The notes beneath the pieces were generated by a model. The model ran no database searches. It had not been told where the DNA came from and was given only the letters and a program-made list of their open reading frames with translations. A stretch of 64,000 nt of DNA from Candidatus Obscuribacterales bacterium (GTDB lineage: Bacteria > Cyanobacteriota > Vampirovibrionia > Obscuribacterales > Obscuribacteraceae), in NCBI GenBank assembly GCA_031292355.1, contig JARLHI010000003.1:248001-312000 (forward strand), given 5' to 3'. Both the position numbers and the translations under genes were made by a program. Positions 1 through 64,000 of this stretch are shown piece by piece. Numbering within the stretch: the stretch's first letter is position 1; each line of letters opens with the position of its first letter.

Positions 1-1
1 C

Positions 2-529
2 AGCGTCATCTATCGAGACCTGGTGCAGGATTCTCTAGTACCACTTACAGATACTGTCATTTCAGCCATGTACACACCCCCTGAACAACGCACGGAAGCT
101 ATGTCATCGGATTACGCGACGCTGATAGATAAAAACGTACAAGAAGTCATTGATGCCGACATCTACGTCTTTGGCGTACCAATGTACAATTTCAGCGTGC
201 CTGGCGCCTTCAAAAGCTACATTGATCGTATTGTCGTGGTTGGACGCACTTTTAGTTACGGAGCCGACGGCTTGAAAGGACTTTTGCAAAACAAGAAAGC
301 TTTCATTCTTCGATCTTCAGGTTCAAATTTTGACGGACCTCCTTACGCCAGCATGGACTTCCACGAACCTTATCTACGGGCAATCTTCGGCTTCATTGGT
401 ATCTCTGACATAACCTTTGTAAAAGTTGACGGACACTCTGAAGAAGAAATCTCCGCAGCCATGAAGAAAGCCAAAGAACAGATCGATCATCTCACTGCCG
501 AACAAAAACTAGTTTCAGCGGGTCGTTAA
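2..529 (+). CDS. FMN-dependent NADH-azoreductase family protein, 5' truncated by window edge
   Basis: The reading frame is open from base 2, so the gene begins upstream of the window; the GTG at 23 is internal. The protein matches the AzoR/flavodoxin-like quinone reductase family: the segment MYNFSVPGAFKSYIDR is the FMN-phosphate/isoalloxazine loop, followed by a GRTFSYGADGLKGLL segment and an ILRSSG strand typical of AzoR. The C-terminal half with the conserved FGFIGI helix is present. Family members reduce azo compounds and quinones with NADH in the cytoplasm using FMN. Only the N-terminal FMN-binding loop is missing. It is followed by a 130-bp gap and the YceI gene, with no sign of an operon. 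Confidence 0.85.
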   Translation, partial: SVIYRDLVQDSLVPLTDTVISAMYTPPEQRTEAMSSDYATLIDKNVQEVIDADIYVFGVPMYNFSVPGAFKSYIDRIVVVGRTFSYGADGLKGLLQNKKAFILRSSGSNFDGPPYASMDFHEPYLRAIFGFIGISDITFVKVDGHSEEEISAAMKKAKEQIDHLTAEQKLVSAGR

Positions 530-665
530 CTTCGCATAAAACTTGAACACCAGAGACGCTATATGCATTAGTCTGTCTCTGGTAGTTCAATATGCGGTTG
601 CAAACAGCTTCTCTGTTGGAACTGAAAAGATATTCGTACACTAGTTATTTTGATTCGGAGAATTC

Positions 666-1316
666 ATGAAGTACAACGCTCAATCTTTAATTGGTCTTTC
701 TGTGTTCGCGATCAGTCTGGTCGGTTTTCAGTCGGTTTCTGCCATCGAACAAACCGCCGCAAAAACCGCGACTGCATGGAAGCTAGATCCTGCTCACACA
801 TCGGTTCGATTCACAATTCAGCACATGATGGTGTCGAAAGTTCCTGGCGCCTTCGCCAAAGTTTCTGGCACCGCCAAGTACGACGGCAAGGATTTGAAAA
901 ACGCTTCAGCTGATGCCACCATCGACACAACCAGCATCAACACCAATGAAGAACATCGTGATGCTCATTTAAAGAGTCCCGATTTCTTCGACGTCGCTAA
1001 ATTCCCAACGATCACCTTCAAATCGTCGAAAGTGACACCAGAAGCAAATGGCAATTTCAAATTGACCGGCGCATTAACAATGCACGGCGTCACTAAAGAC
1101 GTCACACTCGATTGCGAAAAACTGGCAACACCAGTCAAAGACGCTAAAGGACATCTCCATAGCGGAACATCAGCTACAACCACCATCAACCGCAAAGATT
1201 TCGGTTTGACATTCAACAAGGCGCTGGATAACGGCGGCACAATGCTCGGCGACGACGTTAAAGTTAACATCGACGTCGAACTCGTTGAAGCCGAAGACGA
1301 AAAAGCGAAAAGCTAA
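666..1316 (+). CDS. YceI family periplasmic protein
   Basis: 216 residues with a signal peptide (about residues 1-26, ending VSA) followed by a single YceI lipocalin-like domain: WKLDPAHTSVRFTIQHMM at the start, then SPDFFDVAKFPTITFKS and LTMHGVTKDVTL, all hallmarks of the family. YceI proteins form a beta-barrel that binds a polyprenyl or other amphipathic ligand in the periplasm; the physiological role is not settled. A GGAG ribosome site lies 4-7 bases before the ATG. An intrinsic terminator follows the stop, so it is probably a single-gene unit. The acidic/lysine-rich C-terminal tail is probably disordered. Confidence 0.93.
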   Translation: MKYNAQSLIGLSVFAISLVGFQSVSAIEQTAAKTATAWKLDPAHTSVRFTIQHMMVSKVPGAFAKVSGTAKYDGKDLKNASADATIDTTSINTNEEHRDAHLKSPDFFDVAKFPTITFKSSKVTPEANGNFKLTGALTMHGVTKDVTLDCEKLATPVKDAKGHLHSGTSATTTINRKDFGLTFNKALDNGGTMLGDDVKVNIDVELVEAEDEKAKS

Positions 1317-1350
1317 TCTCCTTTCGGATTTTAAGAATGCTAGAAAAGAG

Positions 1351-1380
1351 AGCGTGCATCATAAGTGGTGCACGCTTTTT
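1351..1380. terminator. Bidirectional intrinsic terminator between yceI-like gene and argH
   Basis: A perfect 8-bp stem, AGCGTGCA (1351-1358) with TGCACGCT (1369-1376), closes a 10-base loop. It is followed by five T on the plus strand and preceded by an A-rich stretch that gives T-rich RNA on the minus strand. It lies between two convergent genes and can serve both. Confidence 0.8.
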
Positions 1381-1402
1381 GCTTGTGATGGTCATCAAAG
1401 AC

Positions 1403-2770
1403 TCAGGTCTTAGTTTTCACTTTCTCTAGAGCCGACTTTACGCTGGCCGGCGCCGTACTGCCGCCAGAGCGCTTCGCTTTGACCGATCCAAGGGGATCAA
1501 ATAACACAAATACTGTTTCTGTAAATTGCGGCGCAAAGCTTTGAAAATCCGCGAGTGACAGTTGCGAAAGCAGCAAATTCTTTTTTTGCGCATAGGCAAC
1601 TAAAGACGAAACCGCTTCATGCGCTTGACGAAACGGACAACCTTTTTCCACCAAAAATTCCACTAAATCGGTACTCATCATGCCAGGATCGCTTGCGGCC
1701 TCAAGCATTTGGTCTGGGCAAACAGACATATTGTCGACAACAACAGCCATCACTTTCAGGGCAAGGCATAAGTCTTTGCCCACTTTGATGGCAGGCGGCT
1801 TGGTTTCTTGCAAGTCGCGATTATAACCAAGTGGCAATCCTTTTAAAGTAGTCATCACATTAATCAGCTCGCCCAGCATGCCACCAGCTTTTCCTCTCAC
1901 CAGTTCAACTGGATCTGGATTTTTCTTTTGCGGCATCAAGCTCGAAGCAGTGGTGACAGCATCGGCAAATTTGACGAAGCCAAATTCACTGCTTGCCCAG
2001 ATAATCAATGTTTCTGCCAGTTGAGATAAATGAATAGCAGTCATCGCACTATCAAATAAAAATTCGGCGACAAAATCTCGATCGCTGACTGCGTCCATAG
2101 AATTTGTAAAGCAGGCTGGCAGTTCGAGTAACGAAGCCGAAAAAGCAGGCTTTATTGGCAATGAAGTACCAGCCTGCGCACCAGCTCCAAGAGGCGATAC
2201 AGCCGTGCGCACACGGGCATCAATAAAGCGACTCTTGTCTCTTTCTAGCATGGTCACAAAAGCATGCATAGAATGAGCGAACAAGACTGGCTGGGCGCGC
2301 TGCAAATGTGTGTAGCCCGGCATGACTACATCGATATTGGCAAGACCTGATTTGGCTAGACAAGATTGCAGATGGGTCAGCAAAATCATAATCGCATCAA
2401 TTTGAGTGAGCACAAACAAGCGCAAATCGAGAGCAACTTGATCGTTTCTGCTCCTTGCAGTATGCAGCCTGAGGGCATCTTCTCCAATTAATTCCTCCAG
2501 TTTCTTTTCGACATTCATATGAACATCTTCAAAGACAGGATTAAGTACAAATTCTTTTTTTTCGGCGAGTACGAGAATTTGTTTGAGCCCCTGTTCAATA
2601 TTTGCGCCCTGAGCTTTGCTCAAAATGCCAACCTCGGCAAGCATCGCCGCATGAGCGATGCTGCCTTTGATGTCCACTTCAACGAGCGCCTGGTCAGCAT
2701 CAACTGAACCGACGAAAGCAGTCAGAGTTTCATTAAGCTGTTGGCTGAAGGCTTTTCTCAGTACTTGCAT
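1403..2770 (-). CDS. argH: Argininosuccinate lyase
   Basis: Cleaves argininosuccinate to arginine and fumarate, the last step of arginine synthesis, as a cytoplasmic homotetramer of the fumarase/aspartase superfamily. The superfamily signature SSLMPQKKNPDP is present, with the mobile catalytic loop and the HTARSRNDQVA segment typical of ArgH. At 455 residues it is near the usual 455-470, though the N-terminal WGGRF motif of many homologues is absent. The ATG has a GGAG site about 9 bases upstream and overlaps the end of argG by 38 bp, so the two are translated from one message. Expression is presumably set by the attenuator upstream of argG. Confidence 0.96.
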   Translation of the reverse strand: MQVLRKAFSQQLNETLTAFVGSVDADQALVEVDIKGSIAHAAMLAEVGILSKAQGANIEQGLKQILVLAEKKEFVLNPVFEDVHMNVEKKLEELIGEDALRLHTARSRNDQVALDLRLFVLTQIDAIMILLTHLQSCLAKSGLANIDVVMPGYTHLQRAQPVLFAHSMHAFVTMLERDKSRFIDARVRTAVSPLGAGAQAGTSLPIKPAFSASLLELPACFTNSMDAVSDRDFVAEFLFDSAMTAIHLSQLAETLIIWASSEFGFVKFADAVTTASSLMPQKKNPDPVELVRGKAGGMLGELINVMTTLKGLPLGYNRDLQETKPPAIKVGKDLCLALKVMAVVVDNMSVCPDQMLEAASDPGMMSTDLVEFLVEKGCPFRQAHEAVSSLVAYAQKKNLLLSQLSLADFQSFAPQFTETVFVLFDPLGSVKAKRSGGSTAPASVKSALEKVKTKT

Positions 2771-3953
2771 GCTTCTGGCTCCATGTAGAAAGTCTTAAAC
2801 CATTGATATTGATAAAACCACCGGCATCAGCTGGATTAAATGCCGACATATTTTCAAAGCTCGTTTGCTTTTCACTATATAGCGATTGCGGCGATTTGCG
2901 TGCCACCACCATCGATGTCCCTTTATACAATTTGATTTTCGCTGTGCCTGTAACAAACTTTTGACTTTCCACAACGAAGCCTCGCAAAAGCTCTGCTTCA
3001 GGCGCAAACCAGAAACCGTTATAAGTCAGTTCGGCGATTTTGATAGCCAGCGATTCTTTTAAATGTGCAACTTCACGGTCTAATACAATTGACTCGATTG
3101 CTTTATGCGCTTGCATTAGCACTGTCGTTCCTGGTGTTTCATAAACTCCGCGACATTTTATGCCAACAAAACGATTTTCCACAATGTCAATTCGTCCGAC
3201 GCCGTGAGCAGCTGCAAGCGTGTTGATCTCATTCATCAAAGCGACTGGTCCCAGGGTCTGGCCGTTGATAGCAACCGGACACCCTTCTTCGAAATCAACA
3301 GTGACAAATTCAGCCTCAGCAGGAGCCTTTTCGGGTGCTGTCGTCCATAAGTACATATCTTCTGTTGCTTCGTTCCAGGTATTTTCCAGAATGCCGCCTT
3401 CATAGCTGATATGCATCAAATTGGCATCCATTGAATAAGGCTTTTCTTTGGTTATTGGTAATGGAATGCCATGTTTTTCGGCATAATCAAACAAATCGCT
3501 GCGCCCGGTAAATTCCCATTCTCTCCAGGGAGCGATGACTTTTAAATGCGGCGCTAGCGCTTTCATCGTCAGTTCAAAGCGAACCTGGTCGTTGCCCTTT
3601 CCGGTTGCTCCATGAGCAATATAGTCGCAGCCTTCTTTTAACGCTGCCTCGACCATACCTTTAGCAATGCAGGGCCGGGCAAGCGACGTGCCCATGAGGT
3701 AAACGGTTTCGTAGACGGCGTTAGCTTGAATCGATGGAAATATATAGTCTTGGACGAATTCTTTTTTCAAATCATCGATTATGCATTTTTCGGCGCCCGT
3801 TTTTAATGCCTTGGCTTTAACCGCTTCAAAATCTTCCTCCTGGCCGACGTCAGCGCAATAAGCGATGATCGGAGCATCGTATTTTTCTTTAAGCCAGGTC
3901 AAAATGCAGGAAGTGTCTAGTCCGCCGCTGTATGCCAGTAATATTTTCTTCAT
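2733..3953 (-). CDS. argG: Argininosuccinate synthase
   Basis: Joins citrulline and aspartate with ATP to make argininosuccinate. The N-terminal PP-loop ATP pyrophosphatase motif AYSGGLDTS is intact, as are ARPCIAKGMVEAA and HGATGKGNDQVRFE, which bind citrulline/aspartate. About 406 residues, normal length. I chose the ATG at 3953 because GGAG sits 5 bases upstream (3959-3962); the in-frame GTG at 3959 would overlap that site. First gene of an argG-argH operon, preceded by about 200 nt of leader containing an Arg-rich upstream reading frame and a terminator. The C-terminus overlaps the argH start. Confidence 0.97.
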   Translation of the reverse strand: MKKILLAYSGGLDTSCILTWLKEKYDAPIIAYCADVGQEEDFEAVKAKALKTGAEKCIIDDLKKEFVQDYIFPSIQANAVYETVYLMGTSLARPCIAKGMVEAALKEGCDYIAHGATGKGNDQVRFELTMKALAPHLKVIAPWREWEFTGRSDLFDYAEKHGIPLPITKEKPYSMDANLMHISYEGGILENTWNEATEDMYLWTTAPEKAPAEAEFVTVDFEEGCPVAINGQTLGPVALMNEINTLAAAHGVGRIDIVENRFVGIKCRGVYETPGTTVLMQAHKAIESIVLDREVAHLKESLAIKIAELTYNGFWFAPEAELLRGFVVESQKFVTGTAKIKLYKGTSMVVARKSPQSLYSEKQTSFENMSAFNPADAGGFININGLRLSTWSQKHASTEKSLQPTA

Positions 3954-4005
3954 CGCCACTCCATCTATATCTATTTATAAAAGTGATAATTGCAATTTTC
4001 AGTGC

Positions 4006-4111
4006 AAAAAAAATCCCGGATCGTTAAACCCGGGAGATGATTCGATTTTGGTGCTAATGCTTAGCTCAAATCGTGCCCGGGTTCGAGGAGAATCCGCGGC
4101 GGCGACGATTT
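4006..4111 (-). promoter_or_regulatory. Putative arginine-responsive transcription attenuator of argGH
   Basis: On the minus strand three mutually exclusive pairings can be drawn. Terminator: TCCCGG (4035-4030) with CCGGGA (4019-4014), followed by eight T (4013-4006). Antiterminator: AACCCGGG (4083-4076) with CCCGGGTT (4034-4027), 8 perfect base pairs that consume the terminator's 5' arm. Protector: AAATCGT (4111-4105) with ACGATTT (4074-4068), which encloses the antiterminator arm and overlaps the first Arg codon of the leader peptide. A ribosome stalled on the Arg codons (4107-4096) would open the protector, free the antiterminator arm and let polymerase reach argG. A small hairpin GCTAA-TGC-TTAGC lies between. 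Pairings were read by eye; no energies were computed. Confidence 0.8.
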
Positions 4112-4143
4112 TGATTTAAGGACAAACTGTTGGAAGGCAACAT
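4066..4143 (-). CDS. Putative arg leader peptide, 25 aa with four consecutive Arg codons
   Basis: Starts at ATG (4143-4141) and ends at TGA (4068-4066). Residues 13-16 are Arg, encoded CGT CGC CGC CGC (4107-4096); the downstream part of the frame contains the antiterminator arm. An AGGTG ribosome site lies about 11 bases upstream, and the predicted promoter would start the RNA about 22 nt before the ATG. The position in front of argG, run of cognate codons and overlap with an attenuator are the known pattern of ribosome-mediated attenuation (trp, his, leu leaders). The peptide itself likely has no function beyond being translated. Confidence 0.8.
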   Translation of the reverse strand: MLPSNSLSLNQNRRRRGFSSNPGTI

Positions 4144-4159
4144 TTCTGCAAACACCTGA

Positions 4160-4201
4160 GTAATCTTTCAGCAGATTACAGGCGTTATCGGGCACTGTCA
4201 A
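4160..4201 (-). promoter_or_regulatory. Predicted argGH promoter with dyad over the -10
   Basis: On the minus strand, -35 TTGACA (4201-4196) is consensus, the spacer is 17 bases and the -10 is TAATCT (4178-4173), a weak match. The start would fall near 4166. A perfect 7-bp inverted repeat GTAATCT/AGATTAC (4160-4166 and 4173-4179) covers the -10 and start, so it could be an operator or an early RNA hairpin. It does not resemble the ARG box of E. coli ArgR. Confidence 0.55.
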
Positions 4202-4356
4202 TAGATTGTAGTAATAAAAGAAGTAGTCTTATTGCTTAGCTTGTCGGCTGGAACCTCAGCAAAGCCACCCACGTCTTGACGACAAGTGCGAATCGAAATT
4301 CGCAAAGTTAACAGCTTACTGTTTAACAAATCAAAAAGAATAGGGGAGTTGAGTAT

Positions 4357-4986
4357 ATGAAATTTATGGCAGCGATTTTGGCAGCATCATTTGTCATCGG
4401 CAGTGCAGTTAATGCAGCTAGAGCCGAGGAAACCACAACCACGACGACAACCACCAGTCAAACATTTGCATTGCAGGCGGGCGCTAGCTACGTGGTTGTC
4501 GACCCAACCACTGGCCTATCTCGCGGTGTATACGATCCAGTGACCAGAATGATAAACGGTCGGCCAGTTCCTGCTGGATATTATGTTATCGATCAAACCA
4601 GTGGCAAAACAATGGCGACAGTTGACGCATCAGGCAACCTGGTCACTCTCAGTACCATTCCAACTGCATTGCCTGAACACTTCATGGTCGTCGACAACAA
4701 TCTTGTTTATTTTGCTTCAGATTATGCTCTGCGTCGTGCAAAAATCGAACGACGCATGAACGACGAGTATACCGCGGGCAAATTGTCCAAAGACCAGGTT
4801 GCTGATCTAAACAACAAGCTCAGCGAAATTGCTTCTTTGGACAGCAAGCGCAACAGTAAAGGTGAACTGAAAAGCGGTACCCGCAGACGCATTGAAAAAG
4901 ACTTTGATGCAGTCCAGAGCAAAATGGATAAAGACATCGCCTTGATCAATGAAAAGCGTGCAAAAATTGGTATCCGCGTCAACTAA
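4357..4986 (+). CDS. Secreted protein of unknown function
   Basis: 209 residues with a clear signal peptide (about 1-23, cleavage after ARA), then a Thr-rich stretch (eight T in a row), a central region with short glycine-containing turns, and a basic, charged helical C-terminal third (about residues 120-209). I do not recognise a family. GGGGAG lies about 9 bases before the ATG. The 150 bases upstream contain several short inverted repeats (CTTGTCG/CGACAAG enclosing GCTG/CAGC; GCGAAT/ATTCGC; GTTAACAG/CTGTTTAAC), so the message may have a structured 5' region. Divergent from argGH. Confidence 0.8.
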   Translation: MKFMAAILAASFVIGSAVNAARAEETTTTTTTTSQTFALQAGASYVVVDPTTGLSRGVYDPVTRMINGRPVPAGYYVIDQTSGKTMATVDASGNLVTLSTIPTALPEHFMVVDNNLVYFASDYALRRAKIERRMNDEYTAGKLSKDQVADLNNKLSEIASLDSKRNSKGELKSGTRRRIEKDFDAVQSKMDKDIALINEKRAKIGIRVN

Positions 4987-5008
4987 TTGACGCTCCAATC
5001 AAAAAGAA

Positions 5009-7234
5009 CTAAAGCGAAACGTCGGCGTTGAATCCAATTTCTACGCCGTCTTTTGCTTGCTTGGTGACAACATTTTCAACACTCAGCGTTTGCATCGATG
5101 CACGCTTTTGTTTGAACAAATCTATTTTGCCATCGTAATTTAAAGTGACTGGTTTCATCTTTTTGATCAAACCGACGATAATCGAACGTTCCGTGCCAGC
5201 GAACAGACCTTTAGAAACATCGTCCCAGTCTAGATTCACATCATCTGGCGGAGGCAGAGTTATGCCGACTTGATAGGTCAAACCACTGTCAGCGAGGCAT
5301 TTATTCGGAATGAATTTGAATGAAAATTTGCCTTTACCCTGCAAGTGGCCAGTCGCCGACCAGGGGCATTCTTCCCATTTCTTCGTCTTTTTTATGACTG
5401 ATAGCATGCCACCTTTTTCTACAGTGCCATCGACTTCGACATCGCAATTTCCAGAAAAGCTCTCCTCATTAGGGTTGGACCACTGCACTTTATCGATTGC
5501 CAGTTTCTTCACCAGCAATTTGTTAATAACGGCATCGCGATATCGCCACTTCTGATTCTTCAAAACAATTTTGTCCATTTTGTATTCTTTATTTTGCGGC
5601 AATTGGTCGGTGATAGTGGCAAGCAATGCCTCGTCTGGCACGGTAATTGAGCAGGTTTTAAAACGAGCAAGCGACTTGCCACTCTTTGAAGATAAATCGA
5701 TAGCACCGACTTTAACGTCGATTGGATTGTTACCAAGAATTGCACATTTATCGAGAGTCAGTGACAAGTCGCTATTCAACTCGATTTCTTTATCGACTAC
5801 AACATGGACGTTGCCCTTGACGTTACTCAAATGCAATTTGGTCTTGGCTCCAATTAAATCTGCAGCTCCTGCCTTAATTGCAAGTGGTAATGAAAAATGC
5901 ATGCCGGCCGAATCTTTGTTGAGATTGAAATCCTTTCCATCTGGAATCGATAGGGTTGATCCAGGCGCCGTAATCAGTTTAAAACTGCGCTTGCCGTTAG
6001 ACCAGGAAACTTGATGCAGCTGTGCCACTCCATTGTCCATAAAAAAGCCCAGATCACCTTGCTTGTCCAGACTAACCGGTCCGACGTTGGCGTCGGTAGT
6101 CAAAACTTCGACATGTGAATTGGGTCGATTGATATGCAGTTCCATGGTGGCTGCTGGATAAGCTTTAGCTGTTGACCACAGATACTCTCGTCCTGCTTCA
6201 CGTGTGTCTATCTGCAGTTTTGAATTAATTACTTCCTTGAAAGCAGCAGTTAGAACCATTTTTGGATTTTTGAGATACAACTTCGCCTTCAACAAATCAA
6301 GATCTGCCAAAGCATGCAAATCCCCATGGTCAGCGCCTTCAGTCTTTTCGAAGGTGAAACGTTTGAACGTCAAAATAGCGTCGCCCGTGACATTGCACTG
6401 TTTTGTTTTCCCAAATCTGTACGTCACGCCTTGAACATTCAGCGGTTTCAAATTCTTGTCGGTGGAGAGGCTGAAGATGCCATTTTTTCTCTTCGCTAAA
6501 AAGACAAAATCAGTATCACCATCATTGAATTCTATATCGACTTTTTTGCCTTCATATTTGCAGCCCTTTGCAAATTTGATGTCCAGCAAACATTGCCCCT
6601 CATAACTCAGGTCTTCATTGAGTTTGACATTCGTAAATAACACCCGGGAGTCTTTGTCGCAATTTATGTGCAAACGACCAAGGTCAAATTTCGCGTCTGG
6701 TCTTAAATCTATTGTGGCTTCTTGTGCCACCATTGTCTTGAGAATATTGCGAAAGTCGCCACCACCACTTTGATCGACCGCTTGATACTGCAGGACATTG
6801 AATAAGAAATAACCAAGAGCCTTAACGAGATCAACGTCAGCAGTGGCTTTCCCATTTTCTAACAAAATCGTTTGCGGCATTGGTACTGCCGACAATATCA
6901 GTGGTTTTGACGTTATTAGTTTGCCGGTGGCTACGCCCGTATTGATTTTGCCCGGCTCTTCAATTGGTAAATTTAAATCGAATATGAAAGTAGTGTCCGG
7001 CTCACATTTGAGTGGAACGCCCTTGACGGTGAAAGTACCAGCGTTGAATGTTCCAGAAGCCTTGACATGAAAACTCTGACTGGCGTCAGAAATGCGCTTA
7101 AATAACGGGTCTTTTACCTCTACTGTAAAAGCAGCAGGCAGCGTCTTTTTCTCTAGACGTGAACAGCTTGCAAGACACAGAAAACTGACTAACAGAGCAA
7201 GCCAAACTGATATCAAACGATCCACTGATGACAT
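5009..7234 (-). CDS. Large lipoprotein of unknown function, beta-rich
   Basis: 741 residues with a lipoprotein signal: hydrophobic helix followed by the lipobox LASC at about residues 21-24. The rest has no membrane segment and is dominated by alternating hydrophobic/polar strands with repeated phrases such as KFDLGRLHINCD and FKRFTFEKTEG, reminiscent of the long beta-taco repeats of AsmA/YdbH-like periplasmic proteins. That resemblance is to general pattern only; no family motif was identified. It would be anchored in a membrane facing the periplasm. Convergent with the secreted protein before it, with 22 bp between stops. Confidence 0.8.
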   Translation of the reverse strand: MSSVDRLISVWLALLVSFLCLASCSRLEKKTLPAAFTVEVKDPLFKRISDASQSFHVKASGTFNAGTFTVKGVPLKCEPDTTFIFDLNLPIEEPGKINTGVATGKLITSKPLILSAVPMPQTILLENGKATADVDLVKALGYFLFNVLQYQAVDQSGGGDFRNILKTMVAQEATIDLRPDAKFDLGRLHINCDKDSRVLFTNVKLNEDLSYEGQCLLDIKFAKGCKYEGKKVDIEFNDGDTDFVFLAKRKNGIFSLSTDKNLKPLNVQGVTYRFGKTKQCNVTGDAILTFKRFTFEKTEGADHGDLHALADLDLLKAKLYLKNPKMVLTAAFKEVINSKLQIDTREAGREYLWSTAKAYPAATMELHINRPNSHVEVLTTDANVGPVSLDKQGDLGFFMDNGVAQLHQVSWSNGKRSFKLITAPGSTLSIPDGKDFNLNKDSAGMHFSLPLAIKAGAADLIGAKTKLHLSNVKGNVHVVVDKEIELNSDLSLTLDKCAILGNNPIDVKVGAIDLSSKSGKSLARFKTCSITVPDEALLATITDQLPQNKEYKMDKIVLKNQKWRYRDAVINKLLVKKLAIDKVQWSNPNEESFSGNCDVEVDGTVEKGGMLSVIKKTKKWEECPWSATGHLQGKGKFSFKFIPNKCLADSGLTYQVGITLPPPDDVNLDWDDVSKGLFAGTERSIIVGLIKKMKPVTLNYDGKIDLFKQKRASMQTLSVENVVTKQAKDGVEIGFNADVSL

Positions 7235-7311
7235 AACGAAACTACCGCAAACAGTTGAACAAATACTTGCTTAGCTTACTCGTTTACGAGGCAAGCAGTA
7301 CACCTTGCCGC

Positions 7312-7962
7312 CTATTTGACTAGTTTTTTTGCATCCACGGACAATGTTTCGGCTGGCTCTTTGCTGAAGCTCGCGGCGTTTCGCTCTGAACCAACTGAAG
7401 TCTCAGCCCCCGTACCGGCGGCAATGTCATTATTTGTGGCGGAGGAATCTGACGGCAGTTTTGCTAGTCTGCTGTCAGCGTATTCAGTGACTACGCGCTG
7501 ATATTTGCGAAATATAGGCCACCAACGCTTTTGATGATGCAATCTGAATTCATCATCCATCTGAGCAGCTGTCCAGTGTTGATCGACCATACGCATAGCA
7601 GCAATATAAACTCCAGTGCGATCCATATCAATTTCACAGGAAGCATATATAGGTTGTTGTTTGGGATCATTGACGATGCTGCGGAATTGATCAAACTGAT
7701 CAGCACTTGGTGTCTTGAAAACACCAGTTTTAATTTGCACCCACTTCATACCAAGTTTCTGACAGAGTCGTTCTTTGTCGTGCTCTGGATTCGTACGCAG
7801 TGAAATAATCGTCTTTACGCCTTTATCGTGCAGCGCATAGATATCTTTGACTTTGGGATCCGGTCCTCTATATAGAACAGGTGTCACTTGCTCGCTCACA
7901 CAATGGACTAGTGGCGCATAGAGAAAGGCAAACTGTATAGCTATATTTTGCAGAAAGTTCAA
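7312..7962 (-). CDS. Dual-specificity (Siw14/PFA-DSP-like) protein phosphatase homologue
   Basis: Contains YRGPDPKVKDIYALHDKGVKTIISLR, the entry segment of atypical dual-specificity phosphatases, and the Cys-x5-Arg signature loop as SCEIDMDRTG (about residues 108-117). The Cys and Arg are present, but the His that normally precedes the Cys is Ser, which usually lowers Cys acidity. The N-terminus is hydrophobic and may be a signal peptide or anchor. The C-terminal 50 residues are low-complexity and probably disordered. Start TTG at 7962, supported by AGAGG 8 bases upstream. Substrate unknown; related enzymes act on phosphotyrosine or inositol pyrophosphates. Confidence 0.75.
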   Translation of the reverse strand: MNFLQNIAIQFAFLYAPLVHCVSEQVTPVLYRGPDPKVKDIYALHDKGVKTIISLRTNPEHDKERLCQKLGMKWVQIKTGVFKTPSADQFDQFRSIVNDPKQQPIYASCEIDMDRTGVYIAAMRMVDQHWTAAQMDDEFRLHHQKRWWPIFRKYQRVVTEYADSRLAKLPSDSSATNNDIAAGTGAETSVGSERNAASFSKEPAETLSVDAKKLVK

Positions 7963-8086
7963 AGTCAGGTCCTCTGTGTACGATACCTACTCAATTAAGA
8001 CATATGCATTGATGAGACGCAGATTCAGTCAAAAAGTAGCCCATACAAATGATCATTTTTTTGAACGATCATTAATTTCCAGGCCC

Positions 8087-8141
8087 TTGTAATTGAATGA
8101 ATTCATTCAGTATACTACTCGTTAATGAATGAATTCATTCA
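8087..8141 (+). promoter_or_regulatory. Promoter with two identical TetR-type operators
   Basis: -35 TTGTAA (8087-8092), 18-bp spacer, -10 TATACT (8111-8116). The perfect palindrome TGAATGAATTCATTCA occurs twice: at 8094-8109, filling the spacer, and at 8126-8141, just past the expected start. Centres are 32 bp apart, about three helical turns. It drives the DoxX-TetR operon, so autoregulation by the TetR protein encoded at 9320 is the obvious reading. A further inverted repeat, AATGATC/GATCATT, lies at 8048-8073. Confidence 0.8.
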
Positions 8142-8205
8142 AACGGTTCTATAGAAAACCCACTGGACGTATTCTTCTGGGCTTATGGTGAAAAGGGGAG
8201 GACAA

Positions 8206-8619
8206 ATGACTAATTCCCACGACTGCAATTTACGACTCATTAAGGGGACAGGCAGCTGGCTGTTAACTTTATTTCTGGTGGTTATTTTCGTAAGTTCAGG
8301 CTTGCACAAGATTATGCCGTCACCATCTGTGGTGGAAAGCTTCCAATGCTGGGGCTATCCAGATTGGTTCCGAGTCACGCTAGGAATAGCCGAACTCGGC
8401 GCCTCAGCTTTGCTACTAATACCAAGTAGAGCAAGCTATGCAGCTTCATTTCTCGCCACTTTGATGCTTGGAGCAATTGCCACCCATTTGCGCTGGCAAG
8501 AATACTCGGGCAGCGTCGCCCCCATTCTGCTAGGGGCGTTCTGCGTGGTGCTTATGTTCGTACGCCGTGACCCCAAAATGCTCACGCAAAATATTATGAC
8601 AATGGGAGATTATCAATGA
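8206..8619 (+). CDS. DoxX-like small membrane protein
   Basis: 137 residues, four predicted membrane helices, with the DoxX-type SSGLHKIMPSPSVVESFQCWGYPDWF segment after helix 1 (GxxKI followed by the WGYP turn). Members of this family sit in the inner membrane; their biochemical roles are mostly unknown, some being tied to quinol or thiol oxidation. GGGGAGG (8195-8201) precedes the ATG at 8206, which I prefer over the upstream in-frame ATG at 8185. First gene of a TetR-controlled operon; its stop overlaps the next start (ATGA). Confidence 0.75.
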   Translation: MTNSHDCNLRLIKGTGSWLLTLFLVVIFVSSGLHKIMPSPSVVESFQCWGYPDWFRVTLGIAELGASALLLIPSRASYAASFLATLMLGAIATHLRWQEYSGSVAPILLGAFCVVLMFVRRDPKMLTQNIMTMGDYQ

Positions 8620-9308
8620 ATATCGCGAATTGCTCAAATTCTCATTACGCTGTGCAACCCGCTTTGATTGCGGCCGACAGAGCGTTTAAAAGAGAAAAGC
8701 AAAACATTCAGTGTCAAATAGCCACTCAAAAGAAAACGTTTATCAAAGCACTGATACCGCAGGGATTTCCCACCAATTACGCGCAATTAGTGGTGTCGGT
8801 ATTTTTTCTCGGTTCTTTTATCGGCGAAAACATCATCAATCCTATCGCTGCAAATGTAGGCAAACGTCCGGTGGCCTTTTTCGTTACTGCATTATTTGTG
8901 ATAGCGGCAACCATCATCAGTCAGCTAAGTGCTGCGGCAATGGCTAATGTAGTTAAGGCATTGCAAGTGATGGCGATTTTAGCCGGCGTACTTTCATTGC
9001 TCTATAGCTTGCAAGGTGGTGCCAATATGGTGCCTTTTCATGAGCTGGTCAATTCAGGCGCAGCGGCTAAAAATCTGCTGTTGATTCTTTTGTTTGGTGT
9101 CGTCCTCGGCACGCACAGCACTCAAATAAAACAGTCAATGTCTGCTTTTTCTGCAAAGTATCTTGGTCAAAGTGCTATGGTCACATATGTGCGAGCCACT
9201 GTATATGATGCAAAGAAGTCCCTGGTGAAGCCGATGCCAAAACTTGACAAAGTAGACCTGGGCATGGTTTCCTCGGATGAATATCTATTCTCCAGCTTCT
9301 ACGAGTAA
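8616..9308 (+). CDS. Membrane protein of unknown function
   Basis: 230 residues: a polar N-terminal 50, then about four hydrophobic helices (roughly 57-80, 85-108, 112-130 and 148-168) and a soluble C-terminal tail of about 60. No family recognised. The start overlaps the DoxX gene stop by 4 bp and the TetR gene follows 11 bp after, so it is the middle cistron of a three-gene operon and probably works with the DoxX-like protein. Confidence 0.7.
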   Translation: MNIANCSNSHYAVQPALIAADRAFKREKQNIQCQIATQKKTFIKALIPQGFPTNYAQLVVSVFFLGSFIGENIINPIAANVGKRPVAFFVTALFVIAATIISQLSAAAMANVVKALQVMAILAGVLSLLYSLQGGANMVPFHELVNSGAAAKNLLLILLFGVVLGTHSTQIKQSMSAFSAKYLGQSAMVTYVRATVYDAKKSLVKPMPKLDKVDLGMVSSDEYLFSSFYE

Positions 9309-9319
9309 CCAAAAGTCAA

Positions 9320-9910
9320 ATGGCACGTAAAATCGATCCGGCTAAGCGCAGCGCCATATTGAAAGCGGCCCGAGTGATTTTGTTGCGTGACGGCTATGCG
9401 GCCGCAAAAATGTCAGACATTGCAGTCGAAGCTGGAGTCGCTCCTGGCACCTTGTATCTGTACTTTGACTCCAAGGAGGCACTGGCAAATGCCATCGGTG
9501 AGGACTTCTTTACTCGTTTGAGCTCTGCATTTGCCGAAGTGCTGATTAATTTGGATTCACCAGACAATGTCAAAGTTCTTGTGGATTGGGCAGTGAGGAT
9601 AGGTACAGAAGAAAAAGATCTTTTTCGCTTGTTCAAGCAACAAGCTCCTGACGAAAAGACCAAAGAAGGGCCAAGGCTTGAATTCAGAAATCAAATGTCG
9701 AGAGCAATGGAACGCCTGATGCAAATTGAAGGAACGCGTAAGTATCCACCGGTGGATCTCGCCGAAGTGATAATGGGAGTTTTGCACAGTGTGATTATGT
9801 CGTGCGCTATGCCCTGTTTCAGTATTAACAGCGAAGAGCTGCATGCAACAGCTGTCAAAGTTTTACAGCACGCCTTGTTTGAAGATACCGCGCTACGCAA
9901 AAACATCTAA
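9320..9910 (+). CDS. TetR/AcrR family transcriptional regulator (operon regulator)
   Basis: 196 residues. N-terminal helix-turn-helix: ILKAARVILLRDGYAAAKMSDIAVEAGVAPGTLYLYFDSKEAL, an unmistakable TetR DNA-binding domain; the ligand-binding C-terminal domain is divergent as usual. It is the third gene of the operon beginning with the DoxX-like gene and is probably the repressor that binds the duplicated TGAATGAATTCATTCA operators at 8094-8141. Inducer unknown. Confidence 0.92.
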   Translation: MARKIDPAKRSAILKAARVILLRDGYAAAKMSDIAVEAGVAPGTLYLYFDSKEALANAIGEDFFTRLSSAFAEVLINLDSPDNVKVLVDWAVRIGTEEKDLFRLFKQQAPDEKTKEGPRLEFRNQMSRAMERLMQIEGTRKYPPVDLAEVIMGVLHSVIMSCAMPCFSINSEELHATAVKVLQHALFEDTALRKNI

Positions 9911-9918
9911 ATTTTAGG

Positions 9919-10542
9919 CTAAGTTTTCGGCAACAGACCATTGAGCATAAAATCAGCACATCTCTGCATGCTGGCTTTCAGCGCATCATTCTGACGTCCG
10001 TTTTTCATCCAAACAAAAAAAGCATTCATCAGACCTAGAGCAAGAAAATGAGCAACTTCATTCGGAATCAGTTCGCGACGAAATTCACCCGTCTTTTGAC
10101 CATGGATAACGAGCGCTTCCAAAAATATAACAAGAGGTGGCGTCTCATGCTCTCCGCACAATTCTTTTCCTTTTTGCGGTGCAAAACGTTGAGCGGCAAA
10201 AACCTCGACCATGCGCCAGTTCACCTCAATCCAGGCAATCAAATCGTCAATCATTGTTTGCAAAATAGACACAGCCGAGATATTTTCAGCCAATTGCTTT
10301 TGAGCGCGAGCGAGCGTCTCGACGGCGGTCTGCCGTTTCATTTCGACAACAATTTCTTCTTTCGAACGAAAATAATAATAGAAAGTCACCTTCGCGACGT
10401 CAGCCGCACTGACGATGTCGTCAATGGTCGTTTCGTCATAGCCTTTTTCAATGAACAATTTAAACGCCGATTGAAGCAGCCCTTGCTTAGTCTGCTCCTT
10501 TTTACGCTCTCTTCTATTTGAATTAAGGTTGGTTGTATTCAT
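9919..10542 (-). CDS. TetR family transcriptional regulator (divergent from RND efflux operon)
   Basis: About 207 residues from the ATG at 10542. The N-terminal TetR helix-turn-helix reads GYDETTIDDIVSAADVAKVTFYYYFRSKEEI. An alternative ATG lies at 10572, but it is embedded in the overlapping dyads at 10561-10583 that look like the operator, so I favour 10542. It is divergent from the RND adaptor gene at 10696 and is the likely repressor of that pump and of itself. Convergent with the preceding TetR gene (8 bp between stops). Confidence 0.88.
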   Translation of the reverse strand: MNTTNLNSNRRERKKEQTKQGLLQSAFKLFIEKGYDETTIDDIVSAADVAKVTFYYYFRSKEEIVVEMKRQTAVETLARAQKQLAENISAVSILQTMIDDLIAWIEVNWRMVEVFAAQRFAPQKGKELCGEHETPPLVIFLEALVIHGQKTGEFRRELIPNEVAHFLALGLMNAFFVWMKNGRQNDALKASMQRCADFMLNGLLPKT

Positions 10543-10560
10543 GTTGACAATCTTACCACT

Positions 10561-10583
10561 GTATGATTTCATACTCTAGTATG
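10561..10583. promoter_or_regulatory. Overlapping dyads, candidate TetR operator for RND operon
   Basis: Two inverted repeats share their middle arm: GTATGA-TT-TCATAC (10561-10574) and CATACT-CT-AGTATG (10570-10583). Their position between the divergent tetR and adaptor genes, and the 9-bp shift, suggest co-operative binding of two repressor dimers, as for some TetR proteins. A perfect palindrome GACAGCTGTC (10619-10628) lies further towards the adaptor gene. Confidence 0.6.
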
Positions 10584-10695
10584 GAATTAACTAATTGTCC
10601 ACCACTGCATGAGCGAATGACAGCTGTCGATTTTGCCAGCTGGTTATACAATATCGGATGCCAATAAGTCACTAAGCCCCCGGAAAAGCTACCCC

Positions 10696-12165
10696 ATGAA
10701 AACCGTCGAAGTCGATAAATTGCAAAATTCTACCCATCAAACTAATCAGAGCGACCAGCAAGCTGGCAAACTCTCCAATCAAAGTTTGAGTGGGTCGAAA
10801 CAAGCTGGTAGAGGCGACAGAAAGTTGTTGATACGCTCTGTTGTGGTCGGTCTCATCGTGGCAGGGGCTGGAGCTATGGTATTCAGCTTGCAAAAGGCTG
10901 GACACAGTCCTGCCGCAAAGTCTAAGGAAAATCAGCTGCATGCGCCTGTCTTGACTGTGTCAGTGCAGAATCCGCAGGTTAAGCCAATCGAGCGCAAACT
11001 GGCCGTGCACGGATCGATTTCGGCATGGGATCCAATTTCCATTGGAGCCACCACCTCTGGTTTACAGGTAGAAAAAATTCTTGTTGATGAAGGTCAAACT
11101 GTTAAGAAAGGACAACTGCTGGCGACGTTAGATTCCTCACAGTTAAATGCACAATTACAGAGCGAAAAAGCAAGGCTGGCATCGGCTGTCGCCACAGTCA
11201 GGAAATCAGTCCAACCAAATCGTCCAGAAGATATTAATTCAATGACTGCCGCAGTCTCTCAAGCTGAAGCCAATGTATCCGATACCGAAGCTGCGCTTGT
11301 TCAGGCGAAAGCTAATTTCGAAAATGCTGAAGCGAATATCAAACGCTATGTATATTTGAAAAAGGAAGGCGTGGTCAGCAACCAAGAAGCAGAAGGCAGA
11401 GAGACAACTGCTCAAGTTGACGCGGCTATTGTGCGCAGCGCGGAACATCGAGTGACTGCAGCTAAATTTGGTTTGAAGCAGGCTCAAGAAAAACTATCGA
11501 TGGCTCATGTCGGTGGACGTCGTGAAGACATAGATATTGCAAAGGCTAGCGTCAAAGAAATTGAAGGCAATGTGCAAAGACTGCAAACGCAAATCGCTCA
11601 AACGCTGATCAAGGCGCCGGTTGATGGTCTGCTAACCAGGCGTGATGTGCATCTAGGTGATATTTCGTCGGCTGGCAAAACGATGTTTTACATGTCTCGA
11701 GATAATCGTCTCGAACTAAAGGCGCAAGTTCCTGAAAGCGATTTGCAATTCATCAAACCAGGCGAAAAGGTGAGCATCGATAATACGCTCGGAACTAACG
11801 ATCAAATAACAGGCACTGTCAGAGAGATCAGTCCTCTCATTGATGCGGATTTGCGACTGGCAACTGTGCGCATCGACGTTCCAGCCGATAAGGGATTGAA
11901 ATCCGGCATGTATGCCGAAGGGCATATAAACGTTGGCAAATATTCTGCATTGACCGTCCCATCGCAGGCAATCATCAGCCGCGACGAGAAAAGCACCGTA
12001 TTTGTTTTGCATAACGATCAAGTCGAACGCCGTCTGATTCAGGCTGGTAACCGAGTCAATGACGACGTGGAAATAATTTCTGGTTTGAATAATGGCGAAC
12101 AAGTTGTTGTCGATGGTGCAGGATTCTTGAAAGATGCCGACTATGTCGCCGTCTCTAAACACTGA
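10696..12165 (+). CDS. RND efflux periplasmic adaptor (HlyD/MFP family)
   Basis: 489 residues from ATG 10696: a cytoplasmic N-terminal 45, one membrane anchor (about 48-66), first lipoyl half (GLQVEKILVDEGQTVKKGQLLATLD), a long coiled-coil hairpin rich in Ala/Glu/Gln, the second lipoyl half (IAQTLIKAPVDGLLTRRDVHLGD), then beta-barrel and membrane-proximal domains. It links the inner-membrane pump to an outer-membrane channel. An in-frame TTG at 10633 exists but has no ribosome site. The RND permease follows 9 bp downstream. No TolC-type channel gene is in the window. Confidence 0.93.
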   Translation: MKTVEVDKLQNSTHQTNQSDQQAGKLSNQSLSGSKQAGRGDRKLLIRSVVVGLIVAGAGAMVFSLQKAGHSPAAKSKENQLHAPVLTVSVQNPQVKPIERKLAVHGSISAWDPISIGATTSGLQVEKILVDEGQTVKKGQLLATLDSSQLNAQLQSEKARLASAVATVRKSVQPNRPEDINSMTAAVSQAEANVSDTEAALVQAKANFENAEANIKRYVYLKKEGVVSNQEAEGRETTAQVDAAIVRSAEHRVTAAKFGLKQAQEKLSMAHVGGRREDIDIAKASVKEIEGNVQRLQTQIAQTLIKAPVDGLLTRRDVHLGDISSAGKTMFYMSRDNRLELKAQVPESDLQFIKPGEKVSIDNTLGTNDQITGTVREISPLIDADLRLATVRIDVPADKGLKSGMYAEGHINVGKYSALTVPSQAIISRDEKSTVFVLHNDQVERRLIQAGNRVNDDVEIISGLNNGEQVVVDGAGFLKDADYVAVSKH

Positions 12166-12174
12166 GGTTCGGTA

Positions 12175-15100
12175 ATGGATATTCGCAACATCTCCGCCTG
12201 GTCCATCAAAAACCCGGTGCCAACAACAGTTTTATTTCTAATCATGTCAATCATGGGCATGGTTGCTTTCATGGGTCTGGGCATCGACGAGAACCCAAAC
12301 ATCGACTTGCCCCTGGTATCTGTAACAGTCACCGAATCTGGTGCAGCACCATCTGAGCTAGAAACCCAGGTAACAAGGAAAGTCGAGGACGCTGTCGCGG
12401 GCATCGGCAACATCAAACATATAACCTCGACCGTGAACGAGGGCGTATCGACCACGTCTGTTGAATTTGTTCTTGGTACAAATACCGATAGAGCTGTCAA
12501 TGACGTGCGCAATGAAGTCTCCAAAATCAGGACGCAATTGCCTCAAGGCATTGAAGAACCAGTAATTCAACGTGTTGAGTTTACCGGCAGCGCCTTTGTC
12601 ACGTATACAGTATCGTCAGACAAACGTTCAGTTGAAGAATTGAGCTGGCTTATCGACAACAACATCGCTCGCAATCTGCTTTCTGTGCAGGGTGTAGGGC
12701 AGGTGCAAAGAGCAGGCGGTGTCGATCGTGAAATCAATATCAATCTCGACCCAACCAAGCTGAACGCGCTTGGTGCTTCAGCAGATCTGGTGTCGATGCA
12801 AATTCGTTATCTCAATATGAATGTGCCTGGCGGTCGAGGACAGCTTGGTGCCAAAGAACAATCTATCCGCACTCTGGGAAGCGCTCAGACCGTCAATGAT
12901 TTAGCGAACACTCAGGTAATGGTCAACACAGGCAACTTCGCCCGTCTAAATACCCTTGGCACTATCGTTGACGGCACAACAGAACAACGTCAGGCAGCCT
13001 TATTTAACGGCAAACCAGTGGTTGCATTTTCCATTGTCAGAAGTGTTGGGTCAACAATGGTGCAGGTTGAAGATGGCGTCGATGCCAAACTCAAAAAGCT
13101 CGAGCTGACTTTACCGCCTGATGTAAAAATCAATAAAATCCGCAGTGAAGCAAGATTTGTGCACGAGTCCTACGAAGCCTGTATCGACTCTCTAGCTTTT
13201 GGTGCCATTCTTGCAATCATCGTTATCTGGCTATTTTTGGGCAATTGGCGCGCAGCTATTATTTCGGCAACCGCAATGCCGCTGTCTCTTATTCCGGCCT
13301 TTGCCGTGATGAAAGTAGCTGGCTTTACTTTGAACAATATGTCTTTGCTTGGATTGTCTCTGGTTGTAGGCGTGCTAGTTGATGACGCCATTGTAGAAAT
13401 CGAGAACATAGTGCGGCACATGAACATGGGTAAAAAGCCATTTAAAGCGGCGTTAGACGCCTCTGACGAAATTGGCTTGGCTGTCGTTGCCACTACGATG
13501 ACGCTGGTTGTAGTATTCGTGCCAGTTGGATTTATGGGTGGTATCCCTGGACAATTCTTGCGACAGTTTGGTCTAACTGTGGCTGCAGCTGTGATGTTCT
13601 CGCTGGTTGTGGCACGTATGCTCACCCCACTGCTAGCTGCCTATTTCATGCGCCCTATGAAAGAGCACCAGAGCGCCTCTTGGCTCATGAAAGGCTATGA
13701 TTGGCTCTTACACGTCGCACTGCGTCACCGTCTTTTGACAGTGGTTACAGGTGTGGCATTTTTCATCGCCAGTATTTTATTAATGCGTACACTGCCCACA
13801 TCTGTCATTGGGAATGTTGACCGCAACGAAACTATGTTGACCGTCCAGGTGCCACCGGGTGCCACGCTCGAAGATACAATTGCAGTGGTGCAAAAACTGG
13901 GCAAAAAGTTCGAGGTTCGCCCCGAAGTAACGCAGGTTTTTGCGACAGTAGGCACCCCCACTACCGGCAAAATGAACAGCGGTGGCAGTAGCGGTGAAGT
14001 CAATAAAGCGAACATCTATATCACTTTGTTGCCGCGCGAAAAACGCAAATTGAGCCAGCAACAATTTGAACTTTCAATGCGCAAAGAATTGAGTGAAGTG
14101 CCTGGTGCGCGACTGGCCTTCAATCGAGTGGGTGGTATCACAGGCAAATTGAAAGTAGTGCTAACAAGCGATGATGGTGTGTCTTTAGGTAGACAAGCTG
14201 ACAAACTAGCTGACGAAATGCGTTCAATCAAGGGCATCTCTGACATCGTCTCTAGTGCTTCCTTACAAAAGCCCGAAATTTTGGTCAAACCAAATTTCTC
14301 TAAAGCAGCCGAGCAGGGCGTATCGGTGCAATCAATAGCACATACCGCCATGATAGCCACCCTTGGTGATGTTGACGCCAATTTACCCAAATTCAATTTA
14401 TCAGATCGACAAATCAATATAAGAGTACAACTGGATCCAAAATACAGAGCCGACTTAGAAACCATCCGCAATCTACGTGTTGTAGGCAAAGGCGGACGAT
14501 TGGCACCACTAAGTACCCTGGCTGAAGTGCAAATGGGAAGTGGACCGGCTCAAATTGACCGTATGGACAGAGCTCGTCAGGTGACCATTGATGCAAGCCT
14601 CGATCCAGATTTGCCACTCGGTCAAGCGCTCACCCTGGTACATCAGCTGCCTGGCTACAAGAATTTGCCAGACAATGTTACCGATACACCATCTGGTGAC
14701 GTCGAAATTCAAAAAGACATTTTCACCGGTTTTGGTCTGGCTCTGGGTGCAGCAATTTTACTGATTTACGCAGTACTTGTTTTGCTTTTCGACGGCTATC
14801 TACATCCTCTAACGATCATGATGTCACTACCTCTGGCGTTAGGTGGTGCCCTCATTGGACTTGTGTTCGCACACCAGTCACTCGGTTTCTATGCGCTTAT
14901 AGGCATCGTAATGTTGATGGGATTGGTGACCAAAAACTCAATTTTGCTTGTTGAATACTGTCTGATGGCTATGAAAGAGGGCAAACCTCGTTACGAAGCC
15001 CTTGTGGAGTCTGGCGAAGCACGTATGCGTCCGATTTTGATGACGACAATCGCTATGATTGCTGGCATGTTGCCAATTGCATTGGGTATCGGTGCTGGTT

Positions 15101-15315
15101 CTGAGGCACGAGCTCCGATGGCTATATGCGTGGTAGGCGGTCTCGTTACGTCCACGCTATTGACTCTGATCATTGTCCCAGTCGTCTTTACTTACATCGA
15201 CGACTTCCAGATCTGGGTTATGCGTTTTATGCCAAAAGCGGATCATCAAGATACGCCTGATTTAGTAGCCTCCGAGCCTAATCATGCTACCGAAAAGGAA
15301 GTTTCTCGTGCCTAA
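12175..15315 (+). CDS. RND family efflux permease (AcrB/MdtB-like)
   Basis: 1046 residues, the full size for an RND pump, with 12 predicted membrane helices and two large periplasmic loops. Helix 4 carries the proton-relay pair in VGVLVDDAIVEIENI. The N-terminus (NPVPTTVLFLIMSIMGMVAFMGLGIDENPNIDLP) is the standard hydrophobe/amphiphile efflux type rather than the heavy-metal type. It works with the adaptor encoded immediately upstream; the substrate cannot be read from sequence. The 3' end overlaps the following HAD gene by 8 bp when that gene starts at its GTG. Confidence 0.95.
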   Translation: MDIRNISAWSIKNPVPTTVLFLIMSIMGMVAFMGLGIDENPNIDLPLVSVTVTESGAAPSELETQVTRKVEDAVAGIGNIKHITSTVNEGVSTTSVEFVLGTNTDRAVNDVRNEVSKIRTQLPQGIEEPVIQRVEFTGSAFVTYTVSSDKRSVEELSWLIDNNIARNLLSVQGVGQVQRAGGVDREININLDPTKLNALGASADLVSMQIRYLNMNVPGGRGQLGAKEQSIRTLGSAQTVNDLANTQVMVNTGNFARLNTLGTIVDGTTEQRQAALFNGKPVVAFSIVRSVGSTMVQVEDGVDAKLKKLELTLPPDVKINKIRSEARFVHESYEACIDSLAFGAILAIIVIWLFLGNWRAAIISATAMPLSLIPAFAVMKVAGFTLNNMSLLGLSLVVGVLVDDAIVEIENIVRHMNMGKKPFKAALDASDEIGLAVVATTMTLVVVFVPVGFMGGIPGQFLRQFGLTVAAAVMFSLVVARMLTPLLAAYFMRPMKEHQSASWLMKGYDWLLHVALRHRLLTVVTGVAFFIASILLMRTLPTSVIGNVDRNETMLTVQVPPGATLEDTIAVVQKLGKKFEVRPEVTQVFATVGTPTTGKMNSGGSSGEVNKANIYITLLPREKRKLSQQQFELSMRKELSEVPGARLAFNRVGGITGKLKVVLTSDDGVSLGRQADKLADEMRSIKGISDIVSSASLQKPEILVKPNFSKAAEQGVSVQSIAHTAMIATLGDVDANLPKFNLSDRQINIRVQLDPKYRADLETIRNLRVVGKGGRLAPLSTLAEVQMGSGPAQIDRMDRARQVTIDASLDPDLPLGQALTLVHQLPGYKNLPDNVTDTPSGDVEIQKDIFTGFGLALGAAILLIYAVLVLLFDGYLHPLTIMMSLPLALGGALIGLVFAHQSLGFYALIGIVMLMGLVTKNSILLVEYCLMAMKEGKPRYEALVESGEARMRPILMTTIAMIAGMLPIALGIGAGSEARAPMAICVVGGLVTSTLLTLIIVPVVFTYIDDFQIWVMRFMPKADHQDTPDLVASEPNHATEKEVSRA

Positions 15316-15934
15316 AGTGAAGGCAGTTCTCTTTGACTATGGCAATGTTTTGTGTTTGCCTCAAGAACGCTCCGATTTATCGCTAATGGCAAAATGTCTG
15401 GACCTTGAGCTTGATTTACTCGAAACTCTTTACTGGCAACACCGCGATGAATACGATTCAGGTGCAACAGATGGTCAGCAATACTGGTCAAAAATCGTGC
15501 GCAATCTCAATTGCCAAATTTCCGCCGAACAGCTCGAACAGCTGATCGAAATAGACTTCAATAGCTGGAGTCGTCCCAATCGTGTCATGGCTAATTGGGC
15601 TGGTTCACTGCAAGAACATGGCTATCGCACAGCGATAATCTCAAACATGCCAATTGAATTGCATCGGTATATTGTCGATAAATGCACATGGCTGCCGAGT
15701 TTCGACCACTACACCTTTTCTTGCAATATCAAAGCGAATAAACCAGACGCCGTAGTTTATCAACACTGTCTTGACGCTCTAAACTTAAGAGCAGAAGAAA
15801 CAGTATTCCTCGACGACCGCGAACACAATGTCGAAGGCGCACGCAGACTGGGTATGCATGGAATTGTTTTCACAACGGCAGCCGAGCTGTCTGCCGAAAT
15901 CAGCACACTAGGGCTGCCAGAACTATCTGTGTAA
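15308..15934 (+). CDS. HAD-superfamily hydrolase (subfamily IA, YihX-like)
   Basis: 208 residues from GTG 15308. Motif I is LFDYGNVL, motif II IISNMP, motif III lysine KANKPDAVVYQHC, motif IV FLDDREHNVEGARRLG, all as in YihX/epoxide-hydrolase-type HAD phosphatases. AAGGAAG lies 6 bases before the GTG, supporting it over the ATG at 15284. It overlaps the RND permease stop, so it is translationally coupled to a pump, an uncommon partner. The substrate is probably a small phosphorylated metabolite. Confidence 0.88.
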   Translation: MPKVKAVLFDYGNVLCLPQERSDLSLMAKCLDLELDLLETLYWQHRDEYDSGATDGQQYWSKIVRNLNCQISAEQLEQLIEIDFNSWSRPNRVMANWAGSLQEHGYRTAIISNMPIELHRYIVDKCTWLPSFDHYTFSCNIKANKPDAVVYQHCLDALNLRAEETVFLDDREHNVEGARRLGMHGIVFTTAAELSAEISTLGLPELSV

Positions 15935-15939
15935 GTCGA

Positions 15940-16986
15940 CTATACTGCCGCTTCGTAGCCAGGTACAGCACCTGGTTGCGTTGGGTTATTTTGCCATTTT
16001 TGCACATTTTCGTAAGCTAGCTCAGCGTTATTTACGCGATTTTTCATGTGTGGTATGCCAGGCCGTTCATAATTGCTGGTAAAAGATCTAGCAGCATCGG
16101 CGACAGTGGTCGTGTGTTTCAATCTATCGAGAGCTTTGTGCTCACTACCTTGCAATTCTTTTTCCATGAAAGAAACTTGGGTCTTGAAGTCAGTTGGATC
16201 TTTGCCTTGTGCTTTGGCGAAGCTCTCAAGCTCTCTCTTGCGGCTACCGACCCAATTCACGAAACCAAGATCATGTTCATGCTTATGATCGACTCGACCC
16301 GAATAAAGATCGGGAGATTCGCCTTCAAGACTGCCAATTACTCCTGCAGCTTGCTTTTGAGTTAGACCCAATCCGCCGTCTTTAGTTGATTTCGTCAACT
16401 CTCCAACGATATATTTTTCTTTATCATGTTTGCTCATGTTTGAGCCGTCGTTTGTAATTTTCGAGCCGTCGCCATTGTCGCCTGGAACGCCTTTCTCTGG
16501 TGTATCAGACTGCTCGTCACCACGCCCGGTGTCATCATTGCCATCGCCTTCATTGCCATCGCCTTCATTGCCGCTATGGTGATGATGTCCGTGATGGCGT
16601 CCATGGTGACCATGATGATGTCCGTGACGACCATGATGGTGCCCACCACCACCGCCTCCACCACCTTGCCTCGTTGGCTCTGGTCGCTCTCTCTCAGTGT
16701 CGCTTGTATCTGGCGCAGTCTTATCAGGAACACCAGATTGTTTGGCATCATCCATTTTTCTCAATTCAAAATCATGAGTCTTTTCATTTTCAACAATTTG
16801 CAATCCAGGCAGTAAGCCCTGTTTATGCAAATCATCATTGAGTTTGCCCATGTCCTGCTGAAAAGCAGTTGCGGTTTCGCATCGCTTCATGTCGTGCAAT
16901 TCCTGATTGAAAGCCCTCGTACTATCAGGCTGTGACCTAAGCGACTGCGCTACATGATTTTCGGTTGTTTCAAAATTTGTTGGCAT
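15940..16986 (-). CDS. Modular protein: shared N-terminal module, His-rich linker, phage-tail-lysozyme-like domain
   Basis: 348 residues in three parts. Residues 1-80 form a helical module about three-quarters identical over its first 65 residues to the N-terminus of the next gene upstream (ending NDDLHKQGLLPGLQIV in both). Residues 107-137 are nine Gly followed by a tract of about 17 His. Residues 185-330 resemble the phage tail lysozyme family (GLTQKQAAGVIGSLEGESPDLYSG, with the Glu of SLEGES as likely catalytic acid). It lacks a classical signal peptide, so the N-terminal module may be an export or packaging signal. Gene follows its paralogue by 60 bp on the same strand; the 5' regions also share GAACGCACC. 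Confidence 0.7.
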   Translation of the reverse strand: MPTNFETTENHVAQSLRSQPDSTRAFNQELHDMKRCETATAFQQDMGKLNDDLHKQGLLPGLQIVENEKTHDFELRKMDDAKQSGVPDKTAPDTSDTERERPEPTRQGGGGGGGGHHHGRHGHHHGHHGRHHGHHHHSGNEGDGNEGDGNDDTGRGDEQSDTPEKGVPGDNGDGSKITNDGSNMSKHDKEKYIVGELTKSTKDGGLGLTQKQAAGVIGSLEGESPDLYSGRVDHKHEHDLGFVNWVGSRKRELESFAKAQGKDPTDFKTQVSFMEKELQGSEHKALDRLKHTTTVADAARSFTSNYERPGIPHMKNRVNNAELAYENVQKWQNNPTQPGAVPGYEAAV

Positions 16987-17046
16987 GTGGCACCATTGAA
17001 CGCACCTCTAAATTTACGAAGAGATCACGAGTTTTGAATCTACCGA

Positions 17047-18384
17047 CTAAGCCTGCTGCTTAAGCTTTGCGTATTGATCAAGCCAACCCTTGGCTACATC
17101 TTGTTGTTCGTAGCCAAATCTCTCTCCGCCAATGTTGGCTGTTTGGTTTGGAGAAACCCAATTACGGTTAGCATCGTAATGGCCACCTTTTACACCGAAT
17201 CCTACGTGCTTCGAAGAGTTGCCGGTTGCACCGTGTATAGTATCAGTCCCATTATGCCAGGCATCATCAATTACTTTAAGACACCGAGGGTCAGCCTCGG
17301 GCAATTTTTCGGGGTTATGATGTTTATAGTATTTGCCGGAAAGGGCCTGCATGAGTTTCTGCCCCCTAGCTGCGGCTCTATTCATCACCTCTTCGGCAAA
17401 CGCAGTTTGGGCCGCTGGTCCTTGTGAGCCTACTTCCGCGGTCATGCGTCTAGCAAATGCATCCCGAACTGTTGGATTCTTCAATTCGTCATCAAATTGC
17501 GACCGATCTATTGAACCCGGTGATCTTTCAGGCTTCTGACCGTCACCGGCGTCGGCGGCCTTTTCAGGCTTCGGAGTGTCACCGGCTTCCGCGGGTTTTT
17601 TAGGCGCCTTGTCGGCATCTGGGGAACGTGTCAAATCACTGTCAGAGCGTGCCGGAGCCTTACCAGAATCTATGGGAGCGGTATTCTGAACATCCGACAT
17701 CAGTCCAACGTTGCTCTTTCCGCCCTGGGAATCGGCCCAGCGGCTTCCTTGAAAATCAACATTGCGACCGTTCCTGTCTTTTTCCTGACTAAAGGTGCCG
17801 TTGCCGTTATCTACTCCGCGCAAGGCAATCTGATTTTTACCGTTATCGTCTCTACCGTAGAGATGCACAGTCTCATGGTCGCCGCTCTTTTGGGTTTCTA
17901 TTGAATAATCGCGCATCTTGCCGTCTTTGTCGGCAACCTGAATATTTTTGATGCCATTTTTGGAAAGATTTTCTACCGTGCTCAACTTGTCTGCGGCGGT
18001 GGCCTTTGGATCAGCCAAAGTCCGTTGCGAATTTTCGACAATAGACTGTCTGTCATTGCCACCGCGTCCTGGCAGACCGTGGGGCTCTATTCGGTCGTTG
18101 CTGTTTATTGACGCAACTCGCTCGGGGCTGGCTTCAGACTTGGCACGATCCATTTTTTTCAAACCGAAGTCACGATCGGGGCCACTATCGACAATTTGCA
18201 AGCCAGGCAAGAGCCCCTGCTTATGCAGGTCATCATTCATCTTAGCCAGGTCTTGATGAAAAGCCTTTGGGGTTTCGCAATGCTGCATACTATGCAGCTC
18301 GTTATTGAAAGCTTTGGTGCTGTCGGGCGCTTGCCGGAGAGACTGCGCTACGTGGTTTTCAGTTTTCTCAAAAGTTGTTGCCAT
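17047..18384 (-). CDS. Modular protein: shared N-terminal module, second shared module, cell-wall-hydrolase-like C-terminus
   Basis: 445 residues. Residues 1-80 are the module shared with the downstream gene. Residues 118-217 are a second module also found in the protein encoded at 32997-34529 (both contain ALRGV or VLRGV, then Q-x-D-x-G-N-x-x-DF-x-G-x-x-W). A Pro/Ala/Lys-rich linker (about 240-290) leads to a C-terminal domain (about 295-445) with RMTAEVGSQGPAAQTAFAEE and VMNRAAARGQ, resembling SleB-type cell-wall hydrolases in which the Glu of AEVG would be catalytic. No classical signal peptide. Together with its neighbour it looks like a set of delivered or secreted hydrolases. Confidence 0.7.
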   Translation of the reverse strand: MATTFEKTENHVAQSLRQAPDSTKAFNNELHSMQHCETPKAFHQDLAKMNDDLHKQGLLPGLQIVDSGPDRDFGLKKMDRAKSEASPERVASINSNDRIEPHGLPGRGGNDRQSIVENSQRTLADPKATAADKLSTVENLSKNGIKNIQVADKDGKMRDYSIETQKSGDHETVHLYGRDDNGKNQIALRGVDNGNGTFSQEKDRNGRNVDFQGSRWADSQGGKSNVGLMSDVQNTAPIDSGKAPARSDSDLTRSPDADKAPKKPAEAGDTPKPEKAADAGDGQKPERSPGSIDRSQFDDELKNPTVRDAFARRMTAEVGSQGPAAQTAFAEEVMNRAAARGQKLMQALSGKYYKHHNPEKLPEADPRCLKVIDDAWHNGTDTIHGATGNSSKHVGFGVKGGHYDANRNWVSPNQTANIGGERFGYEQQDVAKGWLDQYAKLKQQA

Positions 18385-18619
18385 GCTAAAACCCGTGAAC
18401 GCACCGGAGGAAGTTCAACAATTTGTAGTGTTAATTAGTAAGAAGACTGCTGGAAGCGGTAAGCCCTGTGAAACCGCTAGGGGATGTCAACAAATGTAAT
18501 GTAAGCGTTGAACACAACATTAATGTGACATACGTGTTTTCCCCATGTAATTTATGAAATTGCCAGCCTGTGGGCGTAAGCGCTGTCCAAAATGAGGCGA
18601 ACCAACTCAACCGCAGGCT

Positions 18620-19630
18620 TTAGGGAGCGCTTTCAGCCTTGTGATTGCCCTCGAGATTGCTCAATTTGGCCTCAACTGTGCCTTCTTTTTGCATCGATTT
18701 CATCAAGTCTGTAAAAGGTGTGGCAGGAGTTTCAAAATTATGAGCGTCAAGAGTGTCTCTCAAATATAGATAGAGCACGCGTTGAAACCTTGCGCGATGA
18801 ACAGGATCGCTTTTACCGCAGACACACAGACAACCGATTGTCGTAGGAGCCTCAGCGTCACAGTGATGAGCGCCAACAATTTTGACGTCATCAAAAGAAT
18901 AAGGAATTGGAGCAAGACACTTGAGCATTCTAGCCTTTTCATTACACAGGGTGTCTTCGGCTCTTAGCGTTAAAGCGTTGACTGGTTTCAGTTCTTTTAC
19001 AGCTGCCCACGAGCGATCCCATGGCACGCCATCAAGAAAGCAAGCTGTGCGGCAGGGCATGCCACGTTTTTGCATTTGAATTAAAAGTTCGAGAGCTACA
19101 GCGCCCCCAGAGCTATTTCCACCGACAGCGAAACGATTGACGTCAATTACTTCTTTGTATGGTGATTCTAGAGTCAACCACTTTAGTAGGTCGAGAATAT
19201 CTTCTATGTTGTTCATCCGTGTTTCTTCACCAAGCAATAGCTTGGTGATGTTTGGAGCGATTACAACCATGCCTCTGCGGGCAAAATATTCACCGTTTTC
19301 TTTTTGCTGCTTGGCCGTCATCAAAAAGCCGTGGGCCATAAGCACAGTTGGATAAGGCGGTTTAGGCAAATTAGGATTGGCGTCTGGCACATAAATAGTG
19401 AATTCACGTGTGCGCCCAGAGTGCGATGTATGTTTGGCGACCGTCACCTTGTATGAATAAAGCTGGCTGCTTTCAGTTTTTGATTCGAGCACTTGTTTGA
19501 CTTTTTCTGCAGCGCCTTTGGCTGGAGTGGAAGCCGACGCAAATCCAAATGGAGCGCTACTAAAAAGGAGTGACAGGACCACCAATAAACTACTCGAAAA
19601 AAGAACTGACAACTTTCTATTAATGTACAT
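18620..19630 (-). CDS. Secreted alpha/beta hydrolase (chlorophyllase/PET-hydrolase-like fold)
   Basis: 336 residues from ATG 19630, chosen because it begins a good signal peptide (about 1-32, ending ASA); an in-frame start at 19690 would add 20 polar residues. The fold is marked by LMAHGFL (oxyanion loop), VGGNSSGGAVALEL (nucleophile elbow G-x-S-x-G) and VGAHHCDAE near the position of the catalytic His. Several Cys pairs suggest disulfides in the periplasm. Probably an esterase or lipase; substrate unknown. Divergent from the TPR protein gene. Confidence 0.82.
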   Translation of the reverse strand: MYINRKLSVLFSSSLLVVLSLLFSSAPFGFASASTPAKGAAEKVKQVLESKTESSQLYSYKVTVAKHTSHSGRTREFTIYVPDANPNLPKPPYPTVLMAHGFLMTAKQQKENGEYFARRGMVVIAPNITKLLLGEETRMNNIEDILDLLKWLTLESPYKEVIDVNRFAVGGNSSGGAVALELLIQMQKRGMPCRTACFLDGVPWDRSWAAVKELKPVNALTLRAEDTLCNEKARMLKCLAPIPYSFDDVKIVGAHHCDAEAPTTIGCLCVCGKSDPVHRARFQRVLYLYLRDTLDAHNFETPATPFTDLMKSMQKEGTVEAKLSNLEGNHKAESAP

Positions 19631-19779
19631 GCGCCACTTTGATTCCAGACTGTGTCCGGCTATACTCGCAAATGCCCGCAGGATTTGCAAATATCAATGA
19701 TTTCACATTGATTTCAAGTGCTGTTTATATGTTCAGGAGTTTGCTAAGACTGCCGGTTCAGAAGGTCCACATTCACTCA

Positions 19780-20730
19780 ATGTTTTTAAAGAGATTGCCT
19801 TTTTTTGCCACTGTTATTTGCAAAGTCGCTTGCCTGCTGACTTTGTCAACAGCTGGTCAAGTCGCGATTGCTCAAAACGTCCCTATCACCAATCCGGCCG
19901 ACGCCAAGGACCTCCAGGACGCGGTGAATTTCGAACTACAGGGGCACATAGAACAGGCGCAACCAATCGCACAACGACTAATTAAAAAATATCCCAAGTG
20001 CAGTCAAGCCTGGAGGTTGCTGGGCTCTTGCTTGTTCTTCTCATTTCAAGCAAGCCACACACCTGGTGATGCAAGAATTTGCGCCGAGCGAGCGGTCGCT
20101 CTAAATCCAGCCGATTCAACTGCATATCAACTGCTAGCCGATATCGAAAACGAAAGTGGTCGCTTCGGCCAGGCAGTCGTGTGCGCAAATAGAGGTTTGC
20201 AATGCAAACCAGTCGATCTTAGAAACTATCGCTCCCGGTCATCGGCCCTGACAAATTTACATAAACCGGAAGAGGCCCTCGCTGATTACAGTAAATACCT
20301 GGAGTTATCGCCACATCTGGCTGTCAGTCGCAAAAATCGACTCTCTAAAGCGACCCTGTGCGAATCGGCTGGTCATCTGCAAGAAGCTTTGGACATCTAT
20401 GCACAACTGCAAAAAGAGCAGTACGGCGATACCATTCCGCCTTTGCAGGCAACCATTCTCGTCAAAATGCATAAAAATGCTGAGGCTCTCAATATCTTGA
20501 ACGAACTGGTGCGGAAAATTCCAGGCGATGAGATGGCATTTGTGGCTCGGGCACGGGTGTTGGAATCAATGGGACGTTTGCCAGAGGCTGTTCGGGACTA
20601 TTCATCAGCTATCGCCGTTGACCGTCAGGCCAATTTTTATAACTCGCGCGCTAGCTTGTATGACAAATTAGGGCAAAAAGACAAAGCCGCCAATGATCGA
20701 AAATCCGCGAGCACAGTCGACTCATATTAA
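19780..20730 (+). CDS. Secreted tetratricopeptide-repeat protein
   Basis: About 316 residues when started at ATG 19780, which gives a signal peptide (about 1-32, cleavage near AIAQ). Upstream in-frame starts exist (TTG/ATG from 19639) and the ribosome site is weak, so the start is uncertain. At least six TPR units run through the mature protein, for example AWRLLGSCLFFSF, AYQLLADIENESGRFGQA, ALADYSKYLELSPH and AVRDYSSAIAVDRQANFYNSRASLYDKLG. TPRs mediate protein contacts; a periplasmic scaffold is likely. No catalytic domain. Confidence 0.8.
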   Translation: MFLKRLPFFATVICKVACLLTLSTAGQVAIAQNVPITNPADAKDLQDAVNFELQGHIEQAQPIAQRLIKKYPKCSQAWRLLGSCLFFSFQASHTPGDARICAERAVALNPADSTAYQLLADIENESGRFGQAVVCANRGLQCKPVDLRNYRSRSSALTNLHKPEEALADYSKYLELSPHLAVSRKNRLSKATLCESAGHLQEALDIYAQLQKEQYGDTIPPLQATILVKMHKNAEALNILNELVRKIPGDEMAFVARARVLESMGRLPEAVRDYSSAIAVDRQANFYNSRASLYDKLGQKDKAANDRKSASTVDSY

Positions 20731-20749
20731 AAAGAGATGGTCAAGACTC

Positions 20750-22345
20750 TCAATCTGCAAAAGCGTTTTCCGCGGTTTTAGTGTCATGAGCTTCGGTCGC
20801 CAGAATACTCAAAAGCGTTTTACCAACGAGCCAGTTTTTGTGCAAAGTAAGGAGTGAACGAAGTCCTCTTCTGGTTCTATCCCAGGACAAACTGGTGACA
20901 TTTAAAGTGTCGTCTGTGGCAAGCGTCTCAAGATACATAACGGTTTGAGCATACAAAATGTCGCTTTGAGGAGCAGGTAATTTTCGACATTCGTCTGCGA
21001 CGTATTTTTCAATATCGCCGTCCTCACCATAGGCATCCGGCAGTAATGTTGCCGCTTTCGAAAAAACTGTCTCTTTATAATTCGGAAATTTACGCTGACA
21101 TTCATCAACTATTTTGTTGTACTTTTGCTGATCAAAAGAACAGTTTAAAACTACTGTTTGAGAGCAATTGTACCAACTGGGAGTTTTCATCTTTTCTTCG
21201 CTCAAAACGCGTTGAGCCCTTGCAAAAATTGCCTCCACACTAGGCGGACTACTCTTTTGCTCTTCACTTTCTGACTGGGATTTTAGACTCAGGGCATAGC
21301 TTGCAAGTACATCTGCGAGAACTAGTTTGGCTGCTTGAGAGCGTGGACACTTTTGGTTCCAGGTTGTAAGCGCCGCAATTTTATTTTTCCAATCCGTCGA
21401 TGGAGCACTAGCAGCTAAATCATTTAAATAAGACAAATATATATCCACAGGTAACTGTCCCGAAGGCAATTCTTTTTCCTTATTTAATTCAGCAGCAAAA
21501 AATTCATCAAGTTTGGCAAAATTCTGCTCTTGCAAAAGCTTTAGCAAGTTAGCTTTAATTGCATCATAATCAGTGTCGATGCTTGCATCCGCTTCTATCA
21601 TCAAGGCAAAATAGTTTGAGCGAAGAGTGTTAGCATCACCATCTTTATCCTCTACACCCTCGAGGAAAATATCATTGCCTAACCGATAATTTTTTTGAAT
21701 AACAGCGACCGTAATCATTCCCAGCCGAGCGTCTCGTTTGCCATCACCATCTTTGAGTGTAGACGCATCAGCCAGAGCCTTTTTGTAAAAGGAAACCGCC
21801 TTACCATACTGCTCGTGATCAATTGCGATATCAGCAAGCGCAAGATGAGCAGCCTGAACCGCTTTGTTCGGCAATTCTTCTTTGTCGGATCTCAATGCGA
21901 GAGCGGTTTTGACTATGGCTGCGTCCGGCATATCGGCCAAGCCAAGCTTATAAGCGTCATGCCAGGCGCGCGATTCATAAATTAGAAAGTCAGACTGTCG
22001 CTCTAACAATCGACTACGACGAGCCAGAGCACCAGCATCATGATAGCCCGCTTTGGCCTCCAAATATTGGCCATCAGAATAGAGTGAGTCCGCATGCTTT
22101 TCCATCAAATCCAGGCGAGGACCAGGTGGTACATTATCGTTCTGGGCTTCGGTGATCGCTTTTTCGTACAGCGCTATCGCCCGTTTAGGATTCGATTCAG
22201 CTTGATCAGCAGCCTGGTCAGCGTCCTTTTGCCACTGCGGCTTGTGCATTTCTGCAAAAATGAGAGTGCCGATGATTGCCGTGCATAGAAGAAGCCAACC
22301 AGCTGATATGGCGATGAGTAATTTGACTATATTTCTGCTGCCCAT
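20750..22345 (-). CDS. Membrane-anchored TPR-like protein, possible DUF4034-type region
   Basis: 531 residues with one N-terminal membrane helix (about 8-31, long enough to be an uncleaved anchor), then helical repeats (RAIALYEKAITEAQ, YLEAKAGYHDAGALA, YGKAVSFYKKALADA). The middle (about 255-350: LLKLLQEQNFAKLDEFFAAEL ... LTTWNQKCPRSQAAKLVLADV) has the look of DUF4034 proteins, by remembered pattern only. It faces the periplasm or cell surface. Function unknown. Convergent with one TPR gene and divergent from another, so this is a cluster of three TPR proteins. Confidence 0.75.
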   Translation of the reverse strand: MGSRNIVKLLIAISAGWLLLCTAIIGTLIFAEMHKPQWQKDADQAADQAESNPKRAIALYEKAITEAQNDNVPPGPRLDLMEKHADSLYSDGQYLEAKAGYHDAGALARRSRLLERQSDFLIYESRAWHDAYKLGLADMPDAAIVKTALALRSDKEELPNKAVQAAHLALADIAIDHEQYGKAVSFYKKALADASTLKDGDGKRDARLGMITVAVIQKNYRLGNDIFLEGVEDKDGDANTLRSNYFALMIEADASIDTDYDAIKANLLKLLQEQNFAKLDEFFAAELNKEKELPSGQLPVDIYLSYLNDLAASAPSTDWKNKIAALTTWNQKCPRSQAAKLVLADVLASYALSLKSQSESEEQKSSPPSVEAIFARAQRVLSEEKMKTPSWYNCSQTVVLNCSFDQQKYNKIVDECQRKFPNYKETVFSKAATLLPDAYGEDGDIEKYVADECRKLPAPQSDILYAQTVMYLETLATDDTLNVTSLSWDRTRRGLRSLLTLHKNWLVGKTLLSILATEAHDTKTAENAFAD

Positions 22346-22454
22346 CTAATTGTTTCAGACTTTTATGATGCAAGGACTGAGTCTGACAAATATAGCAGGG
22401 AAAGGCAGTTACACTATTGTCACCAGGCTATCGATTGTTCCAGGAAAAATGACA

Positions 22455-23150
22455 ATGCACTTACAACGATTTATCTCAGTGTCAGTTTTGCTCCTCTATA
22501 TCGCATGCACCTGCCGAAACGGCGTTCACGCCGAGTCGCCCGGAATGACCGGCGGGCAGGGTTGGAGCGAAGCGCTACCTTATTACAACCGGGGAAACCG
22601 ATACATGAATCAGGGACGCTACGAAGACGCACTACACGACTACCAGGAAGCAGTCACAAGGTGTTCAACCGATTCGGACTTCTTTGTCAATTTAGGCACT
22701 GCTTACGAAAAATGTGCCGATTTTAGCAATGCACAAAAATCGTTTGAAAAAGCTATCGCCTTGAATAAAGAAGATTGGTCTGCTTATAACAATCTAGCCA
22801 ACTCTTTGACTAAACAGGACAAATTAGCCGAAGCAATCAAAGCATTTGAAGAAGCGCTCAAAAGGAAGCCACCCTCAACAGATGCTGAAGCCATCAACAA
22901 GGATATAGGCGATATCAAAAAAATTATGGAAGCCAAAGGAATAAGCACCACCAGTGGTTCTCAGGCGCCAGTTATGAGCAAAGGGGCACAATCAAAACAA
23001 AAACCTCGACCAGTCGTCGAAACAAAACGTCAGCCAGAACACCATAGTTCTGCAAAAATTCCCACTGAGACTCCTGCAGCAATTCAGGCACCTGCTTCAG
23101 CTCCTGCTCCTGCTCCTGCTGCGAAAAAAACTTCAGACTGGGGCTATTAA
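22455..23150 (+). CDS. Secreted TPR protein with Pro/Ala-rich tail
   Basis: About 231 residues from ATG 22455 (AGGA about 9 bases upstream); in-frame starts at 22449 and 22350 are alternatives. N-terminal hydrophobic signal ending near IACTC, which could be a weak lipoprotein signal. Three TPRs follow (ALPYYNRGNRYMNQGRYEDALHDYQEA; FFVNLGTAYEKCADFSNAQKSFEKAIALN; AYNNLANSLTKQDKLAEAIKAFEEALKRKP). The last 80 residues are Lys/Pro/Ala-rich with repeated PAPA, probably disordered and wall- or envelope-spanning. A strong hairpin follows the stop. Confidence 0.8.
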   Translation: MHLQRFISVSVLLLYIACTCRNGVHAESPGMTGGQGWSEALPYYNRGNRYMNQGRYEDALHDYQEAVTRCSTDSDFFVNLGTAYEKCADFSNAQKSFEKAIALNKEDWSAYNNLANSLTKQDKLAEAIKAFEEALKRKPPSTDAEAINKDIGDIKKIMEAKGISTTSGSQAPVMSKGAQSKQKPRPVVETKRQPEHHSSAKIPTETPAAIQAPASAPAPAPAAKKTSDWGY

Positions 23151-23181
23151 AAAGCTGACCGCACAGATAATGCGGTCAGCT
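23149..23181 (-). terminator. Intrinsic terminator, strongest for the minus strand
   Basis: A perfect 11-bp stem, AGCTGACCGCA (23153-23163) with TGCGGTCAGCT (23171-23181), loop of 7. On the minus strand it is followed by five T (23153-23149), ending the lipoprotein gene at 23222-23626. It lies right after the convergent TPR gene and may help end that message too. Confidence 0.85.
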
Positions 23182-23221
23182 TGAAGTTTCAGTAATAAGA
23201 TAGACAGCGAAGTACCTGGTC

Positions 23222-23626
23222 TTACTTAGCTGCTTTTTCTTTAGTCTTTGCAGCTTCGTCTATTTCTTTCTTCACTTCCTTAGCATTGTTTTCGACAACA
23301 TTTTTGTCCGCGGCAACCTGACGATCAACGTCTTTTTTGACCAGGTCGGCAGTCTTTTCAGTTTCTTTCTTCGTCTCGTTCAAAGCATCTTTCTGCAAAT
23401 CTGCCGATTTCTTTTCAGCGTCAATTTCGGTTGAAGTAGCTTTGGTCTGTTGATCGACTTCTTTTTTCAGTTCTTCGCCCTTTTGATCGATAACAGCCTT
23501 CTGTTCATCTTTTTGCTTATCTATGTCATGTTTTTGTTCCGCAGCTTGCTGTGCTTCTTGACTGCAAGCGCCGAGTGTCATGGCGATTCCGGCGATAGCC
23601 AAAAGATTTCTGATCTGGTCTTTCAT
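23222..23626 (-). CDS. Small coiled-coil lipoprotein
   Basis: 134 residues: signal peptide with lipobox LGAC (Cys at about residue 21), then an almost continuous Lys/Glu/Asp/Gln-rich helix with heptad spacing and no Pro or aromatic residues. It resembles other bacterial apolipoprotein-like or Lpp-like coiled-coil lipoproteins in character, without specific family motifs. It likely forms a helical bundle tethered to a membrane. GGAG lies about 12 bases upstream of the ATG. Single-gene unit with a terminator 40 bp downstream. Confidence 0.85.
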   Translation of the reverse strand: MKDQIRNLLAIAGIAMTLGACSQEAQQAAEQKHDIDKQKDEQKAVIDQKGEELKKEVDQQTKATSTEIDAEKKSADLQKDALNETKKETEKTADLVKKDVDRQVAADKNVVENNAKEVKKEIDEAAKTKEKAAK

Positions 23627-23806
23627 TTTTAAGACAACTCCAATAGATATGTTTCACTGCACAATTTAGCTTGACCGGATGACTTTAATAAAAGTTCCTG
23701 CCACTCATTGCTCAACATTGGACATTTTTGCAGAGATTAAGACGAAGCGCCCGCTCGATCAAAAAATTTTTACGCAAGCAGCAGATAATAAATGCGCAAT
23801 GTTTTA

Positions 23807-23835
23807 TTGACATGTTCTCGTTGCTCGCTTAGGAT
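23807..23835 (+). promoter_or_regulatory. Predicted aspS leader promoter
   Basis: -35 TTGACA (23807-23812), 17-bp spacer, -10 TAGGAT (23830-23835; 4 of 6 to consensus). The RNA would start near 23842, giving a 5' leader of about 228 nt before the aspS GTG, enough to hold the leader peptide frame and attenuator. Confidence 0.65.
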
Positions 23836-23862
23836 GACACTCTGGTCCTGCAAAAAGCGATA

Positions 23863-24000
23863 TTGATTTTGTTTTCTCTGGCAAATAGCACTAAGCATTG
23901 GAAATTTGCGTTTGTAAACGCAGGTCTTCACGCTGCTGCCAGAAACAATAATAACGACGATGACGCAAACCCCTTGCGGTTAGACAGTAACGCCTTTTAG
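23863..24000 (+). CDS. Putative aspS leader peptide with four Asn then three Asp codons
   Basis: An open frame ends at TAG 23998-24000 and contains, without interruption, AAC AAT AAT AAC GAC GAT GAC (23944-23964), that is Asn4-Asp3, then Ala-Asn. The frame is open back to a TAG at 23830. There is no ATG or GTG; TTG at 23863 or 23869 would start it, with only a weak A-rich/AAG ribosome site, so the 5' end is uncertain. The segment after the Asp codons contains the antiterminator arm. Placed before a gene for an aspartyl-tRNA synthetase, this is the expected shape of a leader peptide that senses charged tRNA-Asp and tRNA-Asn. Confidence 0.6.
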   Translation: MILFSLANSTKHWKFAFVNAGLHAAARNNNNDDDANPLRLDSNAF

Positions 24001-24055
24001 CACCAAGCCTGAAAGTACTGCCGAGCCGCAAGATTTGAATCTTGCGGCTCTTTTT
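23964..24055 (+). promoter_or_regulatory. Putative Asn/Asp-responsive transcription attenuator of aspS
   Basis: Three alternative pairings. Arms 1:2, CGCAA (23964-23968) with TTGCG (23974-23978), a hairpin starting at the last base of the last Asp codon. Arms 2:3, CTTGCGGTT (23973-23981) with AGCCGCAAG (24024-24032), 9 pairs with one G-T. Arms 3:4, the terminator, GAGCCGCAAGATT (24023-24035) with AATCTTGCGGCTC (24038-24050), followed by TTTTTATTT. Stalling on the Asn/Asp run would cover arm 1, free arm 2 and prevent the terminator. The terminator ends only about 4 bases before the aspS GGAG site, so it cannot be serving an upstream gene on this strand. Read by eye, no folding run. Confidence 0.8.
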
Positions 24056-24069
24056 ATTTGGAGAAAATC

Positions 24070-25404
24070 GTGGAAAACGAGCAAACGCAATCACCGTCCA
24101 CCATAGTTACGATCAAATCTCTGCCCACAAAAATCGGTTCAGAACAAACTGTTCAAGGACACGTGCATGCGATTAGACGCCTGGGCAGTCTAGTCTTCAT
24201 GATCATCCGAGATCAAAGTGGGCTTTTGCAAACAGTCGTAGAAAATGAATTACTTGTGTCTTTGATTGACCAGGTCAATCCAGAGACACCAGTGGTAGTA
24301 TCGGGGGTCGTAGTTGCACACAAGGGTAGTCCCCTCGGCGTAGAGATGCAACTGACAAGTCTGCGTGTTTTAACCCGTTGCGAAGGCATCTTGCCCGTTG
24401 AAATCGCCAAAGAAAACAAACTGACGTCTGTTTCGTTACCTGTGATGCTTGATTATCGCCCTCTGACCTTAAGGGCGCCATCCATTCGCTCCATTTTTCA
24501 AGTGGAAGCGCAAATCTGCGCGGGCTTTCGAGAGTTTTTGAGTAACCAAGAAAAACCATTTATCGAAATAAACACTCCTAAACTGGTTTCTACAGGCACT
24601 GAAGGCGGTGCGCAGCTTTTCAAACTGGACTACTTCGGTAAAACTGCATATCTCGCTCAAAGTCCACAATTCTACAAACAGATGATGGTTGGAGCGCTCG
24701 AGCGTGTTTACGAAATTGGACCAGTGTACCGTGCCGAAGAGCACGATACGAGCCGCCACATCAACGAATACGTGAGCATGGACGTAGAGATGGGCTTCAT
24801 CAGCGGTCCAGAAGATGTAATGCAGATTCTCGAACAAGCCGTTAAACATATAATTGCTCGTCTAAAGAGCCAATGCGTCGAACAACTGAGCTTGCTCAAC
24901 GCAGTGCTGCCCTCGACGGAAAAATTCGCTGTTGTGACTTTGCCTGAAGCAATGACTATCCTCAAAGAGAAAATGGGTTGGGCTGGCGCCGAAGAAGGAG
25001 ATCTAGACCCGTCTGGAGAAAGACTTCTTTGTCAATATTTCGATGAAAAAGAAGGCGTAGAATTTGTTTTCGTGACTGGCTATCTGCAGTCTGTGCGCCC
25101 TTTTTACGCCATGCCGACAATTGGCAGCAATGCCACCTGTAGCTTCGACTTGCTCTTTCGCGGAGCAGAAATAAGCACTGGCGGCCAACGCATCCACGAA
25201 TACAAACAACTGGTAGAAAGGATAGAAAGTCGCAAAATGGTTGTCGAGAATTTCTCTGACTACCTGCAATGCTTCAAATACGGTATGCCACCACATGGAG
25301 GTTTTGCGATTGGTCTGGAGAGATTTACCCAGCAATTATTAAGGCTACCGAGCATAAAACTCGCAAGCCTCTTTCCGCGCGACTGTAATCGTTTGACCCC
25401 GTAA
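24070..25404 (+). CDS. aspS: Aspartyl-tRNA synthetase, archaeal/short type (probably non-discriminating)
   Basis: Class II synthetase that activates Asp and loads tRNA-Asp. About 444 residues: N-terminal OB-fold anticodon domain (to about 105), then the catalytic core with motif 2 YRAEEHDTSRHINEY and motif 3 GGFAIGLERFTQQLLRL, ending FPRDCNRLTP, the AspRS rather than AsnRS ending. It lacks the roughly 130-residue GAD insertion of the usual bacterial enzyme (about 590 residues), so it is the archaeal/eukaryotic type. Such enzymes in bacteria often also charge tRNA-Asn with Asp, to be amidated by GatCAB. GTG start with GGAG 6 bases upstream. Controlled by the preceding attenuator. Confidence 0.9.
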   Translation: MENEQTQSPSTIVTIKSLPTKIGSEQTVQGHVHAIRRLGSLVFMIIRDQSGLLQTVVENELLVSLIDQVNPETPVVVSGVVVAHKGSPLGVEMQLTSLRVLTRCEGILPVEIAKENKLTSVSLPVMLDYRPLTLRAPSIRSIFQVEAQICAGFREFLSNQEKPFIEINTPKLVSTGTEGGAQLFKLDYFGKTAYLAQSPQFYKQMMVGALERVYEIGPVYRAEEHDTSRHINEYVSMDVEMGFISGPEDVMQILEQAVKHIIARLKSQCVEQLSLLNAVLPSTEKFAVVTLPEAMTILKEKMGWAGAEEGDLDPSGERLLCQYFDEKEGVEFVFVTGYLQSVRPFYAMPTIGSNATCSFDLLFRGAEISTGGQRIHEYKQLVERIESRKMVVENFSDYLQCFKYGMPPHGGFAIGLERFTQQLLRLPSIKLASLFPRDCNRLTP

Positions 25405-25496
25405 ACTCAAAGACACTTTGCATGGCATGCTTGCAAGATTTGTATTATGATTTGCAAACCCTGATTTCTATTTGAGCGATTGGAGTCTATAGCAAA

Positions 25497-26021
25497 GTGT
25501 CTTTGAATTTGTCGAAATATCGGTTGGTGTTGCTCATAAGCCTGCTTTGGGTGACTACTGGGAGTTCCTCATGGGGAAGCGATATTGCCCCTCCCGTATC
25601 GAAGAGTTTTGCCTATTTTGATCTCAAAGTAATCAGAAATACGTTTCCGGATTCGGTGACATTCGAGCAATCGCGATATAGCGGTGAGGATGCACTACGC
25701 AATAGCGCCAACGAAGCCAATCAACAACTGAAACAGTTTGAAGCTGAAAATCATTCAGTGGAAGAAATTCAAAAAGAGAAGCAAAGATTGCAGTCAGCCG
25801 TCGACGCTAAGACGAGCACATTTGTTCGACAAATGCTTGCCTCAAATCTCAATATCACTGAGAAAATAAAACATGCTGCAAGTACTGTGGCTGAATCCCA
25901 CAACGTCGACGTGGTGCTAGATGCAAACTCGGTCTTTTTCGGAGGCGGCAAAATTCTCGAGAATGGTATTGATGTCACCGCCGAAATGATGAAGATTCTT
26001 GGCACCAATCCCTCAGAATAA
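25497..26021 (+). CDS. OmpH/Skp-family periplasmic chaperone-like protein
   Basis: 174 residues: signal peptide (about 1-28), then the OmpH pattern: a short N-terminal strand FAYFDLKVIRNTFP, a long charged helix rich in Gln/Glu (NQQLKQFEAENHSVEEIQKEK), and the C-terminal VAESHNVDVVLDANSVFFGGG ... NGIDVTAEMMKIL closing strands. Skp/OmpH trimers hold unfolded outer-membrane proteins in the periplasm. GTG start, TTGGAG about 10 bases upstream. Follows aspS by about 90 bp; co-transcription not evident. Confidence 0.82.
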   Translation: MSLNLSKYRLVLLISLLWVTTGSSSWGSDIAPPVSKSFAYFDLKVIRNTFPDSVTFEQSRYSGEDALRNSANEANQQLKQFEAENHSVEEIQKEKQRLQSAVDAKTSTFVRQMLASNLNITEKIKHAASTVAESHNVDVVLDANSVFFGGGKILENGIDVTAEMMKILGTNPSE

Positions 26022-26043
26022 ATCGTCTTAGTAGCAAAGCTTC

Positions 26044-26856
26044 CTAATTCATTTGCGAAGCAGTTTCTGCCTGGCTGGCACTACGACCGATATCGGCTCG
26101 TTTTAACTCCATGAATTTGCCATTTTTAAAATAGGCATTGATCATTGAACCATCTTTTAATTTCATCATGCGCAGCCATGGCACAAGTTCATCCCCAAGA
26201 GCAATAGGATCGGGTGTGCTAATTTCAATTGAAAAATAACCATTACCGCAGGCGGTGGAAACCAGAACAAAATTCTTTTCCGCAGCCAATTTCTCTAATT
26301 CCTGGCAAATAGATGCCCCCAACTGAGCATCTGCTTCATCGCCGCGATGCTCGTCAACAAGAGCAATGTTTATTGCCAATCGATTAGAGAGCGGCTCTTC
26401 ATCGCCTTCGCCAGATACCAAAACGGAGACGGCCAGAGGCTTACTGTAGTCTGTGCCAGTCGTCTGACTCAAATTAGCAAGAATGCGATCGAAATTTTCA
26501 ATTGACACATCTAGTTTTCTCAATGCTTCCTTGACCACGAAAACACTAGCCTGAGCGATAAAATTCTTCATTTCATCGTTGTTAGCTTCAATTTTATTGC
26601 GCCAATCGACTTCCATTGCGCCAGCTATAAATAAGCGCTTGTCGACTCTCGTAATTGGCGTGAAAGTAACGACCGTATCACGATTACTGAAACTCAAAGA
26701 GACCTTCAGCGAGATTTCGATAGTCTCGTAATTATCGATTAAAAACTGGGCGAGGACTTTGCCCAGCTCCGCTTGAACATCTAACTGGCACTGCTTCTCA
26801 AATTTATTCCAACCACCATGCTTGCGGTGATTTATTTCGATCAAAAATTGGAACAC
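26044..26856 (-). CDS. Hypothetical protein
   Basis: About 271 residues when started at GTG 26856, which has GAGGA about 7 bases upstream; the frame is open to a TTG at 26871. No signal peptide or membrane helix. It has alternating strand/helix character with a charged N-terminal third, and a segment LVSTACGNGYFSIEIS. I do not recognise it. It begins just after the stop of the secreted protein encoded at 26872-27210, so both are probably co-transcribed. Confidence 0.7.
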   Translation of the reverse strand: MFQFLIEINHRKHGGWNKFEKQCQLDVQAELGKVLAQFLIDNYETIEISLKVSLSFSNRDTVVTFTPITRVDKRLFIAGAMEVDWRNKIEANNDEMKNFIAQASVFVVKEALRKLDVSIENFDRILANLSQTTGTDYSKPLAVSVLVSGEGDEEPLSNRLAINIALVDEHRGDEADAQLGASICQELEKLAAEKNFVLVSTACGNGYFSIEISTPDPIALGDELVPWLRMMKLKDGSMINAYFKNGKFMELKRADIGRSASQAETASQMN

Positions 26857-26871
26857 CACTAATCCTCGCAA

Positions 26872-27210
26872 CTAATAAATGTGAGTTTCTTTGCGTGGCG
26901 CAGAAAGCGGTCCAAGCGATTTTTCAAGTAAGCCAGCAGGCATGAACGTATCAGCATCGCTGCCTTTAACAGACACTGGAAAATTTTGTTGAAGAATTTG
27001 CGTAGCTGAACCAGAAGGCATCGGTACATTGATGCCTGGTCGAGCATCGTTGATATTGAGCGCGGGCAGACCAGAAGCCCCTGGATATGTTGGTCCGCTG
27101 TGAGGGTCCAGGCGCAGACCAGAAGTGTTTTGTGCGCTCGAGACAAGCTGAGTGCAAAACAAAAAACAGCCTGCCATCAAACAGTAGAACCTTAGACGTG
27201 CAACAGACAT
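26872..27210 (-). CDS. Small secreted protein of unknown function
   Basis: 112 residues: signal peptide (about 1-26, ending SSA), then a Pro/Gly/Ser-rich mature chain without Cys and with little predicted structure, including PSGSATQILQQNFPVSV. No family recognised. Upstream of, and nearly touching, the gene at 26044-26856. Confidence 0.6.
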   Translation of the reverse strand: MSVARLRFYCLMAGCFLFCTQLVSSAQNTSGLRLDPHSGPTYPGASGLPALNINDARPGINVPMPSGSATQILQQNFPVSVKGSDADTFMPAGLLEKSLGPLSAPRKETHIY

Positions 27211-27281
27211 AATTTTACCGCTCGTTCAATCGGGGTGTAGTGGCAACATTAACATTAGCCTTGGCCATGATAGCCCAGAGA

Positions 27282-27500
27282 TTATCCACTGTCCGCCGTA
27301 AAAGGATTCACTTTGGGCGCTTCATCAGGCGGTACATAATTTTTACCCCAGCCTTTGCCACCACCGCCGCCACCACTTCTACCAACGCCCATACCACCCA
27401 TTCCGCCAGCGATGGCATCGGAACAATAGCCCCAGAACATTGCGTTGACCACGAGTATTGACACAGTCATCGAAGTAGACAATCGGCACGAAGTTGACAT
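27282..27500 (-). CDS. Small secreted glycine-rich protein
   Basis: About 72 residues from ATG 27500 (AAGG 6 bases upstream; an in-frame TTG/ATG start lies at 27518). Signal peptide ends around SDAIAG, followed by GGMGGMGVGRSGGGGGGKGWGKNY and a Pro-containing tail. Glycine-rich small exported proteins are often structural or surface-associated, but nothing specific can be assigned. Divergent from the TPR gene at 27632. Confidence 0.55.
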   Translation of the reverse strand: MSTSCRLSTSMTVSILVVNAMFWGYCSDAIAGGMGGMGVGRSGGGGGGKGWGKNYVPPDEAPKVNPFTADSG

Positions 27501-27631
27501 GTCTACCTTTTGAAACATTGGATAATACCACCCTATAATTTAGCACAACTAACAAAGATGGGATGGTCACGATGTCGGAGCTCGCGGCGGTGCGTGCTAA
27601 AATGAACATCGATTCACCTGGGAGAAAATGC

Positions 27632-28387
27632 ATGAAGCGGCATTGCGTCACAATCTTGAAATTGCTGGCAGTTCTTCCTTTTGCAGTCTATTGTGCCATG
27701 GGCGAAAAGGCTCTTTCCGAAACGTCGCAACTCCAGGCCTATGCAGCGGCTATGCAAATCGAAGAGACAGCAAAGTCTTCAGATAATCCATACGCCTGGC
27801 AGCAGGCAGCTCAAGCTTGGATGAAACATTATCCAAATATGGTGCAAAGTCGTGAAGAAAAGATACTGGCTGCAAAAAGAGCCACTGCCTGTTCAGTGAG
27901 AGCTTACGAGTCGGCCACGCGCAGTGGCAACAAAGACGCTATTAAGACTGCAAGCGAGCAACTTTTTGCGGCCTACCATCGCATGCAAATCCTCGAGCCC
28001 GGGAATCCCGCATGGCATTACCTTTTGGGTGTTGGCTATACATCCAGTGGCGATTACATAGCAGCCAGACAAAGCCTCAGCGAAGCTGTACAAATGGCGC
28101 CAAACTCAGACGTGGCTAAAAGAGCAATAGTTGTCGCTAACCATAATTTGCCTGCTGTGCGGCAAGCGCAAGCGGCTCACGATGCTTATGAGAATTCTCC
28201 AAGAGGAAAAATGGCTAAGCAATTTGACGCAAATATGCAGCAAGCAAATTTGTACGCAGCCACGCATCCAGCTCAGAGCAATGGTCGAGGTCCGCTCAAT
28301 GACCCATATTTTCGCTATAAGCAGTACAACAATAATCACGCACAGCAATCTTTCGATAGCTGGAAGTCAAATGGCTCGCCGTATTAA
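27632..28387 (+). CDS. Secreted TPR-like protein
   Basis: 251 residues from ATG 27632, with GGGAG about 8 bases upstream; the longer frame to 27563 would put 23 non-signal residues in front. Signal peptide about 1-28. TPR-like helices follow, the clearest being PAWHYLLGVGYTSSGDYIAARQSLSEAVQMAPNS. The C-terminal 60 residues are Asn/Gln/Tyr-rich and probably flexible. Function unknown. Convergent with msrB (10 bp between stops). Confidence 0.75.
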   Translation: MKRHCVTILKLLAVLPFAVYCAMGEKALSETSQLQAYAAAMQIEETAKSSDNPYAWQQAAQAWMKHYPNMVQSREEKILAAKRATACSVRAYESATRSGNKDAIKTASEQLFAAYHRMQILEPGNPAWHYLLGVGYTSSGDYIAARQSLSEAVQMAPNSDVAKRAIVVANHNLPAVRQAQAAHDAYENSPRGKMAKQFDANMQQANLYAATHPAQSNGRGPLNDPYFRYKQYNNNHAQQSFDSWKSNGSPY

Positions 28388-28397
28388 CTCTGACCGA

Positions 28398-28898
28398 TTA
28401 CGGTGCCGACTTTTTTTCGTTGAAATCTAAAGAAGCCGAATTTATACAATAGCGCTTGCCGGTAGGTGCGGGACCATCTTCAAAGAGATGACCTAGATGA
28501 GCTCCACAATGCTTGCAGACGACTTCTTCCCTAGTCATACCTAAAGTGTTATCCGCCTTAGTTTTTACCGCTTCACCGTCAGTCCTCGTAAAACTTGGCC
28601 AACCAGTGCCGGAATCAAATTTGTCTTTTGCATCAAATAGAACGGCCCCGCAGTTACTACAGCGATAAATCCCGTCTTTGTGGTTGTCCCAGTACTTTCC
28701 CGTAAACGGTGCCTCGGTTACGCTACAACGGGTCACGGCATAAACCTTTGGATCAAGCTTTTTTTGCCAATCGGCATTCGTCATTTTGGCCGGGTCCACG
28801 ACCTCAGGCGCCTTGGCTGGCTTAGCAACATCTGCAGCAAGAACTGGCGTTAATGCAGTTAGCCAAATAGCAGCCCCCAGAAAAAGTTTATGCCACAT
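28398..28898 (-). CDS. msrB: Exported peptide-methionine (R)-S-oxide reductase
   Basis: Reduces methionine-R-sulfoxide in proteins. 166 residues with a signal peptide (about 1-22), so it works outside the cytoplasm. Zinc-site Cys pairs (YRCSNCG and VCKHCGAHLGH) and the catalytic RYCINSASLDF are all present, as is the GTGWPSF substrate motif. A periplasmic thioredoxin-type partner would be needed and is not in the window. Co-directional with, and 23 bp downstream of, the giant CPBP gene. Confidence 0.95.
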   Translation of the reverse strand: MWHKLFLGAAIWLTALTPVLAADVAKPAKAPEVVDPAKMTNADWQKKLDPKVYAVTRCSVTEAPFTGKYWDNHKDGIYRCSNCGAVLFDAKDKFDSGTGWPSFTRTDGEAVKTKADNTLGMTREEVVCKHCGAHLGHLFEDGPAPTGKRYCINSASLDFNEKKSAP

Positions 28899-28921
28899 CG
28901 ATTCACACCTCAGTTTGCCAA

Positions 28922-31900
28922 CTATACCGCTTGATTTGTTATATCAAGATCGTGAACGTTTTGCCTGTTTTTGCTTCGATCTATGAGCCAAATCAAAAGT
29001 GCACAAATCGCTGGCAAAGCTAATAGCGTAAACAGAAATACAATTTCTGGTTTGGCCAGTTGACTGGCATGATCGAGAAAACCAGACAGGCTCGGAGCCA
29101 CGATCATGAACAAAGCGGTGAATATATAAGCAAGCAAATTAGTGGTAAACACCTTGCGAACGAAGAAATAATAAGCGAAATATTGAGCAAAATTGAAGAC
29201 AGTTGAAATGACACAATCCTGCCACTGCCATGAGCCAAAGCCAGCGATAACGGCAATGATGGCGAAAGCGGTCACAGTGGCAATTGACGTTTTTATAAAA
29301 CGCCCCCACAGGCTGAAAATCAAAACAAAAAATAGCGCAAGAACAATGTTCATCATCACAGCGCCAGTAAACAAATCAATGAAGGGCACACTAGAACAAT
29401 AAACATTAGCCAGCGACAGAGGAATATCGAGTTGCACAGACGGTGACAAATTCGTCATGGCGAGTTCCGACAACGTTTTAAAAGCGACAGTGAAACCAAG
29501 AAATGCGTATACAGCTATAGCACCATCCACAAAAATATTAGTTCTGCCTTGGCGCTGCGAAGGATTTGGTTTGAAGAGAATCCATCCTCTTAGCTGTTGC
29601 ATCGTTTGTGGGAAGGAATACTTCAACATGGTCAAACCGACGATGGTCAGTAAAAACGCACCGCCAATTTGCAAGAGCAACTGCAAACCATCCTTAGCAA
29701 TTTTTTCCCAGACAAACGAATCAAACGATTGAGCGGTGTTGTATTCGAACAACATCTGATTGGCATCATTGAATTTAGCCAGAATGATAGAGATTGCACA
29801 AATTATTCCCAGAACAATAGCGTGTCGCCATGGTACTTTCGCCGCTCTAAGTACATGGACACTCCACCAGAGGATTACACCAATGAAGATTGCTAGACAA
29901 GCTGTGCGCAAATTCGAATCAAATTGTTGATACCACTTTTGCTTTTTGTGGGGCCAATTCCATTCGTCCGGTAAACTCCAATCCAGTTTTAAATCGGACA
30001 ATTTATCGCCATTAAGCTCTGTATGCAACAAAGCAGGAGTGTCTAAGACGGCAAATTGAGGAATTGAAAAATCAAATTTATAATCTGTGCGAGCAGCTTG
30101 CGCCGTTTTAGTTTTGGCAATGAGATGCGCAGATACAAATTCTGTCCTATTTTTTTTGAAATAGTTCTCGACGATTGCAAGCGCTGCGTCCTCATCTAAC
30201 TTCGCACCAGGTGACTCTTTGCTATCGTCGTCGATGGCGATCAAGCGTCTGGTGCCATCACCGTTTAAATAAGCGTCAATTGTTTTAGGGTCTTCTGGCT
30301 TAAAAAATCTCACTTGCCACTCAAGACCGGGTCTTGTAGCGTCGAACAGAGCAGACGCTTTCTCATAGCCAAGTTTTTCGTAAATAAACTGCCAGGTTTG
30401 ACGGTCAGAGTTTTCTGGCATTACAAGCGCTCGGGCTACGCTCTTGTAACCGTCCATTTTGAAGCCATCTTCCAGCGCTTCCTGCTTGGCCATCGCTGTG
30501 GCTTGATCGGCGCTGACAGTAACTTCTTTATGCTTACCCAAAGGATCGCGCACTGGTAATGCAGCAAAACAAAGACCAATCAATCCGACTGCAGCAAGAA
30601 CAAGGCGCTTCTTGCCAGACATGGCTGTATAAGTGAGGGGCAGATCGAAACCATGCTCAATTTCATTGTGTACAGGAGCAACATGCGGTGTTTGTCCGGC
30701 GTTCGTTAGATCGAGCGATTCTATATGCAGCTTGCGAGAAGCTGCCCATTTTTTGCTGTACAAAACAGCGATGGCAAAAGGCAGAAGAACGAGGATGGCA
30801 GGAGCAATCAATAATGGATTATGCGAAGCGAAAACCGGCTCAACAGTTAAGAAGGCGTCATAAAGATAATGAGCAATGAAGCATGGCAAAACGCCATAAT
30901 TCTTGATGATAAAACCAAAGAATAATCCAACAACAGTCAACTCAACACCGCGAGCATAGCAAGGCTCTTGAGGATATTGACTGTGCGCAAATCCCCAGAT
31001 CATTGCCTGCAACAGATTGGCAAGCCAGAAACTCTTAGTCCACTTCTGCAGAAGACCAAGAGCTACGACACGACAGGTGAATTCTTCAAGTCCAGCCGCC
31101 GACACACCAATCAAGGCACCACTGATGGCTGGACAAATATTGCCGAGAACTTTGTAATCGTCAACACCAAGAGGGCAAAAATAACCAATTGTCTGACCAA
31201 ATTTATAATAGCCAATTGCCCAGAACATCATGATACCGACAATAAGATAGCCCATCAACATTTTGATGGAATAGTCATTCTTAGCCATACCAGAAAGCGT
31301 AAACAGATTTTGCATAGCCATGTGTTCTGGTCGCGTCATGCGATAAACAAGCTCGGCGCCACCAGCCAGCAGAACGCTCATGACAAACGCGCCAAAGGCG
31401 AGCAATACATCCATAAGGGCCGTCGTAACAACGAAATTACTGTATGTCACACTACTCGAATAGTTGTCGAATGAATAACTAAAATTATTCAAGGACTCGA
31501 GCAACACCAACACAGCGACAATACCGCTGGCAATGAGAGTAAAACGCCAGCGGATGTTGTGTTGCGTCAGGCCATATACGAAGGCACCAATTGTAGTAGC
31601 GATAAACAGGAATAAGAGAAAGGACGCGATTGTGCCCAGAAGTTCATTCGACTGGCGAATAGTCTTATATTCTCTGGTCCAGGTGTCAGTTGGGTCTAGC
31701 CAGTATCTGTAAGTCGACACTTGATTGCCGGCTACTTCCACTTTGATTTTGAAGAAAGACTCTGTAAAACCGGGCTTGCGCCAGACGAAGTGATAGTCGA
31801 CTCGATTTGGTCTTTTCTCAGCACCGCTGTCAAATAACTCATATTTAGAGAGGTCTTGTTTCCCCACTTTTGCGACAAATTGCTTTGCCGTTTCAAGGGC

Positions 31901-32377
31901 TTCATCCTGACTGACGGTCGGTATTTTTCTGTCGTTCTCGAATTCGTGAATGATCGATTTGAAATCACCGTGGGTGGTGTATGCAACCTTCATCTCATCT
32001 TTGCTCAGCTCTTTGCAAAACCGAGTACGCCAGATCCAGACTGGTACCTCACTCTTCATTAGCTCATTGGCTTTATCCACCCCAAGCTTGAATTCGAGGA
32101 CTGTCTTTGCATCATCATCAGTAGTGAAAGTAGTCGAGCTCAAGCTGTGGTCGACGTCGTAGCCGAAACTGCGGGCGAGAATTTTCGAGTTCTCAAATGC
32201 CTGCTCTTTCGACATTTTTATATCGATAGAAGCAGCGGGAAACACCTGTTTATCAAAAATCGCATAAAAAATAAAGCCGGCGATGCTCAATGCCACAAAC
32301 AGCACCACCCCCGGAGAAAATTTCGATTTTCGGGGTGCATATGATGATTCTGTTGTTGATGATGATGATGATGACAT
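28922..32377 (-). CDS. Giant CPBP-family intramembrane protease-like protein with internal duplication
   Basis: 1151 residues from ATG 32377 (an in-frame TTG at 32407 is less likely). Layout: one anchor helix, a soluble region of about 200 residues, then a block of about eight helices with the full CPBP signature: EEFTCR (Glu431, Glu432, Arg436), WGFAH (His465) and HYLYD (His503, Asp507). After about residue 600 the same plan repeats: anchor helix, soluble region ending in a W-rich DPTDTW/PDEWNW-like segment, and another block of helices. The second helical block lacks EExxxR. CPBP (Rce1-like) proteins cleave within membranes or modify prenylated targets; the usual size is 200-350 residues, so this is exceptional. 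Confidence 0.85.
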   Translation of the reverse strand: MSSSSSSTTESSYAPRKSKFSPGVVLFVALSIAGFIFYAIFDKQVFPAASIDIKMSKEQAFENSKILARSFGYDVDHSLSSTTFTTDDDAKTVLEFKLGVDKANELMKSEVPVWIWRTRFCKELSKDEMKVAYTTHGDFKSIIHEFENDRKIPTVSQDEALETAKQFVAKVGKQDLSKYELFDSGAEKRPNRVDYHFVWRKPGFTESFFKIKVEVAGNQVSTYRYWLDPTDTWTREYKTIRQSNELLGTIASFLLFLFIATTIGAFVYGLTQHNIRWRFTLIASGIVAVLVLLESLNNFSYSFDNYSSSVTYSNFVVTTALMDVLLAFGAFVMSVLLAGGAELVYRMTRPEHMAMQNLFTLSGMAKNDYSIKMLMGYLIVGIMMFWAIGYYKFGQTIGYFCPLGVDDYKVLGNICPAISGALIGVSAAGLEEFTCRVVALGLLQKWTKSFWLANLLQAMIWGFAHSQYPQEPCYARGVELTVVGLFFGFIIKNYGVLPCFIAHYLYDAFLTVEPVFASHNPLLIAPAILVLLPFAIAVLYSKKWAASRKLHIESLDLTNAGQTPHVAPVHNEIEHGFDLPLTYTAMSGKKRLVLAAVGLIGLCFAALPVRDPLGKHKEVTVSADQATAMAKQEALEDGFKMDGYKSVARALVMPENSDRQTWQFIYEKLGYEKASALFDATRPGLEWQVRFFKPEDPKTIDAYLNGDGTRRLIAIDDDSKESPGAKLDEDAALAIVENYFKKNRTEFVSAHLIAKTKTAQAARTDYKFDFSIPQFAVLDTPALLHTELNGDKLSDLKLDWSLPDEWNWPHKKQKWYQQFDSNLRTACLAIFIGVILWWSVHVLRAAKVPWRHAIVLGIICAISIILAKFNDANQMLFEYNTAQSFDSFVWEKIAKDGLQLLLQIGGAFLLTIVGLTMLKYSFPQTMQQLRGWILFKPNPSQRQGRTNIFVDGAIAVYAFLGFTVAFKTLSELAMTNLSPSVQLDIPLSLANVYCSSVPFIDLFTGAVMMNIVLALFFVLIFSLWGRFIKTSIATVTAFAIIAVIAGFGSWQWQDCVISTVFNFAQYFAYYFFVRKVFTTNLLAYIFTALFMIVAPSLSGFLDHASQLAKPEIVFLFTLLALPAICALLIWLIDRSKNRQNVHDLDITNQAV

Positions 32378-32455
32378 TGACTTGACTATCTCGCGGTGGC
32401 TAGACAAATCAGTCTATACCAAAGCATGCTTTCGAGTTAAGCATTTTCGCCCGAG

Positions 32456-32912
32456 TTACTTCCAACCGGCAACAAAACCATCTCTGCCACTCATCATGCT
32501 CATTAAATGATCTGGCTTAATTGGTTGAAAGTGATCTACATTTTTTCGATCGGAGTCACCAATTATGTAATCGCCAACTTCGTTTCGGCCGGCGACGTAT
32601 ATATAATGTCGGTTGTTAGTATGAGGATTGATTGCCACGATAACCATGCTTTGTCACACCAGCTAGTTTCTTCATCGCTTCTGTTTCATCACCGTATTCG
32701 AGTGGCCGCCCAAGCACCTGATCGCTGTAAAGCATGCCCATAGAAAATGCCGAACAGCTTTTGCCATCATCTTGATGAAGATAAAACCGCTTCAGATCAT
32801 CACTGCAACAGACAGTCCGCCCATCAATTACTTCTCTTGCCTCAATTGAACGGCTAATAGTGAAAGCGAGCAAAATCACTAGAGGCAGGTAATAGTGCCA
32901 GAAAATCATCAT
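32456..32912 (-). pseudogene. Frameshifted secreted C39-like cysteine peptidase
   Basis: Two frames together make one protein. The first (32912 to about 32640) has a signal peptide, then DDGKSCSAFSMGMLYSD, the nucleophile Cys helix. The second (about 32647 to 32456) continues with MVIVAINPHTNNRHYIYVAGR and YIIGDSDR, supplying the His and Asp/Asn strands. The shift lies near 32640, where one extra base around AAGCATGG breaks the frame. The order and motifs match the C-terminal domain of the neighbouring gene at 32997-34529. Either a recent inactivation, a programmed frameshift (no slippery heptamer seen), or a sequence error. Confidence 0.7.
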
Positions 32913-32996
32913 TGAGAAGTATTTACTGAATTGTCCTTCCGTAATTTAGCTATGCAGCTTTCAGTGTCGTCAAAATCTGACAAATATAGCTCGGAC

Positions 32997-34529
32997 CTAC
33001 CAGACTGAGACGAAATATGGACTGCCTCTCTTTTCGCCAAGCATCCAGTTTTCCAGTTCCTGTCTACCAACTGGCGGAGCATTACCAAAGGTGTGTCGAC
33101 CCGAATTGCCTACTACATATTTGCCATCTTCAGTTTTTCCATCGATGAAGATGAAGTGACCGTGACCAGTGGCTGGATTGCGAATGTAGGCGACGGCATG
33201 ATGTCCTTTCGCCAGCTCCTCATCGAGCTTGTTCATTTCTCCGCGCGGATTGCCTGCGAAATCGTGTGTTTCGGCATTTACACCATGAGCCTTCAGTTGT
33301 TCTTCCATGTTTTTGTTGCCGGCACCGTGAGGAAAAGCACCAGCGTTCAAAGAGCCATTCTCTCTAGACAATTGATGAATTTCGCCGGCTGAAAACGGTG
33401 CTCGACCTGTGACTTTGGAGATAGCCATAGCCTCGGCCGATGATCCACACTCGAATTTGCTTGGTTGAACGACCCAGAATTTGTGCAAATCGGATGGTTT
33501 GACAAATTCACCACTTTGCCGCTCTCTCGTATCTTCTTTTTCAGGCTTGATTCTGCTTTGTGGCTCTGGCTCAGGTTTTCGTTCTTGACGCTGCGGTCCT
33601 GGTCCTGGTTCGGTATTAGGCTCAGACTCAGCCGCTGGCTTTTGCCTATCATGGCGAGGGCGTGCATGATGATGACGATCACGGTCAGGTATAGGCGGAA
33701 GTGGCACATTTTTTTCAGGCTCATGGGGTCCAGCTTTCTCACGATCCCGCTCTGGTATCGGTGGAACTGGTACAGTCTTTTCCGGCTCATGAGGGCCAGC
33801 TTTCTCCCGATCACGATCAGGTATCGGTGGAACAGGTGCCACTTTTGCATCTGTTGAAGGAGCGAACTGACTGATCGCACTATCGCCAGCGTGTTTCGAC
33901 CACCAGTCTCCTTTGAAGTCAGCCTTATTTCCGTGTTTGTCTTGCTCTTGATCGACATGACCTTTGCGTTCAACACCGCGCAAAACCGGGTGGATATGAC
34001 CTTTTTCATCACGATAGGTCAAATGTGTGAGATTGACGCCATGACCAAGCTTCTCTTTCGAAATTTCGAAGTGCTTGTCTTTGTCGCCGTCATGCAAAGT
34101 TAAGTGGACACGACCATTCCCGTCCTTGGGCATAGTGTCATAAAGCTTAGATACGGCTTCAATTTTCTGCTGAGCAGTAGCATTGGCGGACGTTAGCGTG
34201 CTCATTGCAGATTCCATAGGCGCCGCTGCGGGCGCTGGTTTTTCAGGACCGACGACAGCAACCTGGTCAGTCTTAGCAACAAATTTTGGAACCGCGGCAA
34301 CCTGGTCGGTTTTAGCGACAAATTTTGGAACATCAGCTCCAGTCTGCCCATCCTTAGCACCGCCTAAATAGAACTCCTGCAAGCTAGCAGTCGGCTTCCC
34401 TTTTGGCACGGTATCCATGTCAGCGAGCACCTTGAGGCGATCGATGTGAGGCAAATCTGATCCTGGAATTTTAGCCTTGGACTCTTCTACCCGGTCGTTG
34501 TTTGGTCGTAACTCAGCTGGAGATGCCAT
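32997..34529 (-). CDS. Modular protein: shared central module, PPIPDRD repeats, C-terminal C39-like peptidase
   Basis: 510 residues. Residues 64-92 contain a 14-residue repeat (VPKFVAKTDQVAAV twice). Residues 108-215 match the second module of the protein encoded at 17047-18384 (LRGV, QEQDKHGN, DFKGDWW). Residues 232-286 hold three 21-residue repeats of type VPPIPDRDREKAGPHEPEK. The C-terminus (about 345-510) is a papain-like/C39 domain with Cys361 (FECGSSAEAM), His458 (GHGHFIFIDG) and Asn475 (VVGNSG). No classical signal peptide. The AGAGGTTCAAT before the ATG resembles the 5' region of the other modular gene at 16986. Third member of the same family of modular hydrolases. Confidence 0.72.
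   Translation of the reverse strand: MASPAELRPNNDRVEESKAKIPGSDLPHIDRLKVLADMDTVPKGKPTASLQEFYLGGAKDGQTGADVPKFVAKTDQVAAVPKFVAKTDQVAVVGPEKPAPAAAPMESAMSTLTSANATAQQKIEAVSKLYDTMPKDGNGRVHLTLHDGDKDKHFEISKEKLGHGVNLTHLTYRDEKGHIHPVLRGVERKGHVDQEQDKHGNKADFKGDWWSKHAGDSAISQFAPSTDAKVAPVPPIPDRDREKAGPHEPEKTVPVPPIPERDREKAGPHEPEKNVPLPPIPDRDRHHHARPRHDRQKPAAESEPNTEPGPGPQRQERKPEPEPQSRIKPEKEDTRERQSGEFVKPSDLHKFWVVQPSKFECGSSAEAMAISKVTGRAPFSAGEIHQLSRENGSLNAGAFPHGAGNKNMEEQLKAHGVNAETHDFAGNPRGEMNKLDEELAKGHHAVAYIRNPATGHGHFIFIDGKTEDGKYVVGNSGRHTFGNAPPVGRQELENWMLGEKRGSPYFVSVW
33692..33836 (-). repeat. Tandem coding repeat, about 63-66 bp, three copies
   Basis: Encodes the VPPIPDRDREKAGPHEPEK repeat of the modular C39-like protein; copies 1 and 2 differ by few residues, and copy 3 diverges into a His/Arg-rich stretch. 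A second, 42-bp direct repeat in the same gene (about 34254-34337) encodes VPKFVAKTDQVAAV twice. Both are likely flexible spacers. Confidence 0.8.
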
Positions 34530-34685
34530 CGGATTGAACCTCTAATTTTACCTAATTGAAGTTTTTAGGGCTTGAACAGCCTGCGGACCATTCTATCCGA
34601 GCCCATATGAAATATCGCTCACCAAGTTGCCAACAACGTGACATGGAGTTGACATGACAGAATTAATCTCGTAACGACACTTTAC

Positions 34686-34715
34686 TTGCCCTCTCCATTG
34701 GGGGCGTGTTAGATT
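34686..34715 (+). promoter_or_regulatory. Possible his operon promoter
   Basis: -35 TTGCCC (34686-34691), 18-bp spacer, -10 TAGATT (34710-34715), each 4 of 6 to consensus. The RNA would start about 34722, some 25 nt before the leader ATG. Moderate match only; chosen because of its position. Confidence 0.4.
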
Positions 34716-34747
34716 GTGAAAAATCAAATTTCTTCAGTCAGAGATTC

Positions 34748-34846
34748 ATGCAGATTTCTTCGACAACTTCTAATAACGCTTTTGCTGTCCAATTCGTTGG
34801 CCATCAGTTGCATCATGTGCATCATCACCATCATTTGATTTATTAG
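34748..34846 (+). CDS. his operon leader peptide, 32 aa with eight His
   Basis: ATG 34748 to TAG 34844-34846. Eight of residues 19-29 are His: single at 19, then 22-23 and 25-29 (CAT CAT GTG CAT CAT CAC CAT CAT). It lies 95 bp before hisG and is followed by an intrinsic terminator. The ribosome site is poor (AGAG about 6 bases upstream). The enterobacterial his leader has seven consecutive His codons and the same arrangement; this one is not similar in its other residues. Confidence 0.9.
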   Translation: MQISSTTSNNAFAVQFVGHQLHHVHHHHHLIY

Positions 34847-34847
34847 G

Positions 34848-34923
34848 AGCGGACTGACAGACTGATTGCCTCAACGGCACACACGCAAATTGTCAGAGCC
34901 CGCTTAGCTAGCGGGCTCTTTTT
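34848..34923 (+). promoter_or_regulatory. Histidine-responsive transcription attenuator
   Basis: Terminator: AGAGCCCGCT (34895-34904) with AGCGGGCTCT (34910-34919), 10 perfect pairs, five T (34919-34923), ending 19 bases before the hisG ATG. Antiterminator: AGCGG (34848-34852) with CCGCT (34900-34904) plus CTGACA (34854-34859) with TGTCAG (34891-34896), separated by a small internal loop, which uses up the terminator's 5' arm. A possible protector pairs ATCAGT (34803-34808, in the leader's His region) with ACTGAT (34861-34866). A ribosome stalled at the His codons would favour the antiterminator. Confidence 0.85.
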
Positions 34924-34941
34924 GTTAATAAGGGATGGAAA

Positions 34942-35859
34942 ATGGCTAATCAAACACAAACGACACCAACAGAACAAAAGCAGGGCGCAGTCGATAGCGA
35001 TACCTTACTAATGACCATTCCCACCGGTCGCATCCAAGAAAAAGTGCTGATTTTGCTCAAGCAAATTGGCATCAGCTTCGCCACCAGCGCTCGTTCATAT
35101 AAACCGAAGTGCAGCGAATCGGGCATCCAAGCCAAAATGCTCAAAGCCCAAAACATACCAGCGCTTGTTGGTCTAGGGCGACACGATTGTGGATTTTCTG
35201 GTGCTGACTGGATCAAAGAGCAGCAAGCCGATGTGATCGAATTACTCGATCTCAACTACGACCCGGTTCGTATTGTCGCCGCCATGCCCGAAGACCTTGC
35301 CGCTCTCGGCGAGAGCGTCTGGACGAAAAAGCCATTGATCGTGGCTTCGGAATATCGCCTTTTAACTACTGAATACATCAAGAAGAAAGGCATGAACGCC
35401 GTCTACCTTCAAACGTTTGGTGCAACTGAAGCACTGCCGCCAGAAGACGCTGACATGATTGTGGATAACACAGCCACTGGCAGCACCTTGAACGCCAACC
35501 GATTGACGATTGTTGATGAATTAATGCGTTCAACCACGCGCTTTTTTGCAAACAAAGCGGCGCTTTCTAATCCAGTCAAAAAGCAAAAGCTCGATGAAAT
35601 CGTCATGCTCATGCAAAGCGCACTACGAGCAAAAGAGAAAGTGCTATTAGAAATGAATGTGGAGAAGAAATATTTTGATGCGCTCGTTGGCAGCCTCCCC
35701 TGCATGAGAGCTCCCACAGTCTCTGAACTATACAACGGTCAGGGATATGCCATTAAAGTAGCGGTACCAACAGTTGACGTCTCTAAACTGATTCCAAAAC
35801 TAATTGCATTAGGTGCCACAGACATTCTCGAATACAAGCTCGAAAAAATCGTTGTTTAA
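34942..35859 (+). CDS. hisG: ATP phosphoribosyltransferase, long (regulated) form
   Basis: First step of histidine synthesis: ATP plus PRPP gives phosphoribosyl-ATP. 305 residues, so the long form with two periplasmic-binding-like lobes and a C-terminal ACT-like domain (about 225-305, GQGYAIKVAVPTVDVSKLIPKLIALGATDI), which binds histidine for feedback inhibition; no HisZ partner is needed. GLGRHDCGFSGADWI and the PRPP loop region DNTATGSTLNANRL match the family. AAGGGATGG precedes the ATG. First gene of a seven-ORF his operon placed behind a His attenuator. Confidence 0.93.
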   Translation: MANQTQTTPTEQKQGAVDSDTLLMTIPTGRIQEKVLILLKQIGISFATSARSYKPKCSESGIQAKMLKAQNIPALVGLGRHDCGFSGADWIKEQQADVIELLDLNYDPVRIVAAMPEDLAALGESVWTKKPLIVASEYRLLTTEYIKKKGMNAVYLQTFGATEALPPEDADMIVDNTATGSTLNANRLTIVDELMRSTTRFFANKAALSNPVKKQKLDEIVMLMQSALRAKEKVLLEMNVEKKYFDALVGSLPCMRAPTVSELYNGQGYAIKVAVPTVDVSKLIPKLIALGATDILEYKLEKIVV

Positions 35860-35870
35860 GGACTCTCGCC

Positions 35871-37592
35871 ATGCCAGTTACGCCAAGACTCACAGTGCAG
35901 CAACTCAAGCCTTATCACAAGCCTCTGGAAGGCAGAAGCGAATTCGCGAGGCTGGACTTCAATGAAAACACAACGGGTTTTCCCGCTGTATATCCTGATG
36001 GAGTGCCAGCCTTTGCGATTAGTGCCTATCCTGAATACGACGTTTTCATCAATCGACTGGCGGACTTTTATGAAGTGAACGCTGACTCGATTTTGCTCAC
36101 TAATGGAAGCGACGAAGGAATATCGGTGGTGGCGCAAACTTTTGTGGAAATACAGGGCGATTACGCAGTGGTTTCCGACCCTTGTTTTTCGATGATTCCA
36201 CAATTGCTAACACTCGCCGGTGCAACGCTGCGTGAGGTAAAAGTCCTCCCCGATCTCTCTTTCGATTTAGCAGGCATTGAAACGGCGCTGCAACAGGGAG
36301 CCAAAATCGCCATGTTTGCCACTCCGGAAAATCCGACCGGAGCAATTTTAGATAGAGAATCGATTAAAAAATGGTGCACACAATATCCCAATACTCTTTT
36401 TGTAATTGATGAAGCGTACGGGGAATTTGCCGACTCATCGATGCTTACTAACATCAAGAAATTTGAGAATTTGCTGGTCTTAAAAACATTTTCCAAAGCC
36501 TGGGGCATGGCTGGACTACGATTGGGAATTGCTTTTGGAGCGCCTGCCTTGATTGAATATATGCAGCGCGTGAAATTGCCATACAGCGTTAACGCCATGG
36601 CCGTTCAGACAGCAAATAAACTTTTAGACCGAGCAAGTGAGGTCAAAGCGACAGCGGCAAAAGCAGTTGTTGATATCAATAAATTGGCTGATGAATTAAT
36701 AGATGAAGGATACAGAGTCAATAAAGGCTTTTCCAATTCGTTTTTGCTGGGAGCCGGAATCAACGCAGAAAGACTAAGTGAGCATTGCCGCAGTCGCGGG
36801 GTGCTGATTAGAAATCGCAGTAATTCAGTTTTCGTTGATGATTTGAATGGCAATCGGCCTGTCATGTGGGGACGTTTGCGCGTTTCTGTGGGTACTGAAA
36901 ACGAACACATCAAATTTTTGACGGCGCTCAATTCTTTTAACAAGAACTACGGCATCTTATTTGATTTAGACGGCACTCTGGTCGATACCACTTTCAGCTT
37001 TGACCAGACCGTGAAAGAACTGGTCGAGCACTATACCGGTCACCTATTGCCAGATGCTGAATTGCAAGCCCTGCGAGCAGAAGGCGGCTTTAATGACGAC
37101 TGGCAAGCTGCCCATGAACTGATTAAGCGTCGTGGTACTGTCGTGCCGCTCGAAGACGTTATTCAACGTGCTCTGCCCCTCTATTTGTCAATTGCCAAAA
37201 AGAACGAACAAATGATGTGTTCCTGGGCCGTGCTTGGCAAATTGCGCAAACGGCATTCTCTATACATCATCACTGGACGCACACGCCCTGAGTATGAGCC
37301 GATCTGGGCAGAGCGACTGGATCCGATTTTTTCGCGCATATATTGCCTCGGTGACATACAAGGTAAGCAAGCCAAGCCATCACCTGACTATTTATTACAA
37401 GCAATGAGCGATGCCAGTTTGACAGGCGGATGCTACATCGGCAATTCTGTCGACGATATGCAAGCCGCACGAGCAGCAGGATTAGATGCTATCGGCATCA
37501 CCTCCACTCAACCTGCTGAAGTTTTGAAAAAGGCTGGTGCCCAAATCACGATAAAATCAATGGAGCAATTAGAAGAGGTATTTATGCTATGA
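35871..37592 (+). CDS. hisC: HisC-HAD fusion: histidinol-phosphate aminotransferase with C-terminal HAD phosphatase
   Basis: 573 residues. Residues 1-355 are a fold-type I PLP aminotransferase: NGSDEGI, NPTGAIL, VIDEAYGEF, and KTFSKAWGMAGLRLG with the PLP Lys at 209. From about 359 a complete HAD domain begins: ILFDLDGTLVDT (Asp365, Asp367), IITGRT, K-P-SPDYLL and YIGNSVDDMQAA. HisB in this operon has no phosphatase part and no other histidinol-phosphatase gene is present, so the HAD domain is a good candidate for the HolPase step that follows HisC. That activity is inferred, not shown by sequence. It overlaps hisB by 4 bp. Confidence 0.88.
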   Translation: MPVTPRLTVQQLKPYHKPLEGRSEFARLDFNENTTGFPAVYPDGVPAFAISAYPEYDVFINRLADFYEVNADSILLTNGSDEGISVVAQTFVEIQGDYAVVSDPCFSMIPQLLTLAGATLREVKVLPDLSFDLAGIETALQQGAKIAMFATPENPTGAILDRESIKKWCTQYPNTLFVIDEAYGEFADSSMLTNIKKFENLLVLKTFSKAWGMAGLRLGIAFGAPALIEYMQRVKLPYSVNAMAVQTANKLLDRASEVKATAAKAVVDINKLADELIDEGYRVNKGFSNSFLLGAGINAERLSEHCRSRGVLIRNRSNSVFVDDLNGNRPVMWGRLRVSVGTENEHIKFLTALNSFNKNYGILFDLDGTLVDTTFSFDQTVKELVEHYTGHLLPDAELQALRAEGGFNDDWQAAHELIKRRGTVVPLEDVIQRALPLYLSIAKKNEQMMCSWAVLGKLRKRHSLYIITGRTRPEYEPIWAERLDPIFSRIYCLGDIQGKQAKPSPDYLLQAMSDASLTGGCYIGNSVDDMQAARAAGLDAIGITSTQPAEVLKKAGAQITIKSMEQLEEVFML

Positions 37593-38236
37593 GCAATTCG
37601 ACTGAGACATCATCAAAAATCAAGTCAGCTCCGCCAGCAAAGGCTCAAAGAGTGGCAGAAACACATCGCGTCACCAAAGAGACGGACATTTTAATCAAAG
37701 TCGATTTAGATAAACCTGGCAATGTCGATGTCGAAACATCGCTGCCGTTTTTCTCGCATATGCTAATTGCTCTTGCCACTCATGGTCGATTCAGTTTGAT
37801 CGTTCGAGCAACGGGCGACATTGAAGTTGATCCGCATCATCTTATTGAAGACACGGGCATTGCCCTTGGCGAAACAATCTATAAGGCGCTTGGATCTCTC
37901 GCTGGCATTCAGCGCGCTGGATGTTTTACATATCCTATGGATGGCAGTCTTGCAAGCGTCGCTATCGATTTATGCGGACGTCGAAATCTCACCTGGAACG
38001 TAAAATTTGGCAATTTCACAATCGGCAATCTGGATCCAAATCTGTTTAGAGAGTTCTTCAAAGGCTTTGTCGATAGTCTAAAAAGCACCATCCACTGCAA
38101 TGTGCTCTATAGCGATAACGATCATCACGCTATTGAAGCCGTTTTCAAAGCCCTGGCCAAATCCTTAAGACAGGCCATCACACCTCTTGAAAGTGGTGAA
38201 TATCTCAGTACAAAAGGGATGCTAGATGAAAGCTGA
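37589..38236 (+). CDS. hisB: Imidazoleglycerol-phosphate dehydratase (monofunctional)
   Basis: Dehydrates imidazole-glycerol phosphate to imidazole-acetol phosphate; Mn-dependent 24-mer in the cytoplasm. 215 residues with the repeated HHxxE metal motifs DPHHLIEDTGIALG and NDHHAIEAVFKALAKSLRQA, and FFSHML (usually FFDHML, so one Asp to Ser change near the active site). The first 20 or so residues are a polar extension. It lacks the N-terminal phosphatase domain of the enterobacterial fused enzyme. Start overlaps the hisC-HAD stop (ATGA), end overlaps hisH by 11 bp. Confidence 0.94.
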   Translation: MSNSTETSSKIKSAPPAKAQRVAETHRVTKETDILIKVDLDKPGNVDVETSLPFFSHMLIALATHGRFSLIVRATGDIEVDPHHLIEDTGIALGETIYKALGSLAGIQRAGCFTYPMDGSLASVAIDLCGRRNLTWNVKFGNFTIGNLDPNLFREFFKGFVDSLKSTIHCNVLYSDNDHHAIEAVFKALAKSLRQAITPLESGEYLSTKGMLDES

Positions 38237-38822
38237 ATTCGATTTAGTAGACATCAAAGGCGGAAACATCGGCAGTGTAAAACGCTGCCTGGAACGTCTA
38301 GAAGTAAAATTCAACGAAGTCGGCGCTGACAATCCACCTGATGGCTCCAGACCTTTGATAGTGCCAGGCGTTGGTGCTTTCGGCGCGGTCATGGATTCGC
38401 TCAAGCACGGTCACTTAGATACATTGCTACCGACGTTGGTGCGAGCTGGAACACCCTATTTAGGTATCTGCGTGGGCATGCAAGTTTTGTTTGAAGGTAG
38501 TGAAGAAAGCAAAAATTCACCCGGGCTTGGCTTGATACCTGGAAGAGTGGTGCGCTTTCAACATGCAAAGGTGCCGCAAATCGGCTGGAATAAAATTTCG
38601 GCAAGGCATAGTGAATGGCAGTCAGGCTATGTCTACTTCGTCAATTCTTACTATGCAAAACCAGCAAACGAAGACTGCATTTTGTATCAGTCGAATTATG
38701 GCGACGCATTTTGCGCGGCAGTAGAAAAAGACAATATCACTGCGTTTCAATTCCATCCAGAAAAGAGTGGACCATTTGGTGTGTCTTTAATTGAGAGGTG
38801 GCTTACTAATGTCAGTAAGTGA
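38226..38822 (+). CDS. hisH: Imidazole glycerol phosphate synthase, glutaminase subunit
   Basis: Class I glutamine amidotransferase that hands ammonia to HisF. 198 residues with the nucleophile elbow YLGICVGMQVLFEGSEE and the His/Glu pair in FQFHPEKSG, and the oxyanion PGVGAFG loop. Overlaps hisB by 11 bp and hisF by 14 bp, consistent with coupled translation of the two synthase subunits. Confidence 0.95.
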   Translation: MKAEFDLVDIKGGNIGSVKRCLERLEVKFNEVGADNPPDGSRPLIVPGVGAFGAVMDSLKHGHLDTLLPTLVRAGTPYLGICVGMQVLFEGSEESKNSPGLGLIPGRVVRFQHAKVPQIGWNKISARHSEWQSGYVYFVNSYYAKPANEDCILYQSNYGDAFCAAVEKDNITAFQFHPEKSGPFGVSLIERWLTNVSK

Positions 38823-39582
38823 TTTATGTAAGCGCATCATTCCCTGCCTCGACGTCAAAAATGGTGTCACTGTCAAAGGAATTAAATTTGGCAATCTACG
38901 CGAAATTGGTGATCCCGTTGAGCTGGGCTTGATTTACCAGGAACAGGGTGCAGACGAGTTGACCTTTCTCGATATCTCCGCTTCAAACGAAGAACGAGCG
39001 ACTGTTGTGGATCTGGTACGCCGAGTAGCAGACAACCTTTCTATTCCTTTTACTGTCGGTGGTGGCATCTCATCGTTAGATACAGTAAAAAGATTATTGC
39101 AAAACGGTGCCGATAAAGTCACTGTAAATACAGCGGCCGTAGCGCGACCACAGTTAATTGAAGAAATCGCCATTGCCTGCGGCAGTCAATGCTGCGTCCT
39201 AGCAATCGATGTACGCGCCAATGGTCCCCACAGCTGGGAAGTGCTAGTTAAAGGTGGCAAAGTGGCAACCGGCATGGACGCTTTTACTTGGGCAAAAGAA
39301 AGTGTTGAGCGCGGAGCAGGAGAAATTTTGCTCACATCCTGGGACAAAGATGGCACACTCGAAGGCTTTGATCTCGAGTTAGTAAAAACCTTTGCCCAAG
39401 CGTTGTCGGTACCGGTCATTGCATCAGGTGGAGCAAGAGATCCACAGAGTTTTATTGATGTTTTTACAGAGGGCATGGCTGATGCGGCTCTGGCTGCAAG
39501 CATATTTCACGACGGCACCTGGACAATTGGTGCAGTCAAAGAACAATTACACAAAGCAGGAGTGACGGTCAGGATATGTTAG
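38809..39582 (+). CDS. hisF: Imidazole glycerol phosphate synthase, cyclase subunit
   Basis: TIM-barrel cyclase/lyase that closes the imidazole ring and releases AICAR. 257 residues from ATG 38809, preceded by GAGAGGTGG; the frame is open to 38791. Family motifs: RIIPCLDVKNGVTVKG with the catalytic Asp, VGGGISSLD, LAIDVRANG and LLTSWDKDGTLEGFD with the second catalytic Asp, and VIASGGARDPQSF. Overlaps hisH and hisA. Confidence 0.96.
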   Translation: MSVSDLCKRIIPCLDVKNGVTVKGIKFGNLREIGDPVELGLIYQEQGADELTFLDISASNEERATVVDLVRRVADNLSIPFTVGGGISSLDTVKRLLQNGADKVTVNTAAVARPQLIEEIAIACGSQCCVLAIDVRANGPHSWEVLVKGGKVATGMDAFTWAKESVERGAGEILLTSWDKDGTLEGFDLELVKTFAQALSVPVIASGGARDPQSFIDVFTEGMADAALAASIFHDGTWTIGAVKEQLHKAGVTVRIC

Positions 39583-40811
39583 TTCCAAGCATAGACATCA
39601 TGGACGGTAAAGCAGTGCAACTTCGCCAGGGCAAAGAATTTGTTCTGGAAAGCGAAAAAGACCCGCTCACCCTGGCATCCGAATTTAATCGCTATGGTGA
39701 AATCGCCGTAATCGATCTCGATGCCGCCTTGGGAAAAGGCAACAATAGAGAGCTCATTGAAAAAATTTGCAAAATCGCCGATGTGCGCGTTGGTGGCGGA
39801 ATCAGAGATATTGAAACCGGAAAAGAATTGTTAAAGGCTGGAGCAAAATCTCTAATTATTGGCACAAAGGCCACGCCAGAATTTTTGAAAAACTTTCCCA
39901 AAGAAAAAGTAATGGTAGCGCTCGATCATAAGAATGGCATTGTCGTCGATCAAGGTTGGGAAAATTCGACGGGCGAATCTATTTTTGATCGCGCCAAAGC
40001 TGTGGAAGACTACTGCAGTGGTTTTCTTGTCACTTTTGTGGAAGCTGAAGGTGGTCTGGGCGGCTTGCCGGTCGATAAAGTACATGAAGTCGTGACTAAA
40101 CTGAAACGACCAGTCACTGCCGCTGGTGGCATCGCCACCACTGAAGAAGTAATTGCAATTTCTCAAATTGGCGTCGATGTCCAGGTGGGAATGGCCCTAT
40201 ACACAGGCAAAGTGAATCCAGTTGAAGCAGTCGTCAAAAGTCTGCAATTTAAAGACAACGATTTGTGCCCAACCATTGTGCAAGATTCTAAAGGCAAAGT
40301 TTTGATGATGGCCTATAGTTCGCCAGAGTCACTGACAGCCGCGCTAGAAAAAGGCAGAGGCGTTTTTTACAGCCGCTCGCGCAAAGAAATCTGGGAAAAA
40401 GGTTTGACGTCAGGCAACACTCAAAAATTGATTTCCTGTCGTGTTGACTGCGATCGCGATTGCATTTTATTTATCGTAGAACAAGAAAACGCAGCCTGTC
40501 ATCGCAACTCTTATAGTTGTTTCGGTCAAGTCACTGCCAACAAAGACTTTTCAATTGCTGATTTATACGACACCCTCAAACAGCGAAAAAGAGACCTTCC
40601 AGAAGGCTCGTACACAGCCACTCTATTCAAAGAACGTCGCAAGCTTTTGAAAAAGCTAATGGAAGAAGCTTACGAAGTAGCAAGCTTCAATTCGCGCGAA
40701 AACCTGCGCTGGGAAATTGCCGACTTACTTTATTTTGCCAGCGTACTAGCTGTAGATGAAGGTATCGAGTGGTCCGAAATAGAAGCAGAACTAGGGGGAC
40801 GATATAAATGA
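39576..40811 (+). CDS. hisAIE: HisA-HisI-HisE triple fusion
   Basis: 411 residues covering three enzymes. HisA (1-222): TIM-barrel isomerase with SIDIMDGKAVQL (Asp7) and VRVGGGIRD; the loop usually reading D-x-DGT is FVEAEGGLGG, so the general acid may be Glu. HisI (about 226-317): phosphoribosyl-AMP cyclohydrolase with the zinc/metal motif CRVDCDRDC, then ACHRNSYSCF. HisE (about 325-411): phosphoribosyl-ATP pyrophosphatase with KKLMEEAYEV and EIADLLYFASVL. HisIE fusions are common; joining HisA in front is unusual. The steps are 2, 3 and 4 of the pathway, so the fusion may channel intermediates. Overlaps hisF by 7 bp and hisD by 4 bp. Confidence 0.9.
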   Translation: MLVPSIDIMDGKAVQLRQGKEFVLESEKDPLTLASEFNRYGEIAVIDLDAALGKGNNRELIEKICKIADVRVGGGIRDIETGKELLKAGAKSLIIGTKATPEFLKNFPKEKVMVALDHKNGIVVDQGWENSTGESIFDRAKAVEDYCSGFLVTFVEAEGGLGGLPVDKVHEVVTKLKRPVTAAGGIATTEEVIAISQIGVDVQVGMALYTGKVNPVEAVVKSLQFKDNDLCPTIVQDSKGKVLMMAYSSPESLTAALEKGRGVFYSRSRKEIWEKGLTSGNTQKLISCRVDCDRDCILFIVEQENAACHRNSYSCFGQVTANKDFSIADLYDTLKQRKRDLPEGSYTATLFKERRKLLKKLMEEAYEVASFNSRENLRWEIADLLYFASVLAVDEGIEWSEIEAELGGRYK

Positions 40812-42085
40812 CAGCCCTCTACGAAAAAGAAGATGCTAGAAAATGGTTGCAAGCTTTGACGTCAAAACGTCTGGATGAAGATGACTCTCAAAGCGAAAAG
40901 GTAAGCAAGGCAGTCAAAGATGTAATTGCGACGGTTCGCGCGCGAGGTGATGCTGGTCTCAAAGAAATCGCCGCACGCTTCAAAGATCCTATGCCGCGCT
41001 GCTTGCAGATGGATTCTAAAGAAGCGATTCAGGCTATTGAGCGCCTGACGCCAGAGGTAAAATCAACGCTAGAATTTGCAGCTGAACGCATTACAAAATT
41101 TGCTGAAGGCGTGATGGGCGCCATCCAGCCGGTCAATATACAATTCGACCAATACAGTGCCGGCCTAGATTTCAAGCCAATCCAAAGAGCCGCGTGCTAC
41201 GTGCCCGGCGGTCGGTATCCTCTGCCATCGACTGCGTTGATGACGGCACTGACAGCAAAAGTAGCTGGCGTCAAAGAAATTGTCATTTTCACACCAGTGT
41301 TGAAAGACGAAATTGTTTTTGCAGGAAGTCTCGCCGGTGTTTCAGCATTCTATGAAATTGGTGGTGCCCAAGCTGTTGCAGCAGCGGCTTTCGGCACTGA
41401 AACAATCAAAGCCGTTGATATAGTCGTTGGTCCTGGCAATGCATATGTGACCGAAGCGAAAAGGCAATTGCAGGGCGTCGTCGGTATCGATATGCTAGCT
41501 GGTCCCAGCGAAATTGCGGTGATCGCAGACGGTGGCGCAAACATCGAATGGGTATGCCTCGATTTGTTATCACAAGCCGAGCACGATCCAGATGCTCGTG
41601 CATATCTTTTTACCGATGATAAAGTGCTTGCCGAGTCAGTCTTGAAGCGTTTACCGGAATTACAACTTAGTTTGAAATTACCAGACTTTGTATCAGAATC
41701 ACTATCATTGAGTGTCATCCTTTTGCTGGAGTCAATTGATGAATGTATTGCGGCGGCAAACGCTGTTGCGCCAGAACATCTGCTGCTCGAAGTTAAAGAA
41801 CCGCAATCACTAAAAGCAAAGTTGACTAATTATGGTGCTCTGTTCATGGGTTACAGCGCCACAGTCGCCTATGGCGACTATTGCGCCGGCCCAAACCACA
41901 CACTACCGACTAATCGGGCCGCGCGTTTTTCTGGTGGGCTGAATCCTCTCACGTTTCTGCGAGCCAACAGCTGGTTGGATGTACCTTCACCATCAACGGT
42001 GCTGGCTTCACAGACAGCTGACTTTGCGCACATAGAAGGTTTGATTGCGCACGAAGCCGCTGCTTCTGCCCGAGTTGGCAAATAA
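40808..42085 (+). CDS. hisD: Histidinol dehydrogenase
   Basis: Last two oxidations, histidinol to histidine with NAD and zinc. 425 residues, normal length. Family stretches: YVPGGRYPLPSTALMTALTAKVAGV, GGAQAVAAAAFGTETI, VGPGNAYVTEAKR, LAGPSEIAVIAD, SQAEHDPDA and AGPNHTLPT, with zinc/catalytic His and Glu in the last parts. Final gene of the operon (start overlaps hisAIE by 4 bp); convergent with a secreted-protein gene 16 bp away, no obvious terminator. Confidence 0.96.
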   Translation: MTALYEKEDARKWLQALTSKRLDEDDSQSEKVSKAVKDVIATVRARGDAGLKEIAARFKDPMPRCLQMDSKEAIQAIERLTPEVKSTLEFAAERITKFAEGVMGAIQPVNIQFDQYSAGLDFKPIQRAACYVPGGRYPLPSTALMTALTAKVAGVKEIVIFTPVLKDEIVFAGSLAGVSAFYEIGGAQAVAAAAFGTETIKAVDIVVGPGNAYVTEAKRQLQGVVGIDMLAGPSEIAVIADGGANIEWVCLDLLSQAEHDPDARAYLFTDDKVLAESVLKRLPELQLSLKLPDFVSESLSLSVILLLESIDECIAAANAVAPEHLLLEVKEPQSLKAKLTNYGALFMGYSATVAYGDYCAGPNHTLPTNRAARFSGGLNPLTFLRANSWLDVPSPSTVLASQTADFAHIEGLIAHEAAASARVGK

Positions 42086-42101
42086 CTGGACAGAATCCAA
42101 C

Positions 42102-42872
42102 TTACTTCATTTGCTTGAAAACAACCATGTCTTTGCTATCAGCCTGGACAAGACCGCGGCCAGGCATGAAGATCAAAGATAAGTGGTCGTGTCCCAAATT
42201 AACTGTATAGGATTGAGTATCGGCATCTTCAAGCTTCCATTTACCAATCGTGCCATCGGAGGTAGAGACTGTGCCATCGGGAGCAAATTTGGTGATACCC
42301 CAGTCATTCAACATTGAGGCATAAGCGCGACAAATCTGATCTTTTGCACCGCCACCTCCGCCAAATGGAGTGTCTGTTGTTGCACCTATGGCACCATCAT
42401 CGCCACCACCAAAATGGACAGCGCCCGTCACTTCGATTTGATAGTCGCCGCCTTGTCTAACCAATCCGGTGGGTGCAAGAGCATCAAGGCGAATAACCAT
42501 TTTCGTTGGCTTGGTCATTTTTCCGCTAAAAATGACGCTCTCTGGCATTTTCTCTGAAGTACATAATTTCTTTTCTGAACCTAACGGACTAGATAACGTC
42601 ACTGCCAGAGTATTTTTCATTGGTGCGCCAAGTACGCCCATCGATTGGAAAGTAACTTTGACAGTGTGCTGTCCTGGATCTGCATCGTAATACCAGTATT
42701 GCGTGCCGACAAAGTTATCCACCGTTGAGCTATTGATACCAGCCTTAAGCGGTCCAGGATTTCTTGGGTCAAGAGTTTGCGCCTGCGCGTGCTGGATAGT
42801 CAAAATCGACGCGCATCCAATCAATACCGATTTAAAAAGATTGGTCTTATTTAGCGAGCCTGTGAACGACAT
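42102..42872 (-). CDS. Secreted protein of unknown function
   Basis: 256 residues: signal peptide (about 1-31, ending AQAQ), then a beta-rich domain with TQYWYYDADPGQHTVKVTFQ, like pre-peptidase C-terminal (PPC) type domains that follow secreted proteins, a Gly-rich linker FGGGDDGAIGATTDTPFGGGGGA, and a C-terminal strand-rich domain (about 175-256). The PPC likeness is by pattern only. Role unknown. Confidence 0.72.
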   Translation of the reverse strand: MSFTGSLNKTNLFKSVLIGCASILTIQHAQAQTLDPRNPGPLKAGINSSTVDNFVGTQYWYYDADPGQHTVKVTFQSMGVLGAPMKNTLAVTLSSPLGSEKKLCTSEKMPESVIFSGKMTKPTKMVIRLDALAPTGLVRQGGDYQIEVTGAVHFGGGDDGAIGATTDTPFGGGGGAKDQICRAYASMLNDWGITKFAPDGTVSTSDGTIGKWKLEDADTQSYTVNLGHDHLSLIFMPGRGLVQADSKDMVVFKQMK

Positions 42873-43009
42873 TTCCTAACCTCTATTGTGTGCAGACATG
42901 TAGTCAAAAGCCTACAGTGTATCCGCTGAGTTATCCATAGTTGATTACTCATGCGCTAAAGAATTTAGGGCCACAAGATTGCTTAAAAATTTAAAAGGAG
43001 TCGCCACAA

Positions 43010-43159
43010 TTGCCAAGACCGGCATTAGTGTGCAGAAAAAGATCGCACAAAGTAGATGCACCAAAAGAAAATCTAGAGTATCTTGTTGAGAACGACAAAA
43101 CTGGTGCTAAGGCGGCGCATAAAACATCGTTGACTGAAGAAAACAAAGTAAAAGGCTGA
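43010..43159 (+). CDS. Possible small protein, 49 aa
   Basis: TTG start at 43010 with AAGGAG (42995-43000) nine bases upstream; TGA at 43157-43159. The product is basic and lysine-rich (for example CRKRSHKVDAPKENLEYLVE), with no signal or membrane segment. Position 22 bp before the next co-directional gene and good ribosome spacing support it; the rare start codon and lack of any known relative do not. The rest of 42873-43180 shows nothing else. Confidence 0.4.
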   Translation: MPRPALVCRKRSHKVDAPKENLEYLVENDKTGAKAAHKTSLTEENKVKG

Positions 43160-43180
43160 AGTAACAAGGAATACGATCTT

Positions 43181-43621
43181 ATGCGCCCGCAAAAATTTTT
43201 TTTGATGACGATAATTGCGTTGGCAATTTCTCAAGTCGACAAAATTTCGCAGGCCACTGAAGTGACAGCTCAAACGCTCAACATCAGTGGTAGACGCGTC
43301 TCATCAGATAAGACTGGTTCGCAATACCTGGCGATGGGCGGTGCAAGGGCTTTTATCGAAGGTGAAAAGGCGGCAGTTGACGCTGACGAAATTAGCTATA
43401 ACGAATTGACTGGAATAATGGACGTTCGAGGTCATGTGCATTTCATACGGAATGGAATGCTTACCACAGGCGAGGAATTCAAATTCAGAGTTCGTTCTAA
43501 GGACTATCTGATAACCGAGCCGTCTAAAAGTGCCAGCACAAAACCACTCACCACAAAGTTGTCTGTAACTGACGTAAGTATTGACGTTCAAAAACATCGC
43601 GACGACAATCCGGAGATTTAG
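43181..43621 (+). CDS. OstA/LptA-like periplasmic protein (tentative)
   Basis: 146 residues with a signal peptide (about 1-25). The middle (AFIEGEKAAVDADEISYNELTGIMDVRGHVHFIRNG, then TGEEFKFRVRSKDYLI) has the repeated short strands of the OstA/LptA fold, in which pairs of strands store lipopolysaccharide in transit. Only one such repeat block is clear, so the assignment is tentative. AAGGAA lies about 10 bases before the ATG. Possibly co-transcribed with the small ORF before it. Confidence 0.55.
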   Translation: MRPQKFFLMTIIALAISQVDKISQATEVTAQTLNISGRRVSSDKTGSQYLAMGGARAFIEGEKAAVDADEISYNELTGIMDVRGHVHFIRNGMLTTGEEFKFRVRSKDYLITEPSKSASTKPLTTKLSVTDVSIDVQKHRDDNPEI

Positions 43622-43796
43622 ATGATTTCTCTTTCTATCACTCTGAATTGATTTAATTTGACCGTTGTCAACAGACGCTGTACGTTGGCAGCACTTCCGC
43701 ATAGGTATGAAGGCAAAGTCGCAGTAATTTCGGCTGGCTGACGTACTGTGCTCAAAGCACAAAAAGTGAACGCGTGGTCTGGAGAGACAAAACATC

Positions 43797-44231
43797 ATGG
43801 ATCACACAATCAATGACAAGGCACCGCATGACGGCAAGGAAGACGATGCCAAAGAGGCCTGGCAGAGAGTATCGCAAGATGCCAATAAAATAGAGAATTA
43901 TACTTGGGGATTTCGCAGGATCAATGACGAGAACGCTCGCATCAGTGGCTGGACTATGGCCAGTGTAAGTGGCGACAGCATTATTGAGTGTTCGGGCACA
44001 GCCAAGATCAAGGCAACAGGGCATGCCAAAGTGGTGGCGACCGAGAGTTGCTCAGTAGCTGCAATGGACGACGTCGAGGTGTCAGCTACCGGGAATGCCC
44101 AGGTACGTGCCTACGACAGGACAACAGTAAAAGCCTACGGCAACTCCAAGGTCGCTTATTCCGAAGATGCTCATGTACAAATCAATGAGAATGCTCAAGG
44201 CGTGAAAACAAATGATAGTCGCCGGCCATGA
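43797..44231 (+). CDS. Beta-helix repeat protein
   Basis: 144 residues. After a charged N-terminus the segment from about 53 to 135 is built of 8-residue rungs: SGTAKIKATGHAKVVATESCSVAAMDDVEVSATGNAQVRAYDRTTVKAYGNSKVAYSEDAHVQINENAQ, read as x-A-x-V-x-A-x-G repeats. This gives a right-handed beta-helix or solenoid. No signal peptide. Similar repeats occur in phage and actinobacterial orphans; no function is known to me. GGAGAG lies about 10 bases before the ATG. Confidence 0.7.
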   Translation: MDHTINDKAPHDGKEDDAKEAWQRVSQDANKIENYTWGFRRINDENARISGWTMASVSGDSIIECSGTAKIKATGHAKVVATESCSVAAMDDVEVSATGNAQVRAYDRTTVKAYGNSKVAYSEDAHVQINENAQGVKTNDSRRP

Positions 44232-44254
44232 AATCAGGGCATGGCGCGTCAACC

Positions 44255-44968
44255 TCACGGTCGATTTGGACTAGCAGCAGACTGCACTATTCGACTTAGC
44301 GCTTCGCGCCATTTGCGAGCGGGCAACTCGACTCCGTTTATCACAATTCTTCGGGCGTTTAAAGTAACGTCAGTACCGATGCAGCTGACCGGTCCATCAA
44401 AGCGTATGTAGTCGGATGTAATACGAACCGGTCCCTTGATATAGGATCGCATTTTAATTTGTTCGCGAGTAACGGAGCGATCCGCAAAGGCTCGCCTACG
44501 ATTCTCCATAGTCGATTCCGGTCCCCACATGATGCCAGAACCAGTCAACTGGATATTGAAAATATTACTCGTTCCGGCTGCGGCGAGGGCATCATCTTTG
44601 TTCATTGCAAACCTCTCAGCTCCGACGATTCCACTACAAAGAGAAGGACTGAGCCAGTTTCCATAGTTTACGACGGCTATATGTCCCCAACCCACCAATG
44701 GGAACCCTCGAAAACATCCGTTGTTGATGGCTCCTCCGTAAATGTAGAATGGAGAATTGCAGTCTACCGTCGCGTTAAAGTTGAGAGAGTCACGATAATC
44801 CAACTGCGGGAGGCGGTCCTCTCCAGTCCAAAAGTGAACTGATGGCATCTGCTGGGGATCTGAATCTTCGCTTGCAACATTAGAAAATGCAGGAACAACA
44901 GCTGCTGTCGCACTCAAAAAAGTGGCGCACATAAGTTGGAGCATGGGTGGTCGTATACAATGAATCAT
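44255..44968 (-). CDS. Secreted protein of unknown function
   Basis: About 237 residues from GTG/ATG near 44968, which begins a signal peptide (MIHCIRPPMLQLMCATFLS) with AGGGAA about 11 bases upstream; the frame is open to 45004. The mature part has aromatic, strand-rich stretches (VGWGHIAVVNYGNWLSP; YIKGPVRITSDYIRFDGP) and four or more Cys, consistent with export and disulfides. No family recognised. Divergent from the next gene. Confidence 0.65.
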   Translation of the reverse strand: MIHCIRPPMLQLMCATFLSATAAVVPAFSNVASEDSDPQQMPSVHFWTGEDRLPQLDYRDSLNFNATVDCNSPFYIYGGAINNGCFRGFPLVGWGHIAVVNYGNWLSPSLCSGIVGAERFAMNKDDALAAAGTSNIFNIQLTGSGIMWGPESTMENRRRAFADRSVTREQIKMRSYIKGPVRITSDYIRFDGPVSCIGTDVTLNARRIVINGVELPARKWREALSRIVQSAASPNRP

Positions 44969-45096
44969 CACTTGTAGTTCCCTAGTGAGGTGACTATAGT
45001 TCAAGCTTGTGCAATATGCATGACTTTAAAAAAAGTCCAATTGCGGCTCGACGAAGAGCGTTCGAGCACTGGGAAATTTCTTCTAAGCCTCGGTCT

Positions 45097-45126
45097 TTGG
45101 AAAACCTTTTTACGAATTCGTATACT
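45097..45126 (+). promoter_or_regulatory. Predicted promoter giving a near-leaderless message
   Basis: -35 TTGGAA (45097-45102), 18-bp spacer, -10 TATACT (45121-45126). The expected start, about 45133, coincides with an in-frame ATG, so the downstream gene may be translated from a leaderless message. The spacer contains the palindrome ACGAATTCGT (45112-45121). Confidence 0.5.
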
Positions 45127-45132
45127 AGCAAG

Positions 45133-45873
45133 ATGAATGACGAGCGCCCCAAAGAAGCCAGCGGCACGAATAAACTGATGTCCATCGACGACTATCTGAA
45201 TGCAGTCGACTGGAGGTTTCATGATTACTCACTTCAAGGCGAGCATGGTTCGTTTCACTGGATTTTGCTAAGAATCCATGCCTTATTTCAAGAACTTATT
45301 CCTCCACCTAATGGTCCATATCGCATTTTAGTCACTGACTGGGACCACAGCGACGAAACTGCGAGAATCTACGCTAAAACCGCCGGCTGGTCAGCTATTG
45401 ATCAATTCGCTATCAGCGAACTAAATACAGGTCCATTCCCTGAGATCAATAATCACGCAGATACGGCATTCGTATGTTTAGAGCAAGGCGTTACAGACGA
45501 TGATATTCGTGACGCATTGCCCTATGCCGACAAGGAGCCTAGATTCGACTATGAGGATTCCTGGAGTTTTCTTGAAAAACTCAGGCCCTATCTTTACGTA
45601 CAATTAGCTGACTACACCTATTGTGCTTCGGAAAATAAACAACTTCTCGACCTACTGCAGACTTCCGAGGTGCTCGCCGAGGCAGAGCAGTATCATCTAG
45701 CTAAGGAGAAATCTCATAGAAGGGGACAGTGGGAAACTATGGGTTCTGAACTAGGCACCGAAAAATGCATTGAGCAAGAATGCGACAACCTGCGAATCAG
45801 ACTTGCCGTCCGTTGTTTTCTTCATCAAAAAAAGGCATTTGGCGGATTGGCTAGTATACCGCCCTTCATCTAA
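45133..45873 (+). CDS. Hypothetical cytoplasmic protein
   Basis: About 246 residues from ATG 45133; the frame is open to ATG 45007, but the predicted promoter lies downstream of that. No signal peptide. Contains LVTDWDHSDETARIYAKTAGWSAIDQFAISELN and an acidic middle; the C-terminus is helical and basic. I do not recognise it. Convergent with the RNA repair operon. Confidence 0.65.
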   Translation: MNDERPKEASGTNKLMSIDDYLNAVDWRFHDYSLQGEHGSFHWILLRIHALFQELIPPPNGPYRILVTDWDHSDETARIYAKTAGWSAIDQFAISELNTGPFPEINNHADTAFVCLEQGVTDDDIRDALPYADKEPRFDYEDSWSFLEKLRPYLYVQLADYTYCASENKQLLDLLQTSEVLAEAEQYHLAKEKSHRRGQWETMGSELGTEKCIEQECDNLRIRLAVRCFLHQKKAFGGLASIPPFI

Positions 45874-45895
45874 ATGGCTGTAGCATAGCTCATCT

Positions 45896-48460
45896 CTACA
45901 AGCGAGAATCAACCGGTTCACTCTCAAGAGCAAGCACGCCAAAAACGCATTCATGCACTTTATACAGGGGCTCGTGCCTGACAAAACGATTGAGTGACTC
46001 GGCTCCCAGCGCAAACTCGCGGGCGGCAAGAGAGCGCTTTGTCGCAACAGCTCTTTGCCTTAGCCTGGGCAGGTATTCTTCAGCCGTGTACTCTGGTCCA
46101 TAGATTATTCTGAGATATTCTCGGCCGCGACACTTCACGGCTGGCTGCAGCAGTCCTTTCTCATTTCTTGCAATAAAGTCGTAAGGCTTAACTACAAAAC
46201 CTTCGCCACCAGCAGCGGTGAGATCGAACCACCATTGAATTGCTTCCTCGTAACTCGTTAAATCATTCAGGTCGATTATTTTATAAGGAGTTTCAATCAC
46301 CAAACCGTCACTGCCCTTCGCGATCTTTGAAAGCGCCTTCATATGCCATTCGTGATTATGGTCAAAATAAACTTTGCCCTCGCTGGCGAGCAGATGGAAC
46401 GGTGCCAATTTAATGTCATCCAGAGAATTGACTTCCCAGCAGTAACCTCTGTACGCTTCGCGATATTTTTCAGCCATCTCGAGACGCTCTTCGGTTTTTC
46501 GCAGGAGCGAGACAACATCAGGATTTGTAAGCGCAGTTTTTGCAAGTACAGCGACAGCTTCCTTCAAAGAGGTAGAAGCGGCAGAACCAACCGCAGCATA
46601 TTGATCTCGAATCAACTCTTGCGCCTTTGCAGACCAGGGCATCAGTTCACAATCGAGAGCCATCCAGTCGGTGCTCAATTCCTCCCAGAGATTCGCGTCG
46701 GCAATCGCCTTTTGTACGCGGCAAATGAACTCATTCTGCAACGCGATGTCGTTAAAAAATCTGCGACCGGTTCTGGTGTAGCAGATGCCTGAGCCCTCAC
46801 CGGAAATGCCGAAACGCCGTTCAGCAACCTCATCGTCTTTACACACGATCAAAACAGCTCGTGAGCCCATGTGCTTTTGTTCGCACACCACTTTTGTAAT
46901 ACCGTTGCTCGAAAAATATTTGAGGGCCGCCGACGGATGCTCAAGAAGCCTCGGCTCTTTGCTTGTGTCACAAGGAGACATAGTTGGTGGCAAATATATG
47001 AGCCACCGGGGATTTACGGCAAAGCGACTCATAACTTCCAGCGCTGCGATAGCGTTCTCTTCCCGAATAGTAATATTTTTCTGCAATTCCGTGAAGACAA
47101 CTCTTCTGCCAATGACGTCTTGAATATCTAAGAGATCACCATCTCTTTTGACTTCACTTGCAGCTTGGGCATTTTGTTCCAAAGCGGCTAGGAAAGGCTT
47201 CGTAGGCTCGTAATAGACCTGCGCGGCTTCTACAAAAACAAACTCATTTTCTGGATATTTGAGCGCGGTTAGTTTGCCACCAAATACGCAACCGGTGTCT
47301 ATGCAAACCGTACGATTGATCCATTCTGGTTCGGCAACAGAGGTATGACCATAAACAACTTTGGCGTCACCGCGATAGTCTTGAGCCCAGTTGTATCTAA
47401 CTGGATAGCCGTGGTCATCAGTTTCTCCAGTTGTCTCGCCAAATAAAGCAAAGTCACGCACCCTTCTGGAAGCACGCCCTTGATATTCACGCTTCATACC
47501 GGCGTGGGCAACAACTAACCTTCCGTCATCAAGAATAATGTGACTGACCAATTTATCGATGAATCTCGCCACATCCTGTCTGAATTGCTCGGACTCTTTG
47601 GCCAGTTGATCGAGCGATTCTTTGAGCCCGTGAGTAATCCGAACATCACGTCCTCTCAGCTTCTTGAGCAATTTGATGTCATGATTTCCTGGCACGCAAA
47701 TAGCATTGCCGGAATTGACCATACTCATAACAATCTTCAAAACGTCCGGTGTTTTCGGTCCTCTGTCGACAAGGTCACCAAGGAAAACAGCTTTGCGACC
47801 GTCTGGATGCCTCAATGTTTGGGCACCGTTTTCGGTATCAATGGATTTGTATCCTAGTTTCTCTAAGAGTTGTGATAGTTCATCGGCACAGCCATGAATG
47901 TCGCCAATTATATCGAATGGACCGTGATCGTCTTTGCGGTCGTTAAACATTCGTTCGCGATCGATTTCTACGGAGTCGACTTTTTCTTCACTATTAAATA
48001 CGTATACGTGGCGGAACCCTTCGCGTTCCAAGTTACGTATAGAACGTCGCATGGCACTGTGTTGCTTGTGGATAACGTGGTCACCAAAGTTTCGGTCCTG
48101 CCTAGTGGCGTTGCGCTCATAACATAGTTTTTCTGGCAAATCGAACACAATTGCTATCGCCAGGCAATCATTTGCTTTTGCAGTTTCAATAAGCTGTTTG
48201 CGATCATCGGGCTGCACGTTTGTGGCGTCTATGACTGTAAGTCGCCCTGCGGCCAGGCGTTTGCTGGCAATATGATAAACCAGCTCAAAGGCCTCTTTGG
48301 TGCACGCCTGATTGTTTTCGTCGTCGGATACAAGTCCGCGACAAAAATCTGAAGAAATCACTTCAGTAGGTTTGAAATTTTTCCTGCCAAATGATGACTT
48401 ACCTGAACCAGACGGTCCGATGAGTGCAACCAGGCAAAGTTCGGGAACACTAATTTTCAC
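45896..48460 (-). CDS. pnkp: Polynucleotide kinase-phosphatase-ligase of bacterial RNA repair
   Basis: Heals and seals broken RNA: 5'-kinase, 2',3'-phosphatase and a ligase-type adenylyltransferase in one chain. 854 residues. Kinase P-loop GPSGSGKS at 15-22; metallophosphatase DIHGC (187-191), GDLVDRG (228-234) and GNHD (258-261); ligase motif I KHMGSR with the nucleophile Lys529, and the GEGFVVKP motif near 735. This is the Clostridium thermocellum Pnkp architecture at full length. It overlaps the hen1 stop by 4 bp, the typical two-gene operon. Together they repair tRNAs cut by ribotoxins and mark the 3' end. Confidence 0.93.
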   Translation of the reverse strand: MKISVPELCLVALIGPSGSGKSSFGRKNFKPTEVISSDFCRGLVSDDENNQACTKEAFELVYHIASKRLAAGRLTVIDATNVQPDDRKQLIETAKANDCLAIAIVFDLPEKLCYERNATRQDRNFGDHVIHKQHSAMRRSIRNLEREGFRHVYVFNSEEKVDSVEIDRERMFNDRKDDHGPFDIIGDIHGCADELSQLLEKLGYKSIDTENGAQTLRHPDGRKAVFLGDLVDRGPKTPDVLKIVMSMVNSGNAICVPGNHDIKLLKKLRGRDVRITHGLKESLDQLAKESEQFRQDVARFIDKLVSHIILDDGRLVVAHAGMKREYQGRASRRVRDFALFGETTGETDDHGYPVRYNWAQDYRGDAKVVYGHTSVAEPEWINRTVCIDTGCVFGGKLTALKYPENEFVFVEAAQVYYEPTKPFLAALEQNAQAASEVKRDGDLLDIQDVIGRRVVFTELQKNITIREENAIAALEVMSRFAVNPRWLIYLPPTMSPCDTSKEPRLLEHPSAALKYFSSNGITKVVCEQKHMGSRAVLIVCKDDEVAERRFGISGEGSGICYTRTGRRFFNDIALQNEFICRVQKAIADANLWEELSTDWMALDCELMPWSAKAQELIRDQYAAVGSAASTSLKEAVAVLAKTALTNPDVVSLLRKTEERLEMAEKYREAYRGYCWEVNSLDDIKLAPFHLLASEGKVYFDHNHEWHMKALSKIAKGSDGLVIETPYKIIDLNDLTSYEEAIQWWFDLTAAGGEGFVVKPYDFIARNEKGLLQPAVKCRGREYLRIIYGPEYTAEEYLPRLRQRAVATKRSLAAREFALGAESLNRFVRHEPLYKVHECVFGVLALESEPVDSRL

Positions 48461-49851
48461 TTTTTAAAAATCGCCATTTGTGTTGGTGCACCAAGGTTCT
48501 CATCAACATCCCCAATGTTGTCGAATTCCACTTTATACGAGAATCGCTCACAAACGCCATTAGCCCAGCTTTGAAATTCTTTTCTAGTCCACTCGAAACG
48601 ATGATCGCGATGTCTGAACTTGCCAGCAGCAAGTGTCGGAAATTTTGAATTGTATTCAGAATTTGGTGTGGTTAACACAACAATGTTAGGTTTTGCACAC
48701 TCGAACAATACTCTTTCAAAAGCGGGCAAACGGTCAGCATCCATGTGTTCGATTACTTCTATGCAAGTGGCAGCATCATACCCTTCCAGTCTTTTATCTC
48801 TGTAGGTCAGCGAGCCCTGGATGAGATTTATTCTCTGACGCTGGCGTTCTGGCAATTTTTCCAAATGCAGCCGCTCGCTAGCCGATTCAAGGACGCGATG
48901 CGAAACATCCATACCTGTAATTTCGGTGAAACGATTTTCTTGTAGTAATAATTTGAGCAAATTGCCCTCGCCACAGCCTACATCCAAAACACGCCGAGTG
49001 TTCTCTTTTAAAACAGCTGCAAGCACTGCGGTCATCCGCATTTCATTGAGACTAATCGTCTTTTCGATCGCAACCTCTTCACCAACATTGCTTTCTTCGT
49101 TGACGTCGGGTTCACTTACACCCTCACTCAATCTGTCCATAGCGATTTTGGTGAGGCTCTGCCTGTTTTTCAAATAACGATGGGTGATGTACTTCGATTC
49201 GGGATGACTAGCCAACCAGCCTTCTCCGTGACGCAGCAATTTCAGTACTTCATCTTCGCCAACATAATAGTGTTTGTCGTTATCCAGGCAAGGCACCAGA
49301 ACATAAATGTGAGTGAGTATTTCCTTCAAAGTGCAGATTTTCGAAAGTTTGATCGAAAAATATTTACTCGCACCCCACTCTGGAAACTTTTCATCGAGAG
49401 GATGTCCTTGTATTTCTACGTCATAGCCGAGTGGCTCAAATAATTTTTGCAATAGCACTTCGCCGCCATGGCTTTCCACAGCCGAAATCGTTACCTCTAG
49501 GGCTATGGGCAAGTCAGTCAGCTCTGGTTTGTCCCTACACCGTCCAGCAAGAGCACTTCCAAAAACCTTGTTGATTGCAACACTCATGAAAGATGAAGCA
49601 ACGTAGGGACGATCATTCACGTATTGAGCTGATGTTCCTTCAGAGCGACTATCTTTGCCGCCGCGCACTAGAGAGATTGGGTCTATTGCCAGCATAAGAG
49701 CTGCAGTGCACCGCTCTTTGCTAACTTCTGGATAAAACACGTGCGCTTCACCGAACGGAAGCTCAAACGTTTGAACTTTCGACGGATTTTTAGCCAGAAG
49801 AAAGCCCAGGTCTGTTGCTGGTTGATGGGTAGTGGAAATTGTAAGCAGCAT
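48457..49851 (-). CDS. hen1: Bacterial Hen1, 3'-terminal RNA ribose 2'-O-methyltransferase
   Basis: 464 residues. The N-terminal half (1-240) is the domain that binds and activates the Pnkp ligase module. The C-terminal half is a SAM methyltransferase with VLDVGCGEGNLL (288-299) and the manganese site EVIEHMD (Glu365, Glu368, His369) plus RHRDHRFEW (His414/His417). It 2'-O-methylates the 3' side of the break before sealing so the repaired site resists a second cut. Co-transcribed and translationally coupled to pnkp (ATGA overlap). Confidence 0.94.
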   Translation of the reverse strand: MLLTISTTHQPATDLGFLLAKNPSKVQTFELPFGEAHVFYPEVSKERCTAALMLAIDPISLVRGGKDSRSEGTSAQYVNDRPYVASSFMSVAINKVFGSALAGRCRDKPELTDLPIALEVTISAVESHGGEVLLQKLFEPLGYDVEIQGHPLDEKFPEWGASKYFSIKLSKICTLKEILTHIYVLVPCLDNDKHYYVGEDEVLKLLRHGEGWLASHPESKYITHRYLKNRQSLTKIAMDRLSEGVSEPDVNEESNVGEEVAIEKTISLNEMRMTAVLAAVLKENTRRVLDVGCGEGNLLKLLLQENRFTEITGMDVSHRVLESASERLHLEKLPERQRQRINLIQGSLTYRDKRLEGYDAATCIEVIEHMDADRLPAFERVLFECAKPNIVVLTTPNSEYNSKFPTLAAGKFRHRDHRFEWTRKEFQSWANGVCERFSYKVEFDNIGDVDENLGAPTQMAIFKK

Positions 49852-49887
49852 TGATGATTAATGTATCACGGTTGAAAGCGAAATCGT

Positions 49888-50667
49888 TTATTGCGCAGCA
49901 GTCAGGAGCAGAATGTCTAAGCATGCCTCTGTTAGACGTGCGATATTTTCGTAGATATCCATTCTTATCATTTTTCCTTCCGCCTGAACATTCAAGCACG
50001 GTTTGGGATGGAGCATTTGGATAGCACCAAATCCCACTCTGAAGTCAGTGAGTTCAGGAATGAGGGGAATTATCGCTTTCAATGCAGCACTGTCTGCAAA
50101 CTTTGCTCCCCACGACTCGTTATTACAATAAAGTGAAAAATCGTGGCGAGCAAAATTTCTTTCAATCAGTGTAGGTATTTTCTTGCCCATAGGCGAATTT
50201 GCCACTTCTAGTAAAGGTTTTGGAAGAAGCTTTCTATTCAGCCAGGAGTCCATGCTCGGATAAAACTGCTGTTTGCGGTGAAACCATTTCGCATCTTGAG
50301 AAATATTATAAAAAAGCAGCAACCCACCAACATCAGGAATGTCAGAACGTACGCTAAGAGATAACGGTGGGTGCTCAGAGGCAAAGTTGCTTCTCAACTT
50401 AAACATGATGCTGCAGCCCCGATATTCGTACGCAACAACAGCACTAGCGAGAAATGATTCAAACGGTGGGTTACTCTGTTCAACATCACGCTTTTGGAAA
50501 CGTTTAGCAATTTGTATGAGCCAATTCATCGACTCAGACAGACATTCTTCTTCTGGAGTCGGTTCCCTATGTATGACTGAGCTTGCATTTTTCGTTTTAG
50601 CAAAACAAGCCAGAACCGGCTCCGCCAAATTAAAAGCTTCCAGATTGTAAACGTTGTCGAATTTCAT
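49888..50667 (-). CDS. Hypothetical protein
   Basis: 259 residues, no signal or membrane helix. Mixed alpha/beta with an N-terminal helical part (EEECLSESMNWLIQIAKRFQ) and conserved-looking SLYCNNESWGAKFADSAALKAIIPLIP. No family recognised. Lies 36 bp upstream of hen1 on the same strand, so it could be read with the RNA repair pair, although the gap is larger than the hen1-pnkp overlap. Confidence 0.65.
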   Translation of the reverse strand: MKFDNVYNLEAFNLAEPVLACFAKTKNASSVIHREPTPEEECLSESMNWLIQIAKRFQKRDVEQSNPPFESFLASAVVAYEYRGCSIMFKLRSNFASEHPPLSLSVRSDIPDVGGLLLFYNISQDAKWFHRKQQFYPSMDSWLNRKLLPKPLLEVANSPMGKKIPTLIERNFARHDFSLYCNNESWGAKFADSAALKAIIPLIPELTDFRVGFGAIQMLHPKPCLNVQAEGKMIRMDIYENIARLTEACLDILLLTAAQ

Positions 50668-50693
50668 TCAAGCACTTTTAAACAATCACGAAA

Positions 50694-51542
50694 TTATTTC
50701 GCATCCTCATCGTCTCTCTCGATTTTATTCCAATCTTGCAGCTTTGCTCTAAGTGCTTCTTTCAATGTCTTCCAGCAGCTTTGCTCACCACTACGCCCTT
50801 CGGGCCAAGCATAATGCAATAGCTTCTTCGCGTCGGCATCATCACCTTCATTGCATAATCTAAGTACAGCTTCTGCCAGTTCAGGAGGTGCAACACCCTC
50901 TCCGAAGTAGCCAAACAATGGCTTGTATAGTTGTCCCTCCGCCTTCAACTTGTCGTTTGGCACAGAACCATGCTTTCCTGGCGAAACCGGCTTGAACTTA
51001 CCGTTTTCCCAGGAAAACTTCATCGGTACGATTACTTGCCGTGCACCGCCGAGGTCGGCAAAGGCATCATCGACTGTTACAGTGAAGGCTGAATGTGAAT
51101 CGCCTTTTGCAATTTGTAAATGTCCGTCGTGGGTATGGACCGAGTTAGTGACTCTAAACTTAGGATGAGTGATGAATATCCAGTTTGAATAACTACCATC
51201 TTTAAGTGTCCATTCAATGATGGCATCGGGACCGGTGGCATATCGACTGTCATTGACTGGCTTCAAGAAAATCATTTTACCAGACCAAGCAACGTCAATT
51301 GCTTTGACGTAATCTACAACTCCAGTCTGTTTGAATTTAATTGAGCAGGGGGGCATTGCATAGAGCTCAAGGGTGCCATTTTTTAGTTCGTATTCGAGTG
51401 GCACTGCTGGGGTGTTGATCGTTGGAGCAGGTTCTTGTACGGGAGGCTTTTGAACGACCTGGCCGCAGCCGCACAATAGAATAGATAGCGTCACAAGGTG
51501 CGCCGCTGGGACCACAAAAAGCTTATAGTTTTTAGAAAACAC
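50694..51542 (-). CDS. Lipoprotein of unknown function
   Basis: 282 residues: signal peptide with lipobox LLCGCG (Cys at about 25 or 27), a Pro-rich spacer (QKPPVQEPAPTINTPAVP), then a strand-rich domain to about 190 and a helical C-terminal 90 with two Cys. No family recognised. 26 bp upstream of the hypothetical gene at 49888-50667 on the same strand. Confidence 0.75.
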   Translation of the reverse strand: MFSKNYKLFVVPAAHLVTLSILLCGCGQVVQKPPVQEPAPTINTPAVPLEYELKNGTLELYAMPPCSIKFKQTGVVDYVKAIDVAWSGKMIFLKPVNDSRYATGPDAIIEWTLKDGSYSNWIFITHPKFRVTNSVHTHDGHLQIAKGDSHSAFTVTVDDAFADLGGARQVIVPMKFSWENGKFKPVSPGKHGSVPNDKLKAEGQLYKPLFGYFGEGVAPPELAEAVLRLCNEGDDADAKKLLHYAWPEGRSGEQSCWKTLKEALRAKLQDWNKIERDDEDAK

Positions 51543-51870
51543 AACGTGCTCACAAATTGGCGAAGACTATCGGTGACGAGAAACAGCGATAACCTTAGTT
51601 AACCATACCTGATCGAACTAAACGATTACAAATTCGAGGCACTCGATTTTTCATGCTTTCCCACTATCCAATTGTATTGTTTTTGGAAGAAAATAATCTC
51701 AGACCATCAGCCCACTTCAGAGCCAGGATTTGTAATGAGTGATTTAAGAAGTCTGGCAAGCCTTCAACGTTTTACAGACAATGAATTGCTGTATCTGGCG
51801 AAGCCCAGTAATCACAATAGTTATGTTCATCATCGACGAGCTCGAATATCCATTAGTTTGACAAATGTGG
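51543..51870. other. Intergenic stretch without a convincing gene
   Basis: The only frame of note would run 51735-51890 (about 51 residues, AGGA 8 bases upstream of ATG). Its last codons are made of the operator-like repeat at 51871-51892, which argues against it being coding. No RNA gene seen. Confidence 0.4.
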
Positions 51871-51955
51871 AATATGTCTACTTGGGATAGACTCTTTTTG
51901 GCTTATATGAACTGCAAAGTTTAACTTTATGCTAATATGTCTACTATGGCTAGAC
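51871..51955 (+). promoter_or_regulatory. Duplicated operator of the AbiE locus
   Basis: Two 22-bp direct repeats, 51871-51892 and 51934-51955, agree at 19 of 22 positions. Each holds the inverted repeat GTCTA-N7-TAGAC. The second covers the abiEi start codon. Centres are 63 bp apart, about six helical turns. Known AbiEi antitoxins repress their own promoter by binding two inverted repeats, which fits. Confidence 0.7.
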
Positions 51956-52776
51956 AACAACGCATAAAATTAAACCAGCTGCAACACGTCTTACCTGAGG
52001 GTCTGCCGGTTGACTCCAACTGGCTTCAAAAGCGGGGCTATTCCCGCCAGTTGATAGCAAAATACCTGCAACACGGATGGCTTGCGTCGCCAGTGCGAAG
52101 CGTTTACTGGCGCGATAGCACCACATTCGATCAAAAGAGCTGGGAACCAGTCGTGATATCGCTGCAAAATTTACTCGAAGTGCCAGTCACAGTGGGAGGA
52201 CGCACAGCACTAGAATTGCAAGGTCTGTCGCACTATCTCTCAAGGACGGCACCATCAAAAATTCAGCTCTACGGCTCGGCACCACTACCCACTTGGATAA
52301 ATAAATTGCCATTAAAGGAACAGTTTGTGTTCCAGTCGACGCATCTATTCAGAACAAACGAACACGGAACAGATAATGGTAAAACGTATCAGGAAACAGA
52401 CTTCATAGCGCATCGGTGGGGCACATCTCAATGGTCGATGATTATCTCAACTCCAGAGCGCGCGATTCTCGAACTCATTGACGAGCTGCCAACTCATGAA
52501 AGCTTTCACCAGGTTGACGTACTAATGGAAGGGTTGAGCAACTTGCGCCCCAAATACCTGGCGACACTATTAGCCAGATGTCGCAGCATCAAAACAAAAC
52601 GCCTGTTCCTCTGGTTTGCGGCAAGACACAATCATGCCTGGTTGAGAACTCTCGATGCACAGGCCGTTAATATCGGCAGGGGAAAACGCATGATAGTCCC
52701 TGGCGGCAAGTTAGATTCGAAGTATCTCATAACGGTTCCGGAAGAATTCGCAAATGATCGACAACCCACCTTATAG
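51937..52776 (+). CDS. abiEi: AbiEi-type antitoxin/transcriptional repressor (type IV toxin-antitoxin)
   Basis: 279 residues. N-terminal winged-helix part (WLQKRGYSRQLIAKYLQHGWLASPVRSVYWRD), then the AbiEi C-terminal region: VTVGGRTALELQGLSHYL, ISTPERAILELIDELP and FHQVDVLMEGLSNLRP, as in the family's antitoxin domain. It should bind its own promoter at the duplicated GTCTA-N7-TAGAC sites and neutralise the NTase toxin encoded next. A second ATG (51946) is possible. Overlaps the toxin gene by 23 bp. Confidence 0.88.
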   Translation: MSTMARQQRIKLNQLQHVLPEGLPVDSNWLQKRGYSRQLIAKYLQHGWLASPVRSVYWRDSTTFDQKSWEPVVISLQNLLEVPVTVGGRTALELQGLSHYLSRTAPSKIQLYGSAPLPTWINKLPLKEQFVFQSTHLFRTNEHGTDNGKTYQETDFIAHRWGTSQWSMIISTPERAILELIDELPTHESFHQVDVLMEGLSNLRPKYLATLLARCRSIKTKRLFLWFAARHNHAWLRTLDAQAVNIGRGKRMIVPGGKLDSKYLITVPEEFANDRQPTL

Positions 52777-53689
52777 AAACCAAGTCTCTCTTTTAATGCG
52801 CGTTTTGCCGATTGTCGCACTAGAGCCTTGCTTTGCGCTGAAAGGGGGCACAGCAATCAATTTCTTCATTCGCGATATGCCTAGACTCTCTGTTGATATC
52901 GACCTGGCGTATCTTCCAGTCAAGCCACGCGAAGAATCTTTGCAGGAAATTGATATAGCTCTCAAGAATATTGCCGCTAAAATCCAGAAAGGGATCTCTG
53001 GTGCAAAAGTGCAACCATCTATCTTGCGAGGCACGAGCAAGGCCGTCAAGCTTATTGTTACAACGAAAGAAGCTCAAATCAAAATCGAAGTTACACCCGT
53101 TTTGCGCGGCACAGTCTTCCCACCGAGTGTTCGCTCAGTCTCAGAAAATGTACAGGCAGAATTTGGCTTCGCTGAGATCTCTGTGGTTTCTTTCGAAGAT
53201 CTCTACGCTGGCAAAGTTGTGGCCGCGCTCGATAGGCAACACCCGCGCGACCTCTATGATGTCCGGCTGCTCTTCGCGAATTAAGGCTTAACCCGTGATC
53301 TATTTCGAGCATTTTTGGTTTATCTAATCAGCCATGATCGCCCAATGTCGGAAATCATTTCACCGAGCTATCGCGACATAAGTAAGGAATTCGAGCATGG
53401 CTTTGTCGGAATGACGATTGATGCAGTAAGTCGAGAAGAGCTGGAAAAGGTTAGAGAGGATCTGGTTCAGCGAATACAAAACGCCTTTACTAACCAAGAC
53501 CGTGAATTTTTAATATCAGTCAAAGGCTGTTCACCGAAGTGGAATCTGCTTGAAATTGATGGAGTTGAGGCATTACCTGCGGTGCGCTGGAAACTACAGA
53601 ATCTTGAGAAACTCCAAAATGATAAGCGCACTCAATTAATTGAGAGACTTACCACTGTGTTATCCAAGAGAGACGCAGAAGAACAGTGA
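52754..53689 (+). pseudogene. abiEii: AbiEii-type nucleotidyltransferase toxin interrupted by an in-frame stop
   Basis: The first 176 codons hold the NTase core: FALKGGTAINFF (GGT motif) and LSVDIDLAY (the DxD metal pair), then SFEDLYAGKVVAALDRQHPRDLYDVRLLFAN. A TAA at 53282-53284 follows, yet the same frame continues without shift through GLTRDLFRAFLVYLISHDRPMSEII to TGA at 53687-53689. The sequence across the stop reads as the family's continuous C-terminal helical domain, with Glu (GAA) expected where TAA stands, so one G-to-T change would explain it. Full length would be 311 residues. The truncated core could still be made, but the toxin is probably dead. Confidence 0.8.
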
Positions 53690-53928
53690 TTGTCGAGCAT
53701 GCCCTGAACTAGCAGAGACTTTCAAGAGACCACTAGCCCACAAACTCAAGCAGCGGTGTTATCTATCCAGCGTAAGGCACCTGAGAGAGCTAAAACCTAA
53801 AACCAATATCGTTGTGTTTTCGTCCGAACGATTGGACACAAACTTTGAACGATCAGGCATAGATCTCAGCTTCAGGATGCAGTTTTATAACGGTGTAAGT
53901 TTTTGAACTCTCCGCAAAGGAAAATTTT

Positions 53929-54756
53929 ATGACGCAGGCGAGACTACCAACATATTTTCTCTCCCATGGGGGCGGTCCATGGCCATGGATGAGGAAAGAG
54001 CGTGGCGCCATGTACAACCAGCTTGAAGCCTCACTTCTGGAAGTGCGGCGCGAAGTCGGACACTCTCCACGTGCCGTGCTCATGGTGTCTGGACATTGGG
54101 AGGCGGACCGCTTTCGTCTGTCGTCAGCCGTCAATCCGCCTATGGAATACGACTATTTTGGCTTTCCCGAGCACACCTACCAGATTCGCTACGATGCTCC
54201 TGGTGATCCAGATCTCGCCGAGGCGATCCAAGCGATACTCGAACACGGAGGTGTGGTCTCAGACCTTGATCCGAAACGAGGTTTCGATCACGGCACTTTC
54301 ACCTTGATGTACACGATCTATCCGGAGGCACAAATACCCATAGTGCAACTCTCGCTCAAGGCGGACTTTGACCCAGCCGAGCATATCAAGATTGGCGAAT
54401 TGCTCGCTCCTCTGCGCGATGAGGGCGTGCTGATTGTCGGCAGTGGACTCAGCTACCACGATCTTCGAGGAATGATGAGCGGCCGCGGAGCCAAAGCTTC
54501 GGCGACATTTGATGAATGGCTCAATGATACTTTGGTCGTTTCGTCGCCAGATGAGCGCCGAAAAAGACTGTTGCACTGGTCAGATGCGCCAGCAGCCCGT
54601 GCCGCTCATCCTCGCGAAGATCATCTTATCCCGTTGTTCGTAGCCGTTGGCGCTGCCGCAGACGAAGGCGGTACCAGAATCTATCATCAGAACGATTTCA
54701 TGGGAGCAATTACTGTCTCGAGTTATCGCTTCGGCGTACCAATTGTCCCGACGTGA
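53929..54756 (+). CDS. DODA-type extradiol ring-cleavage dioxygenase (YgiD-like)
   Basis: Class III (LigB-type) dioxygenase, cleaving catechol-type rings such as DOPA with a single metal in the cytoplasm. 275 residues with FLSHGGGPWPW (first metal His), LMVSGHWEA (second), FDHGTF, and the C-terminal AHPREDHLIPLFVAVGAA. The GC-richer third positions differ visibly from its neighbours, so it may be a recent arrival. AAAGGAAAA precedes the ATG. Convergent with the next gene. Confidence 0.9.
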   Translation: MTQARLPTYFLSHGGGPWPWMRKERGAMYNQLEASLLEVRREVGHSPRAVLMVSGHWEADRFRLSSAVNPPMEYDYFGFPEHTYQIRYDAPGDPDLAEAIQAILEHGGVVSDLDPKRGFDHGTFTLMYTIYPEAQIPIVQLSLKADFDPAEHIKIGELLAPLRDEGVLIVGSGLSYHDLRGMMSGRGAKASATFDEWLNDTLVVSSPDERRKRLLHWSDAPAARAAHPREDHLIPLFVAVGAAADEGGTRIYHQNDFMGAITVSSYRFGVPIVPT

Positions 54757-54771
54757 CGCCCGCAGTTCCAA

Positions 54772-56490
54772 TTAAGGCTTTTCCCAACCGAGTTCCTCAA
54801 TAGCCTCATCAAACGTCACCCGACTGCGCTGGCAATAGTGAAGTGCGATGATCGCTTGCTCTATCTTCAAGCGTTTTTCTTCAAGCAGTGTCTGGCATCT
54901 TCCAGCTGCTTCATAGGTGATTTTATCGACCTTTCCAGCAGATTCCAGAATCTTAAATACTTCGCCACCATGTTTCTTTTTGACAGCAATGGCTGTTTCC
55001 AGGTCGCCTGGTTGTATAAGTCGTGCTTTGATGAACAGCTCCAGAACATTTTGATCGTGAGATGATTCGCCAGTTCCTTGCTTGCCTGCTTTCCCGAAGT
55101 GCTCTTGGATAAAAGCTTCAACTGCTTCTTCTTTCGATAAGGCGCCCGTTCTTACTACTTCTTGCAAATTGAGTGCAGCCTTCAAAATACTGATTCGAAT
55201 CAAACCAGCTTCCACGAGAATTTCTCCTAGTGGTGGCGCGTTGACTCTTGCGCCACTCGAATCTGCTGGTGGCGCCGATGGTGAAAACTGTTCTACTTGT
55301 CCCCCACGATTATGAGCGCGCCTTACAGCTTCGGCCGCCTGAGTCGTGCTCAAGGAACCACTTCTGACCATCTCTTGCAGCTGCAATGCGGCTTCAAGGG
55401 TGGTGGCAGGAATTAAACCTGTCTCTACCAGAAAATCGCCCAACAAAACATTCGGTCGCTTAGTTATCAAATCTGAATCGGCCGTGACCCGCGGAACCAT
55501 AACGGTGCCTTGTTGCGCTTGTGGATATTGAGGCTGCGGATAGCCCGGAGGAACCGGGTATCCAGGCGGCACTTGATATCCTGAAGGCAAAACATAACCT
55601 GGTGGATATTGAGGATATCCCGGATGTGGGTATCCTTGCGGATAAGCTGCAGGATCGACTGGCGGATATTGCGGTGCGTAGCCGGTCGGGTAGGCACCTG
55701 GATAACCCGGGGGATAATTTGGTGGATACCCAGGCGGATACTGATAAGCAGGGTCGTGTGGTGGGTAAGCCGGGTTGTAGTTTTGCGGTTGAACGTTTCC
55801 ATTGGCAAGTGGGTACTGTGCTTGAACTGGTGTTGGTTGCGTCGGCGGATTTTGACCTTGCAACAGCGGATCTGGACTAATGGGAAATGCGGCAGGAGTC
55901 GCTGGGTCTTTTGTGCTTTCGCCAGGTTGGCCGGCAGGAGTGGCGGAAACCTCAGAACCGTGCTCAGACAAAGAACTATGAGGTTTCTCGAAATCGGTTT
56001 CAGTCATCAAAAATTGATGAAATGGACCTGAGTCGGGCTTTTTTGGTAGTGGCGTATTTGGTGGCATCGACAGCAGTTCGGCTTCGTTGCTCTGCGCGGC
56101 ATAAGTGTGTTGGCTTCGATCTACACGTGGATCGTAATCACGATTTCGTTCGTCTGCCCGCGTATTTTCTTCGAGACTATTAAAAGCTGTCTCTGCCGGC
56201 AACGATAAAATGATTACATCGCACAACAACTCTGGATCTTTGAAGGCTTGCGTCCAAACCATTCGGGACTGCGCGCCCTCACCTTGATAAAGGCTCCAGA
56301 TGGGCTCACTGCCGCCTGATTCGTGGCAAACTGTAATGCTGTAGCATAAGCCCGTTTTCTGGGATCGCCAGGGAAGTTCAACAGTGCAACCGCGGGCATT
56401 ATCAGACTCAACCAAAAGCCTCTGTAACTCAACACTTTTGGGCGAAGCCGAAATCTGGTCGAGACGAATGTATTTTTTTCGCTTAAACAT
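54772..56490 (-). CDS. PPGY-repeat protein with three or four MshEN-like repeats
   Basis: 572 residues. Residues 1-110 are a mixed alpha/beta domain without known family. 110-240 is a disordered linker. 240-325 is a Pro/Tyr/Gly repeat (YPPGYPPNYPPGYPGAYP and so on). From 347 on, about 45-residue units recur: LLGDFLVETGLIPATTLEAAL (347-393), PLGEILVEAGLIRISILKAAL (418-464), VLELFIKARLIQPGDLETAI (480-525) and a weaker fourth (541-570). The units resemble the N-terminal MshEN domains of type II/IV secretion ATPases, some of which bind c-di-GMP. No ATPase domain is present. Cytoplasmic as far as can be seen. Confidence 0.72.
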   Translation of the reverse strand: MFKRKKYIRLDQISASPKSVELQRLLVESDNARGCTVELPWRSQKTGLCYSITVCHESGGSEPIWSLYQGEGAQSRMVWTQAFKDPELLCDVIILSLPAETAFNSLEENTRADERNRDYDPRVDRSQHTYAAQSNEAELLSMPPNTPLPKKPDSGPFHQFLMTETDFEKPHSSLSEHGSEVSATPAGQPGESTKDPATPAAFPISPDPLLQGQNPPTQPTPVQAQYPLANGNVQPQNYNPAYPPHDPAYQYPPGYPPNYPPGYPGAYPTGYAPQYPPVDPAAYPQGYPHPGYPQYPPGYVLPSGYQVPPGYPVPPGYPQPQYPQAQQGTVMVPRVTADSDLITKRPNVLLGDFLVETGLIPATTLEAALQLQEMVRSGSLSTTQAAEAVRRAHNRGGQVEQFSPSAPPADSSGARVNAPPLGEILVEAGLIRISILKAALNLQEVVRTGALSKEEAVEAFIQEHFGKAGKQGTGESSHDQNVLELFIKARLIQPGDLETAIAVKKKHGGEVFKILESAGKVDKITYEAAGRCQTLLEEKRLKIEQAIIALHYCQRSRVTFDEAIEELGWEKP

Positions 56491-56626
56491 GCTTATTGGT
56501 TCAATTTGCTATTCCTAGTATTTACCCACATAAAATGAGGTCAGTCATGTCCGACTGATAACAAGGGTGGATTTTCGGCAAATTTACAGCAGTCTTTAGC
56601 GGGGACGACACCTGTCGGCAACGGAC

Positions 56627-57226
56627 TTAGCCGGCTCTCAACATCGCATCGACAAAAACAGTGATGAAGACATCTAACGAATGGGTGCTCTTAACAGTCT
56701 TTGCTCGCAACATCGCACCAGTCCAACCCGCTTGAAACAATTCAGCTAAGGCCTGTGCGGGGAATTGCTTAGTGATTTCACCGACCGCCTGCCCTTCATC
56801 AATGCAGGCGATAAACATGTCTTGCCATTTATTCAAAACCGACGAGAGTTCTTGCCGTAAGACCTCGCTTTGATCAGCCATCTCCTGACTGAGATTTCCC
56901 ACGAGACATCCTTTTCGACACTCTCTAGCAGAAAGCATTGTTTTGCCTTCTTCGCAATAAGCGCGCAATCGGCTCAAAGGAGACAATTCGGTATCCCGCA
57001 AAATTCGAATCAGATCAGCCGTTTGCCTTTCGTCATACGAGTGAATTATTTCCACCGCATAATTTTCTTTACTCTCAAAATAATGATAGAAAGAACCTTT
57101 GGGGATATTCAAAGCCCCGAGGATTTCAGCAATGCCAGTATTGGAATAACCTTTTTCGAGCATGATGTTCATGCCCATTTCCAGGAGTGCGGACTTAGTC
57201 ACACTTTTGGCAGCTACCTTATTCAT
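56627..57226 (-). CDS. TetR family regulator of the second RND module
   Basis: 199 residues from ATG 57226 (GAGGACAGGGCG just upstream; the frame is open to 57274). The N-terminal TetR helix-turn-helix is GYSNTGIAEILGALNIPKGSFYHYFESKENYA, the NemR/AcuR-like subtype, with a Cys pair (ARECRKGCLVGN) in the C-terminal domain, as in redox- or electrophile-sensing members of that subtype. It lies 54 bp downstream of the RND adaptor gene and probably binds the TAGACC-type boxes in both promoters of this cluster. Confidence 0.9.
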   Translation of the reverse strand: MNKVAAKSVTKSALLEMGMNIMLEKGYSNTGIAEILGALNIPKGSFYHYFESKENYAVEIIHSYDERQTADLIRILRDTELSPLSRLRAYCEEGKTMLSARECRKGCLVGNLSQEMADQSEVLRQELSSVLNKWQDMFIACIDEGQAVGEITKQFPAQALAELFQAGWTGAMLRAKTVKSTHSLDVFITVFVDAMLRAG

Positions 57227-57280
57227 CGCCCTGTCCTCGTTTTCTATCCTTGTATTTGAATGCGTGTTAACCAATTTCCT

Positions 57281-58750
57281 CTAGTGACTAATAGCCACCA
57301 GATTTCCTTCTACTAAAGTGTCAGAAGGATTGACAATAACTTCGTCACTACGATTTAACCCACCGACAATCTCCACTTCTTTACCGAGATCTTCGCCAAG
57401 CTGCACTTTGTTGTAATGAATTTTCTTGGCACTATCCAAGGTGGCAACTTGCGTACCTTCGGCTCGAACAATTAACGAATTGGCGGGAATCAAAAAGACG
57501 TTATCGGGCCTTGCAATCTTGAAATTGACATCGGCATACATGCCTGGAGCAAGAGCAAGATTGGCGTTAGCAATATGAATTTCAGTCTTCAAAGTGCGGG
57601 CGTTCGGGTCCATGGCCACTGACGTCCGAACTACTTTGCCAGTAAAAGTCTTACCAGGAAATTCCTTTAGAGAGACATCAACTGTTTGTCCAACATGAAT
57701 ACCGCGTGCTGCATATTGGGGAACGTCAACAAAAACTTTGACCACGTCGATGCGTGCCACTCTGAACATGGGCATGCGTGAGTTGTCACTGCCAGATGAT
57801 ATCAATGTGCCCTGATCAATATTTCGCTCGGTGATGACACCGGCAAACGGACTTATCACATTCTGAAAGGACTTTTCGCTGGTAGAACGTTGAGCGTGGG
57901 CAGTGGCAGCCGCGATGTTTGCTGAACTTGCCGAAATATTTGCTTCTTCTGCTTTTAGACGAGCGCGAGCAGCGATCACTTCCGATCGTGCCGCATTGAC
58001 TCTTTCTTCAGCTGCAGAAGTTGATGCCACGCTGGTCTTGAGCCGCGTTTCTTTTTCATCGACGTCCTGCCAAGATACCGCGCCTTCGCCTCCAAGCTGT
58101 TTATAACGCTGATTGGTTGCACGGGCAAAATTTTCGTCACTTCGCAGCGCAATAACATTCGCCTGGGCCTGAGCCAGAGCAGCAATTGCTGTATCTAAAT
58201 CAGCTTTGGCCCGATCTCGATTGGCTTCAGTCTGTGATTTTGCAGCGAGGCTTGTGAGCACTTGCGCCTTCGATTCTTTCTCGGTATCGTCAATTTCGGG
58301 TGTTTCCATTTTGACCAGCAGCTGGCCAGCTTGAACTTTGTCACCAATATCGACAAAACGCTGTCTGACATAACCATTGGTTCTTGCATAAACCGGTGTT
58401 TCAAGAATAGCCTCGAGGGAGCCAGGCAAACTCAACTCCCGGTTGGCAGGGGCAAGCTTCGGTTCAGTAATGGAAACAGCAGGGATATGTTGCGCGATTT
58501 TGGTTTGCGTCTGATCTAATTCGTGACTTTGCATCATGCGCGGTACTATTCCAATTGGCAAAATAAGTGCCATCAATGTCCCAGATACACCTATAAGCTT
58601 GCCTACATGCGACTTATTGGATGTATTTGCTTGATAGTCCTGACCAATCTTGCTGTCAGCCGCATGAAAGTCATTGGCATTTGTTTTATCTGAAACTGGC
58701 AATGTAGTTTCCGTCACAGCTGATACTCTCTCGATAGTTTCGGTTGTCAT
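57281..58750 (-). CDS. RND efflux periplasmic adaptor (HlyD/MFP family)
   Basis: 489 residues: cytoplasmic N-terminus of about 50, one membrane anchor (about 51-70), lipoyl halves (TNGYVRQRFVDIGDKVQAGQLLVKME and VISPFAGVITERNIDQGTLIS), an Ala-rich coiled-coil hairpin between them, then beta-barrel (VFVDVPQYAARGIHVGQTVDVSL) and membrane-proximal domains. It partners the permease at 58853-62056. It has its own promoter with a TetR box. No outer-membrane channel gene nearby. Confidence 0.92.
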   Translation of the reverse strand: MTTETIERVSAVTETTLPVSDKTNANDFHAADSKIGQDYQANTSNKSHVGKLIGVSGTLMALILPIGIVPRMMQSHELDQTQTKIAQHIPAVSITEPKLAPANRELSLPGSLEAILETPVYARTNGYVRQRFVDIGDKVQAGQLLVKMETPEIDDTEKESKAQVLTSLAAKSQTEANRDRAKADLDTAIAALAQAQANVIALRSDENFARATNQRYKQLGGEGAVSWQDVDEKETRLKTSVASTSAAEERVNAARSEVIAARARLKAEEANISASSANIAAATAHAQRSTSEKSFQNVISPFAGVITERNIDQGTLISSGSDNSRMPMFRVARIDVVKVFVDVPQYAARGIHVGQTVDVSLKEFPGKTFTGKVVRTSVAMDPNARTLKTEIHIANANLALAPGMYADVNFKIARPDNVFLIPANSLIVRAEGTQVATLDSAKKIHYNKVQLGEDLGKEVEIVGGLNRSDEVIVNPSDTLVEGNLVAISH

Positions 58751-58813
58751 CTTCTGGTCCTTTGGGATGTCAAAATTGATGCTGGTCTGTTAGCTGGTCA
58801 ATCCTATAAAACT

Positions 58814-58842
58814 ATAGTAGACCGGTCGGTCATATAAGTCAA
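58814..58842 (-). promoter_or_regulatory. Promoter with TetR box in the spacer, upstream of the adaptor gene
   Basis: Minus strand: -35 TTGACT (58842-58837), 17-bp spacer, -10 TACTAT (58819-58814). The plus-strand sequence TAGACCGGTCGGTC (58818-58831) fills the spacer and recurs exactly at 62178-62191. The half sites TAGACC...GGTC resemble NemR-type boxes. Confidence 0.75.
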
Positions 58843-58852
58843 GTGCGTTTGA

Positions 58853-61800
58853 TTAATTGGTTGAAAGACTTGCTACGGCATGTTCTCTAGCTGGCTGAGC
58901 CACCTTCCGTCTGGTCAACTGTAGAGCTACGGGCACAAAGAAAAGCGTGAATAATGTAGCCATCGACAACCCACCAATTACGGCGCGCCCTAGCGGAGCA
59001 TTTTGTTCGCCGCCTTCGCCAAGCCCAAGAGACATGGGAATCATGCCGACAATCATCGCGAGCGCCGTCATCATTACCGGTCTTAAACGAGTCTTGCCGG
59101 CTGCTAGCGCTGCCTCCCTTACGGTCGCACCTTCTGCAAGCTGTTCGTTTGCAAACGTGACCATCAAGATACTATTGGCCGTCGCCACCCCTATACTCAT
59201 GATCGCTCCCATCATTGAAGGCACATTGAAAGTTGTGGTCGTCAAAAAGAGCATCCAGATGATGCCCGCAATAGCACCCGGCAAAGCGGTGATGATAATC
59301 AGCGGATCGGTCCAGCTTTGAAAATTGACGACCATCAAAAAATATACAAACATGATGGCGCCGATAAAGCCGAGGCCTAATTTGAAGAACGCACTGTCCA
59401 TACTCTCTACCAGACCACGAATGATAATCTGATTGCCGGGCTTCATTTGCGACTTATAAGAATCCACCACGGCGTTCACTTCTTGAGCTACGCCGCCAAG
59501 ATCGCGTGATTGTACGTTCGCGTAGATATCGAAAACGGGCTGAATATTATAGTGATTAATAACACCGTATCCAGTGGCTCTATCGATGCTTGCCACATTG
59601 CCAAGAAACTCGCCTTTCTTCGTCAAACCAAGAGTAGACAATGGAGTTTTGAGAATGGAAGCAATCGAATCTATTTTATATTGCGGTGTTTGAATGGCTA
59701 AAAAGTACTGAATGCCGCTTGCTGGATCTACCCAGTAATTAGGCGTGACCTGAGTATTTGAGCTAAGTGATACTAGAACATCGTTAGCTATGTCTCTCTG
59801 GCTCAAACCGTAGCGAGCGGCACGCGCTCTGTCAACATTGAGCATGAGTAGCGGTGAATCCACCTCCTGATGCAAGTGTACGTCGACTGCGCCACGAACA
59901 TTTTTCAATTTGGCGATAATTTCTTTGGCGATTTTCAGATTTTCAATTTTATTGTAGCCAGCAATACGAATGTCGATTGGGGCAGGCAGTCCGAAACTCA
60001 AAATCTGATTGACGATATCAGCGGGCTGAAAATAAATGGTCAAATTAGGAAATCTGTTGGCTAAGGCGATTCGAATTAGCTTCATGTATTCAGGAGTTGA
60101 ATGTGCCCGCTTATGATTCAACGCAACCAGAATTTCTCCGTCAGATGTGCCTACAGTAGCGCTGTCACCAAACGCAAGATTGAATGTTTCAGAAGGCACA
60201 CCGATATTGTCGATCATCAGAGAAATTTCAGATGGCGGAATAACGTTGCGGATTTCGTTTTCAACATCACTAAATATCTGTTCCGTTTTTTCAATTCTTG
60301 TGCCGCTGGGAGCAATGACATGCAATCTAAACTGACTGGCGTCAACTGTAGGGAAGAAATCCCGTCCCACAAAAGGTAAAAGGCAGATTCCAGACATGAA
60401 AACAAACAAGGCGACTACAGCAATTGCCAACGGCGCATCCAGAGACCAGGACAAACCTTTGAGATAAAAGTCTCGAAAATGATCGAAGCGTATATTGAAC
60501 CAGTCATGGAACTTAGCGAAAACGTTTCGGGATGAATGATGGTCAGCCGACTCAAGCATCTTGCGATGGTTCTCTAATTCGCCTTTGAGCATATATTTGA
60601 CCATGACAGGAACCACTGTGCGCGACAAAATATATGAGGCGGCGACTGCAAAAACTACCGCCAGGGCAAACGGAACGAATAAGAAACGAGCAGGACCTTC
60701 AAGCAAAATTACAGGAATAAAAACGATACAAATAGCGAATGTCGCCACGAAAGCTGGCACTGCAATTTGTTCAGCACCATCGAGAATAGCTTCTTGCAAT
60801 TCTTTGCCAAGGGAAATATTTCTGTGGATATTTTCAATTTCTACGGTCGCATCATCGACAAGAATACCGATCGCCAGTGCTAGTCCACCCAAGGTCATGA
60901 TATTCAACGACATTCCCAGCAGACTGAGGCAAATTATGGATGTAAGAATAGATAAAGGAATAGAGACCAGAACAATTAAAGTGCTCCGCCAGCTACCTAA
61001 GAAAAGCAGAATCATCATCGCTGTCAAGCAAGCGGCAATTATCCCCTCTTCGACTACATTGTCGACTGCGGCTTTAACAAACAATGATTGATCGAATAGT
61101 TGCTCGATTTTCATCCCCGGTGGCGCCGCAGCCTGCAAAGTCGGCACCAAATCTTTGATTTGTTTAACGATATCCAGAGTTGATGAAGCGCCGTTCTTTA
61201 AGATGGTAACTAGCACAGAACGCGAACCTTGCGACCGAACGATATTTTGCTGAACTTGAAAGCCGTCGCGAACATGGGCAACGTCACGGATGAAAATGAC
61301 TTTTCCGTTGACCATTTTGATTGGCAAGTCGTTTATTACTTGCACTGCCTGTGGTGTATTGTTCATCACAACGCGATAATCGATATCGCCGATTTTCGCC
61401 TTCCCGGACGGTAATGCCAGATTTTGAGCGTTGATAGCGTCGTTTACGTCGCGTGGAGACAGGCCTTTTGATTGCAAGGCCATAGGATCGATATCGATCA
61501 TGATTTGTCTGACTTTGCCACCAAAAGGAGCAGGCAATGTGGTGCCCTGAACAACGGCTAGTCCTTGTCTAATTCTAAAAATCCCATAGTCATAGAGTTC
61601 TGACTCACTCAAAGTTTTGCTGCTTAAAGCAAGTTGAATGATGGGCACAGACGAAGCGGTATAGCGCAAAATAATCGGTGGTTGAACACCCGGCGGCATG
61701 CGGCGCAAAATGGCTTGTGAGACTGCTGTTGCCTGCGCCATTGCAGAGTCGACGCTTGCACCGGGATGAAAGAACAAACGGATTACTCCGACCCCATCAA

Positions 61801-62056
61801 GAGTTTGCGACTCCATTGATTTGAGATCTTTAACATTGGCCGAGAGAGAATATTCACTATAAATAGTCAAACGTCTCTCAAATTCTTCAGCAGGCATACC
61901 AGAGTAGGTCCAGATAACGCTGATTACTGGAATGTTGATATCGGGGAAGATATCAACCGGCGTCGTACGTATGGACGACACACCCATGATCAGAATTAAA
62001 ATCGCCATCACAACAAAGGTATAGGGGCGGTCCAGCGCTAATTTGACTATCCACAT
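58853..62056 (-). CDS. RND family efflux permease
   Basis: 1067 residues, 12 predicted membrane helices, two large periplasmic loops. The proton-relay Asp pair is in IGILVDDATVEIENI. N-terminus RPYTFVVMAILILIMGVSSIRTTPVDIFPDINIP is the AcrB-like type often found in Gram-negative multidrug/solvent pumps with no metal-type signature. First gene of the cluster permease-adaptor-tetR, with a TetR box in its promoter. Paralogous to the pump at 12175-15315, but from a clearly different subgroup. Confidence 0.95.
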   Translation of the reverse strand: MWIVKLALDRPYTFVVMAILILIMGVSSIRTTPVDIFPDINIPVISVIWTYSGMPAEEFERRLTIYSEYSLSANVKDLKSMESQTLDGVGVIRLFFHPGASVDSAMAQATAVSQAILRRMPPGVQPPIILRYTASSVPIIQLALSSKTLSESELYDYGIFRIRQGLAVVQGTTLPAPFGGKVRQIMIDIDPMALQSKGLSPRDVNDAINAQNLALPSGKAKIGDIDYRVVMNNTPQAVQVINDLPIKMVNGKVIFIRDVAHVRDGFQVQQNIVRSQGSRSVLVTILKNGASSTLDIVKQIKDLVPTLQAAAPPGMKIEQLFDQSLFVKAAVDNVVEEGIIAACLTAMMILLFLGSWRSTLIVLVSIPLSILTSIICLSLLGMSLNIMTLGGLALAIGILVDDATVEIENIHRNISLGKELQEAILDGAEQIAVPAFVATFAICIVFIPVILLEGPARFLFVPFALAVVFAVAASYILSRTVVPVMVKYMLKGELENHRKMLESADHHSSRNVFAKFHDWFNIRFDHFRDFYLKGLSWSLDAPLAIAVVALFVFMSGICLLPFVGRDFFPTVDASQFRLHVIAPSGTRIEKTEQIFSDVENEIRNVIPPSEISLMIDNIGVPSETFNLAFGDSATVGTSDGEILVALNHKRAHSTPEYMKLIRIALANRFPNLTIYFQPADIVNQILSFGLPAPIDIRIAGYNKIENLKIAKEIIAKLKNVRGAVDVHLHQEVDSPLLMLNVDRARAARYGLSQRDIANDVLVSLSSNTQVTPNYWVDPASGIQYFLAIQTPQYKIDSIASILKTPLSTLGLTKKGEFLGNVASIDRATGYGVINHYNIQPVFDIYANVQSRDLGGVAQEVNAVVDSYKSQMKPGNQIIIRGLVESMDSAFFKLGLGFIGAIMFVYFLMVVNFQSWTDPLIIITALPGAIAGIIWMLFLTTTTFNVPSMMGAIMSIGVATANSILMVTFANEQLAEGATVREAALAAGKTRLRPVMMTALAMIVGMIPMSLGLGEGGEQNAPLGRAVIGGLSMATLFTLFFVPVALQLTRRKVAQPAREHAVASLSTN

Positions 62057-62173
62057 CGGTGCGGTCCTTTAAAACGTCCGTGACAATTGCGTCATCATTC
62101 TTACAAGGTGCGTCAGCACGCACAGGACATCGACTAAGATGACCTTGTTATTAACCGAACAGTTAATAAAGTT

Positions 62174-62203
62174 ATATTAGACCGGTCGGTCGAGATTCGT
62201 CAA
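62174..62203 (-). promoter_or_regulatory. Promoter with TetR box in the spacer, upstream of the permease gene
   Basis: Minus strand: -35 TTGACG (62203-62198), 18-bp spacer, -10 TAATAT (62179-62174). The box TAGACCGGTCGGTC (62178-62191) is identical to that before the adaptor gene and again lies between -35 and -10, so one repressor can shut both promoters. Confidence 0.75.
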
Positions 62204-62252
62204 GTAGGTTCGAACAAATATTCAAAGATTCCTGTAATGGCTCACAGGAGCA

Positions 62253-63191
62253 CTAATCCTTTTCAATCTCGCACTCGACAAAGACGGACAAATGGTCTGA
62301 ACCAAAGTCGCGACTGATTCGGCGTTCTGACGTGCGAATATTTTTGCTGGTCAAAATATGGTCGATGGGGAGAATTGGCGGTGCAACATTAGCTGGCCAT
62401 GTCGGTTGAAAACCATGTCCGCTGTCAGTATCGTTCAAGTCACCGCTAGCAAGGAGCTTTTGAAATTTGTTTGTCCACGGAGCACAATTGAAATCTCCCA
62501 GCACTATCCGATTATCGTTGCCTTGTGCTTCAACTGCGAGCTGCAAAAACTCCTTCTTTCGGACGTCACAACTGCCTTGATGAGGCGGCATGAGATGAAC
62601 AAGTTCAATAAAAATAGTTTTGCCGCCCATCGATAATCCGGCCTGCAATCTTGGTCTACCATTTTCGCCCGGTGCCGCCAGATTTTGCTCCAGGGGAAGC
62701 TTGCTAAATAGAGCTACGCCACCACCTTCCATATTGAACATCGAGAACTTATAGACTTCAAGCTTCTGTTGCAGTGTGCTGCGCCACGCTTCATTTACTT
62801 CGACGAAGCCAATGACATCAGGGTTCCAAGCCTCGATCTGCTTAAAAATTGTTTTGTAATCTTTGTTGTGAATAGCGTCAAGATTGGCAGTCATGACTTT
62901 CAACGGCTCATGCGCCTCACGCTTGTGTGAAAATTCAGGAGCAAAAAACAGCGGCACGATCTGCAGAGAATTGAGAATCAAGAGTGATGCCGAAGCTGTC
63001 AGCTGTATCCACTTTTTCTGAAGACCAAAAATGACAGCCAACACGAGTGAAGCAATTGCAAATATTAGTTTGCACTGACTAATGATGTCGCAGACTTGAT
63101 TGCGATTTTCAAATTGAGCCGCAACCGACAAAGCTGCTACCAGACACAGAACAGCAGTAACTGCATTTACTCTTGCTAACGGTTTATTCAT
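62253..63191 (-). CDS. Endonuclease/exonuclease/phosphatase-family protein with N-terminal membrane helices
   Basis: 312 residues: three hydrophobic helices in the first 85 residues, then an EEP domain placed outside the cytoplasmic membrane. EEP motifs: VMTANLD, GFVEVNE (metal Glu), VHLMPP, VLGDFNCAPW (Asp/Asn pair), LPIDHIL and FGSDHLSV (catalytic His). Such membrane-attached EEP proteins may be nucleases or phosphodiesterases on lipids or sugars; the substrate is not evident. Confidence 0.85.
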   Translation of the reverse strand: MNKPLARVNAVTAVLCLVAALSVAAQFENRNQVCDIISQCKLIFAIASLVLAVIFGLQKKWIQLTASASLLILNSLQIVPLFFAPEFSHKREAHEPLKVMTANLDAIHNKDYKTIFKQIEAWNPDVIGFVEVNEAWRSTLQQKLEVYKFSMFNMEGGGVALFSKLPLEQNLAAPGENGRPRLQAGLSMGGKTIFIELVHLMPPHQGSCDVRKKEFLQLAVEAQGNDNRIVLGDFNCAPWTNKFQKLLASGDLNDTDSGHGFQPTWPANVAPPILPIDHILTSKNIRTSERRISRDFGSDHLSVFVECEIEKD

Positions 63192-63196
63192 ACAGA

Positions 63197-63345
63197 CTAC
63201 TTGTGGAAATCAAGATTAAACTCACTCGATTGGTCCTGATCTCTTCGGCACCGGAAGCCGGCAATTGCTTGCCATACAATCACTTCAACAACCTGGGCGC
63301 GAATACCGTTATTCTTCAATTCGATACCTTCTGAAAATATGCTTC
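63197..63345 (-). pseudogene. Decayed partial copy of the adjacent zinc-ribbon protein gene
   Basis: A minus-strand open frame ending TAG at 63199-63197 encodes GIRAQVVEVIVWQAIAG, which matches GIRAQVFEVIVRQAIAG of the complete gene at 63358-63963. The similarity covers about 20 residues in frame (and the underlying DNA) and then stops; there is no start codon or zinc ribbon. It reads as the remnant of a tandem duplication. Confidence 0.6.
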
Positions 63346-63357
63346 GAATCAGTGAAA

Positions 63358-63963
63358 CTAAATATGGTGTGGAGGATTTCCATCAGCCGGTTTGATTTCC
63401 TGCCTCGTTCTGTAATTTTCTCTTTCAAGATCTTGCTGTAACTGTGCCTCGGAACTAGCTCTATGAATTGCCTCTTCCTGGTCCCGGAATGTGTCCGCGA
63501 ATGCATCCAGCTCACTGAGGATTTTACTGAATTTCTCCTGCAAATCAGTATGGTCGGCACCAATCTCCTTGGTTAAGTTTAGGACCAACGCACGAACATC
63601 AAGAAGTCGCCGACTCGGTGCTGGTAGAGGCAAACCGATACTGCCCGCGCCTGCACTTGGGTGCGGTTTCTTCGGCACAGGGGCCGTAGGAGGCTCCTCG
63701 CTGCCGCCTTGCCTGCGTCTTACTTCCTCCTCGATTTCCTCTGGAGTAATCGAGTTGACTTGCATTGGTCCAACACATATTTGGCGCCATGGCGCACCAG
63801 CAATAGCTTGACGCACAATAACTTCAAAGACCTGAGCGCGAATTCCCGGTCCATAAGGAGCGGCCTTCGATTTCTTTGAAGCCTCCTGAGACGCCGCAAC
63901 ACCGCATATTGGACAAAAGCGCCAATCTGCTTGTAGATCGAGTTTGCAACTTTTACAGTTCAT
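63358..63963 (-). CDS. Zinc-ribbon protein of unknown function
   Basis: 201 residues. N-terminal zinc ribbon C-x2-C ... CPIC (CKSCKLDLQADWRFCPICG), then a conserved-looking segment GIRAQVFEVIVRQAIAGAPWRQICVGPM, an acidic/Pro-rich linker and a helical C-terminus with coiled-coil character (about 120-190). No signal peptide, so cytoplasmic. AAGAAGG lies about 12 bases before the ATG. The GIRAQ segment is duplicated in the intergenic fragment at 63197-63345. Confidence 0.75.
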   Translation of the reverse strand: MNCKSCKLDLQADWRFCPICGVAASQEASKKSKAAPYGPGIRAQVFEVIVRQAIAGAPWRQICVGPMQVNSITPEEIEEEVRRRQGGSEEPPTAPVPKKPHPSAGAGSIGLPLPAPSRRLLDVRALVLNLTKEIGADHTDLQEKFSKILSELDAFADTFRDQEEAIHRASSEAQLQQDLERENYRTRQEIKPADGNPPHHI

Positions 63964-64000
63964 CTGAAGGTACCTTCTTGTTAGAAAATAGACTAAAAGT

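Follow-up and report, generated by a model that had tools for sequence, protein, structure and literature searches.

An asparagine/aspartate-codon leader with a predicted terminator switch ahead of the archaeal-type aspartyl-tRNA synthetase gene of Obscuribacteraceae

In the DNA analysed here (the window, 64,000 nucleotides of Candidatus Obscuribacterales bacterium), the gene for an archaeal-type aspartyl-tRNA synthetase, aspS2, follows a short frame carrying a run of Asn and Asp codons and a terminator with an alternative pairing. We are confident that AspRS2 is controlled by a ribosome-mediated transcription attenuator whose leader peptide senses both Asn-tRNA and Asp-tRNA. The gene is probably switched on when charged tRNA for either amino acid runs short. 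The codon run, its frame, the presence of both residues, the alternative pairings and their conservation were observed directly, and the Asn/Asp leader is a real feature, not a chance pattern.

The aspS2 locus

The aspS2 gene lies at 24070-25404 on the forward strand, encodes 444 aa and has a GTG start preceded by GGAG at 24060-24063. Its product matched two profile models, both named aspartate--tRNA(Asn) ligase: NF003483 with 523 bits (cut-off 353) and TIGR00458 with 393 bits (cut-off 368). The best match among solved structures was 1n9w, titled aspartyl-tRNA synthetase 2, and AspRS2 aligned end to end with its 422-aa chain, showing no large insertion of the GAD type. This bears out an earlier sequence-only reading of the locus, which took the enzyme to lack the bacterial GAD insertion and to be of the type that commonly charges both tRNA-Asp and tRNA-Asn. 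On the latter point the enzyme exceeds the curated cut-offs of both models; the specificity of the enzyme, and hence its putative nondiscrimination, is inferred from those family models. At the residues that concern the anticodon loop, nondiscriminating AspRS has His/Pro as against Trp/Lys. The AspRS2 of the window has H33 and P88, but 30 aligned relatives vary (column 33 holds 14 Q, 9 H, 4 Y, 2 E and 1 L), so these residues leave discrimination unsettled. Downstream, a 15-bp inverted repeat (25407-25421 and 25492-25506) separates aspS2 from the next gene, whose GTG start (25497) lies inside the 3' arm; the repeat folded with z -2.6, and 0/200 shuffles were as good.

The leader ORF occupies 23863-24000 on the forward strand and ends in TAG at 23998-24000. 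In the window translation this frame reads ...LHAAARNNNNDDDANPLRLDSNAF / ...NNNNDDDANPLRLDSNAF up to the stop. At 23944-23964 (forward strand) it contains the proposed sensor, four Asn codons followed by three Asp codons (AAC AAT AAT AAC GAC GAT GAC), as the sequence-only reading had stated, and this run has counterparts in 42/43 family genomes. That reading had also named the leader start as its weak point, and the weakness persists: the only in-frame starts are TTG codons, at 23863 or 23869. A sigma-70-like promoter, TTGACA-17 nt-TAGGAT, was placed at 23807-23835 on the forward strand by consensus match only (10/12).

An intrinsic terminator stem-loop of 12 pairs, found by both the pattern scan and folding, lies at 24023-24050 on the forward strand, followed by TTTTTATTTG with the T tract at 24051-24055. 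It was the one terminator-like site in the scan (0.9 expected in shuffles), and the promoter-like sites numbered two, one per strand (0.8 expected). The scan by itself therefore proves nothing. Folding adds an antiterminator 5' strand, CTTGCGGTT, at 23973-23981 (forward), which pairs with 24024-24032 (AGCCGCAAG). A segment 1:2 hairpin at 23964-23978 (forward), joining CGCAA at 23964-23968 to TTGCG at 23974-23978, is a possible anti-antiterminator known from folds only, and its conservation was not counted.

The leader as a whole folded better than its shuffles (z -3.4; 0/200 as good). We modelled the stalled state with a ribosome at the first Asn codon and RNA free from about 23957, a footprint that was assumed. 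When transcription had reached the terminator loop, the antiterminator, 23973-23981 with 24024-24032, was then the preferred fold at -24.4 kcal/mol. With the ribosome at the stop codon, the terminator alone formed (-21.6 kcal/mol). Alternative pairings, as expected of the antiterminator/terminator switch that had been proposed ahead of aspS, are thus present (23973-23981; 24023-24050). Once the terminator was fully transcribed, its fold was the most stable even with the ribosome stalled (-35.2), and the switch therefore has to be kinetic. The antiterminator of this locus is among the weaker ones (z -1.998, matched by 11/300 shuffles). It is unexceptional alone, and the case depends on the relatives.

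In the proposed mechanism, leader translation, stalling, the response to charging and the dual tRNA specificity are all inferred. When Asn-tRNA and Asp-tRNA are both plentiful, the ribosome would pass the N/D codons and reach the stop at 24000. There it would cover the antiterminator segment, letting the terminator form and leaving aspS2 off. Should either charged tRNA run short, the ribosome would stall within the run with the antiterminator segment free, and this segment could then capture the emerging 5' arm of the terminator so that transcription enters aspS2. Codons for both amino acids would suit an enzyme that is presumed to attach Asp to tRNA-Asn as well as to tRNA-Asp, with GatCAB then converting the charged tRNA-Asn.

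Conservation in Obscuribacteraceae

A search of the family at E 1e-80 found AspRS2 in 44/50 genomes. One genome (G061) was left out since its contig ends at the gene, and one locus (L029) was replaced by a longer one (L034). This left 43 genomes with upstream DNA, including the window's own and one with a divergent AspRS2 (G024), which was kept. In 42/43 of them, an N/D-codon run scoring 4 to 11 lay in a short frame ahead of a T-tailed hairpin. Codon conservation across relatives, which the sequence-only reading had proposed as a check, is thus borne out, with N and D occurring together in 42/42 runs. Loss of the frame with the terminator retained, which would have spoken against that reading, was not seen in the 42 loci. 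The exception, G024 (L035), had no N/D run upstream and only a weak hairpin. By eye its upstream DNA contains a T-box-like GGCACCGC; there was no Rfam match in L035 even at E 1.

Typical leaders of the family read MFNYSANNNNNNDNNDCLLLRVALRLSRS, MIIITLTTNNNDDANNCLWRSSGSWFN and MSAFIINNNNNDDNNNHVLRLFPHVLVITH, each up to its stop. A strict run of four codons lay within 400 nt upstream of AspRS2 in 41/42 loci, the G010 run falling short with NDDKNDN. An in-frame ATG was available in 30 of the 42 leaders and a GTG in nine; three, including that of the window, had TTG only. A TTGAC-type promoter-like pair preceded the run by 200 nt or less at 38/42 loci. The T-tailed hairpin was called at all 42, that of G005 by a re-call downstream of the leader stop under laxer limits. 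First-order Markov shuffling of these upstream regions (100 shuffles for each of the 42) produced a run scoring at least 4 in 40/4200 cases and one scoring as high as that of the window locus in 3/4200.

The residues of the 42 runs comprise 212 N, 100 D and only 9 others (6 S, 2 A, 1 K). A sensor of one amino acid only, Asn for instance, with Asp codons as neighbours tolerated through single A-to-G changes, could account for the excess of N and for its opening the run in 35/42 leaders. It fits poorly with the presence of D in 42/42 runs, when all residues other than N and D total nine, and with leaders that consist mostly of D (NDDDD, DDDN). We consider this reading unlikely, and return to it below with the leaders of other phyla.

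The pairing potential of the leaders is also conserved. Between run and terminator, the segment that best complements the 5' arm of the terminator begins a median of 6.5 nt past the run in the 42 loci. It ends a median of 13 nt before the stop codon, and the stop lies a median of 26 nt from the terminator. Compared with shuffles the complement had a median z of -4.3; it was reached by 0/300 shuffles at 22/42 loci and by at most 3/300 at 32/42. At six of the 42, the window locus included, z was above -2. The pairing of segment and arm is kept despite sequence change: 41 loci yielded 33 distinct triplets, many of which closely resemble one another. Examples are TTGCGG, paired with CCGCAA arms; GCTGGTGG, whose partner arms are CCCACC and CCGCC; and GCCATGGC, which pairs with GCCACGGC.

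These patterns bear on whether the run is merely a low-complexity repeat or an untranslated RNA element. Seven-codon N/D runs do occur elsewhere in the window's genome (G000), with 13 and 19 overlapping matches on the two strands, and the backwards pattern gave 4 and 30. Since such repeats are common, counting seven-codon N/D runs across 40 genomes gave no useful test. Against a repeat, the runs show third-base and N/D exchanges. In 16 within-genus pairs of equal-length runs, codon differences fell 37 times at position 3, 32 times at position 1 (the N/D exchange) and four times at position 2; these pairs overlap, and the runs themselves are defined by N/D codons. The frame is open with an ATG or GTG in 39/42 leaders, and the run keeps a steady position relative to the antiterminator and the stop. 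Nor does a comparable leader precede AsnRS or AspRS1. An N/D run of at least four codons was found within 400 nt upstream of 0/30 AsnRS genes (27 from the family, 3 from its sister family), and a run plus terminator upstream of 0/21 AspRS1 genes, although one of these (L326) has a four-codon run without a terminator. The AspRS1 set covered 21 genomes; the G000 copy was checked against the family models and the others were labelled by search match. A mere repeat or an untranslated element is a very improbable explanation.

Several points count against the attenuator. The leader start at the window locus is limited to TTG. The last codons of the run lie so near the antiterminator that a stalled ribosome might partly cover it, and the leader frame ends only past the antiterminator segment. 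No such leader precedes the divergent AspRS2 of G024, and N/D-codon runs are also found elsewhere in the genomes.

AspRS2 leaders in other phyla

We compared 80 AspRS2 loci in a distant set, one of which (L113) belongs to the Obscuribacterales family. A T-box motif was found by regular expression at 34/80. Rfam called T-boxes at 7/20 of the loci tested, and at 11/15 chosen for earlier matches or the motif, placing T-boxes ahead of AspRS2 in Bacillota and Chloroflexota. By eye, a T-box-like motif also precedes aspS2 in Actinomycetota plasmids. In Paenibacillus hemerocallicola (L114, about 1915-2001) a T-box is followed by a short ORF, MDDGDDDDDDDDNNFALRN..., that runs into the start of aspS2, as if two sensors were stacked. 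With T-boxes so placed on the same gene, the sensing in Obscuribacteraceae might be done by a tRNA-binding T-box and not by a leader peptide. The window and six family loci, however, gave no match to RF00230 at the Rfam gathering score, and the Rfam scan of the window found nothing; we give a T-box here almost no credence.

Deinococcota have a short frame with paired N/D codons before AspRS2 at 7/7 loci, reading MLRRRDDNP, MRGLLNNDR, MRLPQGNDA, MCPRLLNNG, MTHLAFSDDNSGSGRLGA, MTNALALRTDDNSDSRPLGA and MQVFNVDSRDDDNF up to their stops. A terminator was called after five of the seven; in the two Thermus species the hairpin is GC-rich but has no T tract. A rule based solely on how far a frame lies from a promoter-like pair recovered 6/7 Deinococcota leaders (L172 was missed), along with one unrelated frame among 72 other loci; it was written after the Deinococcota loci had been inspected. 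In a proteobacterial MAG (L183) the leader MDDNDDDVRRRLL, ending in a stop, precedes AspRS2, with no terminator called. Plasmid-borne aspS2 genes of Rhizobium and Devosia (L348, L350, L351, L352) have an Asn-run leader (NNN), MSMQRNIAVNNNGPFGVVDGVRAL with its stop and kin, and a hairpin seen by eye. These are four loci of six such matches; plasmid aspS2 overall was represented by 9 of 21 matches.

Sensing of Asn alone draws some support from these leaders: those of Rhizobium and Devosia contain N only, and one in Deinococcota (MCPRLLNNG, L127) has NN and no D. The T-box specifiers of distant AspRS2 genes cut both ways. Among the ten alignments shown, two carry AAC (L168, L189), the Asn specifier, whereas eight carry GAC and read Asp, each assigned by convention.

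A quick tree was built of 70 AspRS2 proteins, from 23/43 family genes, 40/80 distant loci and 7/9 plasmid loci. T-box labels on it came from the motif, from Rfam (L147, L125) or, at plasmid loci, by eye. The 22 leader-bearing family members and the seven Deinococcota each grouped with SH-aLRT 100, and the AspRS2 of G024 fell elsewhere on a long branch. The label for an N/D leader required three changes, at least two of them forced by starred branches, with gain and loss not distinguished.

Second-copy synthetases, purpose and known systems

Besides AspRS2, the window's genome encodes AsnB (C71) and two further synthetases that exceed their cut-offs: an AsnRS (C9) and an AspRS1 of bacterial type (C83), which scored 827 bits with NF001750. 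AspRS2 is therefore not the sole source of either charged tRNA and is an extra enzyme in this genome. The sequence-only reading had foreseen GatCAB without asnS. Its first half stands as far as GatA (C53:102972-104438) and GatB (C15:57435-58859), GatC having been outside the search; its second half fails, AsnRS being present over cut-off. The combination that would have refuted it, asnS without GatCAB, is absent, as GatA and GatB accompany asnS.

Across the family, gatA was over cut-off in 42/50 genomes, gatB in 37/50 and AsnRS in 31/36 (not found over cut-off in G002, G003, G010, G015 and G024), so most members, G000 included, hold both routes to Asn-tRNA. Two genomes of at least 90% completeness, G010 and G015, have no AsnRS over cut-off, yet possess AspRS2 and GatB. 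A lack of GatCAB in one genus (g23) was considered when gatB was missed in G022 and G032; gatA is in both and gatB over cut-off in 4/8 genomes of the genus, and assembly gaps are therefore likelier. Separately, G002, 96% complete, has GatB but neither AspRS2 nor an AsnRS over cut-off, and its remaining AspRS may be nondiscriminating.

Leaders of this kind are not confined to aspS2. In G000 the second SerRS (C60:19325-20611; L221, L265) is preceded by the leader MQTVIQQFIFAPSSSSPSKRRMRAHYIV, with its stop, and a terminator. SerRS2 was defined by at least 51% identity to this protein (TIGR00414, over cut-off), and 20/21 matches had a locus in the scan; G003 yielded no other SerRS. A Ser run scoring at least 3, in a frame that opens with ATG, preceded 16/20 SerRS2 genes, and the script found a GCCCGC...GCGAGGC terminator at 12/20. 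By contrast, 0/10 SerRS1 loci had both a Ser run and a terminator; a three-Ser stretch occurred in four of the ten, once in an ATG frame and once in a TTG frame. For ThrRS, 26/30 loci were scanned (L301 had too little DNA). In all three ThrRS2 loci (L219/L295, L296, L297) Thr codons cluster within a short ORF that precedes a terminator, TTST being the weakest cluster, and such a leader was found at 0/22 ThrRS1 loci. That attenuators on synthetase genes are rare, as had been assumed for this locus, does not hold within the family, given the cognate leaders on second SerRS (16/20) and ThrRS (3/3) genes. Second-copy synthetases carrying such leaders are an apparent rule in the family.

Two single cases were seen in G001: an IleRS gene (L236) with a terminator and a short ORF ending QSLIIIL ahead of it, and a ProRS gene (L226) whose upstream DNA has a terminator and a short ORF containing three Pro codons. 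Upstream of the IleRS and ProRS genes of G000 the script found neither run nor terminator.

What AspRS2 is for is a separate matter from what its leader senses. AspRS2 with GatCAB could be a starvation-induced route that makes Asn on tRNA, and not a spare synthetase for blocked or failing enzymes. Thermus and Deinococcus have both routes to Asn-tRNA, and their second AspRS works with GatCAB in this way, according to one report (PMC4206432). The frequency of gatA and gatB in the family, the five of 36 genomes in which AsnRS was not found over cut-off, and the pairing of AspRS2 with GatB in G010 and G015 all suit such a route. On the other side, AsnRS is present in 31/36 genomes and AsnB in G000, so Asn need not arise on tRNA there, and the second SerRS and ThrRS serve no such route yet carry the same kind of leader. 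A starvation route remains quite possible, if somewhat short of an even call.

A leader answering to both tRNAs suggests a conditional spare. A review (PMC9437257) lists SerRS2 as albomycin-resistant and describes second SerRS, IleRS and TrpRS enzymes by which antibiotic producers survive. A role as spare enzymes is therefore reasonable, though it has not been shown. On the broadest interpretation, the family keeps spare synthetases, each silent until its own leader peptide lacks charged tRNA. AspRS2 would be the spare for AspRS1 directly and for AsnRS via GatCAB, its leader therefore reading both codons. The Asn/Asp leader would have arisen more than once on aspS2 (in the Obscuribacterales family and Deinococcota, perhaps also in a proteobacterial MAG, and with Asn alone on plasmids of Rhizobium/Devosia); in other phyla a T-box takes its place. 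We hold this interpretation as evenly balanced between right and wrong.

As inferred here, the leader is a clear two-amino-acid attenuator, family-wide, whose codons match the pair of tRNAs that a single synthetase is presumed to serve. It makes testable why bacteria with direct routes retain an archaeal-type AspRS2. Thermus can be grown and manipulated, and the Deinococcota leaders bring such a test within its reach.

No report of an Asn/Asp leader was among the matches listed in the open-access literature, and an earlier prediction is not excluded; Lopatovskaya 2010 is said to be a comparative study of synthetase attenuators. Leader-peptide attenuation of the trp/his/phe type is well known, the E. 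coli pheST leader included. The AspRS2 leader shares with it a short ORF of cognate codons, a competing antiterminator and terminator, and a gene concerned with the same amino acid. It differs in having two amino acids that meet on one enzyme, in a host of cyanobacterial lineage and, compared with the textbook trp leader, in a stop codon lying beyond the antiterminator segment. On cyanobacteria, a 2016 paper (PMC4833913) states that there were no reliable data on attenuation.

Attenuators on synthetase genes, partly on paralogs as here, include predicted His leaders on hisZ and hisS* in bacilli (PMC2965389) and those on trpS2 and leuS in Streptomyces (PMC1262725). Each concerns one amino acid, whereas the AspRS2 leader reads two, is found in 42/43 family genomes and is joined by leaders on several other synthetases of the family. 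The two-codon T-box on the transamidation operon of Clostridium acetobutylicum, which senses tRNA-Asn and tRNA-Glu (Saad 2013, via PMC4052509), likewise serves two tRNAs with one RNA in a pathway of tRNA-dependent transamidation. From what that secondary source relates, it binds tRNA directly without translation, and has tRNA-Glu where the AspRS2 leader has tRNA-Asp. The AspRS2 T-boxes of Bacillota and Chloroflexota share the gene and the logic of sensing tRNA charge, but do so with an RNA aptamer and specifier codon and no leader peptide. The mechanism proposed here is thus ordinary leader-peptide attenuation; what is new is the amino-acid pair, the gene, the host lineage and the apparent second-copy rule.
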